NCBI RefSeq assembly: GCF_017255295.1
Contig: NZ_JAFKDE010000003.1
Location: 310,001-374,000, forward strand
DNA from: Nitratireductor aquimarinus
Lineage (GTDB): Bacteria > Pseudomonadota > Alphaproteobacteria > Rhizobiales > Rhizobiaceae
Direction: 5' to 3'
DNA: 64,000 nucleotides
Translations under genes and position numbers: made by a program
The notes under the pieces: model-generated
What the model was told of the DNA's origin: nothing
Seen by the model: the letters and a program-made list of their open reading frames with translations, nothing else
Database searches by the model: none
Shown here: positions 1 through 64,000 of the stretch, piece after piece
How positions within the stretch are numbered: the first letter of the stretch is position 1
Layout of the letters: each line of letters opens with the position of its first letter

Positions 1-1983
1 ATTCATGCGCGCCGCGATGCGGATTGCGCCCGGCTGGCCGTTCTGACGCTCAGCCGCGTCGATGGCTTCGGCAGCGTTCTTGATGATGTTGCCGAATGCC
101 TGCCCCAGGAGGCGCGCGTCGAAACGGCCCATCAGCGGCGTGTCGGAAATCTGCCGTTCAAAGGTGATCTCGTTGCGCGCCACCTCCACAAGGAAGGAAG
201 CCTCGCGCAGCGGCTCGCGCAGATCGAGAAGCTGGATGTCAGGCTTTGGCATGCGCGCGAAGGCCGAGAACTCATCCACCATGCGCCCGATATCACCCAC
301 CTGGCGAATGATCGTGTCGGTGCACTGATCGAAAATCTCGCGATCCTGCTCGATCACCTTGCCGAAGCGACGGCGAATACGCTCGGCTGAAAGCTGGATC
401 GGCGTCAGCGGGTTCTTGATTTCATGCGCAATGCGGCGGGCAACATCGGCCCACGCCATGGAGCGCTGCGCCTGCATCAGATCGGTGATGTCATCCACCG
501 TGACCACATAGGAATGCTCGTCATCCTCGTTGACGCCCTCCTCCGTGGTGATCTGTATGTTGAAGGTGCGTTCCACGCCGCCACGGAAGAAGGTGGCCTG
601 CTCGCGATAGACGGCGCGACCGGACTTGCGTCCCATCTCGAAGATGCGACCCACATGGGGCAGCACCATGGAGAGGTTCTTGTTGACCGCGTCATCGGCT
701 GAAATGTCGAGCATCGCCTCGGCGGAGCGATTGACCATGGCGACCGAACCATCGGCTTCCACGCCGATAACCCCGGCGCTGACGCCCGAAAGCACGGCCT
801 CGGTGAACCGGCGGCGCTCGTCGATGACGTCCCTTGCGGTGATGAGCTCATCGCGCTGCGATTTCAGCTGCTGGGTCATCTGGTTGAACGTATCGCCCAG
901 AAGCCCGACATCGCCATCGGAACTGCGTACAGGCACGGAGACGTCGAGATTGCCTGTCGAAACGGCGCCCGCCGCACTGATGAGCTGGCGGATCGGTCGC
1001 ACAAGACGGTCGGCGACCGCGATGCCGGTCCAGATGGCCGCCAGCACGATGGCAAGCGTCACGACCAGATAGAGCAGCGCGAAGGCGATCTGTGTGTTGC
1101 CGCGATTGCCCTCGAGTGATCGGTACTCATCCGTATTCGTGCGCACGATCTGGCGCGCCTTCAGGACTTCGGGATCAAGCAATGCGCCTGTGTAGAGATA
1201 GGCGTCCGGAATCTCCTGCAGCTTGTAGACCGCTGTCACAAGATTCGTTCCGCCGATCTCGTTGAAAGCGATCTGCGAGCTGTTGGCGACCTCGATGGCG
1301 TTCTCGTTTGGACGCGGCAATGGAATCTCTTCCGGCATCTGCGCGCCGATGATCACCGAGCCGTCCTCGCGCACGAGTTCGGCAACGGCCAGACCGCGCA
1401 GCATCGCCTGACGGGTCAGGAAATCGCGGAAACCATAGCGGTCCAGATTGTAGAGCGTGCGCGCCTGATCGAGCCGCACCCCCATGCTCTCCGTCGTGCC
1501 CTGCAGGCTGCGGGCATTCTGCTGCACATAGGCATCGGCAATCGAAAGAGACGAGTAGACGATGACCTTGGTTCTGAGTTCGAACCATCGATCAAGGCCC
1601 AGATCCAGCGTCACCGAAGCGACAACCGCCACCAGAATGGCAGGGATCGCCGCCACAAGCGAGAACATGGCGACGATGCGCACATGCAGACGGGAAGCTG
1701 CCCGCCGTCCCTTGCGGGATTTGTAGATACGCCAGCCTTCCATGAGGATCAGGCCGAAAAGGAGCAGAATGAAGCCAAGATTGATCGCGATCAGAAGGAT
1801 CGTCGTGGTCGCATCAGGCGTGATCGGGGTAAGGCCAAGCAGAACGGTGAAGGAAATGCCTGCCGTCACGACAGCGCCGATCGCCGCCGTCATACCGATA
1901 TAGAACGCAGCCGTTCGCCCGCGCCTCACGGGCGCAGCCGCAGCCAAAGGCTCCATCGGCGAACTCTCGGACAAGCTGACCAT
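1..1983 (-). CDS. ntrY: Nitrogen regulation sensor histidine kinase NtrY (3' end outside window)
   Basis: Membrane-bound sensor kinase of the NtrY/NtrX two-component system. I translated the minus strand from the ATG at 1983; the frame stays open to base 1, giving 661 codons without a stop. Seen: three N-terminal membrane segments (about residues 27-51, 60-80, 104-125), an extracytoplasmic sensor part, a fourth membrane segment near 290-310, a HAMP region, a PAS region near 370-490, and the phosphoacceptor box [19 protein letters not shown] with its histidine near residue 520. The ATPase domain continues beyond the window edge, where ntrX would be expected. It lies about 170 bp downstream of ntrC on the same strand. 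The HEIKNPLTP box and the membrane topology separate it from NtrB. Confidence 0.95.
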   Translation of the reverse strand, partial: MVSLSESSPMEPLAAAAPVRRGRTAAFYIGMTAAIGAVVTAGISFTVLLGLTPITPDATTTILLIAINLGFILLLFGLILMEGWRIYKSRKGRRAASRLHVRIVAMFSLVAAIPAILVAVVASVTLDLGLDRWFELRTKVIVYSSLSIADAYVQQNARSLQGTTESMGVRLDQARTLYNLDRYGFRDFLTRQAMLRGLAVAELVREDGSVIIGAQMPEEIPLPRPNENAIEVANSSQIAFNEIGGTNLVTAVYKLQEIPDAYLYTGALLDPEVLKARQIVRTNTDEYRSLEGNRGNTQIAFALLYLVVTLAIVLAAIWTGIAVADRLVRPIRQLISAAGAVSTGNLDVSVPVRSSDGDVGLLGDTFNQMTQQLKSQRDELITARDVIDERRRFTEAVLSGVSAGVIGVEADGSVAMVNRSAEAMLDISADDAVNKNLSMVLPHVGRIFEMGRKSGRAVYREQATFFRGGVERTFNIQITTEEGVNEDDEHSYVVTVDDITDLMQAQRSMAWADVARRIAHEIKNPLTPIQLSAERIRRRFGKVIEQDREIFDQCTDTIIRQVGDIGRMVDEFSAFARMPKPDIQLLDLREPLREASFLVEVARNEITFERQISDTPLMGRFDARLLGQAFGNIIKNAAEAIDAAERQNGQPGAIRIAARMN

Positions 1984-2017
1984 CACTCCCGCTTCCGTTT
2001 TCCAGCATAGCGTTTAG

Positions 2018-2062
2018 TTGTTGCACATATGCAACGACTGTAACCATCTGGCAACAGTTGCA
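2018..2062. promoter_or_regulatory. Clustered GTTGCA/TGCAAC dyads upstream of ntrY
   Basis: The ntrC-ntrY gap holds GTTGCA-CATA-TGCAAC at 2020-2035 and a second inverted pair, GCAAC-A-GTTGC, about 25 bp further on. Both lie 35-80 bp upstream of the ntrY ATG. That is the layout of an operator for a dimeric regulator. I do not recognise the regulator and the function is inferred. Confidence 0.35.
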
Positions 2063-2151
2063 TTTCCTAACAATGCGGCATTGCTGGGGCAGACTGGGGA
2101 TCGTGCCGGGAAGTCAGGGCTGGCCTGAAACGGCGTGCGGGCGGACTGGCT

Positions 2152-3600
2152 TCAGTTCGCGCCGCGATAGATGTTCACGCCATATTCGCGGATCTTCTTG
2201 CGTAAGGTGTTGCGGTTGACGCCGAGAAGGTCTGCGGCCTTCAACTGGTTGCCGCCCGTCGCGGTCAGCGCCGCAATCAGAAGCGGTTGCTCCACTTCAG
2301 CCAGCACCCGCTGGTAGAGCCCTGCCGGCGGCAACTGGTCACCGAATGTCGCGAAATAGCGCTGCAAATGCTGCTCGACGGCCTGGGACAGCGTGGTTTC
2401 TTCCGGCAGAGGTTCCGACTGGTTGCCGCGCAAAGCGCCTGCCGCGCGCAGCTCCTGCTCAATCACTTCGGCCGAAATTTCGTCCTGTGGGTAGAGCGCG
2501 GCCAGCCTGCGCACGAGGTTTTCAAGCTCACGCACATTGCCGGGCCAGCGATAGCTCTTCAGCCGGTTGAGCCCGTCATTGCTGATTCGCTTGGCCTGTA
2601 GCCCCTCCTGCTCGGCGCGGGCGAAGAAGTGGCGCACCAGATCCGGGATGTCTTCCGCCCGTTCGCGCAGCGGCGGCAGCCGCAGCGGCACGACGTTCAG
2701 CCGATAGAAAAGGTCTTCCCGGAACAGGCCCTGATCGATCAGCGTGCGCGGATCCTTGTTGGTGGCGGCGACGATGCGCACATCGGTGCGGATCGGCGTG
2801 CGCCCGCCAACGGTCGTGTATTCGCCCTGCTGCAAGACGCGCAGGAGGCGCGTCTGCGCTTCCATTGGCATGTCGCCGATTTCGTCGAGAAACAGCGTGC
2901 CGCCTTCCGCCTGCTCGAACCGGCCGAAGGAGCGCGCCTGCGCGCCCGTGAACGCACCCTTCTCATGACCGAAAAGCTCCGATTCGATCAGATCGCGCGG
3001 GATGGCGGCCATGTTGATGGCGACAAACGGCCCTTTGCGGCGACGGCCATATTCGTGAAGCGCGCGGGCCACGAGTTCCTTGCCGGTGCCCGACTCGCCG
3101 CTGATCATCACCGTCAAATCGGTCTGCATCATGCGCGCAAGCAGCCGGTAGATTTCCTGCATCGCCGCCGATCGGCCGATCAGCGGCAGCGTCTCGGGCG
3201 CATCCGCACCGGCAAGCTCCTTCTGGCTTGCCTTGGGCTCCGACAGCGCACGCCCGACAATGTTCACCAGTTCGGTCAGATCGAAAGGTTTGGGCAGATA
3301 GTCATAGGCCCCGACCTCGGAGGCGCGTATCGCGGTCATGAACGTGTTCTGCGCGCTCATGGCGATCACCGGCAGATCGGGCCGCACCTTCTTGATGCGG
3401 GGCAGAAGGTCGAACGCATTGCCATCGGGCATCACCACATCGGTGATGACCAGATCGCCCTCGCCGCCCGAAACCCAGCGCCAGAGCGTCTCTACGTTCG
3501 AGGTGACGCGCACATCGTGGCCGGCGCGCGACAGCGCCTGATTGAGCACGGTGCGGATGGCCGCGTCGTCATCGGCCACGAGAATGCTGGAACCGGTCAT
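2152..3600 (-). CDS. ntrC: Nitrogen regulation response regulator NtrC
   Basis: Sigma-54-dependent activator of nitrogen assimilation genes, phosphorylated by NtrB. Domains in 482 residues: receiver domain with acidic pocket ADDD at 9-12 and phosphoacceptor Asp54 (ITDVVMPDG); AAA+ domain with Walker A GESGTGKE at 168-175 and the sigma-54 contact loop GAFTGA at 215-220; C-terminal Fis-type helix-turn-helix ([15 protein letters not shown]). Length matches the family. The start codon overlaps the ntrB stop by 4 bases (ATGA), so the two are almost certainly translationally coupled. Confidence 0.98.
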
Positions 3601-4757
3601 GACCTGCCCTCCATTTCAGTCTTCAAAGGGTTTGGCCGGGGGGCCGGATGGCGCGCCTCGCGCCAGGCCGGCATCAGGATGCGGAACACGGTTCCACGCT
3701 GGCCGGAAGATTCGCATTCGATCACCCCGCCATGCGCGCCCACGATCTTGGCGACCAGCGCAAGCCCGAGGCCAGACCCGTTTTGCTTGGAGGTGACGAA
3801 GGGATCGAAGATGATCTGCCGCAGATCCTCGGGGATGCCCGGCCCGTTGTCGTAGACGCAAAACTCCAGCGGAAGCGCCACGCGATCCGGCGAGCCCGGA
3901 ACCGAAAGCCGGATGCCCGGACGAAACGCCGTTGTCAGCCGGATCTCGCCATCATCCTGATCGGCAATGGCTTCGGCAGCGTTCTTGACCAGATTGAGAA
4001 AGACCTGGATCAGCTGGTCGCGATTGGCCCAGACCGGCGGCAGCGACGGATCGTAATCCTCCAAAATGCTGACTTTGCGCGCAAAACCGCTCTTGGCGAC
4101 GGCTTTGACGTGATCAAGCACCAGATGAATGTTGATCGGATCGCGCTCCACCGGGCGTTCGTCCGAAAACACTTCCATACGGTCGACCAGCGCCACGATC
4201 CGGTCGGTCTCCTCGGTGATGAGGCGCGTCAGCGCCCGGTCTTCATCCGAAACGGCGTGTTCGAGCAATTGCGCCGCGCCGCGAATGCCCGAAAGCGGGT
4301 TCTTGATTTCATGCGCCAGCATGGCTGCCAGCCCGGTCACCGAACGCGCCGCCCCGCGATGCACCATCTGCCGGTCGATCTTGTCGGCCATGGAGCGCTC
4401 CTGCAGGAGAAGCGCAACCGCGCCGGGCACTTCTGAAACCGGGGCTGCGTGAATATCCACCAGCCGCTCCGGCCCAAGGCGCGGTGACGAGATGTCGACA
4501 CGGTATTCGTTGATCGCCACGCGCTGCTCGCGCACCTGTTCGACAAGCGCGATCAGCGGGCTTCCGAAGGGAACGAAATCCGACAGGCGGCTTCGGGCAA
4601 GAATGGACGCGCCGGAGCGGAAGAAATCCTCGGCCTCCGCATTCACCTCGGCGATGAAGCCATCCCGGTCGATCATCACCACGGGGTGGCGCAACGTGTT
4701 CAAGAGCAGACTGGCCGGGCCGGTTTCCATACGTGCGCGTTCACCCCTGTCATTCAT
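3597..4757 (-). CDS. ntrB: Nitrogen regulation histidine kinase NtrB (GlnL)
   Basis: Soluble histidine kinase/phosphatase acting on NtrC, normally controlled by PII. It has 386 residues: N-terminal PAS domain (about 15-120), the H-box [16 protein letters not shown] with His149, and an ATPase domain with N-box ([12 protein letters not shown]), G1 box ([10 protein letters not shown]) and G2 box ([12 protein letters not shown]). I chose the ATG at 4757 because it overlaps the dusB stop as ATGA; the frame stays open upstream to 5027, but that stretch is the antisense-like shadow of dusB and matches no NtrB. No membrane segments are seen, which separates it from NtrY. Confidence 0.97.
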
Positions 4758-5752
4758 GCGGCCAGTTGATCCTCTTGTCTGCGAAACAGGTCGCGCAGGA
4801 GCCGGCTGACCTCTCTGTGATCGGTCCCCGTCATGATCGCCCTGCGCGTTTCGGGGGAAACCTCGGTGATGTGCCGATCCATGTACCAGCCGAGATGCTT
4901 GCGGGCGTGCCGTGTGCCGTGATCCGCGCCATAAAGCGAGAGCATCGCCTCGTAATGGTCGATCACATAGTCGGCGAGGTTGTCCGGGCGGCGCTCTGCA
5001 TTGGAGGCAACAGCGCCTGCGATCCATGGCGCGCCGTAATGCGCGCGTCCGACCATCACCGCGTCAGCGCCCGAAGCGGCAAGCATGCCTGCTGCATCTT
5101 CCGCCGATGTCACGTCGCCATTGGCCACCACCGGGATCGTGACGGCTTCCTTCACCGCCGAAATCGCCTTCCAGTCGGCCCTGCCCTTGTAGAACTGGCA
5201 GCGGGTGCGCCCGTGCACCGTCACCATGGCCACGCCCGCCTCCTCCGCGCGGCGCGCAATCTCCGGCGCGTTCAGCGCATTGTCGTCCCAGCCAAGACGC
5301 ATCTTCACCGTGACCGGCACCTGAACAGCACCCACGACAGCCTCGATCAGGCTCAGTGCATGATCGGGTTCGCGCATCAGCGCCGAACCGGAATAGCCGC
5401 CCGTCACCTTCTTGGCCGGGCAGCCCATATTGATGTCGATCACGTCTGCGCCGCGCTCTTCGGCGATGCGTGCGCCTTCCGCCATCCAGCGCGCCTCGCG
5501 TCCGGCAAGCTGCACCATGTGCACGTCCACATCCGGACGGCGCAGGCGGCGGGCCGATTCAGCCTTGCCGCGCGCAAGCTCGCCGCTTGCCACCATTTCA
5601 GAGACGACCAGCCCCGCGCCATGGTCATAGGCGCGTGCGCGGAACGCCAGGTCGGTAACCCCGGACATGGGCGCCAGAAACACGCGGTTGCGAATCGAAA
5701 CCGATCCGACCGAGAGTGGCGTGGGCAAAAACGCGGCTGATGAGATGCACAA
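4754..5752 (-). CDS. dusB: tRNA-dihydrouridine synthase DusB (NifR3 family)
   Basis: FMN-dependent enzyme that reduces uridine to dihydrouridine in tRNA. Of 332 residues, the TIM-barrel core starts at [15 protein letters not shown]; the signature [21 protein letters not shown] carries the GCP cysteine; the FMN phosphate-binding part is IPVVANGDV...[16 protein letters not shown]. It heads the dusB-ntrB-ntrC unit, the classical nifR3-ntrBC arrangement. The start is uncertain: the first in-frame start is TTG at 5752 with no clear Shine-Dalgarno sequence, and TTG at 5728 ([10 protein letters not shown]...) fits family N-termini about as well. Confidence 0.94.
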
Positions 5753-5886
5753 ATTTAAAGCACCCTCTGATTGTGCTTATTATTTAGCCAGTTTTTACCC
5801 GATCCCGCAACTGCGTTTTCGCATCTGCGCAATCGCCTGCAAATTCGGCTGGCCTTTCGCGGCATGTATTATTATGCGTCTGCGCT

Positions 5887-7128
5887 ATGGACAAGCAGAT
5901 GACACAATCCGATAGCCTGACGGCCAGCAGGACCGGTGAGGTCGCCGCCGTCATCGTCGCCGCAGGACGCGGCGAGCGCGCGGGGCAGTCCGTCGAAGGA
6001 CCGAAGCAATATCGCCAGATCGGCGGCAAGCCGGTGCTGCGTCACACGCTGGAAACCTTCCTCACCGATCCGCGCATCGGGCGCGTGGTGGTGGCGATCC
6101 ACCCGGACGACGAAGCGCTGTTCGCCGAGGCCACTGCCGGCCTGACCGATGATCGCGTCATCGCCATCCATGGCGGCCATTCCCGCCAGGCCTCCACCCG
6201 GCTGGCGCTGCTTGCGCTTTACGATCCGTCTCCGCAGACGGTTCTCATCCATGACGGCGTGCGCCCCTTCATCGACCGCGAGCTGATCGACCGGATCATT
6301 GCGGCGGTGGAAGATGGTCGCGGCGCGCTGCCATCCCTGCCCGTGGCCGACACGATCAAGCGCGCAGGCCCCGCCGGCAACATTGCCGAGACGGTGCCGC
6401 GCCACGACCTGCATGCCGCGCAGACGCCGCAGGGCTTTCCCTTCGCACTCATCGCGGCAGCCCATGAGCGCGCCCACAAGCTGGGGCGTGAGGATTTCAC
6501 CGACGACGCCTCCATCGCCGAATGGGCAAAGATCCCGGTTCGGCTCGTTGCCGGCTCCGTCGACAACATCAAGCTCACCTGGGCGCGCGACATCGCGCTT
6601 GCAGACGAACGCCTGACCCGTCCGAGCGTCTTCCCGGATGTGCGCACCGGCAATGGCTATGACGTGCACACCTTTGCCGATGGCGATGCGGTCGTGCTTT
6701 GCGGCGTCGCCATTCCGCATCACAAGCGCCTCTCCGGCCATTCGGATGCCGATGTGGGCCTGCACGCACTGACCGACGCGCTTCTGGCCACCTGCGGCGC
6801 TGGCGATATCGGGACGCATTTTCCGCCCTCCGACCCGCAATGGAAGGGCGCCGCCTCGCACATCTTCCTCGAACACGCAGCCGCCATCGTGCGCGAGGCA
6901 GGCGGACGCATCGCCAATGTCGATGTCACGATTGTCTGCGAAGCGCCCAAAATCGGTCCGCATCGCGAGAGCATGACGGCAGCCCTTGCCGGCATGCTTA
7001 ACATCGCGCCGCACCGCATTTCCATCAAGGCCACCACCAATGAGAAGATGGGTTTTGTCGGGCGCGAAGAAGGCATTGCGTCGATCGCCACGGCAAGCGT
7101 GATCTATCCCGGCGAGGTGCCGGCATGA
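5887..7128 (+). CDS. ispDF: Bifunctional IspD/IspF isoprenoid enzyme
   Basis: Fused MEP-pathway enzyme: 2-C-methyl-D-erythritol 4-phosphate cytidylyltransferase (IspD, about residues 18-245) and 2-C-methyl-D-erythritol 2,4-cyclodiphosphate synthase (IspF, about 254-413). Seen: IspD nucleotide-binding loop [14 protein letters not shown] and [10 protein letters not shown]; IspF metal-site motifs [24 protein letters not shown] and [16 protein letters not shown], and the C-terminal [16 protein letters not shown]. The fusion is known in several alphaproteobacteria and epsilonproteobacteria. The last bases overlap the start of the CinA-family gene (ATGA). A second ATG at 5899 is an alternative start. 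Divergent from dusB across a 134-bp AT-rich gap. Confidence 0.98.
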
Positions 7129-7616
7129 GCGGTTTCGAGACACGCGCCCGCGCTGTTCTTGCCGCCTGCAACGCACGCGGCATCATGCTCGCCACGGCCG
7201 AGTCCTGCACCGGCGGCATGATCGCCGCCGCCCTGACCGACATTGCCGGTTCGTCCTCGGTCGTCGACCGCGGGTTCGTCACCTATTCCAATGAAGCCAA
7301 GATGGAGATGCTCGGCGTTTCACCAGAAACGCTGGCCGCCCATGGCGCTGTCTCGCAGGAAACCGCGCTGGAAATGGCTCAGGGCGCGCTTGCCCACTCA
7401 CGCGCCGGCGTGACGGTCGCCGTCACCGGCATTGCCGGCCCGGATGGCGGGTCAGACGAAAAACCGGTCGGCCTTGTCTGGTTCGGACTGGCGATGAAGG
7501 GCCGCGCGCCCGTGGCGCAGTCCCATGTCTTTGAAGACCGCGACCGCGCCGGTGTGCGCGCTGCAACCGTCGAGACCGCGCTCGACATGGTTCTGTCGGC
7601 CCTTCAGGAAGGCTGA
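7125..7616 (+). CDS. CinA-family nicotinamide-nucleotide amidohydrolase (PncC domain)
   Basis: Stand-alone C-terminal CinA domain (163 residues), as in E. coli PncC/YgaD, which deamidates NMN in pyridine nucleotide salvage. Signature motifs seen: [50 protein letters not shown] and [22 protein letters not shown]. The N-terminal molybdopterin-like domain of full-length CinA is absent. It is translationally coupled to ispDF by a 4-base overlap and meets the RatA-like gene tail to tail with 2 bases between them. Confidence 0.93.
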
Positions 7617-7618
7617 AT

Positions 7619-8074
7619 TCAGGCGCTCACGCCGTAGATCACATCCGCACGGCGCTCGAACGCCTCGGAGAACATGCGGAAGGCGCGGTCGAACATCGCG
7701 CCCATCACCGCGCCGAGCATCCGGCTCTTGAACTCATATTCGATGAAGAAATGAATTTCGCACGCGCCCTCGCCGGCCGGCTCGAAGCGCCATTCGTTCT
7801 TGAGGAAGCGAAACGGGCCGTCCACATAGCGCACGTCGATTGCCGCATCGGCAGGCTTCAGCGTTACCTGGCTGGTGAATGTCTCCCGCAGCGCCTTGTA
7901 GCCGACGGTCATATCGGCCACGAGCAGCGTCACGCCATCGCGTTCCTTGCGCGTGCGCACGCTGAGCGCTTCGCACATGGGCACGAATTCAGGATATTTC
8001 TCCACATCCGCGACGAGCGCGAACATGTCCTCGGCTGTGTGCGCCACGCGGCGCACGGTCTCGAATTTCGGCAT
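7619..8074 (-). CDS. RatA/Coq10-type START-domain protein
   Basis: A 151-residue protein of the polyketide cyclase/START-like family that includes Coq10 (ubiquinone carrier) and E. coli RatA. The opening [34 protein letters not shown] is typical, as is the later GPFRFLKNEW and IEYEFKSRMLGAV. In alphaproteobacteria such proteins are more often thought to help ubiquinone function than to be toxins, so I avoid the toxin label. Its ATG overlaps the lipA stop by one base (TGATG), a tight coupling common in this class. Confidence 0.9.
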   Translation of the reverse strand: MPKFETVRRVAHTAEDMFALVADVEKYPEFVPMCEALSVRTRKERDGVTLLVADMTVGYKALRETFTSQVTLKPADAAIDVRYVDGPFRFLKNEWRFEPAGEGACEIHFFIEYEFKSRMLGAVMGAMFDRAFRMFSEAFERRADVIYGVSA

Positions 8075-9051
8075 CAGTTCGCAGCAGCACCAGCGCCTTC
8101 AAGACGCGCCTCGCGCGCCGCCCGCAGCTTTGCGAAGTCTTCGCCCGCATGGTGCGACGAGCGCGTGAGCGGGCTGGAAGAAACCATCAGGAAGCCCTTC
8201 GTGTAGGCCACGGTCTCGTAGGACTTGAATTCCTCCGGCGTGACGAACTTCTTCACCGGATGGTGCTTGCGCGTCGGCTGCAGATACTGGCCGATTGTCA
8301 TGAAGTCGACATTGGCCGAACGCAGATCGTCCATGAGCTGCAGCACTTCGTTACGCTCTTCGCCAAGGCCGACCATGATACCCGACTTGGTGAACATGCC
8401 GGGATCAAGTTCCTTGACCTGCTGGAGAAGACGCAGCGAGTGGAAATAGCGCGCGCCGGGGCGAACCTTGAGATAATTGCCCGGAACGGTTTCCAGATTG
8501 TGGTTGAAGACGTCGGGCTTTGCCGCGACGACGACTTCAAGAGCGCCGTCCTTGCGCAGGAAGTCGGGCGTCAGGATCTCGATGGTCGTTTCGGGCGAAG
8601 CCGCGCGGATTGCGCCGATCACATCGGCAAAGTGCTGCGCGCCGCCATCGGCCAGATCGTCACGGTCGACCGAGGTGATGACGACATGCTTCAGCCCCAT
8701 CTCGCGAACGGCCTTGGCGACATTGTCGGGCTCGTTGATGTCCACGGGACCGGGAATGCCGGTTGCGACATTGCAGAACGCGCAGGCGCGCGTGCAGATC
8801 TCGCCGAGGATCATGAACGTGGCGTGCTTCTTGTCCCAGCATTCGCCGATATTCGGGCAGCCGGCCTCTTCACACACGGTCACGAGCTTGTTCGACTTCA
8901 CGATCTCGCGGGTTTCCATATAGCCCTGCGAGGTCGGCGCCTTCACGCGAATCCATTTCGGCTTGCGCATCACGTCCTGATCGGGGCGGTGCGCCTTTTC
9001 GGGATGCCGCGGGCGCGGCTTGTCGGTGACGGTATCGAGAATGGTGACCAT
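8074..9051 (-). CDS. lipA: Lipoyl synthase
   Basis: Radical-SAM enzyme that inserts two sulfurs into protein-bound octanoate to make lipoyl groups. In 325 residues the auxiliary cluster motif [12 protein letters not shown] and the radical SAM cluster motif [10 protein letters not shown] are both intact, and the C-terminal RSSHHAGED supplies the serine ligand of the auxiliary cluster. It follows lpdA and the pdh genes on the same strand, so the cofactor-making enzyme sits with the complexes that need it. Start ATG at 9051. Confidence 0.98.
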
Positions 9052-9058
9052 GTTTGTC

Positions 9059-9361
9059 CTATCGCGTGCGGCGCGGGGCCGAACGACCGAATATCCAGAG
9101 GATCAGGATCGCGCCAAGAATGGCGACCACCAGATTGCCCCAAAAACCATAGAACGAGATGCCGGCAATACCGGCAATCGTCCCGCCGACAAAAGCGCCG
9201 GCTATGCCGACCAGGATATTGGTGAGAAAGCCATGCTCGCGGTTCATGGTCTTTTCAGCCACGTAACCGGCCAGAAAACCGATCACGAGCAGTCCGAAAA
9301 AGCCGACACCTGACATTCCCATACCAGGTATTCCCATGAGGCCGTGGCTTTCGCCCATCAT
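9059..9361 (-). CDS. GlsB/YeaQ/YmgE family small membrane protein
   Basis: About 100 residues, mostly three hydrophobic helices ([55 protein letters not shown]), matching the transglycosylase-associated / YeaQ family. Function is unknown; members are often stress induced. I start at the ATG at 9361, preceded by GAGG with good spacing; a GTG at 9397 is in frame but has no comparable site. The N-terminal glycine/methionine-rich stretch before the first helix is variable in the family. Located between lpdA and lipA on their strand, 7 bases from lipA. Confidence 0.85.
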
Positions 9362-9497
9362 CCCGATCCTCGTTGCGTTCCCCCGCATATAGTCCACTTG
9401 TCGCGGGGGAAACAGGGGCTTTTCAGCCCTTTTCGAGCATTTGGCGGTCAGGCAGCATCACCAGACCGCACACAAACGCTGATCTTAAGCGCCGATC

Positions 9498-10943
9498 TCA
9501 AGCATTGAGCGTGCGCCCATAGGCGTCGAGAACGCTTTCCTTCATCATCTCCGACAGGGTCGGATGCGGGAAGACCGTGTGCATCAGCTCTTCCTCGGTC
9601 GTCTCCAGGTTCATGGCGACGACAAAGCCCTGAATGAGCTCGGTGACTTCCGCGCCGATCATGTGTGCACCCAGAAGCTCGCCGGTCTTCTTGTCGAAGA
9701 TGGTCTTGATGAAGCCCTGATCCTCGCCAAGCGCGATGGCCTTGCCATTGGCGGCGAACTGGAAGCGGCCAACGCGAATGTCGCGCCCGGCTTCCTTGGC
9801 CTTTGCTTCCGTCAGACCGACGGAGGCGACCTGCGGCTGGCAGTAGGTGCAGCCCGGGATCAGGCCCTTTTCAAGCCCGTGAACGCCCGGCACGCCGGCG
9901 ATCTTCTCGATGCAGATCACGCCTTCATGCTCGGCCTTGTGCGCCAGCATGGGCGGGCCCGCCACGTCGCCGATGGCGTAGATGCCATCGACATTGGTGC
10001 GGCCATAGCCGTCCACGGCAACGCAGCCGCGATCAGTCTTCACGCCCAGCGCCTCGAGCCCGAGATTCTCAATATTGCCCTGTACGCCAACAGCCGAAAT
10101 CAGCTTCTCGGCGGAGATCGTCTCGGTCTTTCCATCCTTGGTCTCGATATGGGCGGTGACGCCGTCCTTGCCCTTCTCGACCTTGGAAACCTTTGCGCCA
10201 AGCTTGAACTTGATGCCCTGCTTCTCGAACTGACGCTGTGCGAATTTTGAAACTTCCGCATCCTCGACCGGCAGGATCTGCGGCATCAGCTCGACCACCG
10301 TAACCTCCGCCCCCATGGTGCGGTAGAAGGAGGCGAACTCCATGCCGATTGCGCCGGAGCCCATGACGACGAGCGACTTCGGCATCGTCTTGGGAACCAT
10401 TGCCTCGAAATAGGTCCAGATCCGGTCACCATCAGGCTCGATGCCCGGCAGAACGCGCGGACGCGCACCGGTGGCGACGATGATGTGCTTTGCCTTGTAG
10501 GTTCCGGGGCCCTTGGTGTTCTTCGGCGCGGGCGGCTGCGGCTGCATCGCCTTCTTCGCCGTTTCCGACACCACGACTTCGCCAGGCCTGGAAAGCTTGG
10601 CCTCGCCCCAGATCACGTCGATCTTGTTCTTCTTCATCAGGAACCCGACACCGCCATTGAGGCGCTGCGAGACCTTGCGCGAGCGGTCGACGACGGCGTC
10701 CACATCGGCCGTCACCCTGCCCTCGATGGAGAGACCGTAGTCCTTGCCGTTTTCGGCATAATGCTTGATCTCGGCGGAGCGGAGCAGCGCCTTGGTCGGA
10801 ATGCAGCCCCAGTTGAGGCAGATGCCGCCCAGATGTTCGCGCTCGACGATTGCCGTTTTCAAGCCAAGCTGTGCAGCGCGGACCGCGGTCACATAGCCGC
10901 CCGGTCCCGAACCGATGATGATAACGTCGTAGTTTTCAGCCAC
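9498..10943 (-). CDS. lpdA: Dihydrolipoyl dehydrogenase (E3)
   Basis: FAD enzyme that reoxidises the dihydrolipoyl groups of the pyruvate dehydrogenase complex with NAD+. In 481 residues: FAD site IIIGSGPGGYVTAVRAAQLG, redox-active disulfide CLNWGCIPTKALL, second GxGxxG (MGSGAIGMEFASF), and the C-terminal active-site base region HPHPTLSEMMKE. GTG start at 10943 with a strong AAGGAGAG site 7 bases upstream. Residues near 136-145 hold a short proline-rich insertion (MQPQPPAPKNTKGPG), seen in other rhizobial PDH-linked E3 enzymes. It lies downstream of pdhABC, separated by two small genes. Confidence 0.97.
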   Translation of the reverse strand: MAENYDVIIIGSGPGGYVTAVRAAQLGLKTAIVEREHLGGICLNWGCIPTKALLRSAEIKHYAENGKDYGLSIEGRVTADVDAVVDRSRKVSQRLNGGVGFLMKKNKIDVIWGEAKLSRPGEVVVSETAKKAMQPQPPAPKNTKGPGTYKAKHIIVATGARPRVLPGIEPDGDRIWTYFEAMVPKTMPKSLVVMGSGAIGMEFASFYRTMGAEVTVVELMPQILPVEDAEVSKFAQRQFEKQGIKFKLGAKVSKVEKGKDGVTAHIETKDGKTETISAEKLISAVGVQGNIENLGLEALGVKTDRGCVAVDGYGRTNVDGIYAIGDVAGPPMLAHKAEHEGVICIEKIAGVPGVHGLEKGLIPGCTYCQPQVASVGLTEAKAKEAGRDIRVGRFQFAANGKAIALGEDQGFIKTIFDKKTGELLGAHMIGAEVTELIQGFVVAMNLETTEEELMHTVFPHPTLSEMMKESVLDAYGRTLNA

Positions 10944-11011
10944 AGCTGGTCTCTCCTTGTAGTCGTATCGTTGTTCCAGGGCGCGGGGCAGACCCGCGCC
11001 CTGAAAGAAAA

Positions 11012-11563
11012 TCAGGCCCGCTGCGCCCCGCGCAGGCCGAAGGCGATGAGCAGGAGGAAGATGCCGTTCGACAACAGCTCAACCGCCAGCAGAATGCCCA
11101 GAATGGTTGCGGCCGCCCACGGCATGTCCGCCAGGATCATCACGCCGAGAACCAGCGAGACGAGGCCCGAGAACAGAACCCAGCCCCAGCCCGAAAGCGG
11201 GCGGAATGCAAAGGCGTACATGATCTTCACCACACCGAGCACGAGGAAGATGATCGCCACCAGAACCGTGAGCGAAACAATGCCCGCCGCCGGTTTCATG
11301 ATGATGGAAACGCCCACTGCGAGCATCAGAACGCCCATGAGCAGCGCCCAGAGGAACCCGCCCCAGCCACGCACGCTGAACGCCTGCACGATCTGCAGCA
11401 CGCCAAACAGGACGAAGGTCCATGCGGCCAGCATTGCAGCGGTCATCGTGGCCGCGAATGGATTGGCGAATGCCAGAATGCCGCCAATGAGTGAAATGGC
11501 GCCGAGCAGGGCAAGCCAGCCCCAGGAAGCGTGTACGCTTCTATTTCCTGCCGTATCGGCCAT
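11012..11563 (-). CDS. HdeD-family (DUF308) membrane protein
   Basis: 183 residues with about six membrane helices, e.g. WLALLGAISLIGGILAFANP, AFSVRGWGGFLWALLMGVLM, SLTVLVAIIFLVLGVVKIMYAF and WVLFSGLVSLVLGVMILAD. The repeated two-helix units and length fit the HdeD/DUF308 family, linked to acid stress in E. coli but not understood elsewhere. It lies on the pdh strand between the SGNH hydrolase and lpdA, with gaps under 70 bp, and may be co-transcribed with them. Its relation to pyruvate dehydrogenase is not evident. Confidence 0.88.
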   Translation of the reverse strand: MADTAGNRSVHASWGWLALLGAISLIGGILAFANPFAATMTAAMLAAWTFVLFGVLQIVQAFSVRGWGGFLWALLMGVLMLAVGVSIIMKPAAGIVSLTVLVAIIFLVLGVVKIMYAFAFRPLSGWGWVLFSGLVSLVLGVMILADMPWAAATILGILLAVELLSNGIFLLLIAFGLRGAQRA

Positions 11564-11581
11564 ATGTCTATCCTTCCGCCT

Positions 11582-12220
11582 TTAAAACCCAAGCATTTCA
11601 GTAACGACCGGCGCGATTCCCGCACCGATCGACCTCGTGTTGTCGGCGTCCAGATGAACGCCGTCAAGCGGACTTGTGCGCGCCACACGGCCGGCGTCGA
11701 AGAAGCCGACACCCGTGTCCCGTGCGAGCGCTTCATATAAACCGGCGAGCTTTGCCGATTCGGAGCGCGCGTTATCGAACAGTACTGAAAAGTCGGGATC
11801 ATCCGTCGCGCAGGCCTGCGGCGGCGCCATGACGAGCACTTTCGGAGCCGGATCGCCCATCGGGTAGTCATGGCGGCGCACGATGTCGACCAGACGCTGC
11901 ATGCCCTGTTTCGCACCGAAGGCGCGGCCACAGATGAACGGCTTCATGTCGTTCGTGCCAAGCATGATGATGACGAGATCAAGAGGTGCATGGCTCGTCA
12001 GAAGTGTCGGCAGAACCCGCGAACCATTGCGGTCTGCGCCGGCAGCGTAGTCGTCAAACACCGTGGTGCGGCCATTGAGCCCTTCGGCGATCACCCGGGC
12101 GCGGTCGCCCAGAGCGGCCTGAAGCGTGCTTGGCCAGCGGTCTTCAAAGGAATGGCGTCCGGGGCCGGCAGGATCGTACCCCCATGTCAGCGAATCGCCG
12201 TAGCACAGGATGGTCTTCAT
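11582..12220 (-). CDS. SGNH/GDSL-type esterase
   Basis: 212 residues. Block I is ILCYGDSLTWGYDP with the nucleophile Ser10; block III is VIIMLGTNDMK; block V contains LDGVHLDADN with the catalytic Asp and His. This is the arylesterase/GDSL lipase layout. No signal peptide is visible, so it is probably cytoplasmic. It follows pdhC by 33 bases on the same strand; an SGNH hydrolase at this spot recurs in rhizobial pdh clusters as I remember them. Substrate unknown. Confidence 0.92.
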   Translation of the reverse strand: MKTILCYGDSLTWGYDPAGPGRHSFEDRWPSTLQAALGDRARVIAEGLNGRTTVFDDYAAGADRNGSRVLPTLLTSHAPLDLVIIMLGTNDMKPFICGRAFGAKQGMQRLVDIVRRHDYPMGDPAPKVLVMAPPQACATDDPDFSVLFDNARSESAKLAGLYEALARDTGVGFFDAGRVARTSPLDGVHLDADNTRSIGAGIAPVVTEMLGF

Positions 12221-12253
12221 GTTCCGCCCCCGGACAAGATGTTCATTTGCGGC

Positions 12254-13609
12254 CTATACCAGCATCGCCATCGGGTTTTCGATGACCTGCTTGAAGGCGG
12301 CGAGGAGTTCTGCGCCGAGCGCGCCGTCGACTGCACGGTGGTCGGTCGAAAGCGTCACCGACATCACGGTCGCAACCTTCACTTCGCCATCCTTCACCAC
12401 GGCCCGCTGTTCGCCCGCGCCGACCGCGAGGATCGTCGCATGCGGCGGGTTGATGACGGCGGCGAAGTCCTTGATGCCGAACATGCCCAGATTGGACACG
12501 GCCGTGTTGCCGCCCTGGAACTCTTCCGTCTTCAGCTTGCGCGAACGCGCCCGCGCGGCCAGATCCTTCATCTCGTTGGAGATGGCCGACAGCGTCTTCT
12601 CGTCGGCGCGGCGCACGATCGGCGTGATCAGACCGCCGGGGATCGACACGGCAACGCCCACATCGGCGTTTTTGTGCTTCACCATGGCGTTCTCGGTCCA
12701 CGACACATTTGCGTCCGGCACCATGGCCAGCGCCTTGGCGTGGGCCTTAATGACCATGTCGTTGACCGACAGCTTGTAGGCCGGCTTCTCGCCATCCCCG
12801 GTCTTCACCTTCGGCGCGGCATCATTGAGCTGCTTGCGCAGCGCCAGAAGCGCGTCGATCTCGCAATCGAGCGTCAGGTAGAAATGCGGGATGGTGGATT
12901 TGGCCTCGACCAGACGACGGGCGATGGTCTTGCGCATGCTGTCATGCGGGATGAGCTCGTAGGAGCCTTCCTCGAACAGTTTCAGCACCTGATCGTCGGA
13001 CATGGCCTGCGGCGCGGACGCAGCGGCGGAAGCTGCTTCAGCCGGTGCGGCTGCCTTCGCACCGCCATCCTTGCCTGCTGCTTCCACATCGGCCTTGACG
13101 ATCCGGCCCTTCGGCCCCGAACCGGCGATGGCGGACAGGTCGAGACCGGCTTCCTTCGCCAGACGGCGGGCGAGCGGAGAGGCAAACACGCGCTCCCCAT
13201 TGCCGGATGAAGCAGACTTCGCCTCTGCCGGCTTTGCCTGCGCGGGCGCTTCGGCCTTTTCCGCCGGTGCTACGGCTTCAGCGGGCTTCTCGGCCTCGGG
13301 AGCCTTCGCCCCGGCCTTTGCGCTTGCGCCGCCTTCGGCAGCCTTCACGGCGTCGGCAGCGTCCTCGCCTTCCTCGGCGAGAACCGCGATCAGCGCATTC
13401 ACCTTCACGCCTTCGGTGCCTTCCGGCACGACGATCTTGGCGACGGTGCCTTCGTCCACGGCTTCCACTTCCATGGTCGCCTTGTCGGTTTCGATCTCGG
13501 CGATCACGTCACCGGGAGCGACGGAATCCCCTTCCTTGACCATCCACTTGGCGAGATTGCCCTCTTCCATCGTCGGCGAGAGGGCGGGCATGGTGACTTG
13601 GATCGGCAT
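12254..13609 (-). CDS. pdhC: Pyruvate dehydrogenase E2, dihydrolipoyl acetyltransferase
   Basis: Core subunit that transfers the acetyl group to CoA. 451 residues in the standard order: lipoyl domain (about 1-80, lipoyl lysine in [12 protein letters not shown]), an Ala/Pro/Glu-rich flexible linker (about 85-140), a peripheral subunit-binding domain ([20 protein letters not shown]...[11 protein letters not shown]), a second linker, and the catalytic domain ending with the active-site motif [17 protein letters not shown]. Closely follows pdhB (13 bp). Confidence 0.98.
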
Positions 13610-13622
13610 GGTGTCCTCCCCC

Positions 13623-15023
13623 TCAGTTGCGATAGGAAACGGCTTTCACCGCCTCGACCACTTCGGCGACGCTCGGGAGCGCCAGCTTTTCGAGATTGGC
13701 GGCATAGGGCATCGGAACGTCCTTGCCGGCCACCGTGATCACCGGCGCGTCGAGATGGTCGAAGGCCCGCTGCATCACCTGGCTGGCGATATGCGCGCCG
13801 ACCGACGACTGCGGGAACCCTTCCTCGACCGTTACCAGACGGTTGGTCTTCTTGACGGATTCGATCACCGTATCGAGGTCCATCGGACGGATCGTGCGCA
13901 GGTCGACGATTTCCACGTCGATGCCCTCGGCAGCCAGTTCCTCAGCCGCCTTGACCGCATAGGTCATGCCGATGCCGAAGGAAACGATGGTCGCGTCCTT
14001 GCCCGTTTTGTGGATGCGCGCCTTGCCGATCGGCAGAACGAAATCATCCATCTTCGGAACGTCGAAGCTCTGGCCGTAGAGAATCTCGTTCTCCAGGAAG
14101 ATCACCGGGTTCGGATCACGGATCGCGGCCTTCAGAAGGCCCTTCGCGTCGGCTGCCGTGTAAGGCATCACCACCTTGAGGCCCGGAATGTGCCCGTACC
14201 AGGCGGCGTAGCACTGCGAATGCTGTGCCGCCACACGGGCAGCAGCGCCGTTGGGACCACGGAACACGATGGGCGCGCCCATCTGGCCGCCGGCCATGTA
14301 GAGCGTCTTGGCCGCCGAGTTGACGATCTGGTCGATCGCCTGCATGGCGAAGTTGAACGTCATGAACTCAACAATCGGCTTCAGACCGGCAAAGGCCGCG
14401 CCAACGCCGACGCCGGCAAAGCCGTGCTCGGTGATCGGCGTGTCGACGACGCGCTTGTCGCCGAATTCCTGAAGGAGCCCCTGGGTCACCTTGTAGGCGC
14501 CCTGATACTCGGCCACTTCCTCGCCCATGACGAAGACGTCGCCGTCACGGCGCATTTCCTCGGCCATGGCGTCGCGCAGCGCTTCGCGCACGGTGGTCGA
14601 AACCATCTCGGTGCCTTCGGGAATGTCCGGATCGGCAGCGACCTTGAGTTCCGGTGCAGCCGGCACGGAGCCACCGGAAAACTTTTCTTCCGGCTCCGCC
14701 TTTGCGGCGCTGTCGTCAGCAGCCTTCGTCTCTTCGGCAGCCGGCTTTGCAGCCTGCCTGTCGAGATCGGAGGCGCTTTCGCCCTCACCCAGAAGAACAG
14801 CGATGGCCGTGTTCACTTTCACGCCTTCGGTGCCTTCGGCGATCAGGATCTTGCCGAGCGTGCCTTCGTCCACGGCTTCCACTTCCATGGTTGCCTTGTC
14901 GGTCTCGATCTCGGCGATCACGTCACCGGGAGCGACAGCGTCGCCTTCCTTCTTGATCCATTTGGAAAGATTGCCCTCTTCCATGGTCGGAGAGAGCGCG
15001 GGCATGAGAATTTCGGTTGGCAT
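13623..15023 (-). CDS. pdhB: Pyruvate dehydrogenase E1 beta with N-terminal lipoyl domain
   Basis: Beta subunit of the thiamine diphosphate-dependent decarboxylase. 466 residues: an extra lipoyl domain at about 1-80 (lysine in [12 protein letters not shown], nearly the same as in pdhC), an acidic Ala-rich linker to about 140, then the E1-beta fold ([22 protein letters not shown] ... [21 protein letters not shown] ... [17 protein letters not shown]). The lipoyl-E1-beta fusion is established for rhizobia and relatives. I start at the ATG at 15023, preceded by GAGGGGAGGG; the open frame up to 15122 overlaps pdhA coding sequence. Confidence 0.98.
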
Positions 15024-15036
15024 GTCGGCCCTCCCC

Positions 15037-16098
15037 TCAAAGCAGAATGTCGGTGTAGAGTTCAGACACATCCGGCTCCGGATCCGTCTGTGCGAATTCG
15101 GCCGAATCGCCGACCACGTCACGCACCTCTTTGTCGATGGCCTTCAGCGCATCTTCATCCGCCCACTTGCTGGCCAGAAGACGCTGCTTCACCTGCTCGA
15201 TCGGATCGTGTTCGGAGCGCATCTTCTGCACTTCGTCCTTGGAGCGGTATTTCGCGGGGTCAGACATGGAATGGCCGCGATAGCGGTAGGTCTGCATCTC
15301 GAGGATGATCGGCCCCTTGCCCGAACGGCACCAGTCAACGGCCAGCTCACCGGCCGCCTTGACCGCACGTACATCCATGCCATCCACCTGGATGCCGGGG
15401 ATCTTGAACGAAAGGCCGCGATGCGAGAAATCGGTCTCGGCGGAGGAACGCGCGACCGCCGTGCCCATGGCGTAGCGGTTGTTCTCGATGATGTAGATCA
15501 CCGGCAGCTTCCACAGCGAGGCCATGTTGAAGCTCTCATAGACCTGGCCCTGGTTGGCCGCGCCATCACCGAAATAGGTGATCGAAACGCTGTCGTCGCC
15601 ACGGTAGCGGTTGGCAAAGGCAAGCCCGGTGCCCAGCGGCACCTGCGCGCCAACAATACCGTGACCGCCGTAGAACTTTTTCTCCTTGGAGAACATGTGC
15701 ATGGAGCCGCCCTTGCCCTTGGAGTAGCCATTGCGGCGCCCCGTGAGCTCGGCCATCACGCCGCGCGCTTCCATGCCGGTTGCGAGCATGTGACCATGAT
15801 CGCGATAGCCGGTGATGACCTGATCGCCTTCCTTCATGCTCATCTGCATGCCGACGACGACGGCTTCCTGGCCGATATAAAGGTGACAGAAACCGCCGAT
15901 CAGGCCCATGCCGTAAAGCTGGCCGGCCTTTTCCTCGAAGCGGCGAATGAGCAGCATTTCACGATAGGCGTGAAGCTCCTGCTCCTTGTCGAATTCCTCG
16001 GGCTTTGGAGCCTTTGGTGTCTGGCCGGCACTTGCTGCCGCCCCTTTTCCGGTCGAGCGTGACCTGTTGCCACTGGTCTTGCTTGCGGCTCGCGCCAT
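15037..16098 (-). CDS. pdhA: Pyruvate dehydrogenase E1 alpha
   Basis: Thiamine diphosphate-binding alpha subunit. From the ATG at 16098 (preceded by GGGAGTAGAGGC) it has 353 residues; the longer open frame to 16179 has no such site. Seen: a basic, low-complexity N-terminus of about 35 residues, then [53 protein letters not shown], and the cofactor motif [17 protein letters not shown] followed by ENNRYAMGT. First gene of pdhABC; a 209-bp gap upstream holds a hairpin and presumably the promoter. Confidence 0.98.
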
Positions 16099-16231
16099 GC
16101 CTCTACTCCCTAGCTGACAATCCGGGGAATTTGTGCAACGGTGGAGCGCGGCAAAATTGCGCCGTGAGCCTCCCGTCATCTCCCGCTTATAGATGACAAA
16201 GCTAGCACGTAGTTCACATTTCGGCCATTCA

Positions 16232-16269
16232 AAATCCGCATAGCTGCCATGCAGCTAAATGCTTGGATT
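16232..16269. other. Large hairpin in the ftsB-pdhA gap
   Basis: TAGCTGC-CAT-GCAGCTA (16241-16257) is a perfect 7-bp dyad. It extends outward through GCA/TGC and AAATCC/GGATTT with short bulges into a broken 16-bp stem. On the minus strand it follows ftsB by about 40 bases and is followed by TTTTG. It could end the eno-ftsB transcript, or be an operator of pdhA, whose start is about 135 bp away. Confidence 0.4.
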
Positions 16270-16307
16270 TGCACACCTTCTTATCGATTAACTGAAAGTC
16301 GGTTAAT

Positions 16308-16628
16308 TCACCGATCCGCGCCAATGAGGATAATGATCTCATTTTCACGCGCGACATTGAGCGCGCGCCGGGCCTGCTCGTCCAGCATGTCCTTCTCGAG
16401 GCTGCCGTCATTCACCAGCGCAACACGATGCTCCAGCTCCCTGCGCTTGGCGACAAGCGTGTCGAGTCTGGCCTGCGCCTCGGCAATGCGGGATTCGAGC
16501 TGAATTTTGGAATAGATGCCGTATTCGCCGTGATAGGCATGAAAGCCAAAATAGGCGAGAAACAGGCCCGTGATCGTCGGAACGATCAGGCGACCAGTGT
16601 TGCGGCGTTTGTGATGACGTGTCCACAT
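16308..16628 (-). CDS. ftsB: FtsB/DivIC-family septum formation protein
   Basis: Small bitopic cell-division protein. 106 residues: basic N-terminus (MWTRHHKRRN), one membrane helix (about 14-32, LIVPTITGLFLAYFGFHAY), then a coiled coil (about 40-75, QLESRIAEAQARLDTLVAKRRELEHRVALV) and the conserved end DMLDEQARRALNVARENEIIIL. The ATG at 16628 has AGAAGGG upstream; an ATG at 16652 has no such site. Position between eno and pdhA is the typical alphaproteobacterial place for this gene. Confidence 0.9.
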   Translation of the reverse strand: MWTRHHKRRNTGRLIVPTITGLFLAYFGFHAYHGEYGIYSKIQLESRIAEAQARLDTLVAKRRELEHRVALVNDGSLEKDMLDEQARRALNVARENEIIILIGADR

Positions 16629-16704
16629 GCGGAAAAAACCCTTCTCCCGCATGTGTTCATATCTTGCTTAATGGACCGTTATTTCGGCGCGGCCATTTGC
16701 ATTT

Positions 16705-18114
<1,410 letters not shown>

Positions 18115-18945
18115 TCAGGCAGCCTTTGCGATCCGGTCGAACGCCATGAGACGCTCAAGAAGCCCTTTCATCTCGTTCAGCGGCACCATGTTCGGACCAT
18201 CCGAAGGCGCGTTGTCGGGGTCCTGGTGCGTTTCCATGAAGACGCCGGCAACGCCAACGGCCACGGCCGCCCGCGCAAGCGTTTCCACGAACTGGCGCTG
18301 GCCGCCCGACGAACCGCCGAGACCGCCGGGCTGCGCAACCGAATGGGTCGCATCGAAGATCACCGGCGCCCCCATGGCCGCCATCTGCGGCAGACCGCGC
18401 ATGTCGGAGACGAGCGTGTTGTAGCCAAACGAGGTGCCCCGCTCGGTCGCCATCACATTGGGATTGCCCGAAGCCGTCACCTTGGAAATCACGTTTTCCA
18501 TGTCCCATGGCGCGAGGAACTGGCCCTTCTTCACATTCACCACCTTGCCGGTCTCGGCAGCCGCGATCAGGAGATCGGTCTGGCGGCACAGAAAGGCCGG
18601 GATCTGAAGCACATCGACCACTTCAGCGACGATGCGGCACTGCTCCTCGGTGTGGACGTCCGTGAGAACCGGAACGTCGAATTCCTTGCGCAGATCCGCG
18701 AAGATCGGCAGAGCTGCCTCCAGCCCCGCACCGCGCTTGCCCGAAAGCGATGTGCGGTTCGCCTTGTCGAAACTGCTCTTGTAGACGAGACCGATACCAA
18801 GCTCGTCCGTCATTTCCTTCAGCGCGCCAGCCATGTCGAAGGCGTGCTCCCGCGTCTCCATCTGGCAGGGACCGGCGATCAGAGCCAGCGGAGCGTCGTT
18901 GCCGAAAACGACATTGCCGACCGTGACACGCGGATTGGGTTTCAT
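18115..18945 (-). CDS. kdsA: 3-deoxy-8-phosphooctulonate synthase (KDO-8-P synthase)
   Basis: Condenses phosphoenolpyruvate with arabinose 5-phosphate for the KDO sugar of lipopolysaccharide. 276 residues with [55 protein letters not shown] and the C-terminal [23 protein letters not shown]. The stop of the upstream VOC gene overlaps its ATG by 4 bases. A cysteine is present near the N-terminal PEP site (GPCQME), consistent with either a metal-dependent or independent type. Confidence 0.98.
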
Positions 18946-19871
18946 AGGGAAGACTCCTCAAAGACAAATACTGCGCCCTGCCCGGCCGCCGGCGGCACGA
19001 TGATGGAACCGGCTTCGTCGGCGAACAGGATCTCACGAATCGAAAATTGCTCGCGCAATCTGGCAATATCCAGACACTCAAAGACGATTGCCGCGAGATC
19101 GAACCGGCCATGTTGAGAAACACGGTCTAGACCATAACGCATTGCGTAGCGGTCGGGCGTCATCACCGTCAAAACCGCGTTGCCGAGCCTCAGATCGACT
19201 TCGCCATCCACCAGCCGCTCATGCGCTTCATCGGAAAATGCGTCCAGAAAGCCTGCATAATCGTCCGGCGATGCAGCAAGGATGACGATGCGTGCGGTGC
19301 CCGTCACGCCATTTGAATGCGTCTCGAGCGCGCCGCGCCCCGCAGTCGGCATGTTGATGCGCTGGCAGATGAAGAAAAAGTGGCCGTCGGCGTTTTCCGG
19401 AGCGGCAAAGGCCAGCCGGAACGAAGCCGTGGCCTCACGTCCTTCAGCGTCGCGGAATGGACGCGAGAAGGACAGCGGCTTTCCCGCAGAAATCCCTGCG
19501 TCGACAAAGCGTGCGTGATCGGCATCGGCGTCCGCCGTTCCCAGAACCACGGCCGAAAACCCTTCATCGCCATAGGTTTGACGAAAGACGCTGTCCCGCT
19601 CAATGAAGACATTGCCGTCTGCTTCCGCCTCAAGGGCAGCCTTCTGGTCCATGCGGGCCAGGGGTTCGAGATAGGAGCCGTCTGAGAGAAAAACGCAGCA
19701 ATTGCCGGTGCCGAAAGGATGCGCCGCGTCTGCGGCGACCGTGAAGCCAAGCGCTTCCAGCCGTTCCCGCGCGACCGTCAGGCCCGCGGTTGGCAACACA
19801 CAATGATCGAGGGCGCGATCAAGCTTGCGATCAGGGCTGCGCGGCATTTGCATCTTGTCTTCAGATACCAT
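18942..19871 (-). CDS. VOC-superfamily (glyoxalase-like) protein
   Basis: About 309 residues. The start [24 protein letters not shown] and later [20 protein letters not shown] match the glyoxalase-like domain found in many proteobacterial proteins of unknown function; a second, diverged half follows ([25 protein letters not shown]...). It overlaps kdsA by 4 bases and probably shares its transcript. Start choice is weak: ATGs at 19871, 19853 and 19847 are all possible and none has a good ribosome site. Substrate unknown. Confidence 0.8.
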
Positions 19872-19902
19872 GCTCCGCATGTGCCCGAAGCCCGGGCGCT
19901 TT

Positions 19903-19939
19903 GCAAGTGCAGAGCCGGGCAAGTGCAGAGCCGGGCAAG
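19903..19939. repeat. 16-bp tandem duplication
   Basis: AAGTGCAGAGCCGGGC occurs twice head to tail (19905-19920 and 19921-19936), followed by AAG of a third copy. It lies in the 103-bp gap between pyrG and the VOC gene. A period that is not a multiple of three argues that the open frame through it is not coding. Confidence 0.8.
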
Positions 19940-19944
19940 GAGGG

Positions 19945-19969
19945 TTTCCCCGCCATGAAGGCGGGGAAA
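19945..19969 (-). terminator. Hairpin after pyrG
   Basis: Perfect 10-bp inverted repeat TTTCCCCGCC / GGCGGGGAAA with a 5-base loop, starting 6 bases past the pyrG stop. The right-hand arm on the minus strand is not followed by a T-run (CCCTCC), so it is a strong hairpin that may end or stabilise the pyrG transcript rather than a textbook intrinsic terminator. Confidence 0.6.
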
Positions 19970-19974
19970 TGAAA

Positions 19975-21615
<1,641 letters not shown>

Positions 21616-21751
21616 TTATCCGGACACAGGCGATTCCGCCAGCAAAAAATAACGAGACGCAAATCTTTTTGCGCCCCGCGGTGAATAACTCTTGCGCACT
21701 GCAAAACCGGCCGCACCATTCAGGCGGCCGGAAAGCCTTGCAAGCGTGGGC

Positions 21752-22138
21752 TTACTGCCCCGTGGGAACCTGATCTTCAGGATTTGCTTCGGCAGGAGCT
21801 GCCGGCTCGTCGGTCGGAACCGATGCGCCTGCGCCGCCAAGCTGGTCGAGAACGCCACCAGTGCCTTCGGTCTGCTCGCTTCCGGCCGGGATGCGGTCCA
21901 GAATGTCTGTCGGGCTCGCGCCGTAACGGGCGATCAGCGAAAGAGCAAGCGAGGTTGCGAAGAAGGCTGCGGCGAGGATCGCCGTCGTGCGCGTCAGCGC
22001 GTTGGCCGCACCGCGCGCGGACATGAAGCCGGAACCGCCGCCGACACCAAGGCCGCCACCCTCGGAGCGTTGCATGAGGACGACGCCGACCAGCGCGACC
22101 ACGACGATCAGATGAATGACGATGATAACGGTCTGCAT
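21752..22138 (-). CDS. secG: Preprotein translocase subunit SecG
   Basis: Small Sec channel subunit. 128 residues from the ATG at 22138 (AAGGAAAC just upstream). Two membrane helices (TVIIVIHLIVVVALVGVVLM and TTAILAAAFFATSLALSLIA) flank the conserved loop QRSEGGGLGVGGGSGFMSARG. The C-terminal third is an acidic Pro/Ala/Gly tail, common in alphaproteobacterial SecG. Lies between tpiA and pyrG, the usual order. Confidence 0.95.
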   Translation of the reverse strand: MQTVIIVIHLIVVVALVGVVLMQRSEGGGLGVGGGSGFMSARGAANALTRTTAILAAAFFATSLALSLIARYGASPTDILDRIPAGSEQTEGTGGVLDQLGGAGASVPTDEPAAPAEANPEDQVPTGQ

Positions 22139-22350
22139 GTTTCCTTCCGGCTTTCCGGCTCGAAGCATCCACTTGAATGCGGACGCGGCTCATTACACGG
22201 CTTTCACCGTTTTTCCAAGACCGCTTTTCCAAGACCGCCGGGTGCTCACTCACAGGGTCTCGTCTTCGATACCCCGTAATTTTGCCCTTAAAAGGACCGC
22301 ACCGCATACGGTTTTGCGGCATTTCAAACGCGTTTTCGCTCAAACCACAT

Positions 22351-22402
22351 CAAATGACGGCATTTGAACGAAGCTCGCTCTCACATAGGCGGTTGAGCGA
22401 GC
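22351..22402 (-). terminator. tpiA terminator hairpin and adjacent small dyad
   Basis: GCTCGCTC (22373-22380) and GAGCGAGC (22395-22402) form a perfect 8-bp stem with a 14-base loop about 23 bases past the tpiA stop, followed on the minus strand by TTCGTTC. A smaller dyad CAAATG-ACGG-CATTTG follows at 22351-22366. The rest of the 286-bp tpiA-secG gap holds two CGGCATTT(C/G)AA direct repeats and presumably the secG promoter. Confidence 0.6.
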
Positions 22403-22424
22403 AACGCAAGACTTTTCTCTTCAC

Positions 22425-23174
22425 TCAGCTCGGACAGGCAGCCGCGATGGCAAGAAAATCGACCGCCTTGAGGCTCGCCCCGCCGACCAGCGCACCGTCC
22501 ACATTCTCAATCGAGAGAAGCTCGGTGGCGTTGCCGGGCTTCACCGACCCGCCATAGAGAAGACGCATCTTGTCGGCTTCGTCGCCGAGCAGCGTCTTGA
22601 GTTCGGTGCGGATATGCCGGTGTGCTTCAGTAATGTCCTCGACCGTGGGCGTAAGGCCCGTGCCGATAGCCCAGACCGGCTCATAGGCAACAACGGTGTT
22701 TGCCGCCGTGGCTTCCGCCGGAACCGAACCGGCGATCTGGCTGGAGAGGACGGAAAGCGTCTTGCCGCCTTCGCGCTCTTCTTTGGTTTCGCCGATGCAG
22801 ATCACTGCCGTGAGGCCGGCGCGCCATGCGGCCTTCGCCTTGTCGGCCACGACGGCATCGCTCTCGCCATGATCGGTGCGGCGCTCCGAGTGACCGACCA
22901 GCACATGGCTCGCGCCGGCATCGGCCAGCATTTCGGCGGAGACATCGCCCGTATGCGCGCCGGAGGCTGCCGCATGACAGTCTTCACCGCCAAGGCGCAG
23001 CTTGCTGCCGGCGAGCGCATCGCTTGCGCGCGACAGGAGCGTTGCGGGAACGCAGATCAGCCCTTCCGCGCCGCCAAAGGCGCCCTCGCCCATCGCTGTG
23101 AGTTCACCGAGGTCGGCCGAAAGACCGTTCATTTTCCAGTTGCCTGCAATCAGGGGGCGAATACCTGGCGTCAT
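22425..23174 (-). CDS. tpiA: Triose-phosphate isomerase
   Basis: Glycolytic isomerase, 249 residues. Seen: GNWKMNG with the catalytic Lys, [10 protein letters not shown] with the catalytic His, [14 protein letters not shown] with the catalytic Glu, and the phosphate site [15 protein letters not shown]. Divergent from the PpiD-like gene, with a 175-bp gap for both promoters. Followed on the same strand by secG and pyrG. Confidence 0.98.
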
Positions 23175-23349
23175 GCGTCAGCGTCCTTACAAAAATCAAA
23201 CTCGGCAGCTTCCCTAGCAAAAACACGCGCTAATGCAAAAGCAATTGGGCCGGCAATTCCCACTCAACTATCGACACCCGGCGTCAGGGGCGTTATTGCG
23301 CTGTGTTGGGGCCAGTCCCTGAAATCACGCGAGGAACTTCGGAAAAGCC

Positions 23350-25236
23350 ATGCTCGACAGTCTCAGAAACGCCGCCTCTACCTGGATCGCCAAGCTGCTC
23401 CTGGGCCTTCTCGTCCTGAGCTTTGCGGTTTGGGGCATTTCGGGCCAGATCCTGAACGATCAGTCGCGCAATGTGCTGACGGTCGGAGATTCCTCCGTTT
23501 CCATGCTGGATTACCGGCTGGCCTATGACCGCCAGATCAACACGCTTTCACAGCGTCTGGGCACGCGCGTCACGCGCGAACAGGCTGTTGCCTTCGGCAT
23601 TGACGAACAGGTTCTGCAGCAGCTGGCCGCCGGCGCGCTTTTGGACGAGGAAGCCCGCAAGCTCGGCCTTGGCCTTTCCAGCGACCGGCTTGCGCAGCTG
23701 ACCGCCGACGACCCGGCGTTCCGCGGACCGGACGGTCGCTTCAACCGCCAGCAGTTCGATTTCGTTCTGAGCCAGATCGGCATGCGCCCCGAAGATTATC
23801 TGCGCAACCGCGAACAGGTGGCCATTCGCCAGCAGATCGTGGAAGCGGCAACGGACGGCATGAGCGTGCCGGACGAGCTGTTCAAGAACCTGGCGCTCTA
23901 TCGCGGTGAAGACCGCACCATCGAATATGTGGCGCTGCCGCAGGCTCTGGTCGAGCCCGTCGCAACGCCGGACGACGCGACGCTGCAAGCCTGGTTTGAC
24001 GAGCGCAAGGCAGACTATGCCGCCCCGGAATACCGCAAGTTCAGCTATGTGAAGCTTGAGCCGAGCGACATTTCCGACCCGGCTTCCGTGTCCGAAGATC
24101 AGGTCAAGAAGGCCTATGACGACCTGCGCAACCGCTACACGACGCCGGAGAAGCGCACGATCGAACAGATCGTCTTCCCGGATCGCGAAGCAGCCGAAGC
24201 TGCGCTGAAAAACCTGCTCGACGGCCAGAGCTTCGCAGACGTGGCGACGGCCGCCGGCAAGAGCGCCGACGACATCGCGCTCGGCACGCTCGCCCAGGGG
24301 GAAATCGCAGACAGCGCCATCGCCGAAGCGGCCTTCGCGCTCAGCGAAAACCAGTTCAGCGACGTGCTTGACGGCACGTTCGGACCGGTGATCGTAAATG
24401 TCTCGGAAGTTCAGGCCGAGGTGGTTCAGCCCCTCAGCGAGGTGGAAGACGAGATCCGTCAGGACCTGGCGCTTGAGGAAGCGTCGCGCGTTCTGCTCGA
24501 TGTGCACGATGCCTACGAAGACGCCCGCGCCGGCGGCGCGACCATGGCGGAAGCAGCCGAGCGCATGAACCTGACCATGCGCACGATTGAAGCCATCGAC
24601 GCCACTGCGCGTCGCCCTGATGGCGCGATCGTCGGTGATCTTCCGGTTTCGGCAGAGCTGATTCGCGAAGTGTTCGAGAGCGATTCCGGCATCGAGAACG
24701 CGCCCCTCTCCATGGGCGGCAATGGCTTCATCTTCTACGAGGTGGAAGGCATCACGCCCGAGCGCGACCGCACGCTTGACGAAGTGCGCGAAGAGGTCAC
24801 GCAGGATTGGATCGCAGCCGAGACGGATCGCCTTCTGGCTGCGCGCGCTGCCGAGCTGGCCCAGAAGGTGAAGGACGGCGTTTCGCTGGACGACATCGCT
24901 CTGGAAATCGACCAGCAGAAGCAGGTGAAGCGTGGCGTCAAGCGCACGGCGAACGACGCCGACCTTGGCCAGGCCGGTGTTGCGGCGGTGTTCTCCGTTC
25001 CGCGCGATGGCAGCGGCGTGTTTGCCAACCCGGCCGGCGACGGACAGGTTCTGTTCCGCGTCACCGAGGTCTTCGAGCCGGCGAGCGCGACGGCGCAGAG
25101 CATTCCCGAAAACCAGCGCGACGCCATGCGCACCGGGCTTGCCGACGATCTTCTCGACCAGATGGTTGCACGCCTGCAGGGCAAGCATCCGGTGACCGTG
25201 AACCGGGCTGCAATGCAGGAAGCCCTTAGCTTCTGA
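23350..25236 (+). CDS. PpiD-like periplasmic peptidyl-prolyl isomerase (SurA N-terminal domain)
   Basis: Membrane-anchored folding factor for outer-membrane and periplasmic proteins. 628 residues: one N-terminal membrane anchor (about 12-32, [20 protein letters not shown]), a SurA-N-like helical domain (about 35-160), a parvulin-type rotamase domain (about 265-355, [23 protein letters not shown]... LGTLAQGEI), and a long C-terminal helical region. Length and order match PpiD. First gene of the run ppiD-like, trpD, trpC, moaC, moeA; its stop is 8 bases before trpD. Confidence 0.92.
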
Positions 25237-25244
25237 GGCCGACG

Positions 25245-26276
25245 ATGAAGGCATTCAAAACCTATATCGCCAAGGCAGCCTCGGGCGAGCCGCTGAGCTT
25301 TGACGATGCGCGCGAAGCGTTCGACATCATGATGTCGGGCAATGCGACACCGAGCCAGATCGGCGGTTTTCTGATGGCCCTGCGCGTGCGTGGCGAGACC
25401 GTTGAGGAAATCTCGGGCGCAGTCGCCACCATGCGCGACAAGATGCTGACAGTCACCGCGCCGGAAGATGCCGTGGACATCGTCGGCACGGGCGGCGACG
25501 CCTCCGGCTCCTACAATGTGTCCACCTGCTCGGCCTTTATCGTGGCGGGCGCCGGCGTTCCCGTCGCCAAACACGGCAACCGGGCGCTCTCCTCGCGCTC
25601 GGGCGCTGCCGACACGCTGGCGGCTCTCGGCATCAATATCGAGCTTGGGCCAAACGAGATCGCGGACTGCATCCGCGAAGCCGGCCTCGGCTTCATGTTT
25701 GCGCCGGCACATCACTCCGCCATGCGCCATGTGGGCCCGTCGCGGGTTGAGCTTGGCACGCGGACGATCTTCAACCTGCTTGGCCCCCTGTCCAACCCGG
25801 CTGGCGTGCGCCGCCAGCTCATCGGCGTTTTTGCGCCGGAATGGGTGGGACCGATTGCCGAGGTGCTGAAGCAGCTTGGAACGGAAACCGCCTGGGTGGT
25901 GCATGGCGCGGGTCTTGACGAACTGACCACCGCCGGAACCACGCAGGTCGCCGCGCTCGAAGACGGCCAGATCCGCCATTTCGAGATCACGCCGGAGGAT
26001 GTTGGCCTCAAGCGCGTGACCATGGCCGACCTGAAGGGCGGCGAGGCAGACTACAATGCGCGCGCGCTCAGGGCCGTTCTCGAAGGCGAAAAGAACGCCT
26101 ATCGCGACATCTCGGTTCTGAATTCCGGCGCTGCGCTGGTCGTGGCCGGACGCGCCAAGACCCTGAAAGACGGCATCAAACTGGCGGCGGAATCGCTCGA
26201 CCGCGGACAGGCTCTGGCAACGCTGGAACGCCTCATCGAAGTTTCCAACAGGGGCACGAACAGCGATGACGACTGA
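25245..26276 (+). CDS. trpD: Anthranilate phosphoribosyltransferase
   Basis: Second step of tryptophan synthesis. 343 residues with the PRPP-binding signature [38 protein letters not shown], and [31 protein letters not shown]. Overlaps trpC by 11 bases, so the two are coupled. trpE/G are not in the window; a split trp pathway is usual in rhizobia. Confidence 0.98.
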
Positions 26277-27081
26277 CATTCTGCGCAAAATCGAGGCCTA
26301 CAAGCGCGAGGAAATCGCCGCCGCGAAGACGGCCTGCCCGCTGCCTGAACTGGTGGCGCGCGCCCGCGACGTGGAAGCGCCGCGTGGCTTCGGTGATGCG
26401 CTGTTGTCCAGGCAGGAGCGCGGGCGCTTCGGCCTGATCGCCGAGATCAAGAAGGCGAGCCCCTCGCGCGGCCTGATTCGTGCGGATTTCGACCCGCCGC
26501 GACTGGCTTCGGCCTACGAGGATGGCGGAGCGGCCTGCCTTTCGGTTCTGACCGACGGCCCGTCCTTTCAGGGGGCGCCCGCCTATCTGGAACAGGCGCG
26601 CGCCGCCTGCGGCCTGCCGGCGCTGCGCAAGGATTTCCTGTTCGAGCCCTATCAGGTCTACGAGGCCCGCAGCTGGGGTGCCGATGCGATCCTGATCATC
26701 ATGGCGAGCCTGACGGATGACGAAGCCCGCGCGCTTGAAGAAACGGCGCTGGAACTGGGCATGGATTCACTGATCGAGGTGCATGACGAGCGCGAGCTGG
26801 AACGCGCGCTGGAGCTTTCCTCGACGCTGATCGGCATCAACAATCGCGACCTGCGCACCTTCGAGACAAGTCTTGAAACAAGTGAGCGGCTGGCCCCGCG
26901 TGTGCCCGAAGACCGCCTGGTGATCGGCGAGAGCGGCATCTTCACCAATGACGACTGCCGGCGGCTGGCGCGTGCGGGCATGAACACGTTCCTGGTGGGC
27001 GAAAGCCTGATGCGGCAGGATGATGTGACCGCTGCCACGCGCACGCTTCTGGGGCTCGACGCCGCCAAACTTGCGGGCTGA
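26266..27081 (+). CDS. trpC: Indole-3-glycerol phosphate synthase
   Basis: Tryptophan pathway TIM-barrel enzyme, 271 residues. Seen: [16 protein letters not shown] (catalytic Lys), [37 protein letters not shown] and [12 protein letters not shown]. Stand-alone, not fused to trpF. Overlaps trpD by 11 bases and ends 4 bases before moaC, which links tryptophan and molybdenum cofactor genes in one transcript, a known rhizobial arrangement. Confidence 0.98.
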
Positions 27082-27085
27082 GCCG

Positions 27086-27580
27086 ATGAGCGAGAAAGCG
27101 GCAGGCCTGACCCATATCGGCGCTTCCGGCGAAGCGCATATGGTCGATGTGAGCGGCAAGCAGGAAACCAGCCGGGAAGCGCTGGCGGAAGGCGCTGTGG
27201 TGATGAAGGCGGAAACGCTGGAGGCCATTCTGGCGGGCAACGCCAAGAAGGGCGACGTTCTGGCAACCGCGCGCATCGCAGGCATCATGGCCGCCAAGAA
27301 GACGCATGATCTCATTCCCCTTTGCCACCCGCTGGCGCTCTCGAAAGTGGTGGTGGACATCGAGCCCGACCACGAACTGCCGGGGCTCAGGGTGATGGCG
27401 CGTGTGCGCGTGACGGGACAGACGGGCGTGGAGATGGAAGCGCTTACCGCTGCCTCGGTTGCCTGCCTGACGATCTATGACATGGCCAAGGCGCTGGACA
27501 AGGGCATGGTGCTCGACGGCATCCGCCTTCTTGAGAAGACGGGTGGAAAATCCGGCGACTGGCGCGTAGCGGAGAACTGA
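27086..27580 (+). CDS. moaC: Cyclic pyranopterin monophosphate synthase MoaC
   Basis: Second enzyme of molybdopterin synthesis. 164 residues from ATG 27086 ([11 protein letters not shown]); a TTG at 27071 is in frame but overlaps trpC. Seen: the invariant [18 protein letters not shown] and [20 protein letters not shown] segments that line the active site. Two bases separate it from moeA. moaA, its partner, is not in the window. Confidence 0.97.
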
Positions 27581-27582
27581 CC

Positions 27583-28791
27583 ATGAGCCTTTTGCCGGTG
27601 GATGAAGCGCTGGAGCGCATTCTCGAGGGCGTGAAAGCACTACCCGGCGAAACAGTGCCCATTGAAGAGGCCGACGGTCGGGTTCTGGCAGCCCCCCTCG
27701 CCGCCACCCGCACACAGCCGCCCTTCGACGCTTCGGCCATGGACGGCTATGCCGTGCGCGCCGCCAATGTGGCGACGCCGCGCGCAATGCCGCTAAAGCT
27801 TATTGGAGAATCTGCCGCGGGCAGCCGGTATCACGGCGCGGTGGCCGACGGCGAAACCGTGCGGATCTTCACCGGCGCGCCGGTGCCCGAAGGCGCGGAC
27901 ACGATACTCATTCAGGAAAATGCGGACATTCTGGACGATGGCCGGATCGAGGCTATCGATACCGTCGCTGCCGGACGCCATATCCGCCGCGCAGGGCTTG
28001 ATTTTCAAAAGGGCGACAGCGTTCTCGAACAGGGACGCCGGCTCGGACCTGCAGGAATAGGACTGGCGGCTGCGGCAGGCCATGCAACGCTTGATGTGAC
28101 GCAGCGCCCGCTGGTGGCGGTGATCGCCACGGGCGACGAGCTGGTGCGGCCGGGCGAGCCCTGTGGCCCGGACCAGATCATTGCATCCAACGGCTTTGCC
28201 ATCGGCGCTCTGGCGCGCAGGGAAGGCGCGCGCATTCTTGATCTCGGCATCATCCCCGACGACAGCGCCGCGATCTCCGACGCGGTGCGCAGCGCCGCTG
28301 CCGCCGGTGCGCATGTTCTGGTGACGCTTGGCGGCGCTTCTGTCGGTGCGCGCGATCTGGTGCGGCAGGCGCTGCTCGATGCGGGCATGTCGCTTGATTT
28401 CTGGAAAATCGCCATGCGCCCCGGCAAACCGCTGATGTTCGGGCGGCTGGGTGACATGCGTGTGCTTGGCCTGCCTGGCAACCCGGTTTCCAGCCTCGTC
28501 TGCGCGCATCTGTTTCTGCGTCCGCTCATTGCCCGGCTTGGCCAGCGCAGCTACGCGCCGGATCTGCGCTCGGCTGTTCTGGCAAAGGCGCTGCGGGCAA
28601 ACGATGAACGCCGCGACTATGTTCGCGCCTCGGTGGCGCCCGGTTCCGAAGGGCTGATCGCAACGCCGTTCACGCTGCAGGATTCCTCCATGCTGACCAC
28701 GCTGGCCGCATCCAATGCACTGATCGTGCGCGAGCCCGGATCGCCGGCGGCTGAAGAAGGCGATCGCTGCCGTGTTTTGATGCTCGGGTGA
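27583..28791 (+). CDS. moeA: Molybdopterin molybdenumtransferase MoeA
   Basis: Inserts molybdenum into molybdopterin. 402 residues: N-terminal domain with PFDASAMDGYAVRA and FTGAPVPEGADTI, the MoaB/Mog-like domain with VIATGDELV, TLGGASVGARD and MRPGKPLMFGR, LPGNPVSSLVCA, and a C-terminal beta domain. Last gene of the trp-moa run. In other Rhizobiales I would expect lexA next; instead a convergent secreted-protein gene follows after a 126-bp gap in which I see no gene. Confidence 0.97.
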   Translation: MSLLPVDEALERILEGVKALPGETVPIEEADGRVLAAPLAATRTQPPFDASAMDGYAVRAANVATPRAMPLKLIGESAAGSRYHGAVADGETVRIFTGAPVPEGADTILIQENADILDDGRIEAIDTVAAGRHIRRAGLDFQKGDSVLEQGRRLGPAGIGLAAAAGHATLDVTQRPLVAVIATGDELVRPGEPCGPDQIIASNGFAIGALARREGARILDLGIIPDDSAAISDAVRSAAAAGAHVLVTLGGASVGARDLVRQALLDAGMSLDFWKIAMRPGKPLMFGRLGDMRVLGLPGNPVSSLVCAHLFLRPLIARLGQRSYAPDLRSAVLAKALRANDERRDYVRASVAPGSEGLIATPFTLQDSSMLTTLAASNALIVREPGSPAAEEGDRCRVLMLG

Positions 28792-28917
28792 GTGCTTCGC
28801 ACCCGACGGTTACAGCCAGAAGTGCTGAGAAATCCGGTGGATCGTCGTCAGCACACCGATCCAACCCGGCTTACCGTTCTGCGCGATGCCAGCCCGCTGC
28901 GCTGAAGAGAGCAGGCA

Positions 28918-29349
28918 TTAACCGCCCTCGCCTTCGCGCCCGGGGATTGCGACGCGCATGATGCGACCGCCAAGCCCGTGCACGGTGTCATGCGCACGTA
29001 CAGTCACATGACCGAGCCCCCCTGGCAGCGCGACACCTGAAAGGCTGCGCGTAAAAGGCTGCTCATTCACATGTGGGTGGAGAAGCGTTCGGGAGGCGAT
29101 GACCCTGCCAGCGTCATCCAGCACATCCCAGCGATCTGCATAGTGATCCCAGCCTTCGTCCTCATGCTCGACCGTCACGTCGAAGCGATGGGTTCCGTCA
29201 CCGTCAGCAATGATGTCGACCGCGACAACATCTGCTTCACCGGCATTCACCGGCGATGGCGCAAGGGCCGTCGCCACCGCAAAAAAGAAAAGCCCGGCAG
29301 GCCTGCTCAGACACGGTGCGGTCGAAGCGGCTCTGCCGGGCTTTTTCAT
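28918..29349 (-). CDS. Secreted hypothetical protein whose 5' end is the ssb terminator
   Basis: 143 residues: a signal peptide (about 1-36, hydrophobic core LFFFAVATALAPSPVNA, likely cleavage after NAG/A) and a small domain with DVTVEHEDEGWDHYADRWDV and HPHVNEQPFTRSLSGV that I believe recurs in alphaproteobacteria, function unknown. The ATG is 14 bases after the ssb stop and has GAGGCGGA upstream. The first 20 codons are the ssb terminator stem-loop, an odd overlap (see findings). No other ATG would keep the signal peptide. Coding status is good but not certain. Confidence 0.75.
   Translation of the reverse strand: MKKPGRAASTAPCLSRPAGLFFFAVATALAPSPVNAGEADVVAVDIIADGDGTHRFDVTVEHEDEGWDHYADRWDVLDDAGRVIASRTLLHPHVNEQPFTRSLSGVALPGGLGHVTVRAHDTVHGLGGRIMRVAIPGREGEGG
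29281..29346 (-). terminator. Intrinsic terminator of ssb
   Basis: Arms AAAAGCCCGGCAG (29288-29300) and CTGCCGGGCTTTT (29333-29345) pair perfectly over 13 bp; on the minus strand the stem is followed by CTTTTTT (to 29281). It begins 18 bases after the ssb stop. It lies wholly inside the first codons of the next gene. Confidence 0.85.
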
Positions 29350-29363
29350 GCGACTGTTCCGCC

Positions 29364-29864
29364 TCAGAACGGAATTTCGTCGTCGAGGTTCTGCGAGTAA
29401 CCGCCACCGCCGCCGCCGCTGCTGCCACCGGTGTCGGCGGGACCGGACTGGCCGAAGTCGGAGCTGCGACCACCGCCGCCGCCATAACCGACCTGGTTGT
29501 CACCGCCCTGCCCGCGCGCGTCGAGCATCTGCAGCTCGCCACGGAACTTCTGCAGAACGATTTCCGTCGTGTAGCGGTCCTGACCGTTCTGGTCCGTCCA
29601 TTTGCGCGTCTGGAGCTGGCCCTCGACGTAAACCTTGGCGCCCTTCTTCAGATACTGTTCCGCCACCTTGGCAAGATTGTCGTTGAAGATCACGACATTG
29701 TGCCACTCGGTGCGCTCGCGCCGCTCGCCGGACTGGCGATCACGCCAGGTTTCCGAGGTCGCGATGCGGATGTTGACCACCGGATCACCGGAGTTGAGCC
29801 GGCGGATTTCCGGGTCTGCACCCAGATTTCCCACCAGAATGACCTTGTTGACGCTGCCCGCCAT
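29364..29864 (-). CDS. ssb: Single-stranded DNA-binding protein
   Basis: Protects single-stranded DNA in replication, recombination and repair. 166 residues: OB-fold (about 1-110) with [55 protein letters not shown], then a Gly-rich flexible tail, and the partner-binding tip DDEIPF. Divergent from uvrA as in E. coli. An SOS box lies about 105 bp upstream of the start. Confidence 0.98.
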
Positions 29865-29969
29865 AACGCTTCTCCACGCTTATCCGAAATCTGCCGCGCA
29901 CTTTATCGCAAGCAGGGCTGGCGCGCGCTCTCCCGCTGCCCCTGCTCCGGTCTCGTCCACAGCTCATTT

Positions 29970-29984
29970 GTTCTTCTTATGTTC
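29970..29984 (-). promoter_or_regulatory. LexA (SOS) box upstream of ssb
   Basis: GTTC-TTCTTAT-GTTC matches exactly the direct-repeat SOS box known for alphaproteobacteria (GTTC-N7-GTTC). It lies 106 bp upstream of the ssb start, within promoter range. The match is seen; LexA binding is inferred. Confidence 0.7.
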
Positions 29985-30047
29985 GCATCTGACGGAATGC
30001 CTGTCAATGACCGCCCTCCAGCGCACACATGAAGCCGCGACGGAAAC

Positions 30048-30087
30048 GGAAAAAGCCCCGCCGCTATTCTTCAAGCGCGCGGGGCTT
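30048..30087 (-). terminator. Orphan intrinsic terminator in the ssb-uvrA gap
   Basis: AAGCCCCGC (30053-30061) and GCGGGGCTT (30079-30087), with an inner CGCT/AGCG extension, make a 13-bp stem with one bulge. Read on the minus strand it is followed by TTTTTCC. That polarity ends a minus-strand transcript coming from above 30090, yet no known gene lies there. Confidence 0.65.
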
Positions 30088-30311
30088 CGGGTCTTCTGAC
30101 CCTCCGTACCGGGAGTGGTTTACCGGTAATCATCAGGCAGGACGGGTTTCACCGTCCCTGTCTTCAAAGAGATTTGATTTTCATGGGGCAGCCAGCCGCC
30201 AGCGTTGTCGTGCCTGCCGACGAAAAAGGTTCTGCAGTGCAGTGTCCTCAATCGTCATGGACCGCGTCGGGAACGCATGATCGTACGAGACGGTTATGCG
30301 CTCAGGACCGA

Positions 30312-30371
30312 TCAGCCAGCTGTGGCTTCGCACAAGAGGCGAAGCCCGATGCGTCGGTCAGGTGGAGTCAT
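30312..30371 (-). CDS. Candidate 19-codon leader-type peptide
   Basis: ATG at 30371 is preceded by a very strong AAGGAGGGAGGC site and runs for 19 codons (MTPPDRRIGLRLLCEATAG) to a TGA. Almost the whole ORF lies in the stem-loop 30306-30359. A second short frame (30181-30258, MTIEDTALQNLFRRQARQR...) follows without a good ribosome site. Leader-peptide function is a guess; too short for coding statistics. Confidence 0.25.
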   Translation of the reverse strand: MTPPDRRIGLRLLCEATAG

Positions 30372-30617
30372 GCCTCCCTCCTTCTTCGCGTTACGAGGCT
30401 TTGCTCGGTGTCAGCGTGCTCAAGCAACCATGCGCGCCCGAAGCGCCCACCGGCGCGGTTTCAAGGGCGGCCAACAGCCACGAGCACTGACGAAAATGAT
30501 ACTGCGCCTTTGGTGAATGGCGGTCAAGGCGATGCGGCGGCGCGGGCGAAATTGTGATCATCTGTAACGGATGCTCACGAGAGCCAGCCCGGCGCAGGAC
30601 GATAGTGTCAGGAGCGT

Positions 30618-30632
30618 GTTCGATATTTGTTC
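30618..30632 (+). promoter_or_regulatory. LexA (SOS) box upstream of uvrA
   Basis: GTTC-GATATTT-GTTC, an exact alphaproteobacterial SOS box, 172 bp upstream of the uvrA start. The long spacing leaves room for a promoter and leader downstream of the box. Confidence 0.75.
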
Positions 30633-30803
30633 TTTTCCCTTGCTCTTTTTTTTAAAACGAGGGACAACCCCCGCAACGTCGAAACGCCCTCGTCTGTCAG
30701 CGGGCCGCGCGGCCCATCGACATTTGCGGCGCGTTTCCTACATGAAGCATGGTCCGGCATGCTGCCGGCCACACCAGATAAATGAGACAGGCAGCGACGG
30801 GGC

Positions 30804-33728
<2,925 letters not shown>

Positions 33729-33732
33729 GACG

Positions 33733-34533
33733 ATGAGCGCAGGCACCATTCGCGCCGGCATGGGCGGCTGGACGTTTCAGCCCTGGGAAGGCACGTTCTA
33801 TCCGGACGACCTTCCAAAGAAGCGGCAGCTCGAATATGCGGCGCGACAGGTGCCGACCATCGAAGTGAACGGCACCTATTACGGCAGCCAGAAGCCGGCC
33901 ACCTATGCCAAATGGGCGGATGAGGCCCCGGATGGTTTTGTCTTTTCACTCAAAGGGAACCGCTTCGTGACGAACCGCAAGGTTCTTTCGGAAGCCTCTG
34001 CTTCTCTTGAGAAATTTCTGGGTTCCGGCATCACGGAAATGGGTGACAAGCTCGGCCCGCTCGTCTGGCAGTTCGCGCCCACGAAGAAGTTCGACCCGGA
34101 AGATTTCGAAGGGTTCCTGAAACTGTTGCCGGCCGAGCGTGACGGCATCGCGCTGCGGCACGTTCTTGAAGTGCGGCACGATTCTTTCTGCACGCCTGAA
34201 TTCCCGCAGCTGGTTCGCAAATTTGGCGCGGCCATCTGCTACGCCCACCACAACACCTATCCCGAGATTGCCGATGTGACGGGTGACTTCGTCTATGCGC
34301 GCCTCCAGCGTGGCGAGGACGATGTGCCCACGGCCTATCCGCCCTCCGAACTGGAGAACTGGGCCAGACGCGCAGAGCAATGGGCCGAAGGCGGACAGCC
34401 AGACGATTTGCCGATTGTTGACCCCGGCTTCACGGCGGAGAAGAAGCCGCGTGATGTGTTCGTCTACTTCATTCATGAAGGAAAGATCCGCGCCCCACAT
34501 GCTGCAAAAGCCTTCATGGGCCTTGTCGGCTGA
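33733..34533 (+). CDS. DUF72 domain protein
   Basis: 266 residues of the DUF72 (YecE-like) TIM-barrel family: GMGGWTFQPWEGTFYPDDLPKK, the later EVNGTYYGSQKPATYAKWADEAPDGFVFSLKGNR, WQFAPTKKFDPEDFEGFL and VYFIHEGKIRAPHAAKAFMG. Activity is unknown for the family. The 4-base gap to uvrA means it is very likely transcribed with it and so may be SOS-inducible here, a hint that it could relate to DNA damage. Confidence 0.92.
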   Translation: MSAGTIRAGMGGWTFQPWEGTFYPDDLPKKRQLEYAARQVPTIEVNGTYYGSQKPATYAKWADEAPDGFVFSLKGNRFVTNRKVLSEASASLEKFLGSGITEMGDKLGPLVWQFAPTKKFDPEDFEGFLKLLPAERDGIALRHVLEVRHDSFCTPEFPQLVRKFGAAICYAHHNTYPEIADVTGDFVYARLQRGEDDVPTAYPPSELENWARRAEQWAEGGQPDDLPIVDPGFTAEKKPRDVFVYFIHEGKIRAPHAAKAFMGLVG

Positions 34534-34628
34534 TCTCGCTTCAGGCCGCACGCAAAAGCGCATGTAGAGAGTCAATATAGCGGCGTATCTATCTGTTTTC
34601 ATTCATTATGCGAACGATGGTGCGCCGC

Positions 34629-37013
34629 TTATTCTTTGTCTTTACGCCTGTAGGGGCCAAGCCCTCTCGATGCCCGTGAATATTGCCGGTGTTCATGCCA
34701 GGGCCGGTATGGCTCGCGGATCGCGAAGGCGATGTGCGGCATCCCGGCGCCTTCCGAAAAGCGGACTTCGGCGCTGCCGCGACGCGCAAGATCGCGCGCC
34801 GTGATGATGCGCGCGCCATCTTCACTGCAATGGCGATCAAGCGTTGGATCATTCACCACGACCAGATCGACCGATGCGCAAAGAGCGATGATGCTGCGCC
34901 GCACGGTCGCGGCATCGTCCGACTTTTTCACATGCGCGATCCGCATACCCTCTGGATGCCGCAGAACGCAGATCGATTGATTACACAGGAAACGGCCGAC
35001 GCTCTGATCTGCGAGAAGGTCGGCCAGCGACGCGCCTTTCGAACCGGCGGGCTTGCGCACCGTTCCCGCGCCCGCTGCGCGCAACCAGTTCTCGATAGAA
35101 AACCCGTTGGGGCGCGCGCGGTTGACGGCGAGCGTGTCGTCCCCGATCTGGACCGCGACCAGCCGCGCATCTTCAGAAACGAACATGTCGGGCAGATCGT
35201 GGTTTGCCAGAAGCACGCCGCCCGCCAGCAGGAACGGAACAGCCGCCAGCCACAAACGGGTGGTTGTGAGGGTGGGAATGGCCAGCGCGCAGCTCAGGCT
35301 CAGCGTGGCTGACAGCGGGATCGCTCCCGTTGCATCGAATGGCGTGCGCTCAGAGAACCAGTGCGCGATCGCCATGACTGTCGAGATGCCGCGCCCCATG
35401 AGGGCAAGCACCCAGCCATCGAGATTCAAGGGCATCGTCGCCATGGCCGCGACCGCCGATGGCATGACGACAAGAGAGACGACGGGCATGGCCGCAAGAT
35501 TGGCCCCGAGCGCCAGTGGCGATGCACGCTGGAAATGCCAGACGCCATAGAGCGTGGTCGCCACACCCGCGATCAGCGAAGTGAGCGCCAGACCGCCCGC
35601 ATAGACCAGAACAAGGCGGAAAAGACGACGCGCGCCCGAAGGTTCGATCTCGGCAGAATTGCGCCCGAATGCCCTTTCACGACGTCGGTTCCAGGCCGCA
35701 TAGCCGGCAATGAGCGCCGCCGTCGCGGCAAAGGACATCTGGAACCCCGGACCGACCACCTCATGCGGCGAAAACGCAATCACCACCAGCGCAGCGATGG
35801 CCAGATTGCGCATGGTGAGCGCGGCGCGGTCGAACAGAAGCGCCAGAAGCATGACGGCCAGCATGAGAAAGCTGCGCTGCGCGGCCACGCCCGCTCCGGA
35901 AATGAAAAGGTAGAGGAAGCAGACCATAAGTGCTGCGCCGGCCGCATATTTGCGGACCGGATGCCTTGAGGAGAAACCGGGAAAGAGCGCAAAGCCCAGC
36001 CGCGCCGCGCCGATGATGGTGAAGGCTGCGAGCGCCATGTGCAGGCCCGAGATCGCCAGCACATGCGCGAGCCCGGCCCGGCGCAGATCCTCATTGACCT
36101 CTTCCGGAATGCCGCTGCGCAGGCCGGTGATGAGCGCCGCGGCGACATTGCCCTCCGCGCCGCCGATCTTCTCGCGCAGCCGGGCGGCAAGCGCTTCGCG
36201 CACCGCCTGCAGGCGGGCGGCAAGCCGCTGCAGCAGCCCGACAGGGTGATCAAGGGCGATGCGCGCCGGCTCCCGCATGAAGAAACCGACTGCGCCAAGG
36301 CGGTCAAAATAGCTCTCGAACGAAAAATCATAGGCATGGGGGCGCACCGGACCTGAAGGCGACATGAGCCGGACAAGCCCGCTCAGACCCTCGCCGGGTT
36401 TCAGGTCTGGCGGGATCGTGCGGGCGGAAAGCCGCGCGCGCTCCGGCGCATAGCGCAGCTGCGGGCGTGCCGTGGACAGAATATCGATGGTCAGGCGGAA
36501 CCGGCCATCGGCGCGTTGCTCGACCTTGAGCACACGCCCGGTGATGCGTGTGGTGATGTCGGAGCCGACCATGGGCGTGCTGGCGCGCCAGGTCTCCACC
36601 TTTGCGGCCACGAGCCCCAGAAGCACGACGAGACCGGCCAGAAGGGCAAGGCGCAGCCGGGGCTTTGCGCCGGCCAGATGCGCTGCCAGAACACAGAGCG
36701 CCAGCCCGCTGACCAGTGCATAGGCCGGCGGTTCGACCGGCAGGGCGAAATAGATGAGCGCCCCGCTGCCCAGAAGGACCGGAAGCCATAGAAAAATCGT
36801 GCCCCGCGCCACTTCCTGCGCGATGGCGAAGCGGATTCCTGCCGCAACGGGCCTGGCGCCATGGCTCGGGATCTTACGCGCCTCATAAGAGCGAAGCGCG
36901 CGCGCCTCAATGGCAGGCGCAGGGCCGCAACTGTCCACTGCGACGGGAGCCGGCTCTGTGTCGGTGAACTGCATGCGTTCATCGGCGCGCGCCGATGCCA
37001 CCTCGCCCCCCAT
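34629..37013 (-). CDS. comEC: ComEC/Rec2-family membrane protein, degenerate C-terminal domain
   Basis: DNA-uptake channel family. About 794 residues from ATG 37013 (GGGGGA 8 bases upstream): N-terminal membrane segments (ATIFLWLPVLLGSGALIYFAL region near 75-150), an OB-like DUF4131 domain, then the competence core with GLRSGIPEEVNEDLRRAGLAHVLAISGLHMALAAF and many helices. The C-terminal third should be a metallo-beta-lactamase-like domain, but I see none of its His/Asp metal motifs. Start uncertain (also 36974). Divergent from gltX. Confidence 0.92.
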   Translation of the reverse strand: MGGEVASARADERMQFTDTEPAPVAVDSCGPAPAIEARALRSYEARKIPSHGARPVAAGIRFAIAQEVARGTIFLWLPVLLGSGALIYFALPVEPPAYALVSGLALCVLAAHLAGAKPRLRLALLAGLVVLLGLVAAKVETWRASTPMVGSDITTRITGRVLKVEQRADGRFRLTIDILSTARPQLRYAPERARLSARTIPPDLKPGEGLSGLVRLMSPSGPVRPHAYDFSFESYFDRLGAVGFFMREPARIALDHPVGLLQRLAARLQAVREALAARLREKIGGAEGNVAAALITGLRSGIPEEVNEDLRRAGLAHVLAISGLHMALAAFTIIGAARLGFALFPGFSSRHPVRKYAAGAALMVCFLYLFISGAGVAAQRSFLMLAVMLLALLFDRAALTMRNLAIAALVVIAFSPHEVVGPGFQMSFAATAALIAGYAAWNRRRERAFGRNSAEIEPSGARRLFRLVLVYAGGLALTSLIAGVATTLYGVWHFQRASPLALGANLAAMPVVSLVVMPSAVAAMATMPLNLDGWVLALMGRGISTVMAIAHWFSERTPFDATGAIPLSATLSLSCALAIPTLTTTRLWLAAVPFLLAGGVLLANHDLPDMFVSEDARLVAVQIGDDTLAVNRARPNGFSIENWLRAAGAGTVRKPAGSKGASLADLLADQSVGRFLCNQSICVLRHPEGMRIAHVKKSDDAATVRRSIIALCASVDLVVVNDPTLDRHCSEDGARIITARDLARRGSAEVRFSEGAGMPHIAFAIREPYRPWHEHRQYSRASRGLGPYRRKDKE

Positions 37014-37142
37014 GGCGTGGTCCCCCGTGCAATGCTTGCGCCCCGAGCGTTGTATGCTACATGACTGCCAGTCGAATGCCACCTGCGGTATCACCTACCC
37101 CCTGCGGGCCGGGAGACCGCGACAATTCCCGGGAAAGACCCC

Positions 37143-38564
37143 ATGACAAAACCCGTCGTCACGCGCTTTGCGCCCTCACCCACCGGCTACCTGCACATCG
37201 GCGGGGCACGCACGGCGCTCTTCAACTGGCTCTATGCGCAGCATACGGGCGGCAAGATGCTTCTGCGCATCGAGGACACCGACCGTCAGCGCTCCACCGA
37301 AGCCGCAACCGCCGCGATCCTCGACGGCCTTGCCTGGCTGGGCCTCGACTGCGACGGCGAGCCGATTTCCCAGTTTGCCCGCGCAGACCGGCACCGCGCG
37401 GTGGCCGAGGAACTGGTGGCCAAGGGCGAAGCCTATTACTGCTACAGCTCTCCCGAAGAGCTGGAGGCGATGCGCGAAAAGGCGCGCGCAGAGGGACGCC
37501 CGCCGCGCTATGACGGCACCTGGCGCGACCGCGATGCTTCCCAAGCGCCTGAAGGCGTGAAGCCCGTCATTCGCATCAAGACCCCGCAGGAAGGCGAGAC
37601 GGTCGTCGAAGACCAGGTGCAGGGCACGGTGCGCTTCCCGAACAAGGATCTGGACGATTTCATCATCCTGCGCTCCGACGGTTCGCCGACCTATATGCAT
37701 GCCGTGGTGGTCGACGATCACGACATGGGCGTGACCCACATCATCCGTGGCGATGACCATCTGACCAACGCCGCGCGCCAGACGGTGATCTACAAGGCCA
37801 TGGGCTGGGACGTGCCGGTGATGGCGCATATTCCGCTCATTCATGGCGCCGATGGCGCAAAACTTTCCAAGCGTCATGGCGCGCTCGGCGTCGAGGCGTA
37901 CCGCGCCATGGGCTACCTGCCTTCGGCACTGCGCAATTATCTGGCCCGCCTTGGCTGGAGCCATGGCGATGACGAAATCATGTCGGACGAGGACATGATT
38001 CGCTGGTTCGACATCACCGATGTGAACAAGGGCGCTGCACGCTTCGACTTCCAGAAACTGGAGGCGCTGAACGGCGTTCACATGCGCCAGATGGCCGATG
38101 AAGAGCTGCTTTCCCGGCTGATAGACACATTGCCGCATCTGGAAGGTGGCGAAGCGCTTCTTTCCGCGCTGGACGAGCAGCGCAAGGCGCAGCTTCTTGC
38201 CGCCCTTCCCGGCCTTAAGGAGCGTGCGAAGACGCTGGTTGAACTCGTTGAAAGTGCAGCATTTATCTTCGACCAGAGGCCGCTCTCCTTCGATGAGAAG
38301 GCACAGCAGCTTCTCGATGAGAATGCGCGTCAGCTTCTTGCGGAAATTCTTCCCGTATTGCAAAATGTCGGCGATTGGACCCTTGCGAACATCGAAGCAG
38401 CTGTCCGCGAATTCGCGGAGCAGACCGAACGCAAGCTTGGCAAAGTCGCCCAACCCCTCAGGGCAGCGCTCACCGGGCGCACCACATCGCCAGGCATCTT
38501 CGATGTTCTCTCCGTTCTTGGGCGCGAGGAGAGTTTGGCGCGTATCAGCGATCAGGCTGCCTAG
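37143..38564 (+). CDS. gltX: Glutamyl-tRNA synthetase
   Basis: Charges tRNA with glutamate. 473 residues: [21 protein letters not shown] with the HIGH-type motif, [13 protein letters not shown], and the KMSKS-type motif KLSKRHG near residue 240. Length and motifs are standard. Rhizobia often have two gltX copies; this is the one beside gltA. Followed after 194 bp by gltA on the same strand. Confidence 0.98.
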
Positions 38565-38613
38565 CTTCGTCCCGCAAAGGACCTGGCTTGCGGAACGGGT
38601 TTGATCACCGAGT

Positions 38614-38647
38614 GCGTGCTGCACTGCAATATTTGCATGCTGCACGC
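38614..38647. promoter_or_regulatory. Inverted repeat upstream of gltA
   Basis: GCGTGCTGCA and TGCTGCACGC (one mismatch as an inverted pair) flank the small palindrome TGCAATATTTGCA. It is centred about 130 bp before the gltA start. A hexamer pair TTGGCA-N17-TAGCTA follows just downstream (38650-38678) and could be the promoter. Operator role is inferred. Confidence 0.35.
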
Positions 38648-38758
38648 GCTTGGCACCACGGGGGAAATGCGTTAGCTATTTCGCGCGCTCGACCGCCAGC
38701 CATTATTTTGGGCGACAGATTTCTGGCGCCAAGTTCCTTGAAGTGAGAGGTGATTGCG

Positions 38759-40054
38759 ATGACCAAACCAACTGCGAAGCTGGAAATTGGCGGCCAGGAA
38801 GAAGGGCACGAATTCGAGGTATTGAAGGGCAGCGTGGGCCCGGATGTGGTCAACATCGCCTCGCTTTACAAAGACACCGGACTGTTCACCTACGATCCCG
38901 GCTTCACGTCGACCGCAAGCTGCGAATCGAAGATCACCTATATCGATGGCGATGAAGGCATTCTGCTGCACCGCGGCTACCCCATCGAACAGCTCGCCGA
39001 GCACGGCGACTTTCTGGAAACCTGCTACCTCCTGCTCTACGGCGAGCTTCCGACGAAGACGGAAAAGGCAGACTTCGATTACCGCGTGACGCACCACACC
39101 ATGGTGCATGAGCAGATGAACCGCTTCTTTACCGGCTTCCGCCGTGATGCGCACCCGATGGCCGTTATGTGCGGCGTTGTCGGCGCGATGTCTGCCTTCT
39201 ATCACGACTCCACCGACATCTCCGATCCGCACCAGCGCATGGTCGCCAGCCTGCGCATGATCGCCAAAATGCCAACCATCGCGGCCATGGCCTACAAGTA
39301 CCATGTCGGCCAGCCTTTCGTTTACCCGAAGAACGATCTCGGTTACGCGGCCAACTTCCTGCACATGTGCTTCTCGGTGCCGTGTGAGGACTACAAGGTG
39401 AACCCGGTTCTGGCCCGCGCCATGGAGCGGATCTTCATCCTCCATGCCGATCACGAGCAGAACGCCTCCACCTCGACGGTGCGTCTGGCCGGCTCTTCGG
39501 GCGCAAACCCGTTTGCCTGTATCGCTGCCGGCATCGCCTGCCTCTGGGGCCCTGCCCATGGCGGCGCGAACGAAGCCGCGCTCAACATGCTCGACGAAAT
39601 CGGCTCCGTTGACCGTATCCCCGAATATATCGACCGCGCCAAGGACAAGAGCGATCCGTTCCGTCTCATGGGCTTCGGTCACCGGGTCTACAAGAACTAC
39701 GATCCGCGCGCCAAGATCATGCAGAAGACCTGCCATGAGGTGTTAAGCGAACTGGGCATCAAGGACGATCCGCAGCTCGACATCGCCATGGAGCTGGAGC
39801 GCATCGCCCTGACGGACGAGTACTTCATCGAGAAGAAGCTCTACCCGAACATCGACTTCTACTCCGGCATCACGCTGAAGGCGCTGGGCTTCCCCACCAC
39901 CATGTTCACGGTGCTCTTCGCGCTCGCGCGCACCGTCGGCTGGATCGCCCAGTGGAAGGAAATGATCGAGGATCCGAAGCAGAAGATCGGCCGTCCGCGT
40001 CAGCTCTACACGGGCGCAACGCACCGCGACTACGTTCCGATCGCCAAGCGCTGA
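38759..40054 (+). CDS. gltA: Citrate synthase
   Basis: Entry enzyme of the TCA cycle, type II (hexameric) class. 431 residues from ATG 38759 (AGAGG 8 bases upstream; a GTG three codons earlier is in frame). Seen: [40 protein letters not shown], catalytic His regions [17 protein letters not shown] and [13 protein letters not shown], and [15 protein letters not shown]. Ends at a strong terminator. With pdh genes upstream in the window, both acetyl-CoA formation and use are covered. Confidence 0.98.
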
Positions 40055-40064
40055 TTGTTCGACA

Positions 40065-40100
40065 TTCAAAAAAGCCCCGCCAGACTGGCGGGGCTTTTTC
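40065..40100. terminator. Terminator between gltA and the convergent minus-strand genes
   Basis: AGCCCCGCCA-GAC-TGGCGGGGCT (40073-40095) is a perfect 10-bp stem with A6 before and T5 after, so it can work in both directions. It ends gltA and, from the other side, the glyoxalase-like/MATE transcript. Confidence 0.9.
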
Positions 40101-40142
40101 TTTGAGCTGTTGCTCCTCTCTCAGGGACGGAGAAGCTTCTGC

Positions 40143-40577
40143 CTATTTTTCGGCTTCGACGCGCAGATGCGGAACGCCGTTGGATGTGCGTTCTCTGGAA
40201 TGACCATCCGGACCCACAATACCGCGAATGCGCCTGCGGTAGTTGGAGAAGCCTTCAAACATCACCACATCGACGGGCTCGTCCAGATCGAGCACCAGCC
40301 TGAACCAGCCCGGCCCCTGCTTCATCTTGGCGATGATGCTGCCCTTGAAGGGTTGGGCCAGATAGGTCCCCTGCACGCGCATGCCAGGCTCCCACGGGTC
40401 TTCCTCACGGGCGGAAATCACCGCGCAGAACGTGTTCCAGTCGCGATAGCCATGCTGATGCGCGACCGTTTCCAGAGCCTGCGCATGAGACGTTGCACGT
40501 CCCTGGCTCTCCAGATGCGCCCGCAGTTTCTTTGCGAGCGCCTTGGCTTCCGCCATGGTCGGGATCTGGTTCATCAT
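40143..40577 (-). CDS. Glyoxalase-superfamily-type small protein
   Basis: 144 residues. The N-terminal half, MAEAKALAKKLRAHLE... SHAQALETVAHQHGYRDWNTF, matches the small domain usually annotated as glyoxalase superfamily (Glyoxalase_8), with the HQHGYRDWNT signature. The second half (PWEPGMRVQGTYLAQPFKGSIIAKM...) looks like a small beta domain. No function is established. Its ATGATG overlaps the MATE stop, so it is coupled to that gene. An alternative start is the second ATG (40574). Confidence 0.8.
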   Translation of the reverse strand: MMNQIPTMAEAKALAKKLRAHLESQGRATSHAQALETVAHQHGYRDWNTFCAVISAREEDPWEPGMRVQGTYLAQPFKGSIIAKMKQGPGWFRLVLDLDEPVDVVMFEGFSNYRRRIRGIVGPDGHSRERTSNGVPHLRVEAEK

Positions 40578-41965
40578 GCCTGCTCCGCTGCACCGGCCTG
40601 AAACAGGCCCCATTTCAGAGAGCGCGTGCGCGCCGTGCGGAAGAGAACAATCAGTGTCAGACAGAACAGCAGCAGTTCCGCAAACGGCCCGGCCATCCAG
40701 ATGCCGCGCTCACCCACCATGTCGGCAAGGACAAAGGTGAGCGGGATGCCGAACAGATAGGGCTTTGACAGACCAAGCAGTGCGGCGCGACTGGCGTCGC
40801 CGATGGCCTGAAAATGCATCGCAATCATCATCAGCGGCCCGCCGGCAAAGAGCAACGCCACCATGATCGGAAGAACGCGCTCAACCTCCGAGACCACAGC
40901 CGGATCATCAACGAAGCCTCGTCCGATGTCCGCGGCAAAGACGGTCAGCAAGAACTGGACCACCAGCGCGTAGACGAAGGCCGTGACAACGGCGATGCGC
41001 AGGCTCCGGTCGGAACGCGCCCAGTCGCGCGCGCCGTAATTGTTGCCGGTGATCGTCTGCATCGCGTGGCTCAACCCCAGAAGCGGCAGGAAGCAGAAGG
41101 TCATCACCCGCGTGATGATGCCATAGGCGGACACCGTATCGCCGTAACCGGGCGCGTTCACCCATTGCAGGGCGATGATGATCGCCGCAGACCCGAGCGC
41201 CAGCCCCATGAAGTTGAGGCTCTGGGGGGCGCCGAGCGCCAGGATGCGCGTCCAGGCCGTATCGAGCCGGTGGTGCAGCAGAACGCTGGGACGCAGTTGC
41301 GTGCGTCCGCGCAGCCGAAACGCCAGAATGATGATGAAAGCCAGCGCCTGCGCCATCGCCGTGCCATAGGCGGAACCGGCGACGCCCATCTCCAGAATGG
41401 CGATGAACACATAGTTGAAACCGATATTCGCGACGGACACCAGAAGGCTCATGCCCGCCATGAGGTTGATGAGCCCCTCATTGCGCAGAGCGTCGGAATT
41501 GACCGAGAGGATGAACAGAAGCGGCGAACAGAACACCGTGATCCGCAGATAAACGAGCCCCATCTCGGCCAGAGGAACCGAGCCACCAGCGGCAAGCAAC
41601 GCAACCGGAGCACCGAAGAGCATGAACAGGACGATGAGGACACCGCCCAGAAGAAGGGCGAGACCATGCGCGCCTGCGAACACCGCCTGCGCATCATCCA
41701 TCGAGGATGCACCGAGGTGGCGGGCAAGCAGGCTGGACATGCCGCTTGCGACCAGCGTCGCCATTGCGACGATGAGCATGTAGACGGGAAACATCAGCGT
41801 AACGGCGGCAAGCGCATCCGGGCCGACAAAATGCCCCAGAAAGAGCGCATCGCACACGGCAAGAAGACCGTTCATCCCCATCACAAAGATGATCGGCAGC
41901 GCCGTTTTTGCGTAGATCGGCCCCAGTGGGCCTTCCGTAAATGTATTGGAGGACGTTTCAGACAA
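40574..41965 (-). CDS. MATE-family efflux transporter
   Basis: About 463 residues with some 12 membrane helices, arranged as two related halves (GPLGPIYAKTALPIIFVMGMNGLLAVCDALFLGHFVGPDALAAVTL... and the second half with NYGARDWARSDRSLRIAVV). This is the MATE drug/Na+ or H+ antiporter layout; substrate unknown. I choose the TTG at 41965 because AGGAG lies 8 bases before it; an earlier TTG at 41986 lies upstream of that site. Downstream of lpxB by 263 bp, a gap in which I see no gene. Confidence 0.9.
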   Translation of the reverse strand: MSETSSNTFTEGPLGPIYAKTALPIIFVMGMNGLLAVCDALFLGHFVGPDALAAVTLMFPVYMLIVAMATLVASGMSSLLARHLGASSMDDAQAVFAGAHGLALLLGGVLIVLFMLFGAPVALLAAGGSVPLAEMGLVYLRITVFCSPLLFILSVNSDALRNEGLINLMAGMSLLVSVANIGFNYVFIAILEMGVAGSAYGTAMAQALAFIIILAFRLRGRTQLRPSVLLHHRLDTAWTRILALGAPQSLNFMGLALGSAAIIIALQWVNAPGYGDTVSAYGIITRVMTFCFLPLLGLSHAMQTITGNNYGARDWARSDRSLRIAVVTAFVYALVVQFLLTVFAADIGRGFVDDPAVVSEVERVLPIMVALLFAGGPLMMIAMHFQAIGDASRAALLGLSKPYLFGIPLTFVLADMVGERGIWMAGPFAELLLFCLTLIVLFRTARTRSLKWGLFQAGAAEQA

Positions 41966-42228
41966 ATCCCCATTCTCCTGTCGCAAAGGCCGCGCTGGAA
42001 CTGGATGGGGCCCGCATTTCCATCCGCGCGACGAGCGTGGAGGACGAAGAAATCAGTCTGAGGCAGAACTTCACCGGGACATGTGTCAGCGGGCGGCGGG
42101 CGTCTGCAGCCAACCGCCATCTAGCGGGAACGCTGGCAAACGTCAAGAAGCCGTTCGGTAATGCGCTGTCTCAGAACACGAGCGCGCCTGATCAAACGGC
42201 AAGCGCTCGGCGTCTGACTACACCGTTT

Positions 42229-43404
42229 TCAGGCCGCGCCTGCGATGTGCCGCATAACGACTTCGGCCGCGATCTGGCCGGAGGGGCGCGGCGTTTCGAG
42301 CGCATCTGCGACCTGCTGGAAACCGTCCATCTGTGCTGCGCGCGGCGGCTTGTCCGCCCACAGCCCGGTGAGCTGACGTGCCAGATAGGACGGGCGGACA
42401 TACTGGTTGAAGTGCTCCGGAACGACAGGCCAGCCGGCAATGAGATTGGGCAGCGCCGCCGACCAGACGGTGATGAGCGGGATCAGCGCCCGCGCAACAA
42501 AATCCGTTTTGTAACAAAGGATTGTCGGAACCCGTGAAAGCGCCAGTTCCAGCGACACCGTGCCCGAACAGGCAAGGGCTGCATCGGCTTCGGCGAAGGC
42601 CTCCCACTTGCGCGCAGGCTCCAGAATGATCTCCGGCTGAACGGGCCAGTCCTTCACGGCGGCTTCCACCATGGGCGCGACATGCGGCACGGTGGGCATG
42701 AGCAGGTGGAAGTCGTGCCCGGCTTCATGGAGGTGCCGCACAGTCTCTCCAAACGGCTCCAGAAGACGCGACACCTCGCCCCGGCGCGATCCGGGCAGGA
42801 GCAGCAGCGCGCGCTGCGCATCGCCAGGCTTGGCGGGTCCGGAAAGATGTGCGCTGGCAGCTGCAAGAATATCGGGGTCGGTGGCCAGACGATGTCCGAC
42901 AAAGGTTCCGGGCGGACCTTTCAACCGTTCCAGCTCCGCCGGTTCGAATGGCAGCAGGCAGAGGATTTCGTCCACATGCGGGCGCATCGCGATGGCCCTG
43001 CCCGGTCGCCAGGCCCAAACGCTGGGGCAGACATAATGGATGATGGGGATGGAGGGATCGAGCGCACGGACCTTCTTCGCCACGCGCAGGCTGAACTCGG
43101 GGCTGTCGATGGTGACGAGGCAATCGGGCTTTGCCTTGACGATGGCCTGCGCTGTCTGGCCGATACGGCGCAGGAGACGCGGCAAGTCGCGCAAAATGGC
43201 GCTGACGCCCATAAGCGCTATTTCCTCGGCACTGAAGATCGGCTCCAACCCAAGCGCCATCAAATTGCGCCCGCCGACGCCGGTGAGTTCGACCTCTGCG
43301 CCGCTTTCGACCCGCAGCGCCTTGACCAGATCCGCGCCAAGCAGATCGCCGGATTCCTCGCCGGCGATGATCGCCAGTTTCAATGCCCCGCCTTTCGCGC
43401 TCAT
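42229..43404 (-). CDS. lpxB: Lipid-A-disaccharide synthase
   Basis: Glycosyltransferase joining UDP-2,3-diacylglucosamine and lipid X. 391 residues with IIAGEESGDLLGADLVKAL, GVSAILRDLPRLLRRIGQTAQAI, YVCPSVWAWRPGRAIAM, LLLPGSRRGEVSRLLEPF and SGTVSLELAL. Last of the lipid A block; its ATG overlaps the lpxI stop by 4 bases. Confidence 0.98.
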   Translation of the reverse strand: MSAKGGALKLAIIAGEESGDLLGADLVKALRVESGAEVELTGVGGRNLMALGLEPIFSAEEIALMGVSAILRDLPRLLRRIGQTAQAIVKAKPDCLVTIDSPEFSLRVAKKVRALDPSIPIIHYVCPSVWAWRPGRAIAMRPHVDEILCLLPFEPAELERLKGPPGTFVGHRLATDPDILAAASAHLSGPAKPGDAQRALLLLPGSRRGEVSRLLEPFGETVRHLHEAGHDFHLLMPTVPHVAPMVEAAVKDWPVQPEIILEPARKWEAFAEADAALACSGTVSLELALSRVPTILCYKTDFVARALIPLITVWSAALPNLIAGWPVVPEHFNQYVRPSYLARQLTGLWADKPPRAAQMDGFQQVADALETPRPSGQIAAEVVMRHIAGAA

Positions 43405-44291
43405 GCCCGCCCCTCCGGCTCAAGGCCAACGATGAACAGGCCAAGCGCGTCGGCCCGGCCAATCGTGTCGGCATAATCTATGATCAGCGAGCGGCCCGCC
43501 TCCAGCCCCACACCGGCAAGGCCGGCTGCATGCGCCGCCTCGATGGTGTTCGGCCCGATGGTCGGCAGGTCTGCGCGTTCATCCTGATCCGGTTTCACAC
43601 ATTTGACCAAAGCGCCCCCGGACTTGCCTGCAAGGCGGCCATGGTTGCGCATGTCGCGCATCCGGTCCAACAGGCCGGCCGTGCCCTCAATGCCTTCCAG
43701 AGCCACAGCGCGCCCGCCGACGGCGATGGCGGCCTGTCCGATGTCGAGACCACCGATCATGCGCGCAGCTTCATAAGCGGCGGCGAGATCCTTGCGGTCT
43801 CTGGCGCCGGGCTTTGTGCGGGTCATGACACCTTCAGCCGACAAAAGCTCCGGCGCGATCTCATGCGCGCCCAGAACCCGGATGCCTTTCGATTCGATAT
43901 AGGCGATCACCGCCCGCAGCAGGCCATCGTCGCCCTTGGCGTAAGCGGCGATCAGCTTCGGCAGCGCCCGGAATACGTCCCAGCCGAGCCGCACCTTGCG
44001 GATGGGCGGTCGCCGGCTGACGCCGCCGGCCAGAACCAGATGCGTCACGCCTGCGCGCTTGAGTTTTGGAAGAAAGAGCGCCAGACGCTCAACGGGCGTC
44101 GGCCAGAGATCAAATGCGCTCTGATCTTCACCGGCCACCCAGTCTGCCTCGCCTTCCATGGCGACGACGAGCGGCCTGTGGCCATTCCTCACCAGCGTGC
44201 GCACCACATCGCGTGGCAGACCGCCGCTGCCGGCGACCACGGCAACGCGGGCGCCCGCTGGCAGGACCGACTTGGGGTCAGGCTGTCTCAT
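43401..44291 (-). CDS. lpxI: UDP-2,3-diacylglucosamine pyrophosphatase LpxI
   Basis: Hydrolyses UDP-2,3-diacylglucosamine to lipid X; the alphaproteobacterial replacement for LpxH. 296 residues (DUF1009) with VAVVAGSGGLPRDVVRTL, THLVLAGGVSRRP, DDGLLRAVIAYIE, and GGRAVALEGIEGTAGLLDRM. Start at ATG 44291 (GAGGAAA upstream) inside the last 14 bases of lpxA; the frame stays open to 44357 but there it runs over lpxA. Between lpxA and lpxB, the expected place. Confidence 0.96.
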   Translation of the reverse strand: MRQPDPKSVLPAGARVAVVAGSGGLPRDVVRTLVRNGHRPLVVAMEGEADWVAGEDQSAFDLWPTPVERLALFLPKLKRAGVTHLVLAGGVSRRPPIRKVRLGWDVFRALPKLIAAYAKGDDGLLRAVIAYIESKGIRVLGAHEIAPELLSAEGVMTRTKPGARDRKDLAAAYEAARMIGGLDIGQAAIAVGGRAVALEGIEGTAGLLDRMRDMRNHGRLAGKSGGALVKCVKPDQDERADLPTIGPNTIEAAHAAGLAGVGLEAGRSLIIDYADTIGRADALGLFIVGLEPEGRA

Positions 44292-45108
44292 TTTCCTCGG
44301 CCGCGCCCTTGCCGCGCGCCGGTAGCGTGAAGTGCCGCTTGTCCTTTGCACCGACAAAGGCCACCACGTCGCCGATCAGTTCCGAATCGGGATAGGCGCG
44401 CAGAACGGCGGCAGCGTTCTCTTCAAGCGAAGCGCCTTCGGCAAAGAGCATCCTGTAGGCCTTGCGCAGCGCCGAAATGTCTTCACGCGGCATGCCCGAG
44501 CGCTTGAGCCCGACCAGATTGAGGCCGCGCAGGCGCGCACGGTCGCCCACAGCCATGCCGTAGGGGATCACATCGCCGACAACGGCAGCAAAGCCGCCCA
44601 GAAAGGCGTGATGACCGATGCGCACGAACTGATGAACCGCAGCATAGCCGGAGATGATGACGTGATCGCCGATCTCGGCATGTCCGCCAAGACCGGCATA
44701 ATTCGCCATGGTCACATGATTGCCCACCGCGCTGTCATGCGCGACATGGGAATAGGCCATGAAGAGGCCATGGGAACCGACCGTGGTCTTGCCACGGCTG
44801 GTGTCCGTGCCGGCATGAAAGGTCACGCCCTCGCGCACGACGCACTGTTCGCCCACTTCAAGCGTGCTGTGACCGCCCTTGTGGCCGAAATTCTGCGGCG
44901 GAGCGCCGAGAACCGCCTGCGGATAGACCTGGCAGCCTGCGCCAAGCGTGGTGTCGCCCATGATAGTGACATGGCCGATCAGCTCCACATCGTCGTGCAG
45001 CTTCGCCTGAGCGGAAACATGGCAGAACGGGCCAATCCGCACCCCCTCGCCCAGCTCTGCGCCGGGTTCGATGATGGATGAGGGATGAATGACGGTCTCT
45101 CGGGTCAT
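44278..45108 (-). CDS. lpxA: UDP-N-acetylglucosamine acyltransferase
   Basis: First acyl transfer of lipid A synthesis. 276 residues, left-handed beta-helix of hexapeptide repeats (IHPSSIIEPGAELGEGVRIGPF...), catalytic His in MAYSHVAHDSAVGNHVTMANYAGLGGHAEIGD, and C-terminal LRGLNLVGLKRSGM. A basic and acidic tail (about 255-276) is extra to the E. coli enzyme. Follows fabZ by 18 bases and overlaps lpxI by 14. Confidence 0.98.
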   Translation of the reverse strand: MTRETVIHPSSIIEPGAELGEGVRIGPFCHVSAQAKLHDDVELIGHVTIMGDTTLGAGCQVYPQAVLGAPPQNFGHKGGHSTLEVGEQCVVREGVTFHAGTDTSRGKTTVGSHGLFMAYSHVAHDSAVGNHVTMANYAGLGGHAEIGDHVIISGYAAVHQFVRIGHHAFLGGFAAVVGDVIPYGMAVGDRARLRGLNLVGLKRSGMPREDISALRKAYRMLFAEGASLEENAAAVLRAYPDSELIGDVVAFVGAKDKRHFTLPARGKGAAEENETA

Positions 45109-45126
45109 CTATTCTATATTCTTCCG

Positions 45127-45597
45127 TCAGCCAGCCTGTTCGACAGACATCAGTGCCGAAATCGTGGCCTCGGCAACCTTCGCCTCATCGACCTTGGCCA
45201 CGCAGTCGAACTTCCAGATGCTGCCGCGCTGCTTGACCTTGGTGACGTGGATCTCCATGCGATCCCCCGGCACGACGGGCTTGCGGAACTTCGCATTGTC
45301 GATGGTCATGAAATAGACGAGAGACGGGCTCTCATCACCCGCATTGTTGATGCAGATTGCACCGGCGGTCTGCGCCATGGCCTCAACGATCAGCACGCCC
45401 GGCATGACCGGCTGTGTTGGGAAGTGACCGGTGAAGTGCGGCTCGTTGGCCGTCACGTTCTTGATGCCGATGGCAGAGCGGTCGCCGTCAATCTCGATGA
45501 TCTTGTCGACCAGCAGGAACGGATAGCGATGCGGCAGCAACCGCATCAGGTCCATGATGTCGAGGCTTTCAAGCGTGGTCGAAGCGGAGTCAGTCAT
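45127..45597 (-). CDS. fabZ: 3-hydroxyacyl-ACP dehydratase FabZ
   Basis: Fatty acid elongation dehydratase. 156 residues from ATG 45597 (GAGGGATGGGG upstream), overlapping the lpxD stop by 8 bases. Seen: [18 protein letters not shown], the active-site helix [26 protein letters not shown] with catalytic His and Glu. The open frame to 45720 lies in lpxD and is not coding here. Its place between lpxD and lpxA is conserved in Gram-negatives and balances fatty acid and lipid A flux. Confidence 0.98.
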
Positions 45598-46651
45598 CCC
45601 CATCCCTCTGTTTCTTCTTCCTTCCACCAACAAGACCGCGCAGCGCGGCCAGTTCGCGGAAAGCTTCCCGCATCGGCTGCGCCGGCGAGCCAGCCCAGCG
45701 TTCTCCCGGCGGCACGTCATTCATGACGCCGCTGGAAGCCGCAAGCTGCGCGCCTGAGCCGATGGTAATGTGATCCGCGATGCCGACACGTCCGCCGAGC
45801 ATCACGAAATCGCCAAGTGTGACGGAACCGGACAGCCCGCAATGGCCTGCAACGATGCATCCCCGGCCAAGGCGGACATTGTGCGCGATCTGCACGAGAT
45901 TATCGATCTTGGAGCCCTGCCCGATGATCGTGTCGACCAGCGCGCCACGGTCGACTGTGGTGTTTGCGCCGATCTCCACATCGTCCTGAATGACGACGCG
46001 TCCGATCTGGGGCAGTTTTTCGAGCCCGGTGGGGCCTGGAAGATAGCCGAACCCATCCTGACCGATGCGCACACCGGCGTGAATGATCACGCGGTCGCCG
46101 ACCATCGCGCACTGAATGGTGGCGCCGGGGCCGATATAGCTTTCGCGTCCGATTCGCGTGCCCGCTCCAATCACCGCATTGGGGGCGATGATCGTACCGC
46201 TGCCGATATGCACGCCGGAGCCGATAACGGCTCCCGGCTCGATGGTGACATCGTCTTCAAGAATTGCGTCGGAGGCCACGCTTGCACGGGCGGAGACGCC
46301 GGTTTCGCCGGTCATCGAGCCCGGGCGCATGGCCTGAGGGAAAAGAAGGCGTGTTATCTGCGCGAAAGCGGCCTGCGGTTTGTCGACCACGAGGACGGCA
46401 ACACCTTCGGGAACATGGCCCGCGATCTCATCCCTGCACAGAACGGCGGAAGCCGTTGTGCCCTTTGCCAGATCGGCGTTGCGCTTTCCTTCAACGAAAA
46501 CAAGCGTTCCGGCACCGCCCTCAGAGGCTGCGGCAACGCTTTCAATAACAATCCCGGCATGCTCTGCATGCGTGAGATTCGCTCCCGTCAGCGAGGCGAT
46601 CTCGCCTGCCGTTATGCGGCGCGCGGGAGCAAAGAATTCAGGATCCTTCAT
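45590..46651 (-). CDS. lpxD: UDP-3-O-(3-hydroxyacyl)glucosamine N-acyltransferase
   Basis: Third step of lipid A synthesis. 353 residues: N-terminal uridine-binding domain (about 10-100), then hexapeptide beta-helix (about 110-320; [22 protein letters not shown]), catalytic His in [30 protein letters not shown], and a C-terminal helix ([22 protein letters not shown]). Directly downstream of bamA with 65 bases between. Confidence 0.97.
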
Positions 46652-46716
46652 GGAAACCTTTCGCCCGGGCCACCGGGGCCCGGGCTAAACAGGGTGTGCC
46701 AGAAAACGTCAACCGG

Positions 46717-49080
46717 TTAGAAGCGGGTCGAAATACCGAAGTTGAAGTTCTGCACGTCGTCTGTGTCTTCTTTCAAGATCGGGTATGCGTAATCGACACG
46801 CAGCGGGCCGAAGGGCGAAGCCCAGATCAGGCCTGCACCGACCGAAGCGCGCCACTGCAGATCCGTTCCGATGGCGCCTGCGATATCGCTGCCATAAAGC
46901 GTTGCCGCATCAGCAAAGACCGCGCCGCGAAGACCGAAGCTCTCCGGCAGGACCGGGAACGGGAACTGCGCTTCTGCCGAAGCGTTGAAGTAGGTCTTGC
47001 CGCCGATGTGGTCGATGCCGCCACCCGAAGCGTTCTGGTACGGGCCGATGCCGTTGTAATCGAAGCCACGGATGATGCGGTCGCTGCTCGAGAAGTGGTC
47101 GAACACGCGCAGATCGCCATCCAGAGCCTGGATGTGACCGGCACCAACCGTGAACAGGCCGACGAGATCGAGTTCTTCGGACAGCGTCTGGTAGTAGGTG
47201 CCGCGCGCCGTCGCCTTCACGAACTTCGCATCGCCACCGAGACCGGCAACCTCAAGCGTGAGGTTCGCATAAAGGCCCGAATGCGGGTTCTTCATGTCGT
47301 CGATCGTGTTGTAGACCAGCGAGCCGCTAACCGAGGACTTGATCCACTTGCCGTCGTCGATGGCGTCCTGCAGAGCCGGGGCCAGATTACAGCTTGCGTC
47401 ATACGGGTTTTCGCAAACGCCAACGCCCGTATACTCCTCCTGGGAGAAGTTGTAGGCGAGCTGCGAAGACAGGGCTTCCGTGATCGGCAGACCGAAGCGG
47501 ATCGTCGCACCGGTGGTGTCGCGATCATACTTGTCGTCGAACTTGCGGGTGCGGCGGTAGACGTCGAAACCAGCCGAAATCCGGCGACCGAGGAAATACG
47601 GCTCGGTGAAGGAGAACGAGTAGTCGCGCGAGTCCTTGCCACCGCCGGCCGCGATGCGGACGAACTGGCCACGGCCGAGGAAGTTGCGCTCGGTGACGGA
47701 GCCTTCAACAGAGAAGCCGCCGCTGCTGCTGTCGCCGCTAGCCGTCGAGTAACCGGCGCCGATGGAGAACTCACCGGTCGACTTCTCAACCACATCAACG
47801 ACCAGAATGACCTGATCGGGCTGCGAACCCGGAACCGTCGAGATGTTGACGGTCTGGAAGAAGTTGAGGCCTTCGAGGCGACGCTTTGCGCGCTGCACGA
47901 GCACCTGATTGAAGGCGTCGCCCTCGCTCAGATCGAACTCGCGACGGATCACGTAGTCACGCGTGCGCTGGTTGCCGCGGATCTCGATGCGCTGGATGTA
48001 AGCGCGCGGACCTTCGTCGATCGAGTACACGACGTCGATCTCGCGGGTCTCGAAATTGCGGTTGCCGCGCGGCGTCACCTGGGCGAAGGCATAGCCTTTG
48101 CCAGCCACATTCTCGGTCAGCGCAATGATGGAGTCTTCAACGTTCTTGGCGCTGTAGACATTGCCCTGACGGGTCTTGATCTCTGCATTGAGAGCGTCCG
48201 TGTCGATACCGGTGACCGTGCTCTCGACGCCGATATTGCCGAAGCGATAGCGCTCGCCCTCGTCCACGGTGAAGGTCACCGTGTAGGCGTTCTCGACTTC
48301 GTCTAAGTCGGCGGTCGCCGAGATCACGCGGAAATCCGCATAACCACGGTTGTAGTAGAAACGGCGCAGCGTCTCTTCATCCGCGCGCAGACGATTGTCG
48401 TCATAGATGTCGTCGCGCATCAGGAAGGAAAGGAAGTTCGACTGCTTGGTCGAGATCACGTCGCGCAGACGGCCATTGCCGAAAGCTTCGTTGCCAACGA
48501 AGTTGATCGCGGCGATCTTCGTGCGGCCACCTTCCTGAACTTCGAAGATGACGTTGACGCGACCGTCGTCAAGCGCCTGCGTGCGGCCGGTAACGGTTGC
48601 GTCGTCACGACCGATGCGGCGATAGGCTTCCCGAATCGTCTCCTCGTCAGCCTGGAGCGACTGGTTGGAGAAGGACTTGCGAGGCTGCAGCTGAACAGCG
48701 CGCGCCAGATTCGCGTCCTTGATCTTCTTGTTGCCCTGGAAAATGACCTGGTTGACGATCGAATACTCGTCAACGGTCACGATCAGCGCGCCGCCGGACT
48801 GGCTGATCGACACGTCGGCAAACAGGCCGGTTGCGAACAGGCGCTTGACGGCCTCGTTCACATCATCGTTCGAGAAAGAGCGCCCCGGACGAATGTCGAT
48901 ATAGTTGCGAATGGTCTCGTCTTCGACGCGGCGGTTTCCACGCACCTCGATACGGCTGACCGTCGCGGCCTCGGCCGCTTCCATGGCGGCGAGCTGGACG
49001 GCAACCGTCCCCGTCATCGCCAACCCCGCCGAAAGGGCTACTGCCGAAACGGCGTTCTTAAAGCTAGAAGATGCCTTCAT
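46717..49080 (-). CDS. bamA: Outer-membrane protein assembly factor BamA
   Basis: Central beta-barrel insertase of the BAM complex. 787 residues: signal peptide (about 1-38, cut near AEAATVS), five POTRA domains (about 40-370; VSRIEVRGNRRVEDETIRNYI, IAAINFVGNEAFGNGRL, IQRIEIRGNQRTRDYVIRREF), and a 16-strand barrel ending in the outer-membrane signal FNFGISTRF. A cysteine pair lies in a barrel loop (GVCENPYDASCNLAPA). Upstream of it is a 216-bp gap after rseP that has no gene I can see. Confidence 0.98.
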   Translation of the reverse strand: MKASSSFKNAVSAVALSAGLAMTGTVAVQLAAMEAAEAATVSRIEVRGNRRVEDETIRNYIDIRPGRSFSNDDVNEAVKRLFATGLFADVSISQSGGALIVTVDEYSIVNQVIFQGNKKIKDANLARAVQLQPRKSFSNQSLQADEETIREAYRRIGRDDATVTGRTQALDDGRVNVIFEVQEGGRTKIAAINFVGNEAFGNGRLRDVISTKQSNFLSFLMRDDIYDDNRLRADEETLRRFYYNRGYADFRVISATADLDEVENAYTVTFTVDEGERYRFGNIGVESTVTGIDTDALNAEIKTRQGNVYSAKNVEDSIIALTENVAGKGYAFAQVTPRGNRNFETREIDVVYSIDEGPRAYIQRIEIRGNQRTRDYVIRREFDLSEGDAFNQVLVQRAKRRLEGLNFFQTVNISTVPGSQPDQVILVVDVVEKSTGEFSIGAGYSTASGDSSSGGFSVEGSVTERNFLGRGQFVRIAAGGGKDSRDYSFSFTEPYFLGRRISAGFDVYRRTRKFDDKYDRDTTGATIRFGLPITEALSSQLAYNFSQEEYTGVGVCENPYDASCNLAPALQDAIDDGKWIKSSVSGSLVYNTIDDMKNPHSGLYANLTLEVAGLGGDAKFVKATARGTYYQTLSEELDLVGLFTVGAGHIQALDGDLRVFDHFSSSDRIIRGFDYNGIGPYQNASGGGIDHIGGKTYFNASAEAQFPFPVLPESFGLRGAVFADAATLYGSDIAGAIGTDLQWRASVGAGLIWASPFGPLRVDYAYPILKEDTDDVQNFNFGISTRF

Positions 49081-49296
49081 TGGGCCTGAAAACCTCTATT
49101 CTCTTTGTCCCCGCAGCGAGAAATAGGAACAATCTAAAAAAGCAGCTATCGTAATAGCCAGATTTTCCCTACACGCAAGCCTTCTGGTTAATTTGCGTTT
49201 ACGAACCACCGCTTAGTGGCATTCGCGTCACGCGAAATTCAAAGCCATGGTAAATATCGTCTCAATTTTTACACATTCCGCCTTCCCGATCCTCCC

Positions 49297-50436
49297 TCAG
49301 CATCCGAACAGGTCGTTCCAGAAAACGAATCCCATGAATGCGAGAACGGCGAACAAGCCGACGCGGTAAACCGCATCCATGACCCTCTCGGACACAGGAC
49401 GACGCATTACAGCTTCTATGGCGTAGAACACCAGATGCCCGCCATCAAGGGGGGGAATGGGCAAAAGATTAAGAACACCGATACCGACTGACAATAATGC
49501 AACAAGTTGTACGAGCCATTCGAAGCCGAGCTGGGCCGCCTTGCCGGCCATATCGGCGATCTTCACCGGGCCACCAAGCTGACACCTGTCCTCACGCCCT
49601 GCGACAAAGCGTTTTAGAAACTGGCCGGTGCGATAGATCACATAGCCGGTTTCCTTGACCGCCTCGCCCAGCGCATCCAGCGGGCCATACTCAACCAGTC
49701 GCGGCTGGCCCATTTCCTCATCATTGACGACGCCGATGATTCCGATCTTCACCGTGTTGCCGAGTGCATCCTTCTGCTCGACCATTTCGGGCGTCGCCTT
49801 GAGCTCCAGCTCTTCATCACCACGACGCACCACGAAGGAGAGTTCGTCGCCCGACCGCCCGGACACGAGACGCTGCACATCGCCAAAGCTGCGCACCTGC
49901 GATCCATCGACGGAAACGAAGCGGTCGCCCGGTTCGAAACCGGCAATGGCGGCCGGCGTGTCGGGCCGAACCTCGGCCACCATCGGCTCCATCACATAAC
50001 GCCCGAAACCGGCGAACATCACCGCGAAAACCGCAATGGTGAGAAGGAAGTTGAACAGCGGACCGGCAAAAACCGTGGCCGCGCGCTTCCAGACCGGCTG
50101 GGTATGGAAGGCGACGCGCAGCTCTTCGGGCGACAGGCGCTCCGTCGATTCGGGATCGGGCGTGCTGGTCACAGACATGTCGCCGGTGAACTTCACATAG
50201 CCGCCGAGCGGAATGGCCGACAGCTTCCAGCGCGTGCCATGCCTGTCGTTGAAGCCGAAGAGTTCCGGCCCGAAACCGATCGAGAACGCCTTCACGCCAA
50301 TGCCGCACCAGCGCCCCACCAGATAGTGCCCCATCTCGTGCACGAACACGACAACGGTCAGGACGAAGAGAAACGGCACGATGGTGCCGATCAGCAATCC
50401 GTCCGTGCTGAATATGGTGCTGAAAAAATCGGTCAC
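49297..50436 (-). CDS. rseP: Site-2 metalloprotease RseP
   Basis: Intramembrane zinc protease that clips anti-sigma factors and signal-peptide remnants. 379 residues: first helix with the zinc motif FVHEMGHYLVG (HExxH), one PDZ domain (about 135-225, PDTPAAIAGFEPGDRFVSVDGSQV), and the third zinc ligand in NLLPIPPLDGGHLVFY. GTG start at 50436 (MTDFFSTIF); its ribosome site is weak. Between cdsA and bamA, the standard order. Confidence 0.97.
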   Translation of the reverse strand: MTDFFSTIFSTDGLLIGTIVPFLFVLTVVVFVHEMGHYLVGRWCGIGVKAFSIGFGPELFGFNDRHGTRWKLSAIPLGGYVKFTGDMSVTSTPDPESTERLSPEELRVAFHTQPVWKRAATVFAGPLFNFLLTIAVFAVMFAGFGRYVMEPMVAEVRPDTPAAIAGFEPGDRFVSVDGSQVRSFGDVQRLVSGRSGDELSFVVRRGDEELELKATPEMVEQKDALGNTVKIGIIGVVNDEEMGQPRLVEYGPLDALGEAVKETGYVIYRTGQFLKRFVAGREDRCQLGGPVKIADMAGKAAQLGFEWLVQLVALLSVGIGVLNLLPIPPLDGGHLVFYAIEAVMRRPVSERVMDAVYRVGLFAVLAFMGFVFWNDLFGC

Positions 50437-50544
50437 GGTTGTTCCACTCGATTACGGTTTGCATCAGCGCCTCGATCCGAAATGTCTGCATGACTTTCAG
50501 AACGTCAGCTGCACTGTTCCAATAAGCTGCTGCTTAACAGCCTG

Positions 50545-50609
50545 CGGGATTCCGTCGACGCTGTACGGCGAATCCCGGAATTCGACACTTCAATGCCATT
50601 CCGGCATTG
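50545..50609 (-). other. Two hairpins in the cdsA-rseP gap
   Basis: CGGGATTC/GAATCCCG (50545-50577, 8 bp) and CAATGCC/GGCATTG (50591-50609, 7 bp) are both perfect stems. No T-run follows either on the minus strand. The 195-bp gap holds no gene. They may slow or process the transcript ahead of rseP. Confidence 0.4.
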
Positions 50610-50631
50610 CGAAGGCAAACGCCCTCAGCCC

Positions 50632-51492
50632 CTAGAACCGGAAAAAGGCGTGAGCCGGCATCTCCGGACTGCCGAGCAGCGCCGCCACGAGATATAGGGC
50701 GAGCGCTGCCGCCATCAGCCCGTCGACACGATCCATGACCCCGCCATGGCCGGGAATGAGATTGCTCGAATCCTTCACGCCGCTGCGGCGCTTCAGGGCT
50801 GATTCGAACAGATCGCCCAGCTGCGAGATGACAGAGAGAACAAGCGCGATGAGCGCCAGCAGAACCACGCCATGGACGGTGCTTTCATGCATGGCAAAAG
50901 CCGCGCCTGCGACAACCGCAAAGGCCGCGCCGCCAATCGCGCCGCTCCACGTCTTGCCGGGAGAAATCGAAGGCGCAAGCTTCGGCCCGCCCAGACTGCG
51001 GCCGGTAAAATAGGCCATGATGTCCGAGGTCCAGACCACGGCGAACAGAAACAGGATTGCCAGGAAACCGGACTGGTCGTCCGCCCGCAAATGCACCAGG
51101 GCGATTGCGGGTGCTGCGGCGTAAGCGACGCCGGCCGTGGTTCCGAGCCCCTCGCCCGACGCCCATCCATGAAGCGCAAGCACGACAAGAATACCGGCCA
51201 GCGCCAGAAAAACCGCGCCCGCTGAAAGGCCGAGTATCATCATTGCCATCACCACCGCCAGAAGTGCGATGGCGATGGTCGCGTGAACGCCGGTCTTCGA
51301 GCCGGGTCGCATCGCGAGCCATTCATAAAGGATCGCGCCGGCCATGACCGCCGCCATGAGACGGAACGGCAGGCCACCCAGATAGGTGATCAGAAGGACG
51401 ACGCTTCCAAGAACGAGCGCTGAAACGGCCCGCACCTGAAGATTGCTGCGCGGGCGCCGTGTCGGCCCGCCTTCATCGCCGGGCTTGCTCAT
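50632..51492 (-). CDS. cdsA: Phosphatidate cytidylyltransferase
   Basis: Makes CDP-diacylglycerol for phospholipid synthesis. About 286 residues from ATG 51492, overlapping the uppS stop by 4 bases (ATGA); the frame is open to 51633 but overlaps uppS. Eight or so membrane helices and the signature [37 protein letters not shown], plus [33 protein letters not shown]. Confidence 0.97.
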
Positions 51493-52205
51493 AGAGCCGC
51501 TTCGCGTGCTCCAACACCGCCGAAGCGGCGCTCGCGCGCGTTGAACGTGGCCAGAGCCGTCTCCAGCTCGCATCGGCCGAAATCCGGCCAGTGGCACGGC
51601 AGGAAGACGAATTCCGCATAGGCTGCCTGCCACAGAAGGAAATTCGACAGGCGCTGCTCGCCGCTTGTGCGGATAATCAGGTCGGGATCGGGAATACCGG
51701 CGGTATCGAGACGGTTTCCGAAACCATCGATATCGATGTCGTCGGCGGTGATCTTTCCCGCCTGCACATCGGCGAAGAGCGATTTGGCAGCGCGCACGAT
51801 CTCGTCACGCGCGCCGTAGTTGAAGGCGATCACCAGATTCATGCTGGTGTTTTCCGCCGTCAGATTTTCCGCTTCAAGCAGAAGGGACTTGATGTCCTTC
51901 TCGAGGTTTTCGCGGTCGCCGATAATGCGAACGCGAACCCCGTTCTGGTGCAGTTCCGCCAGATCGCGCCTGATGAACAGGCGCAGGAGGCCCATGAGGT
52001 CATTCACCTCGGAGCGCGGTCTGGACCAGTTTTCGGAGGAGAAGGCGTAAACGGTCAGCCAGTTGATGCCCAGCTCACCGGCAGAGCGCACAGCCTTGCG
52101 CAGCGCCTCCACACCGGCGCGGTGGCCGGCACGGCGTGGCAAGCCGCGCGCTTCCGCCCAGCGACCGTTGCCGTCCATGATGATCGCCACATGCGCCGGC
52201 TTCAC
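51489..52205 (-). CDS. uppS: Undecaprenyl diphosphate synthase
   Basis: Makes the C55 lipid carrier for peptidoglycan and O-antigen. From GTG 52205 it has 238 residues. Seen: [24 protein letters not shown] (catalytic Asp), [21 protein letters not shown], and [28 protein letters not shown] choose GTG because AGGGGAGG lies 7 bases before it; upstream ATGs at 52253 and 52298 would translate a dispersed palindromic repeat. Coupled to cdsA. Confidence 0.96.
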
Positions 52206-52247
52206 GTATCTGCCTCCCCTCGCGTTCGAGCAGCCCTGGGGCTGGTA

Positions 52248-52295
52248 GAGCATCGGACCGAAACGGGAATCCGGTTTTCGATTGTTCCGATGCTC
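52248..52295. repeat. Rhizobial REP/RIME-like palindromic element
   Basis: GAGCATCGGA (52248-52257) and TCCGATGCTC (52286-52295) pair perfectly over 10 bp; inside, CGAAAC and GTTTTCG pair around GGGAATCCG. The pattern GAGCAT...CGAAA...GGAA-CCGG-TTTTCG...ATGCTC is what I remember of the dispersed intergenic palindromes of Mesorhizobium and relatives. Only one copy in this window. Confidence 0.6.
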
Positions 52296-52345
52296 CATCG
52301 ATGGTCTGGATCGTCCCCTATGCGTCCGGATGGACGCAGGGCGAC

Positions 52346-52906
52346 CTAGACGTGCATGATCTCGGCTTCTTTCTCGGTCAGGAGCTTGTCCATGACGGTG
52401 ATGGTCTCATCCGTCATCTTCTGCACCTGTTCGGACTGCGTGTGCAGCTCGTCCTGGCTTATGTCGCCATCCTTTTCGGCCTTTTTGAGATGCTCCATGC
52501 CGTCGCGGCGCACGTGGCGCGCGGCAACCTTGGCGCCCTCGGCGTACTGATGGGCGATCTTCACGAGTTCCTTGCGCCGCTCTTCATTGAGCTCGGGCAG
52601 CGGAATGCGCAGGGTCGAACCGTCCATGATCGGGTTGAACCCGAGATTCGATTCGCGGATCGCGCGGTCCACGGCATTGACCATGCTCTGGTCCCACACC
52701 GACACGGAGATCATGCGGGGTTCGGGCACGGACACCGTGGCCACCTGGTTGATCGGCATGGGCGTGCCATAAGCCTCCACCTGGATCGGGTCCAGAAGGT
52801 TGGCAGAAGCACGGCCCGTACGAAGTGAAGCAAGATCGTGCTGAAACGCACTGACTGCCCCTTCCATACGTCGCTTCAGATCTTTGAAATCAACGCCGTC
52901 GGCCAT
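52346..52906 (-). CDS. frr: Ribosome-recycling factor
   Basis: Splits post-termination ribosomes with EF-G. 186 residues, the usual length, with [52 protein letters not shown] and [23 protein letters not shown]. Twelve bases after pyrH on the same strand. Confidence 0.98.
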
Positions 52907-52918
52907 TCTTAAATCTCC

Positions 52919-53665
52919 TTACGCACCGGCACGCTGTTCGGTATCGGCGTCATCGGACACGATGGTGCAATGTCCGCCGCCTTTCAAGATGGCGTTAAAT
53001 CCGCCCTCTTCATGAATCGAGAAAACGATTATCGGAATGTGGTTCTCGCGCGCAAGAGCAATCGCAGCGGTATCCATAATCGCCAGCCCGTCACGTATAA
53101 CTTGTGCATGGCTGAGAGTGTCAAAGCGCGTGGCGTCCGGGTCCTTGCGGGGGTCGGCGGAATAGACGCCATCCACCTGCGTGCCCTTGAACAGCGCGTC
53201 TGCGCCGATTTCCGCAGCCCTCAGAGCGGCGGCCGAGTCGGTCGTGAAGAACGGGTTGCCCGTGCCACCGGCGAAGATGACCACCTTGCCTGCGTCCATG
53301 TAACTCATCGCCTGACGCTGGGAGAAGCTTTCGCACAGCTCCGGCATCGCAATGGCCGACATGACCACCGCATCAACGCCCATCTTGACGAGCGAGGTGC
53401 GCAGGGCGAGCGAATTAATGACCGTGGCGAGCATGCCCATATGGTCGCCCGTCACACGGTCGCCGCCCTTCGAGGCAACGGCCACACCGCGGAAGATGTT
53501 GCCGCCGCCGATGACAACGCCAACCTCGACGCCGATCTTGCGCGCCTCGACGATATCGCGGGCAATCCGGTCGACCACCGAAACATCGATACCGAATCCC
53601 TGCTCGCCCATCAAAGCTTCGCCGGATGCCTTAAGGACAACGCGCCGGTAGCGTGCTTCGCTCAT
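52919..53665 (-). CDS. pyrH: UMP kinase
   Basis: Phosphorylates UMP to UDP. 248 residues, amino-acid-kinase fold, with YRRVVLKASGEALMGEQGFG, VGVVIGGGNIFRGV, MLATVINSLAL, and GGTGNPFFTTDSAAALRA. I start at ATG 53665, with GGAG 9 bases upstream; ATG 53671 is possible but has its site too close. Between tsf and frr as in most bacteria. Confidence 0.97.
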   Translation of the reverse strand: MSEARYRRVVLKASGEALMGEQGFGIDVSVVDRIARDIVEARKIGVEVGVVIGGGNIFRGVAVASKGGDRVTGDHMGMLATVINSLALRTSLVKMGVDAVVMSAIAMPELCESFSQRQAMSYMDAGKVVIFAGGTGNPFFTTDSAAALRAAEIGADALFKGTQVDGVYSADPRKDPDATRFDTLSHAQVIRDGLAIMDTAAIALARENHIPIIVFSIHEEGGFNAILKGGGHCTIVSDDADTEQRAGA

Positions 53666-53700
53666 CTTCATAGTCTCCAAATTTGCCCCTGCGTTACACG

Positions 53701-53730
53701 AAGGGCGCCGCGTTGTCACGCGGCGCCCTT
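53701..53730 (-). terminator. Strong hairpin between tsf and pyrH
   Basis: AAGGGCGCCGCG-TTGTCA-CGCGGCGCCCTT is a perfect 12-bp stem, 28 bases past the tsf stop. No T-run follows on the minus strand. It may be a partial terminator or an RNA stability element that separates rpsB-tsf from pyrH-frr output. Confidence 0.55.
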
Positions 53731-53757
53731 TATCATCAAGCAGTTATACAACCAGTC

Positions 53758-54681
53758 TTAAGACTTGGCGGCTGCCGCAACCTCGGCTGCGAAATCGCTC
53801 TCTTCGCGCTCGATGCCTTCGCCAAGAGCGAAGCGGACGAAGCTGACGATTTTCGCCGGTGCGCCGATTTCCTTCTCGGCTTCGGCAAGCGCCTTCTCGA
53901 CCGAGAGATCCGGGTTCATGACGAAAGCCTGCTTCAGGAGGACAACCTCCTCGTAGAACTTGCGCATGCGGCCTTCGACCATCTTCTCGATAATGTTCTC
54001 GGGCTTGCCGGACTGGCGTGCCTGGTCGGAGAAGATGTCCTTCTCGCGCGCTGCGGCAACCGGGTCGACATCGGCCTCGGTCAGAGCCAGCGGGTTGGTC
54101 GCGGCAACATGCATGGCGACCTGACGGCCGAATGCACGGGCAGCTTCCGCATTGCCGGTGGTCTCGATGGCGACCAGAACGCCAAGCTTGCCAAGACCGT
54201 CGGTCACGGCGTTGTGGATGTAGCTGGCAACCGCACCGTTCTCGACGGAAAGCTTCGCCGAACGACGCAGCGACATGTTCTCGCCGATCGTGCCGATCGC
54301 GTCCTTGACGGTGTCTTCAACCGACTTGCCGGTTTCCGGGTAGGTCGCAGCAGCAACGGCCTCGATGGAGCCATCGGTGCCCAGAGCAACGGTTGCGATG
54401 TTGCTGACGAGCGACTGGAACGCGTCGTTGCGCGCAACGAAGTCGGTCTCGGAGTTCACTTCGACGACAACGGCGCTGTTTGCGTCGCCTGCAACGCCGA
54501 CCAGACCTTCAGCAGCCGTACGGCCGGCCTTCTTGTCAGCCTTGGCGATGCCCTTCTTGCGCAGCCAGTCCATGGCTGCTTCCATGTCACCGTCGTTTTC
54601 CTTCAGGGCCGTCTTGCAGTCCATCATGCCTGCGCCGCTTTTCTCGCGCAGTTCCTTGACCTGTGCAGCTGTAATGCTCAT
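53758..54681 (-). CDS. tsf: Elongation factor Ts
   Basis: Nucleotide exchange factor for EF-Tu. 307 residues: N-terminal UBA-like domain with [44 protein letters not shown], core domain with [16 protein letters not shown], dimerisation part and [21 protein letters not shown]. Follows rpsB after a 104-bp gap with an intrinsic terminator. Confidence 0.98.
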
Positions 54682-54705
54682 CGTCGCCTCTTCATCAATA
54701 TTCTA

Positions 54706-54746
54706 ACAAAAACGGCCGCGTAGCTGGTCGTCTGCCGCGCGGCCGT
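54706..54746 (-). terminator. rpsB-tsf intergenic terminator/attenuator
   Basis: On the minus strand ACGGCCGCG (54746-54738) pairs perfectly with CGCGGCCGT (54720-54712) and is followed by TTTTG. A smaller GGGGC-CATAA-GCCCC hairpin sits just before it (54749-54766). A terminator between these two genes would let S2 be made in excess over EF-Ts. Confidence 0.75.
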
Positions 54747-54785
54747 CGCGGGGCCATAAGCCCCACATTTTCGGAACGGCGCTTG

Positions 54786-55568
54786 TTAGGCGTCCTTGTT
54801 TTCGCCCTCGGCGGCATCGTTCAATGCAGCTTCTTCCGGCGCATCGACCGCTTCGCCAATGTCGAAGCCGAGTGCACCCTGCTGACGCTCGATGCCGTCG
54901 ATTGCGGCCTTCGCGATCAGGTCGCAGTAAAGTGCGAGTGCGCGTGCGGCATCGTCATTGCCCGGGATCGGGTAATCGACAACGTCCGGATCACAGTTGG
55001 AGTCGACGATTGCGACAACCGGAATGCCAAGGCGCTTGGCTTCCTGAACGGCAATCGCTTCCTTGTTGGTGTCGATCACGAACATCAGGTCCGGCGTGGA
55101 GCCCATGTCGCGAATGCCGCCCAGCGCGCGGTCGAGTTTCTCGCGCTCGCGCTCAAGGTTCAGGCGCTCCTTCTTGGTGAAGCCCTGTGCTTCCGAAGCG
55201 AGCAGCTCGTCGAGCTTGCGCAGACGCTGGATGGAATGAGAGATCGTCTTCCAGTTGGTCAGCATGCCGCCGAGCCAGCGTGCGTTCACATAGTACTGAG
55301 CCGAGCGCTTGGCCGAGTCGGCAACGATCTCGGAAGCCTGGCGCTTGGTGCCGACGAACAGGATGCGGCCGCCCTTGGCCACCGTGTCGGACACGGCCTT
55401 CAGCGCCTGGTGCATCAGCGGCACGGTCTGGCTGAGGTCGATGATGTGAACGTTGTTGCGGGCGCCAAAGATGTAGTTGGACATCTTCGGGTTCCAGCGG
55501 TGGGTCTGGTGACCAAAGTGAACACCAGCTTCGAGAAGCTGGCGCATGCTGATATCGGGCAGTGCCAT
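54786..55568 (-). CDS. rpsB: 30S ribosomal protein S2
   Basis: 260 residues from ATG 55568 (AAAGGAAAAAG upstream). Seen: [67 protein letters not shown] and [32 protein letters not shown]. An acidic Ala/Glu tail follows residue 225. The open frame up to 55709 is leader, not coding. Confidence 0.99.
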
Positions 55569-55680
55569 TCTTTTTCCTTTCCGGTTGAACCTCCACGGAC
55601 CGTCAGGCGGAAACCGCCACCGGGGGCGCCGACCGGATTTCTCCCGACCGGAACCAAGATCCGTGTGTGGAATGCGCGCG

Positions 55681-55709
55681 CATATACGAACTAATCGCGC
55701 ACAATGCAA
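55681..55709 (-). promoter_or_regulatory. Sigma-70-type promoter of rpsB
   Basis: TTGCAT (55709-55704) and TATATG (55686-55681) are 17 bases apart on the minus strand. Transcription would start near 55673, giving a leader of about 105 bases that contains the tight hairpin GGCGG-AAA-CCGCC (55607-55619) and two CCGGTCGG direct repeats. S2 commonly regulates its own leader, so these elements are worth noting. Confidence 0.6.
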
Positions 55710-55730
55710 GCGTTAGGCCGGCAAAAGCGC

Positions 55731-56564
55731 CTATTCAGCGCAGTCTGCCTCTTCTTCGGCCGTATCGAACAGGGTGAGGTCGACAAGCTGACCGCGAATC
55801 GAAAACTCGCCATAGTTCATGTCGAGGCTGCGCGTGACGCCGCTTTCATGCAGCAGGAAACCGATATCGTAGTCGGGCAGCGTCTCGCCCCGCTCATTGC
55901 CGGGGTCGAAATAGGCGATGCTCACGGGCCAGTAGGACTGGTTGTCGAGCGGCGCTGCCGCCTGTTTCTCGGCATCGCCCTCCTCCATCGGCTTCGGCTG
56001 GCCGATGGTGACCGACGTCATCATGACCCGGTCGGCATCTTCGGAACTGTCATAGAGTGTCGTCTGATAAAAGCCGCCGCCGGCAGCCGCCTTCTCCAGC
56101 ACTTCAATCATATGCTGAACCGGGAACTGCGTCGCCTCGAGCGTTTCGCTGCGCCGCTCGGGCTTTGACAGTTCGACCAGGGTTTCATCGCCTTCCAGCC
56201 GGGCGACGCCCTTCACCTCGCGGTCGAGCATGTTGTCCAGATACATCTTGTTGACGAACTGGAAGACCTCGCCCTTTCCATCCTCATAGGTGGTGGTCTG
56301 CTGATCGGAAAGCCGCGATGCCTCATCCGTCTCAAGCCGCATGACGAAGCGGAACGTCGTCGTGTAGCCTTCGCAGGCCGAGCCGGCGAACTCATAGACC
56401 ATACGCCCCGATATGCCGTTGATGCCCGAGCGGTCGCTCGCCTGTTCCAGCGAGAGATCATAGACCGCCCGATGGGGGAGCAGGTTGGGCTCGGCCGCCG
56501 CTGCACTGATCGCGGCGCTCGAAACGGCGGTGAGTGCCAAGGCAAATAAGCGCGATGCGCGCAT
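55731..56564 (-). CDS. eipB: EipB-family periplasmic envelope-integrity protein (DUF1849)
   Basis: 277 residues from ATG 56564 (GGGAGG upstream): signal peptide (about 1-24, LFALALTAVSSAAISAAAAEP), then LLPHRAVYDLSLEQASDRSGINGISGRMVYEF typical of DUF1849. In Brucella EipB is a beta-spiral protein held by one disulfide; here Cys64 (GSACEGY) and Cys275 (EADCAE) are the only cysteines and match that pair. Divergent from the RidA gene over 234 bp. Confidence 0.92.
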   Translation of the reverse strand: MRASRLFALALTAVSSAAISAAAAEPNLLPHRAVYDLSLEQASDRSGINGISGRMVYEFAGSACEGYTTTFRFVMRLETDEASRLSDQQTTTYEDGKGEVFQFVNKMYLDNMLDREVKGVARLEGDETLVELSKPERRSETLEATQFPVQHMIEVLEKAAAGGGFYQTTLYDSSEDADRVMMTSVTIGQPKPMEEGDAEKQAAAPLDNQSYWPVSIAYFDPGNERGETLPDYDIGFLLHESGVTRSLDMNYGEFSIRGQLVDLTLFDTAEEEADCAE

Positions 56565-56798
56565 GTACGACCTCCCGGTATTCGGCATTGTCGCGGTCGG
56601 AGAGTGGATTGACCGCCTGGAGCGTTATCGTTTGGACAAGAGTCGTGGCGGAAGCGAGGTAAATATGCAACCTCTCGCCCTGCGGCGCTTTCCCCATCAA
56701 CGGCGGATTCGATTGCGAAACTGTCACGAGTGACGTTTAGATCTGCCGACAGTGCGGAGCCCGCTCTGTTTGAATTCAAAAAATGCCGGGAGACAATC

Positions 56799-57266
56799 AT
56801 GGCAAGCGAGATCGAGAAAAGACTGTTGGAGCTGGGTGTGGAACTGCCCGAGGCGGCAGCCCCCGTGGCGAACTATGTGCCTTACGTCCAGACCGGCTCC
56901 CTGCTGATGACCTCCGGCCAGCTGCCCGTAAAGGACGGCAAGCTGATGGCGATGGGCCTTCTGGGCCGCGAGCTCGGCGTTGAGGCCGGCAAGCTTGCCG
57001 CCAAATGGTGCACCGTCAACATTCTCGCCCAGGCGCGCGCCGCGCTCGGCGATCTGGAGCGCATCAAGCGCGTTGTGCGCATTTCCGTCTTCGTGGCTTC
57101 CACGCCCGACTTCACCGACCAGCATCTCGTCGCCAATGGCGCATCGGATTTCCTCGTCGCCGCTCTGGGCGACCGTGGCCGTCACGCCCGCGCAGCCGTC
57201 GGCATGGCGTCCCTGCCGATGAATGCGCCCGTCGAGATCGACGCCGTCATCGAGGTCGCTGAATAA
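56799..57266 (+). CDS. RidA-family protein
   Basis: 155 residues of the YjgF/YER057c/UK114 family, the longer subgroup with ANYVPYVQTGSLLMTSGQLPVKDGKLMAMGLLGRE and VFVASTPDFTDQHLVANGASDFLVAALGDRGRHARAAVG. Canonical RidA hydrolyses reactive enamines, using an arginine near the end; here GRHARAAVGMASLP keeps an Arg. Substrate for this subgroup is unknown. ATG 56799 has GGGAG upstream. TAATG overlap with the next gene. Confidence 0.9.
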   Translation: MASEIEKRLLELGVELPEAAAPVANYVPYVQTGSLLMTSGQLPVKDGKLMAMGLLGRELGVEAGKLAAKWCTVNILAQARAALGDLERIKRVVRISVFVASTPDFTDQHLVANGASDFLVAALGDRGRHARAAVGMASLPMNAPVEIDAVIEVAE

Positions 57267-57976
57267 TGAGTGCGCTTTCCTGGCTGACCGAGCGGCCGAT
57301 TGCCCATCGCGGTCTGCACGACATGAACAATGTGCGCTGGGAGAACACCCTCCCCGCGTTTCAGGCGGCCATCAATGGCGGCTTCTCCATCGAGTGCGAT
57401 CTCCATCTTTCCTCCGATGGCGTTCCGATGGTCTTTCACGATCACGCGCTGCGCCGTCTCACCGGTCAGGAAGGCACCATTGCAGAGAAAACGGCCGCCG
57501 AAATGGGCGCAATGCCCATCGGCGGCACGTCGGACTGCGCTCCGACGCTTCGCGAAATGCTCGATCTGGTCGCCGGCCAGGTGCCGCTGGTGATCGAGCT
57601 CAAGGGCTCGGAAGGGCATGACGACGCGCTTGTCGGGAAAGTCGTGGAGACGCTTCATGGCTATTCTGGAAAGGTGGTGCTGATGTCGTTCTCGCACCGT
57701 CTTGTCCGGCAATTGGCCAAATTCGCGCCGGACATTCCGCGCGGACTGACGGCCGAAGGGCTTTCGCCCGAAGCCATGGAGGCGCATTTCTCCATGCTGG
57801 CGCACGATCTGTCCTTCGTGTCCTATGCAGTGAAGGAACTGCCGAACCCGTTCGTCAGTTTTGTGCGCGAGCGCCTTTCGCTGCCCGTCATTACCTGGAC
57901 GGTGCAGGATCAGGAAGCCGTTGACCGCACCTTCCGGCATGCCGACCAGATGACGTTTGAGGGTTTCACGCCCTGA
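57266..57976 (+). CDS. Glycerophosphodiester phosphodiesterase family protein
   Basis: 236 residues, TIM-barrel GDPD fold. Seen: PIAHRGLHDMNNVRWENTLPAFQAAINGGFSIECDLHLSSDGVPMVFHDHALRRLT with the catalytic His pair and metal ligands, and the late LPVITWTVQDQEAV. No signal peptide, so probably cytosolic. Start overlaps the RidA stop by one base. Hydrolyses glycerophosphodiesters in general; exact substrate unknown. Confidence 0.94.
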   Translation: MSALSWLTERPIAHRGLHDMNNVRWENTLPAFQAAINGGFSIECDLHLSSDGVPMVFHDHALRRLTGQEGTIAEKTAAEMGAMPIGGTSDCAPTLREMLDLVAGQVPLVIELKGSEGHDDALVGKVVETLHGYSGKVVLMSFSHRLVRQLAKFAPDIPRGLTAEGLSPEAMEAHFSMLAHDLSFVSYAVKELPNPFVSFVRERLSLPVITWTVQDQEAVDRTFRHADQMTFEGFTP

Positions 57977-58038
57977 AGCACCGGACCCGAAGGGAGTTTC
58001 CGCCTTTTGGGCAATGCCGCTGCTCCATCCATATGCCC

Positions 58039-58059
58039 TCAAGGGGCATTGCCCCTTGA
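58039..58059. other. Hairpin after the phosphodiesterase gene
   Basis: TCAAGGGGC-ATT-GCCCCTTGA, a perfect 9-bp stem with a 3-base loop in the 115-bp gap before the FemAB-like gene. No T-run follows on the plus strand, so the termination role is doubtful. Confidence 0.45.
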
Positions 58060-58091
58060 AGCGCCCTGCCTCACGCGCTTACTTATCTGGC

Positions 58092-59291
58092 ATGTCATCA
58101 GCCCAAACGAGTGCCGCCATGCCAGGCGATGTAACGCTGACGGTTTCGCCGTCCTTCGCCGACATGCCGGCATCCGACTGGGAAGCGCTCGCCGGCGCTG
58201 GCCCGCAGGCAGCGGGCGCGCCCTACAATCCCTTTGTTTCCCACGCTTTCCTTTCAAGTCTTGAAGAAAGCGGCTGTGCGGTGCGCGAAAGCGGCTGGCT
58301 TGGCCAGCATCTTTTCCTGCGCTCGGAAGATGGCGCACTGCTCGGCGCAGTCCCCTGCTACCTGAAATCCCACAGCCAGGGCGAATATGTGTTCGACCAT
58401 GGCTGGGCCGATGCCTTCGAGCGCGCCGGCGGACACTATTACCCCAAACTGCAGGTTTCGGTGCCGTTCACCCCGGCAACGGGTCCGCGCCTTCTGGTGC
58501 GCGATGGCATAGCGCCCGACGCGGTGCGCCATGCGCTGGCGGAAGGATTGAAGACGCTGACCGACAAGCTTGGCGTTTCGTCTGTCCATGTCACCTTTGC
58601 CCGTGACGAGGACATTGCAGCGCTCGATGATGCGGGCTTTCTTCTGCGCACCGACCAGCAGTTCCACTTCTTCAACCGCGGCTATGAAAACTATGACGAT
58701 TTTCTGGGCACGCTTGCCTCACGCAAGCGAAAGGCGCTGAAGAAGGAACGCCGCACGGCGCTTGAAAACGGCATCGAGATCGAATGGCTGACGGGAGCCG
58801 GGCTCACCGAAGCCGTCTGGGACGATTTCTTCGCCTTCTATCTGGACACCGGCAGCCGCAAATGGGGGCGCCCCTATCTCAACCGGCGCTTCTTTTCGCT
58901 GATCGGCGAACGCATGGCCGACGACATTCTTCTGGTGATGGCGCGCCGCGAAGGCCGCTACATCGCCGGCGCGATCAACTTTATCGGTTCCGATACGCTG
59001 TTCGGCCGCAACTGGGGCTGTATCGAGCATCACCCGTTCCTGCATTTCGAGGTCTGCTACCATCAGGCCATCGAATTCGCCATCGCGCGCGGCCTGTCGA
59101 CGGTGGAGGCCGGCGCGCAAGGGCAGCACAAGCTGGCGCGCGGCTATGAACCGGTCACGACGCGCTCGGCGCACTACATTCCGCATCCGGGTCTCCGGCG
59201 CGCAGTGGCGCAGTATCTCGAACTGGAGCGGCGCGACGTGGCCGAGATCAACCGCGTGCTCGAAACCCACACGCCCTTCCGCAAGGGTTGA
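58092..59291 (+). CDS. FemAB-like peptidoglycan/GNAT-type acyltransferase (DUF482)
   Basis: About 399 residues. PYNPFVSHAFLSSLEESGCA near the start, GQHLFLRSEDGALLGAVPCYLKSHSQGEYVFDHGWADAFERAGG..YYPKLQVSVPFTPATG, then FHFFNRGYENYDDFLGTLASRKRKALKKERR match the PF04339 family, two GNAT folds in tandem, often labelled peptidogalycan biosynthesis protein. Actual substrate unknown. ATG 58092 has a weak ribosome site; ATG 58119 is an alternative. Last of the eipB-divergent plus-strand run. Confidence 0.88.
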   Translation: MSSAQTSAAMPGDVTLTVSPSFADMPASDWEALAGAGPQAAGAPYNPFVSHAFLSSLEESGCAVRESGWLGQHLFLRSEDGALLGAVPCYLKSHSQGEYVFDHGWADAFERAGGHYYPKLQVSVPFTPATGPRLLVRDGIAPDAVRHALAEGLKTLTDKLGVSSVHVTFARDEDIAALDDAGFLLRTDQQFHFFNRGYENYDDFLGTLASRKRKALKKERRTALENGIEIEWLTGAGLTEAVWDDFFAFYLDTGSRKWGRPYLNRRFFSLIGERMADDILLVMARREGRYIAGAINFIGSDTLFGRNWGCIEHHPFLHFEVCYHQAIEFAIARGLSTVEAGAQGQHKLARGYEPVTTRSAHYIPHPGLRRAVAQYLELERRDVAEINRVLETHTPFRKG

Positions 59292-59295
59292 CGCT

Positions 59296-59625
59296 TCAGT
59301 GCATCACGGATTTTGAAAACAGGTTGATGACCAGCACGCCGGCGATGATCAACGCGACGCCGATGAGCGCCGGCGTATCGAGCGACTGCTGAAACCACAG
59401 CCAGCCAATGGCGGTGATGAAGACGATGCCCGCACCTGACCACAGCGCATAGACAATGCCCACCGACATGGTGCGCAGCGTCAGCGACAGGAAGAAGAAG
59501 GCCACCGCATAGCCGATCAGCGTGATCAGCGACGGCACAAGACGCGTGAACCCCTCGGTCTGCTTGAGTGCAGTGGTGGCCACGACTTCGAACAGAATGG
59601 CCACGAGCAGAAAGAGATAAGTCAC
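59296..59625 (-). CDS. SMR-family multidrug/cation transporter
   Basis: Four membrane helices in 109 residues, the exact SMR size, from GTG 59625 (AAGGTG upstream): TYLFLLVAILFEVVATTALKQTEGF with the essential Glu in helix 1, SLITLIGYAVAFFFLSLTLR, VGIVYALWSGAGIVFITAIGWLWF, and ALIGVALIIAGVLVINLFS. A longer frame to 59865 (ATG 59688) would add an unrelated basic extension. Convergent with the FemAB-like gene, 4 bases apart. Confidence 0.92.
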   Translation of the reverse strand: MTYLFLLVAILFEVVATTALKQTEGFTRLVPSLITLIGYAVAFFFLSLTLRTMSVGIVYALWSGAGIVFITAIGWLWFQQSLDTPALIGVALIIAGVLVINLFSKSVMH

Positions 59626-59733
59626 GGACGGCACCTTTTCGAAAAGCGCGGCGAATCGCCCGCTCCCGGGAGTTGACGGGCGCGACATTAGCGCAGAAAA
59701 ATGCGGCCGCAATTGCCCAGACGAGAGGTTTCC

Positions 59734-60159
59734 ATGAGCAGCGCCGCCTATGACAACGACAATGTTTTCGCCAAGATTTTGCGCGGCGAACTGCCCTCGC
59801 ACAAGCTCTACGAAGACGACGAAACCTTTGCCTTCATGGACATCATGCCGCGCGGCGACGGCCACTGCCTGGTGATCCCGAAGAAGCCGTCACGCAACAT
59901 TCTCGATGTCGAGCACGATTCGCTCGCCGCCGTCATGCGCACGGTGCAGAAACTGGCCCGCGCCGCGAAGGCCGCCTTTGGGGCGGATGGCGTGACGGTC
60001 CAGCAGTTCAACGAGGAAGCCGGCGGTCAGGTGGTGTTTCACCTTCACGTCCACATCATCCCGCGTTTTGATGGCGTCGCCCTGCGTCCCCACACGGGCG
60101 AAATGGCGGATCAGGCTGTTCTCGCAGAGCAGGCGGAAAAGATCCGCGCAGCGCTTTAA
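59734..60159 (+). CDS. HIT-family nucleotide-binding protein
   Basis: 141 residues with the histidine triad FHLHVHIIPRF and N-terminal DNVFAKILRGELPSHKLYEDDETFAFMDIMPRGDGHCLVIPKK, matching the HinT-like branch. Probably hydrolyses nucleoside phosphoramidates. ATG 59734 has AGAGG upstream. Its stop overlaps that of the PAP2 gene by 4 bases, tail to tail, so each gene ends within the other. Confidence 0.95.
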   Translation: MSSAAYDNDNVFAKILRGELPSHKLYEDDETFAFMDIMPRGDGHCLVIPKKPSRNILDVEHDSLAAVMRTVQKLARAAKAAFGADGVTVQQFNEEAGGQVVFHLHVHIIPRFDGVALRPHTGEMADQAVLAEQAEKIRAAL

Positions 60160-61094
60160 AGCCCCTGTTCGGCCGGGGCCACTGGCTCCGGCCTTTGCCT
60201 TGTGTCCGAAACCCGTGCGAGAACACTCCGGGCAAGCCAGACACTGATCAGGAAAGCAGCAAGACCGCCGAACAGGTCAATCAGATGATGCCCGCCATGG
60301 ATCAGGATTGCGGGCAGCATGAGCGTGTTGATCACGACGAAGACCGGGAACAGCCCCCTGATGGATCGGGTAAACCAGACGGCCATCAGCGCCATGACAG
60401 TGTGGAACGAGGGAAAGGCGATCAGCCCCAGTGCGTCCTGCGGCGACAGACGCTGAGCGCCCTGTGTCATCACGCGGTTGAGCTCCACACCATAGTCAGG
60501 CCCCACCACCATTCCGAGACGTTCAGCAGTCTCCACCGGGATCGCAAAATAGGCCGATGGCCCGGAACTTGGGAAAGCCAGCCAGAAGGCCATGGTGAGC
60601 GTGGCGGCAAGCACACCGGTCAGGAGGAAAGCGTGGAGCTGCGCCTGACGTTCGGTCATGCCAAGCGTCAGGATGACGATCACGAATTGCGGCAGTGAGC
60701 TGACATAGGTCCAGCGAAGCAGGGTTCCAAGCACCGGATGCTCGCTCGCCCACCCCACAAGCCCCGGCCATGAATAGCCCACGAGACCATCGAGCCTGAT
60801 CAACAGCGGATCGACGCGTTCGGCGCCTGCCGGTATGAGCAGATAATTGAGCGCCGCGCCGACAATGGTGAAGAGGATGAAAAGCCCGGCAGCGATTGCC
60901 GCCAGCGCAATCTTCTGGTCACGCCCGCTCCAGCGGTATGCGAGGCCAACCGCAAGTATGACTGCACCACAGGAAACGACAGCGCCATAACCACGCCAGT
61001 CGACCGAAATGGCGCTGCCGGCCACAAGCGTCAGATCAGCAATCAGGAAAGCGCCAATGACAAGCGCGACCAAACGTTCAGCTGGAAAAAGCAT
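60156..61094 (-). CDS. PAP2/AUR1-type membrane phosphatase
   Basis: 312 residues with about eight membrane helices. The catalytic region AFPSFHTVMALMAVWFTRSIRG ... ILIHGGHHLIDLFGGLAAF resembles the inositolphosphorylceramide synthase-like PAP2_3 group: FPSFHT and GGHHLIDLFGG supply the two histidines and Asp. Substrate unknown; probably a lipid phosphate. Follows azlD on the minus strand after 47 bp. Confidence 0.9.
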   Translation of the reverse strand: MLFPAERLVALVIGAFLIADLTLVAGSAISVDWRGYGAVVSCGAVILAVGLAYRWSGRDQKIALAAIAAGLFILFTIVGAALNYLLIPAGAERVDPLLIRLDGLVGYSWPGLVGWASEHPVLGTLLRWTYVSSLPQFVIVILTLGMTERQAQLHAFLLTGVLAATLTMAFWLAFPSSGPSAYFAIPVETAERLGMVVGPDYGVELNRVMTQGAQRLSPQDALGLIAFPSFHTVMALMAVWFTRSIRGLFPVFVVINTLMLPAILIHGGHHLIDLFGGLAAFLISVWLARSVLARVSDTRQRPEPVAPAEQGL

Positions 61095-61141
61095 CGCCCA
61101 CCCCTTGATGCCGCTCTACCTCAGATTGTTCTAAAAAAGAA

Positions 61142-61492
61142 CTAATCGATCAGGTAGAGACCTGTGAGCAGGATGATCTCTGCAACCACGATGCCGACGA
61201 GGATCTGCTTGCGGGAGAAAAGATAGGCGGCGAAGCCGGCTATGGATGCGCCGACCCGCAGGGTGAGCGGTGCATCGGCCAGAGCGCCGCTGGGAAAGAC
61301 AATCAGATTGGCGATGACGGCGGCGACCAGCGCCGTCGCCACACAGCGCACGAACACCAGAATGTCCGAACCTTCCGAAAGCTTGCCGCCAAGATAGACA
61401 CCGAGATAGCGCCAGGAATCGGTGGCGAGCCAGCCTGCAAGCAGGATGAAGAGATAAGGCCACCACCAGGCATCAAAGGCGTCGAAACTCAT
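61142..61492 (-). CDS. azlD: AzlD-family transporter subunit
   Basis: 116 residues, four short membrane helices (WPYLFILLAGWLATDSWRYLGVYLG, FVRCVATALVAAVIANLIVFPSG, RVGASIAGFAAYLFS, LVGIVVAEIILLTGLYLI). Small partner of AzlC in branched-chain amino acid export. ATG overlaps the azlC stop by 4 bases. The start MSFDAFDAWWWPY is the only reasonable one. Confidence 0.9.
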   Translation of the reverse strand: MSFDAFDAWWWPYLFILLAGWLATDSWRYLGVYLGGKLSEGSDILVFVRCVATALVAAVIANLIVFPSGALADAPLTLRVGASIAGFAAYLFSRKQILVGIVVAEIILLTGLYLID

Positions 61493-62238
61493 CCGACAGT
61501 CTCCCGTCTGACGCGCGCGCGGTGCCAGAAATAGGCCACCGAGCCACCGATAACCCCGGCTGCCAAAAGGTCAAAACCGGGCAGGAGAATGTGAAAGACC
61601 GGGCCTACGGCGAGGCCGAGCACCATCGCGACATGCCCTGCCCGCTCCCGCGCAGAACCCCAGAGCGATGTCAGGAAGTAGAGCGGTGTCAGGAAGAAGA
61701 GCGCGGCCGTCAGTTGCGGCGGCAGACGTTCGGCCAGAAGAAAGACGGTCGCCACCACGCCCATATTCACCAGAACAAGCGTCGAGCCGATGCCGGTGTA
61801 ATAGGCCGTGCGCATTGCGCGCGGAACGTTCTTGAAGCTCTCCATCGCCAGCACCCATGAGGTCACGGCAACGAAATGCGAAAGGCAATAGAGCACCCAG
61901 GGCCGGGTCTTCTCCGTGCGCATTTCAGGCGTGATCGCCACCACCATGGGCGCAAGCCGGACCGATGACAGCGCCACGGCGAAAGCCGCCGCAAACAGGC
62001 TGTTGCCCGCCAGTACGGCGCCAATCAGCACCACCTGCGCAGGCAGGGCCCAGACAGCCCCTGTCATGAAAACGGTTTGGGGAAGCGAAAGCCCGGCCTC
62101 GCGCGCCAGACCGGCGAAACCGATAAAGGCGCTGACCAGCACCAGACCCGGAATGGAGAAACAGCGGCGCACGCCCCGCAGATACCAGGTGACGTGCTTT
62201 TCCTGACTGTCCGATTCGACTTCCGTGTTCTCGCTCAT
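61489..62238 (-). CDS. azlC: AzlC-family amino acid exporter
   Basis: 249 residues, about seven membrane helices, with IPGLVLVSAFIGFAGLAREAGLSLPQTVFMTGAVWALPAQVVLIG and ALSSVRLAPMVVAITPEMRTEKTRPWVLYCLSHFVAVTSWVLA. Matches the AzlC large subunit family, exporters of branched-chain amino acids or analogues. Forms a pair with azlD by a 4-base overlap. 130 bp from the clpA stop, with the clpA terminator between. Confidence 0.93.
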   Translation of the reverse strand: MSENTEVESDSQEKHVTWYLRGVRRCFSIPGLVLVSAFIGFAGLAREAGLSLPQTVFMTGAVWALPAQVVLIGAVLAGNSLFAAAFAVALSSVRLAPMVVAITPEMRTEKTRPWVLYCLSHFVAVTSWVLAMESFKNVPRAMRTAYYTGIGSTLVLVNMGVVATVFLLAERLPPQLTAALFFLTPLYFLTSLWGSARERAGHVAMVLGLAVGPVFHILLPGFDLLAAGVIGGSVAYFWHRARVRRETVG

Positions 62239-62281
62239 CGGTCAAATGATTTAGCACAGCGCATGCAGGCCTGCGATACAA

Positions 62282-62316
62282 CGAAGGCGTGAGTGCTTGG
62301 GGCACCCACGCCTTCG
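62282..62316 (-). terminator. clpA terminator
   Basis: CGAAGGCGTG (62282-62291) and CACGCCTTCG (62307-62316) pair perfectly; an inner GTGC/GCAC and one G-T pair extend the stem to 15 bp around CCCAA. On the minus strand TTGTAT follows. It lies about 50 bases past the clpA stop. Two copies of TGCCTGTCAGT sit just upstream at 62344-62374. Confidence 0.75.
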
Positions 62317-62368
62317 AAATTGGACCAGTTCCGAGACCGGACTTGCCTGTCAGTACCGGGCCTGCCTG

Positions 62369-64000
62369 TCAGTCCTTGCGCGGCAATTGCGGCACAAGGC
62401 TGCGCTTTGGCGGATCCTTGGGCTTCTGCGCCTTCGGCTTGGCCGCTGCCGCCTTGGGCTTGCGGGTCCGTTTGGCCGCCGGCTTCGCCTTCTTCTCGGG
62501 CACCTCGTCGCGCGGCTTGATCGGTGCATCATCGGGAAGCGCATCGAGTTTGAGGTGGCTCTTGCCCGCCTCGTCCTTCTCGACGCTGACGCGGACCGTG
62601 CCGCCCTTCTTGAGCTTGCCGAACAGCACTTCATCAGCCAGCGGCTTCTTGATGTGCTCCTGGATCACGCGGCCAAGCGGCCGTGCGCCCATCCGCTCGT
62701 CATAGCCCTTGTCCGCCAGCCAGGCGATGGCGTCATCCGACAGGTCGAAGGTGACGCGACGCTCGGCGAGCTGCGCCTCGAGCTGCATGACAAATTTCTG
62801 CACCACCTGGTGAATGACCGGAACCGGCAGCGAGCCGAACGGGATGACCGCGTCGAGACGGTTGCGGAACTCCGGCGTGAACAGCCGGTTGATCGCTTCC
62901 ATGTCGTCGCTGTCGCGCTTCGTCGATCCGAAACCGATGGCCGGCTTGGCGAGATCGGCCGCACCCGCATTGGTCGTCATGATGAGGATGACATTGCGGA
63001 AGTCGATGCTCTTGCCGTTATGGTCCGTCAGCTTGCCGTGATCCATGACCTGCAACAGGATGTTGAACAGATCCGGATGCGCCTTCTCGATCTCGTCGAG
63101 TAACAGCACGCAATGCGGATGCTGATCGACACCGTCCGTCAGAAGGCCACCCTGGTCGAAGCCCACATAGCCGGGCGGCGCGCCGATCAGGCGCGACACG
63201 GTGTGGCGCTCCATATATTCCGACATGTCGAAACGCAGGAGTTCGACACCCAGCGAAGCGGCGAGTTGCTTGGCCACTTCCGTCTTGCCGACGCCCGTGG
63301 GGCCGGAGAACAGGTAGGAGCCAATCGGCTTTTCAGGCTCGCGCAGACCGGCCCGCGCCAGCTTGATCGCCGACGACAGCGCCGTGATCGCGGCATCCTG
63401 ACCGTAAACAACGCGCTTCAGCTCGTCCTCGAGCGTCGCCAGCACCTTCTCGTCATCGGCCGAAACGGTCTTCGGCGGAATGCGGGCCATGGTGGCGATG
63501 GTCGCTTCGATTTCCTTGACGTTGATCGTCTTGCGACGCTTCGATTCCGGCAGAAGTTTCTGCGATGCGCCGGTCTCGTCCAGAACGTCGATGGCCTTGT
63601 CCGGCAGCTTACGGTCGTTGATGTAGCGCGCCGACAGTTCCACCGCGGCCTTCACCGCCTCGTTCGTGTAGCGAACCTTGTGGAAGTCCTCGAAGTAAGG
63701 CTTCAGCCCCTTCATGATCTCGACAGCGTCCTCAACGGAGGGTTCGGCGACGTCGATCTTCTGGAAGCGGCGCACCAGCGCACGGTCCTTCTCGAAGAAC
63801 TGTCGAAACTCCTTGTAGGTGGTCGAGCCGATGCAGCGGATCGAGCCGGACGATAAGGCCGGCTTCAGGAGGTTCGATGCATCCATCGCGCCGCCCGACG
63901 TTGCGCCCGCGCCGATAACCGTATGGATCTCGTCGATGAACAGAACCGCGCCCGGGAAATCCTCAAGCTCCTTGACGACCTGCTTGAGGCGTTCCTCGAA
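62369..64000 (-). CDS. clpA: ATP-dependent Clp protease ATP-binding subunit ClpA (5' end outside window)
   Basis: AAA+ unfoldase for ClpP. The frame is open to base 64000, giving 543 codons of the C-terminal part: end of D1 with VLFIDEIHTVIGAGATSGGAMDASNLLKPAL and the sensor GSTTYKEFRQFFEKDRAL, then D2 with Walker A FSGPTGVGKTEVAKQLA, Walker B VLLLDEIEKAHPD, and GFGSTKRDSDDMEAINRLFTPEFRNRLD. The IGF/IGL loop for ClpP is GFDQ-region type. An unusual Lys/Pro/Ala-rich tail of about 50 residues follows the usual end. clpS, usually upstream, would lie outside. Confidence 0.96.
   Translation of the reverse strand, partial: FEERLKQVVKELEDFPGAVLFIDEIHTVIGAGATSGGAMDASNLLKPALSSGSIRCIGSTTYKEFRQFFEKDRALVRRFQKIDVAEPSVEDAVEIMKGLKPYFEDFHKVRYTNEAVKAAVELSARYINDRKLPDKAIDVLDETGASQKLLPESKRRKTINVKEIEATIATMARIPPKTVSADDEKVLATLEDELKRVVYGQDAAITALSSAIKLARAGLREPEKPIGSYLFSGPTGVGKTEVAKQLAASLGVELLRFDMSEYMERHTVSRLIGAPPGYVGFDQGGLLTDGVDQHPHCVLLLDEIEKAHPDLFNILLQVMDHGKLTDHNGKSIDFRNVILIMTTNAGAADLAKPAIGFGSTKRDSDDMEAINRLFTPEFRNRLDAVIPFGSLPVPVIHQVVQKFVMQLEAQLAERRVTFDLSDDAIAWLADKGYDERMGARPLGRVIQEHIKKPLADEVLFGKLKKGGTVRVSVEKDEAGKSHLKLDALPDDAPIKPRDEVPEKKAKPAAKRTRKPKAAAAKPKAQKPKDPPKRSLVPQLPRKD

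What the first reader, a model, noticed from the sequence alone, without database searches (positions are those of the whole stretch)
30048..30400. Orphan terminator and hairpin array in the ssb-uvrA gap: possible unannotated RNA
A clear intrinsic terminator of minus-strand polarity (30048-30087) has no gene feeding it: the nearest minus-strand candidate start is over 300 bases upstream, and uvrA runs the other way. Just before it are GGGTC-TTCT-GACCC, TACCGG/CCGGTA, an extended GGACGG/CCGTCC hairpin and a long stem at 30306-30359. A terminator with nothing to end usually marks a small RNA or leader. I could not match it to tmRNA, RNase P RNA, 6S, SRP RNA or a known riboswitch. It also sits between two SOS boxes, so it might be damage-regulated.
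Basis: partly seen in the sequence, partly recalled or inferred. Interest (0 to 1): 0.7.

Follow-up and report, generated by a model that had tools for sequence, protein, structure and literature searches.

The report
Conserved proline-leader RNA beside uvrA
The gap beside a DNA-repair gene holds an unannotated RNA gene, found in many alphaproteobacteria, that starts with a tiny reading frame encoding two prolines placed so that a ribosome pausing there would touch an RNA hairpin; it may be a sensor of how well ribosomes cope with proline.

Summary
The orphan terminator and hairpins are real and belong to a conserved, unannotated RNA gene on the minus strand (about 30490 to 30050) with its own promoter, covarying stems and terminator. 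Nine of ten genomes of the genus (taken to be Nitratireductor) carry it. A genome-wide model scan finds it in 65 of 161 family genomes at E<=0.05 (61 at E<=0.001), one copy each but for one weak second match, and in scattered genomes elsewhere in the class. No Rfam family reaches threshold.

Across 102 distinct copies the residue after Pro-Pro is Asp 79, Gly 8, Glu 6, other 9. A covarying hairpin starts 15-16 nt after the first base of the second Pro codon in 68 of them, about where the front of a ribosome paused on Pro-Pro should end. Two distant copies with two extra N-terminal codons keep that spacing.

Most likely this is a free-standing RNA whose folding or fate is set by ribosome pausing at Pro-Pro-Asp/Gly. 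It is not an ssb leader, and SOS control is not supported. Transcription, pausing and targets are untested.

The parts
30549..30559 (-). Conserved upstream site GATCACAATTT (consensus GATCACATTT), possible activator site
   Evidence: GATCAC lies exactly 32 nt before TTGAC in 29 of 49 elements, 32-33 nt in 33 of 49; any such pair in 36 of 49 against 0.03 of 49 when shuffled;
30496..30528 (-). Promoter CTTGACC - about 17 nt - GCAGTATCAT; predicted start of transcription near 30490
   Evidence: TTGAC 60-260 nt before the ATG in 48 of 49 elements against a mean of 7.5 (largest 14) when shuffled; alignment; start site inferred
30372..30381 (-). Shine-Dalgarno region GGAGGGAGGC
   Evidence: SD-like sequence in 101 of 102 distinct elements, partly required by the search pattern
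30312..30371 (-). Short ORF MTPPDRRIGLRLLCEATAG* (19 codons plus stop); M-x-P-P-D/G conserved across genera
30324..30346 (-). Hairpin 1 inside the ORF (8 bp, 7-nt loop); base starts 16 nt after the first base of the second Pro codon
   Evidence: 52 cells changed on both sides in 49 sequences against 16.1 shuffled, 0 of 500; pairs with such a change 7 of 8 against 5.3, reached by 34 of 500; spacing
30314..30322 (-). 5' arm of long-range helix 2, covering the last codons of the ORF
   Evidence: alignment A2 columns 50-58, 100% of cells paired, 2 of 9 pairs changed on both sides
30189..30197 (-). 3' arm of helix 2
   Evidence: alignment A2 columns 187-195
30185..30209 (-). Most conserved block of the 3' half (GACAACGCTGGCGGCTGGCTGCCCC), possible interaction region
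   Evidence: function inferred
30140..30158 (-). Hairpin GGGACGG/CCGTCC
   Evidence: helix 6, 86.7% of cells paired, 3 of 5 pairs changed on both sides
30108..30127 (-). Hairpin ACCGG-TAAACCACTC-CCGGT; similar hairpin in Mesorhizobium
   Evidence: helix 7, A-U to G-C in 4 of 9 sequences; strict pattern in 22 of 102 elements
30089..30102 (-). Hairpin GGGTC-AGAA-GACCC
   Evidence: helix 8, 3 of 5 pairs changed on both sides
30050..30088 (-). Intrinsic terminator of the RNA
   Evidence: a terminator found in 71 of 94 elements against 19 of 94 base-shuffled; an earlier cruder scan missed some
29970..29984 (+). SOS-type box before ssb (context, not part of the RNA)
   Evidence: consensus GTTC-N7-GTTC recalled
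30618..30632 (+). SOS-type box before uvrA (context, not part of the RNA)
   Evidence: consensus recalled

Best explanation
A free-standing RNA gene of about 440 nt is transcribed on the minus strand from a promoter near 30500 to the terminator at 30050. Its 5' part carries a short ORF starting M-x-Pro-Pro-Asp (Gly or Glu in relatives). A ribosome that initiates here is expected to slow when the second Pro codon is in the P site and Asp/Gly is in the A site. Its front edge then lies against the base of hairpin 1, so hairpin 1 and helix 2, which hides the end of the ORF, stay folded. If the ribosome gets past Pro-Pro and on to the stop codon, both are melted and the 3' half can refold, be cut, or fail to be completed. 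The RNA thus reads how well the cell translates Pro-Pro motifs (EF-P, YebC or related supply) and passes this on through its own level or through 3' loops that pair with other RNAs. Shown by sequence: the transcription-unit anatomy, conservation, covariation, ORF pattern and spacing. Inferred: transcription, pausing, refolding and action in trans.
For: RNA gene: 9 of 10 same-genus genomes match. 16 of 60 pairs change on both sides against 6.8 in shuffles, 0 of 500 as high. The minus strand is better than the plus strand on the same nine sequences (-80.3 against -66.5 kcal/mol; covariation term -3.74 against -1.91), with G-U cells 65 against A-C cells 3. TTGAC upstream in 48 of 49 against 7.5 shuffled, with GATCAC 32-33 nt before it in 33 of 49. 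Terminator in 71 of 94 against 19 of 94 shuffled. Free-standing: in two Mesorhizobium loci read in full, opposite-strand ORFs lie between it and ssb. Outside the family 6 of 10 order hits and 9 of 9 class hits show no uvrA or ssb match within the flanks fetched, at most about 1.5 kb. ORF: Shine-Dalgarno in 101 of 102. Third positions of codons 3-5 vary while Pro-Pro-Asp is kept. Pro-Pro is followed by D 79, G 8, E 6, K 5, N 2, Q 1, P 1 of 102. Geometry: hairpin base 15-16 nt from the second Pro codon in 68 of 102, 12-17 nt in 93 of 102. L230 and L231, with two extra N-terminal codons, have the core hairpin at 16 nt. Papers, passages seen only: PPG and polyproline motifs stall ribosomes and EF-P relieves it (PMC5021804). 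Without YebC the pause score at PPG rises when the second proline is in the P site, and stays raised for three more codons (PMC12234827).
Against: No transcript, ribosome footprint or toeprint was seen. The Pro-Pro count is partly by construction: the first searches and the start-finding rule required CCNCC, and the covariance models were trained on such copies. That PPD is a strong stall motif is recalled; the two papers do not mention it. PPK (5 copies) and PPE (6) are weaker stall motifs by recall. One weak model hit, L254, reads MTPSD and was dropped. In 9 of 102 copies the best stem found lies at 23 nt or more, and for L231 the automatic finder, which adds outer pairs, gives 13 rather than 16. 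The ribosome's front reach of about 15 nt is recalled. Fixed spacing could also reflect shared descent, since many copies are close relatives. The 3' half differs between genera, so one common trans target is not evident. The Mesorhizobium alignment has a covariation term of only -0.22. The covariation controls do not fully remove relatedness.
Confidence: 0.45

Rival explanations
1. A plain trans-acting sRNA: the region around ATG-ACTCCACC is not translated but is an exposed pairing region resembling anti-Shine-Dalgarno sequences that binds mRNAs; hairpins and terminator serve stability and Hfq binding.
For: Own promoter, hairpins and terminator. C-rich, nearly invariant stretch. A second CUCC-containing loop in the 3' half of some copies (22 of 102).
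Against: A pairing region should be invariant, yet the variation sits at third codon positions (A/G, then G/T/C). A Shine-Dalgarno site is kept at a fixed place. Two distant copies insert exactly two codons before Pro-Pro. PPD becomes PPG in distant copies by a codon change.
Confidence: 0.17
2. A dual-function transcript: the 11-19 residue peptide itself does something in the cell, and the hairpin shape is a by-product of constraint on RNA stability.
For: 39 of 102 ORFs are exactly 19 codons. Copies in other families share endings such as SRLG, SRIG or PRLG.
Against: Only M-x-P-P-D/G is widely kept; lengths run from 6 to 39 codons and many stop inside the hairpin. The residues over the hairpin change with the stem.
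Confidence: 0.13
3. An abortive or attenuating leader of the mgtL/mgtP/mgtQ type: proline and acidic residues at the N-terminus slow or abort the ribosome depending on Mg2+, charged tRNA-Pro or ribosome composition, and this sets Rho-dependent or structural control of the RNA itself, without an EF-P role.
For: N-terminal Pro plus Asp/Glu mix. Published leader ORFs couple such events to stem-loops: mgtL (PMC5021804, passages), mgtP and mgtQ (PMC8092293, passages).
Against: PPG copies lack an acidic residue at that place. No fixed gene lies downstream. For mgtQ the acidic residues mattered and its single proline did not act by stalling.
Confidence: 0.15
4. A transcription attenuator or 5' leader of ssb (or of whatever gene lies downstream).
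For: In Nitratireductor ssb lies downstream on the same strand.
Against: In Mesorhizobium copies the ATG lies roughly 2.3-2.9 kb from ssb, with opposite-strand ORFs between in the two loci read. 15 of 19 loci outside the family show no ssb or uvrA in the flanks fetched. An SOS-type box lies between terminator and ssb.
Confidence: 0.05
5. No RNA: a terminator remnant and GC-rich DNA palindromes.
For: The DNA folds well on both strands.
Against: Covariation with G-U bias for one strand, conserved promoter and ORF, one copy per genome and wide conservation.
Confidence: 0.02

Closest known systems
Salmonella mgtL / mgtP / mgtQ leader ORFs
   Same: Very short ORF with proline or acidic codons near the start, beside alternative stem-loops; translation state decides RNA fate (PMC8092293 and PMC5021804, passages).
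   Different: Those sit in front of or between Mg2+-transport genes in cis. This RNA ends at its own terminator with no fixed downstream gene, and its Pro-Pro-Asp/Gly motif is followed by a hairpin at near-constant distance.
EF-P- and YebC-dependent Pro-Pro-X ribosome pausing (PPG, polyproline)
   Same: Same tripeptide class; pausing with the second proline in the P site is reported for PPG without YebC (PMC12234827, passages).
   Different: There the motif is inside ordinary proteins or reporters; here it is codons 3-5 of a free-standing small RNA.
Intergenic alphaproteobacterial sRNAs (families of PMC3927594; Brucella list of PMC9751625)
   Same: Single intergenic transcription unit with covarying stems and terminator.
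   Different: The main texts of PMC3927594, PMC5596092 and PMC9751625 do not contain uvrA or ssb (term counts). The Hfq-bound B. suis BSnc121 (116 nt, orientation '<- <- ->', table seen) has a fitting orientation and, by recalled locus-tag arithmetic, might be the homologue; not verified.
Bradyrhizobium BjsR3
   Same: An sRNA whose terminator stem-loop has homologues in Brucella and Mesorhizobium (PMC5082802, passages).
   Different: Only the terminator is said to be shared; its sequence was not seen here, so identity is untested.

Membership tests
Trans-acting intergenic sRNA | Own promoter | tested here: met
   TTGAC upstream in 48 of 49 against 7.5 shuffled; GATCAC-TTGAC pair in 36 of 49 against 0.03; sequence only
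Trans-acting intergenic sRNA | Own intrinsic terminator | tested here: met
   71 of 94 against 19 of 94 shuffled; window copy
Trans-acting intergenic sRNA | Conserved covarying secondary structure on the transcribed strand | tested here: met
   Mesorhizobium alignment alone adds little covariation
Trans-acting intergenic sRNA | Base-pairs with target RNAs, Hfq or similar chaperone | not tested
   no target search was run; needs RNA experiments
Leader-peptide / arrest ORF | Translated short ORF with Shine-Dalgarno | tested here: inconclusive
   Sequence signature met (101 of 102 SD-like, third-position variation); translation itself not shown
Leader-peptide / arrest ORF | Conserved stall residues | tested here: met
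   Pro-Pro then D, G or E in 93 of 102, partly by construction of the searches
Leader-peptide / arrest ORF | Ribosome stall shown and relieved by EF-P or another factor | not testable with these tools
   needs toeprinting or ribosome profiling
Leader-peptide / arrest ORF | Regulated gene in cis downstream | tested here: not met
   no constant downstream gene in the loci looked at
Any Rfam family (tmRNA, RNase P, 6S, SRP, riboswitches, described sRNAs) | Covariance-model score above gathering cut-off | tested here: not met
   none in the gap (at E<=10 only two chance-level hits of 15 bits) or in 20 homologous loci; no tRNA or tmRNA in the window
SOS (LexA) regulon | SOS box in the RNA's own promoter | tested here: not met
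   exact GTTC-N7-GTTC search: boxes at 29970-29984 and 30618-30632, none between
B. suis BSnc121 / Bradyrhizobium BjsR3 | Same locus and sequence | not testable with these tools
   sequences not held

The most novel reading that the evidence does not exclude
A new alphaproteobacterial RNA family that works as a free-standing sensor of translation elongation: a ribosome paused at Pro-Pro-Asp/Gly in codons 3-5 sits flush against a hairpin, and whether it moves on (EF-P/YebC activity, Pro-tRNA, Mg2+) switches the fold, completion or lifetime of an RNA that then acts elsewhere in the cell.
Probability: 0.35. Interest if true: 0.9.

Novelty: new variant of a known kind. Interest (0 to 1): 0.74.

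Why it matters
Leader peptides that sense the ribosome are known in front of genes they control, but a conserved, single-copy, stand-alone RNA built round a Pro-Pro-Asp/Gly pause would be a new arrangement. It would give a directly testable readout of EF-P and YebC function in plant symbionts and related bacteria. It also adds a widely conserved RNA gene that the Rfam copy searched here does not hold.

Tried and rejected
Known RNA families: no Rfam family reached its gathering score in the region; at E<=10 there were two chance-level hits, a trypanosome snoRNA (E 3.9) and asX2 (E 4.3); none in 20 homologous loci. Plasmid collection, distant blastn: no match. ssb leader or attenuator: disfavoured by gene order. 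SOS control: not supported by the position of the boxes. A repeat or mobile element: disfavoured, one copy in the own genome with up to 2 mismatches in a 16-nt core; in 65 of 161 family genomes one match each except G087, whose second match is weak and partial.

Weak model hits judged spurious or doubtful: L223 (inside a coding gene), L266 (looks antisense in a coding gene), L254 (MTPSD, E 0.004, dropped before the counts), L233 and L234 (E 0.006 and 0.010, kept in the 102 but doubtful). Four of the 65 family genomes have only weak matches (G160, G132, G084, G060; E 0.004-0.047). The motif count upstream of uvrA looked only within 900 nt and is a lower bound: it missed the copy in G087, which the model found. 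One false motif match, in ssb of L163, was left out. A regulon idea for the promoter (GATCAC...TTGAC) gave only this locus in 9 of 10 genus genomes. A phylum-wide scan matched 13 of 299 genomes: 12 in the window's order and the spurious L266. Ten literature searches: in the listings shown I saw no sRNA at ssb-uvrA and no matching leader; one paper held all terms (PMC2248561, on phylogenetic footprints) and was not opened. I did not search for mRNA targets.

Full report
What was checked. The gap between ssb (29364-29864, minus) and uvrA (30804-33728, plus) was read. The minus-strand terminator 30050-30088 is real: one strong terminator on that strand against 0.03-0.04 per strand in 150 dinucleotide shuffles. 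The tool's simple scan did not list it. The region folds better than all 100 shuffles on both strands, so a single sequence does not tell the strand.

Conservation in the genus. Searching 60 genomes with the gap gave matches in 9 of 10 same-genus genomes, the own one included (G006 none), and one short match in another genus (G017). G003's contig has the same length (51190) as a Nitratireductor soli ZZ-1 contig, so I take the window to be Nitratireductor. The ten matched loci all have ssb and uvrA either side. The alignment shows conserved blocks running from a promoter to the terminator. On nine genus sequences from the ATG to the terminator (A2; the other-genus L010 left out), RNAalifold gives -80.3 kcal/mol on the minus strand (covariation -3.74) and -66.5 on the plus strand (-1.91). 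For a 60-pair structure, taken from that prediction, 95.0% of cells pair and 16 pairs show changes on both sides (shuffles 6.8, 0 of 500 as high; slid controls 3-8). G-U cells number 65 and A-C cells 3, though the structure was predicted on that strand. Of the long stem only the inner hairpin is.

The missed reading frame. Just upstream lies GGAGGGAGGC-ATG-ACT-CCA-CCT-GAC, a 19-codon ORF (30371-30312) whose codons 9-16 form hairpin 1. The motif was found upstream of uvrA or ssb in Mesorhizobium, Chelativorans, Phyllobacterium and Brucella pseudogrignonensis records. I then fetched the region upstream of uvrA from 100 of the 158 family genomes with a uvrA match. At least 39 of these 100 carry the motif within 900 nt, 49 of 110 with the ten earlier ones, which were chosen because they matched. 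In the 49, hairpin 1 has 52 cells changed on both sides (shuffles 16.1, 0 of 500) and 88% of cells paired; the number of pairs with such a change, 7, is reached by 34 of 500 shuffles. Variation in codons 3-5 falls mainly on third positions. Positions 1-2 of codons 3-4 were fixed by the search pattern, except in the ten loci found by DNA similarity alone, where Pro-Pro is also invariant.

Wider spread. A covariance model of Shine-Dalgarno, ORF start and hairpin 1 (R1) matched 19 of 297 genomes across the order. Eleven lie outside the family, one of them spurious (L223). Of the other ten, four lie upstream of uvrA, within about 1.3 kb (L215, L219, L220, L222); the other six show no uvrA or ssb in the flanks. 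A second model (R2 from 33 of the 49 plus these ten) matched 10 of 385 genomes across the class, the own one included, 65 of 161 in the family at E<=0.05, 61 at E<=0.001, and 13 of 299 in the phylum (the only one outside the window's order is spurious). With many genomes at once the tool uses stricter filters, so weak copies are missed. The short ORFs in distant families read, for example, MTPPGSHVGPRAEAGSRLG, MSPPDSIFGPRSPARSRIG, MTPPDHLIGPR and MNPPDSIPGPAG.... Rfam finds nothing above threshold in 20 such loci.

The geometry. Among 102 distinct elements (106 before removing duplicates; L230 and L254 not placed by the start rule; L230 read separately, L254 dropped) Pro-Pro is followed by D 79, G 8, E 6, K 5, N 2, Q 1, P 1, and hairpin 1 starts 15-16 nt after the first base of the second Pro codon in 68 and 12-17 nt in 93; in 9 the best stem found lies further away. 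Distinct does not mean independent: many copies are close relatives. ORF length is 19 in 39 of 102 and otherwise 6 to 39, often ending in the hairpin. L230 and L231, from two other families, have two extra codons before Pro-Pro yet have the core hairpin at 16 nt (the automatic finder, adding outer pairs, gives 13 for L231). So the spacing seems to be held from the Pro codons, not from the start codon. A ribosome covers about 15 nt ahead of the first P-site base (recalled). Published work reports that without YebC pausing at PPG rises with the second proline in the P site and stays raised for three codons (PMC12234827, passages), and that EF-P relieves PPG and polyproline stalls (PMC5021804, passages). 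That PPD is a strong stall motif is recalled. A ribosome paused on Pro-Pro would touch but not open the hairpin.

Transcription unit. TTGAC lies 60-260 nt before the ATG in 48 of 49 elements (shuffled mean 7.5, largest 14). GATCAC precedes it by exactly 32 nt in 29, by 32-33 nt in 33, and by any of the tested distances in 36 (shuffled mean 0.03) (alignment). In 9 of 10 genus genomes the pattern GATCACRWTT-N20-24-TTGAC occurs once, at this locus. Terminators follow in 71 of 94 elements against 19 of 94 base-shuffled ones. In the two Mesorhizobium loci read, opposite-strand ORFs follow. Twelve Mesorhizobium sequences fold into the same order of parts: hairpin 1, a helix hiding the end of the ORF, a CCGG hairpin with an ACTC loop, a short hairpin and the terminator. 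The covariation term there is small (-0.22), so this supports the layout but not independently the pairing.

Reading. The firm part is an unannotated, conserved RNA gene with a short ORF. The inferred part is that a Pro-Pro-Asp/Gly pause sets its fold or fate. Against this: nothing was measured, PPK and PPE copies exist, the Pro-Pro count is partly built into the searches, and the 3' half differs between genera. The SOS idea is not supported.

Prior knowledge. Ten paper searches listed no sRNA at ssb-uvrA and no such leader that I could see; most subscription papers are not held. The Hfq-bound B. suis BSnc121 (table in PMC9751625, section seen in part) has a fitting orientation and may be the same RNA; this is unverified.

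Noticed in passing
window 55569-55669 (-): Rfam match to the rpsB sRNA family (RF01815, 46.4 bits, E 7.8e-06).
   Followed up: no
window about 29290-29343: Inverted repeat AAAAGCCCGGCAG...CTGCCGGGCTTTT after ssb that looks like a terminator in both directions; the scan's two matches here are no more than shuffles give (2 against 2.3).
   Followed up: no
window 30549-30559 and equivalents rows: GATCACATTT lies 32 nt upstream of TTGAC in 29 of 49 copies, but AAATGTGATC or a near variant, its reverse complement, lies much closer to TTGAC in some others (L104, L118, L125, L126, L139, L142, L168), as if one factor binds in either orientation.
   Followed up: partly
L018, L021 upstream of ssb: The ssb-uvrA gap is about 2.8 kb in seven Mesorhizobium records measured but 1.26 and 0.85 kb in two others (L027, L063); in L018 and L021 it holds opposite-strand ORFs, including ClpP-like and ArsR-like ones (names recalled from sequence look).
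   Followed up: no
L235, L236, L237, L238: In four family genomes the element lies far from uvrA or on another contig and reads MTPPES... or MSPPES... (Glu instead of Asp).
   Followed up: partly
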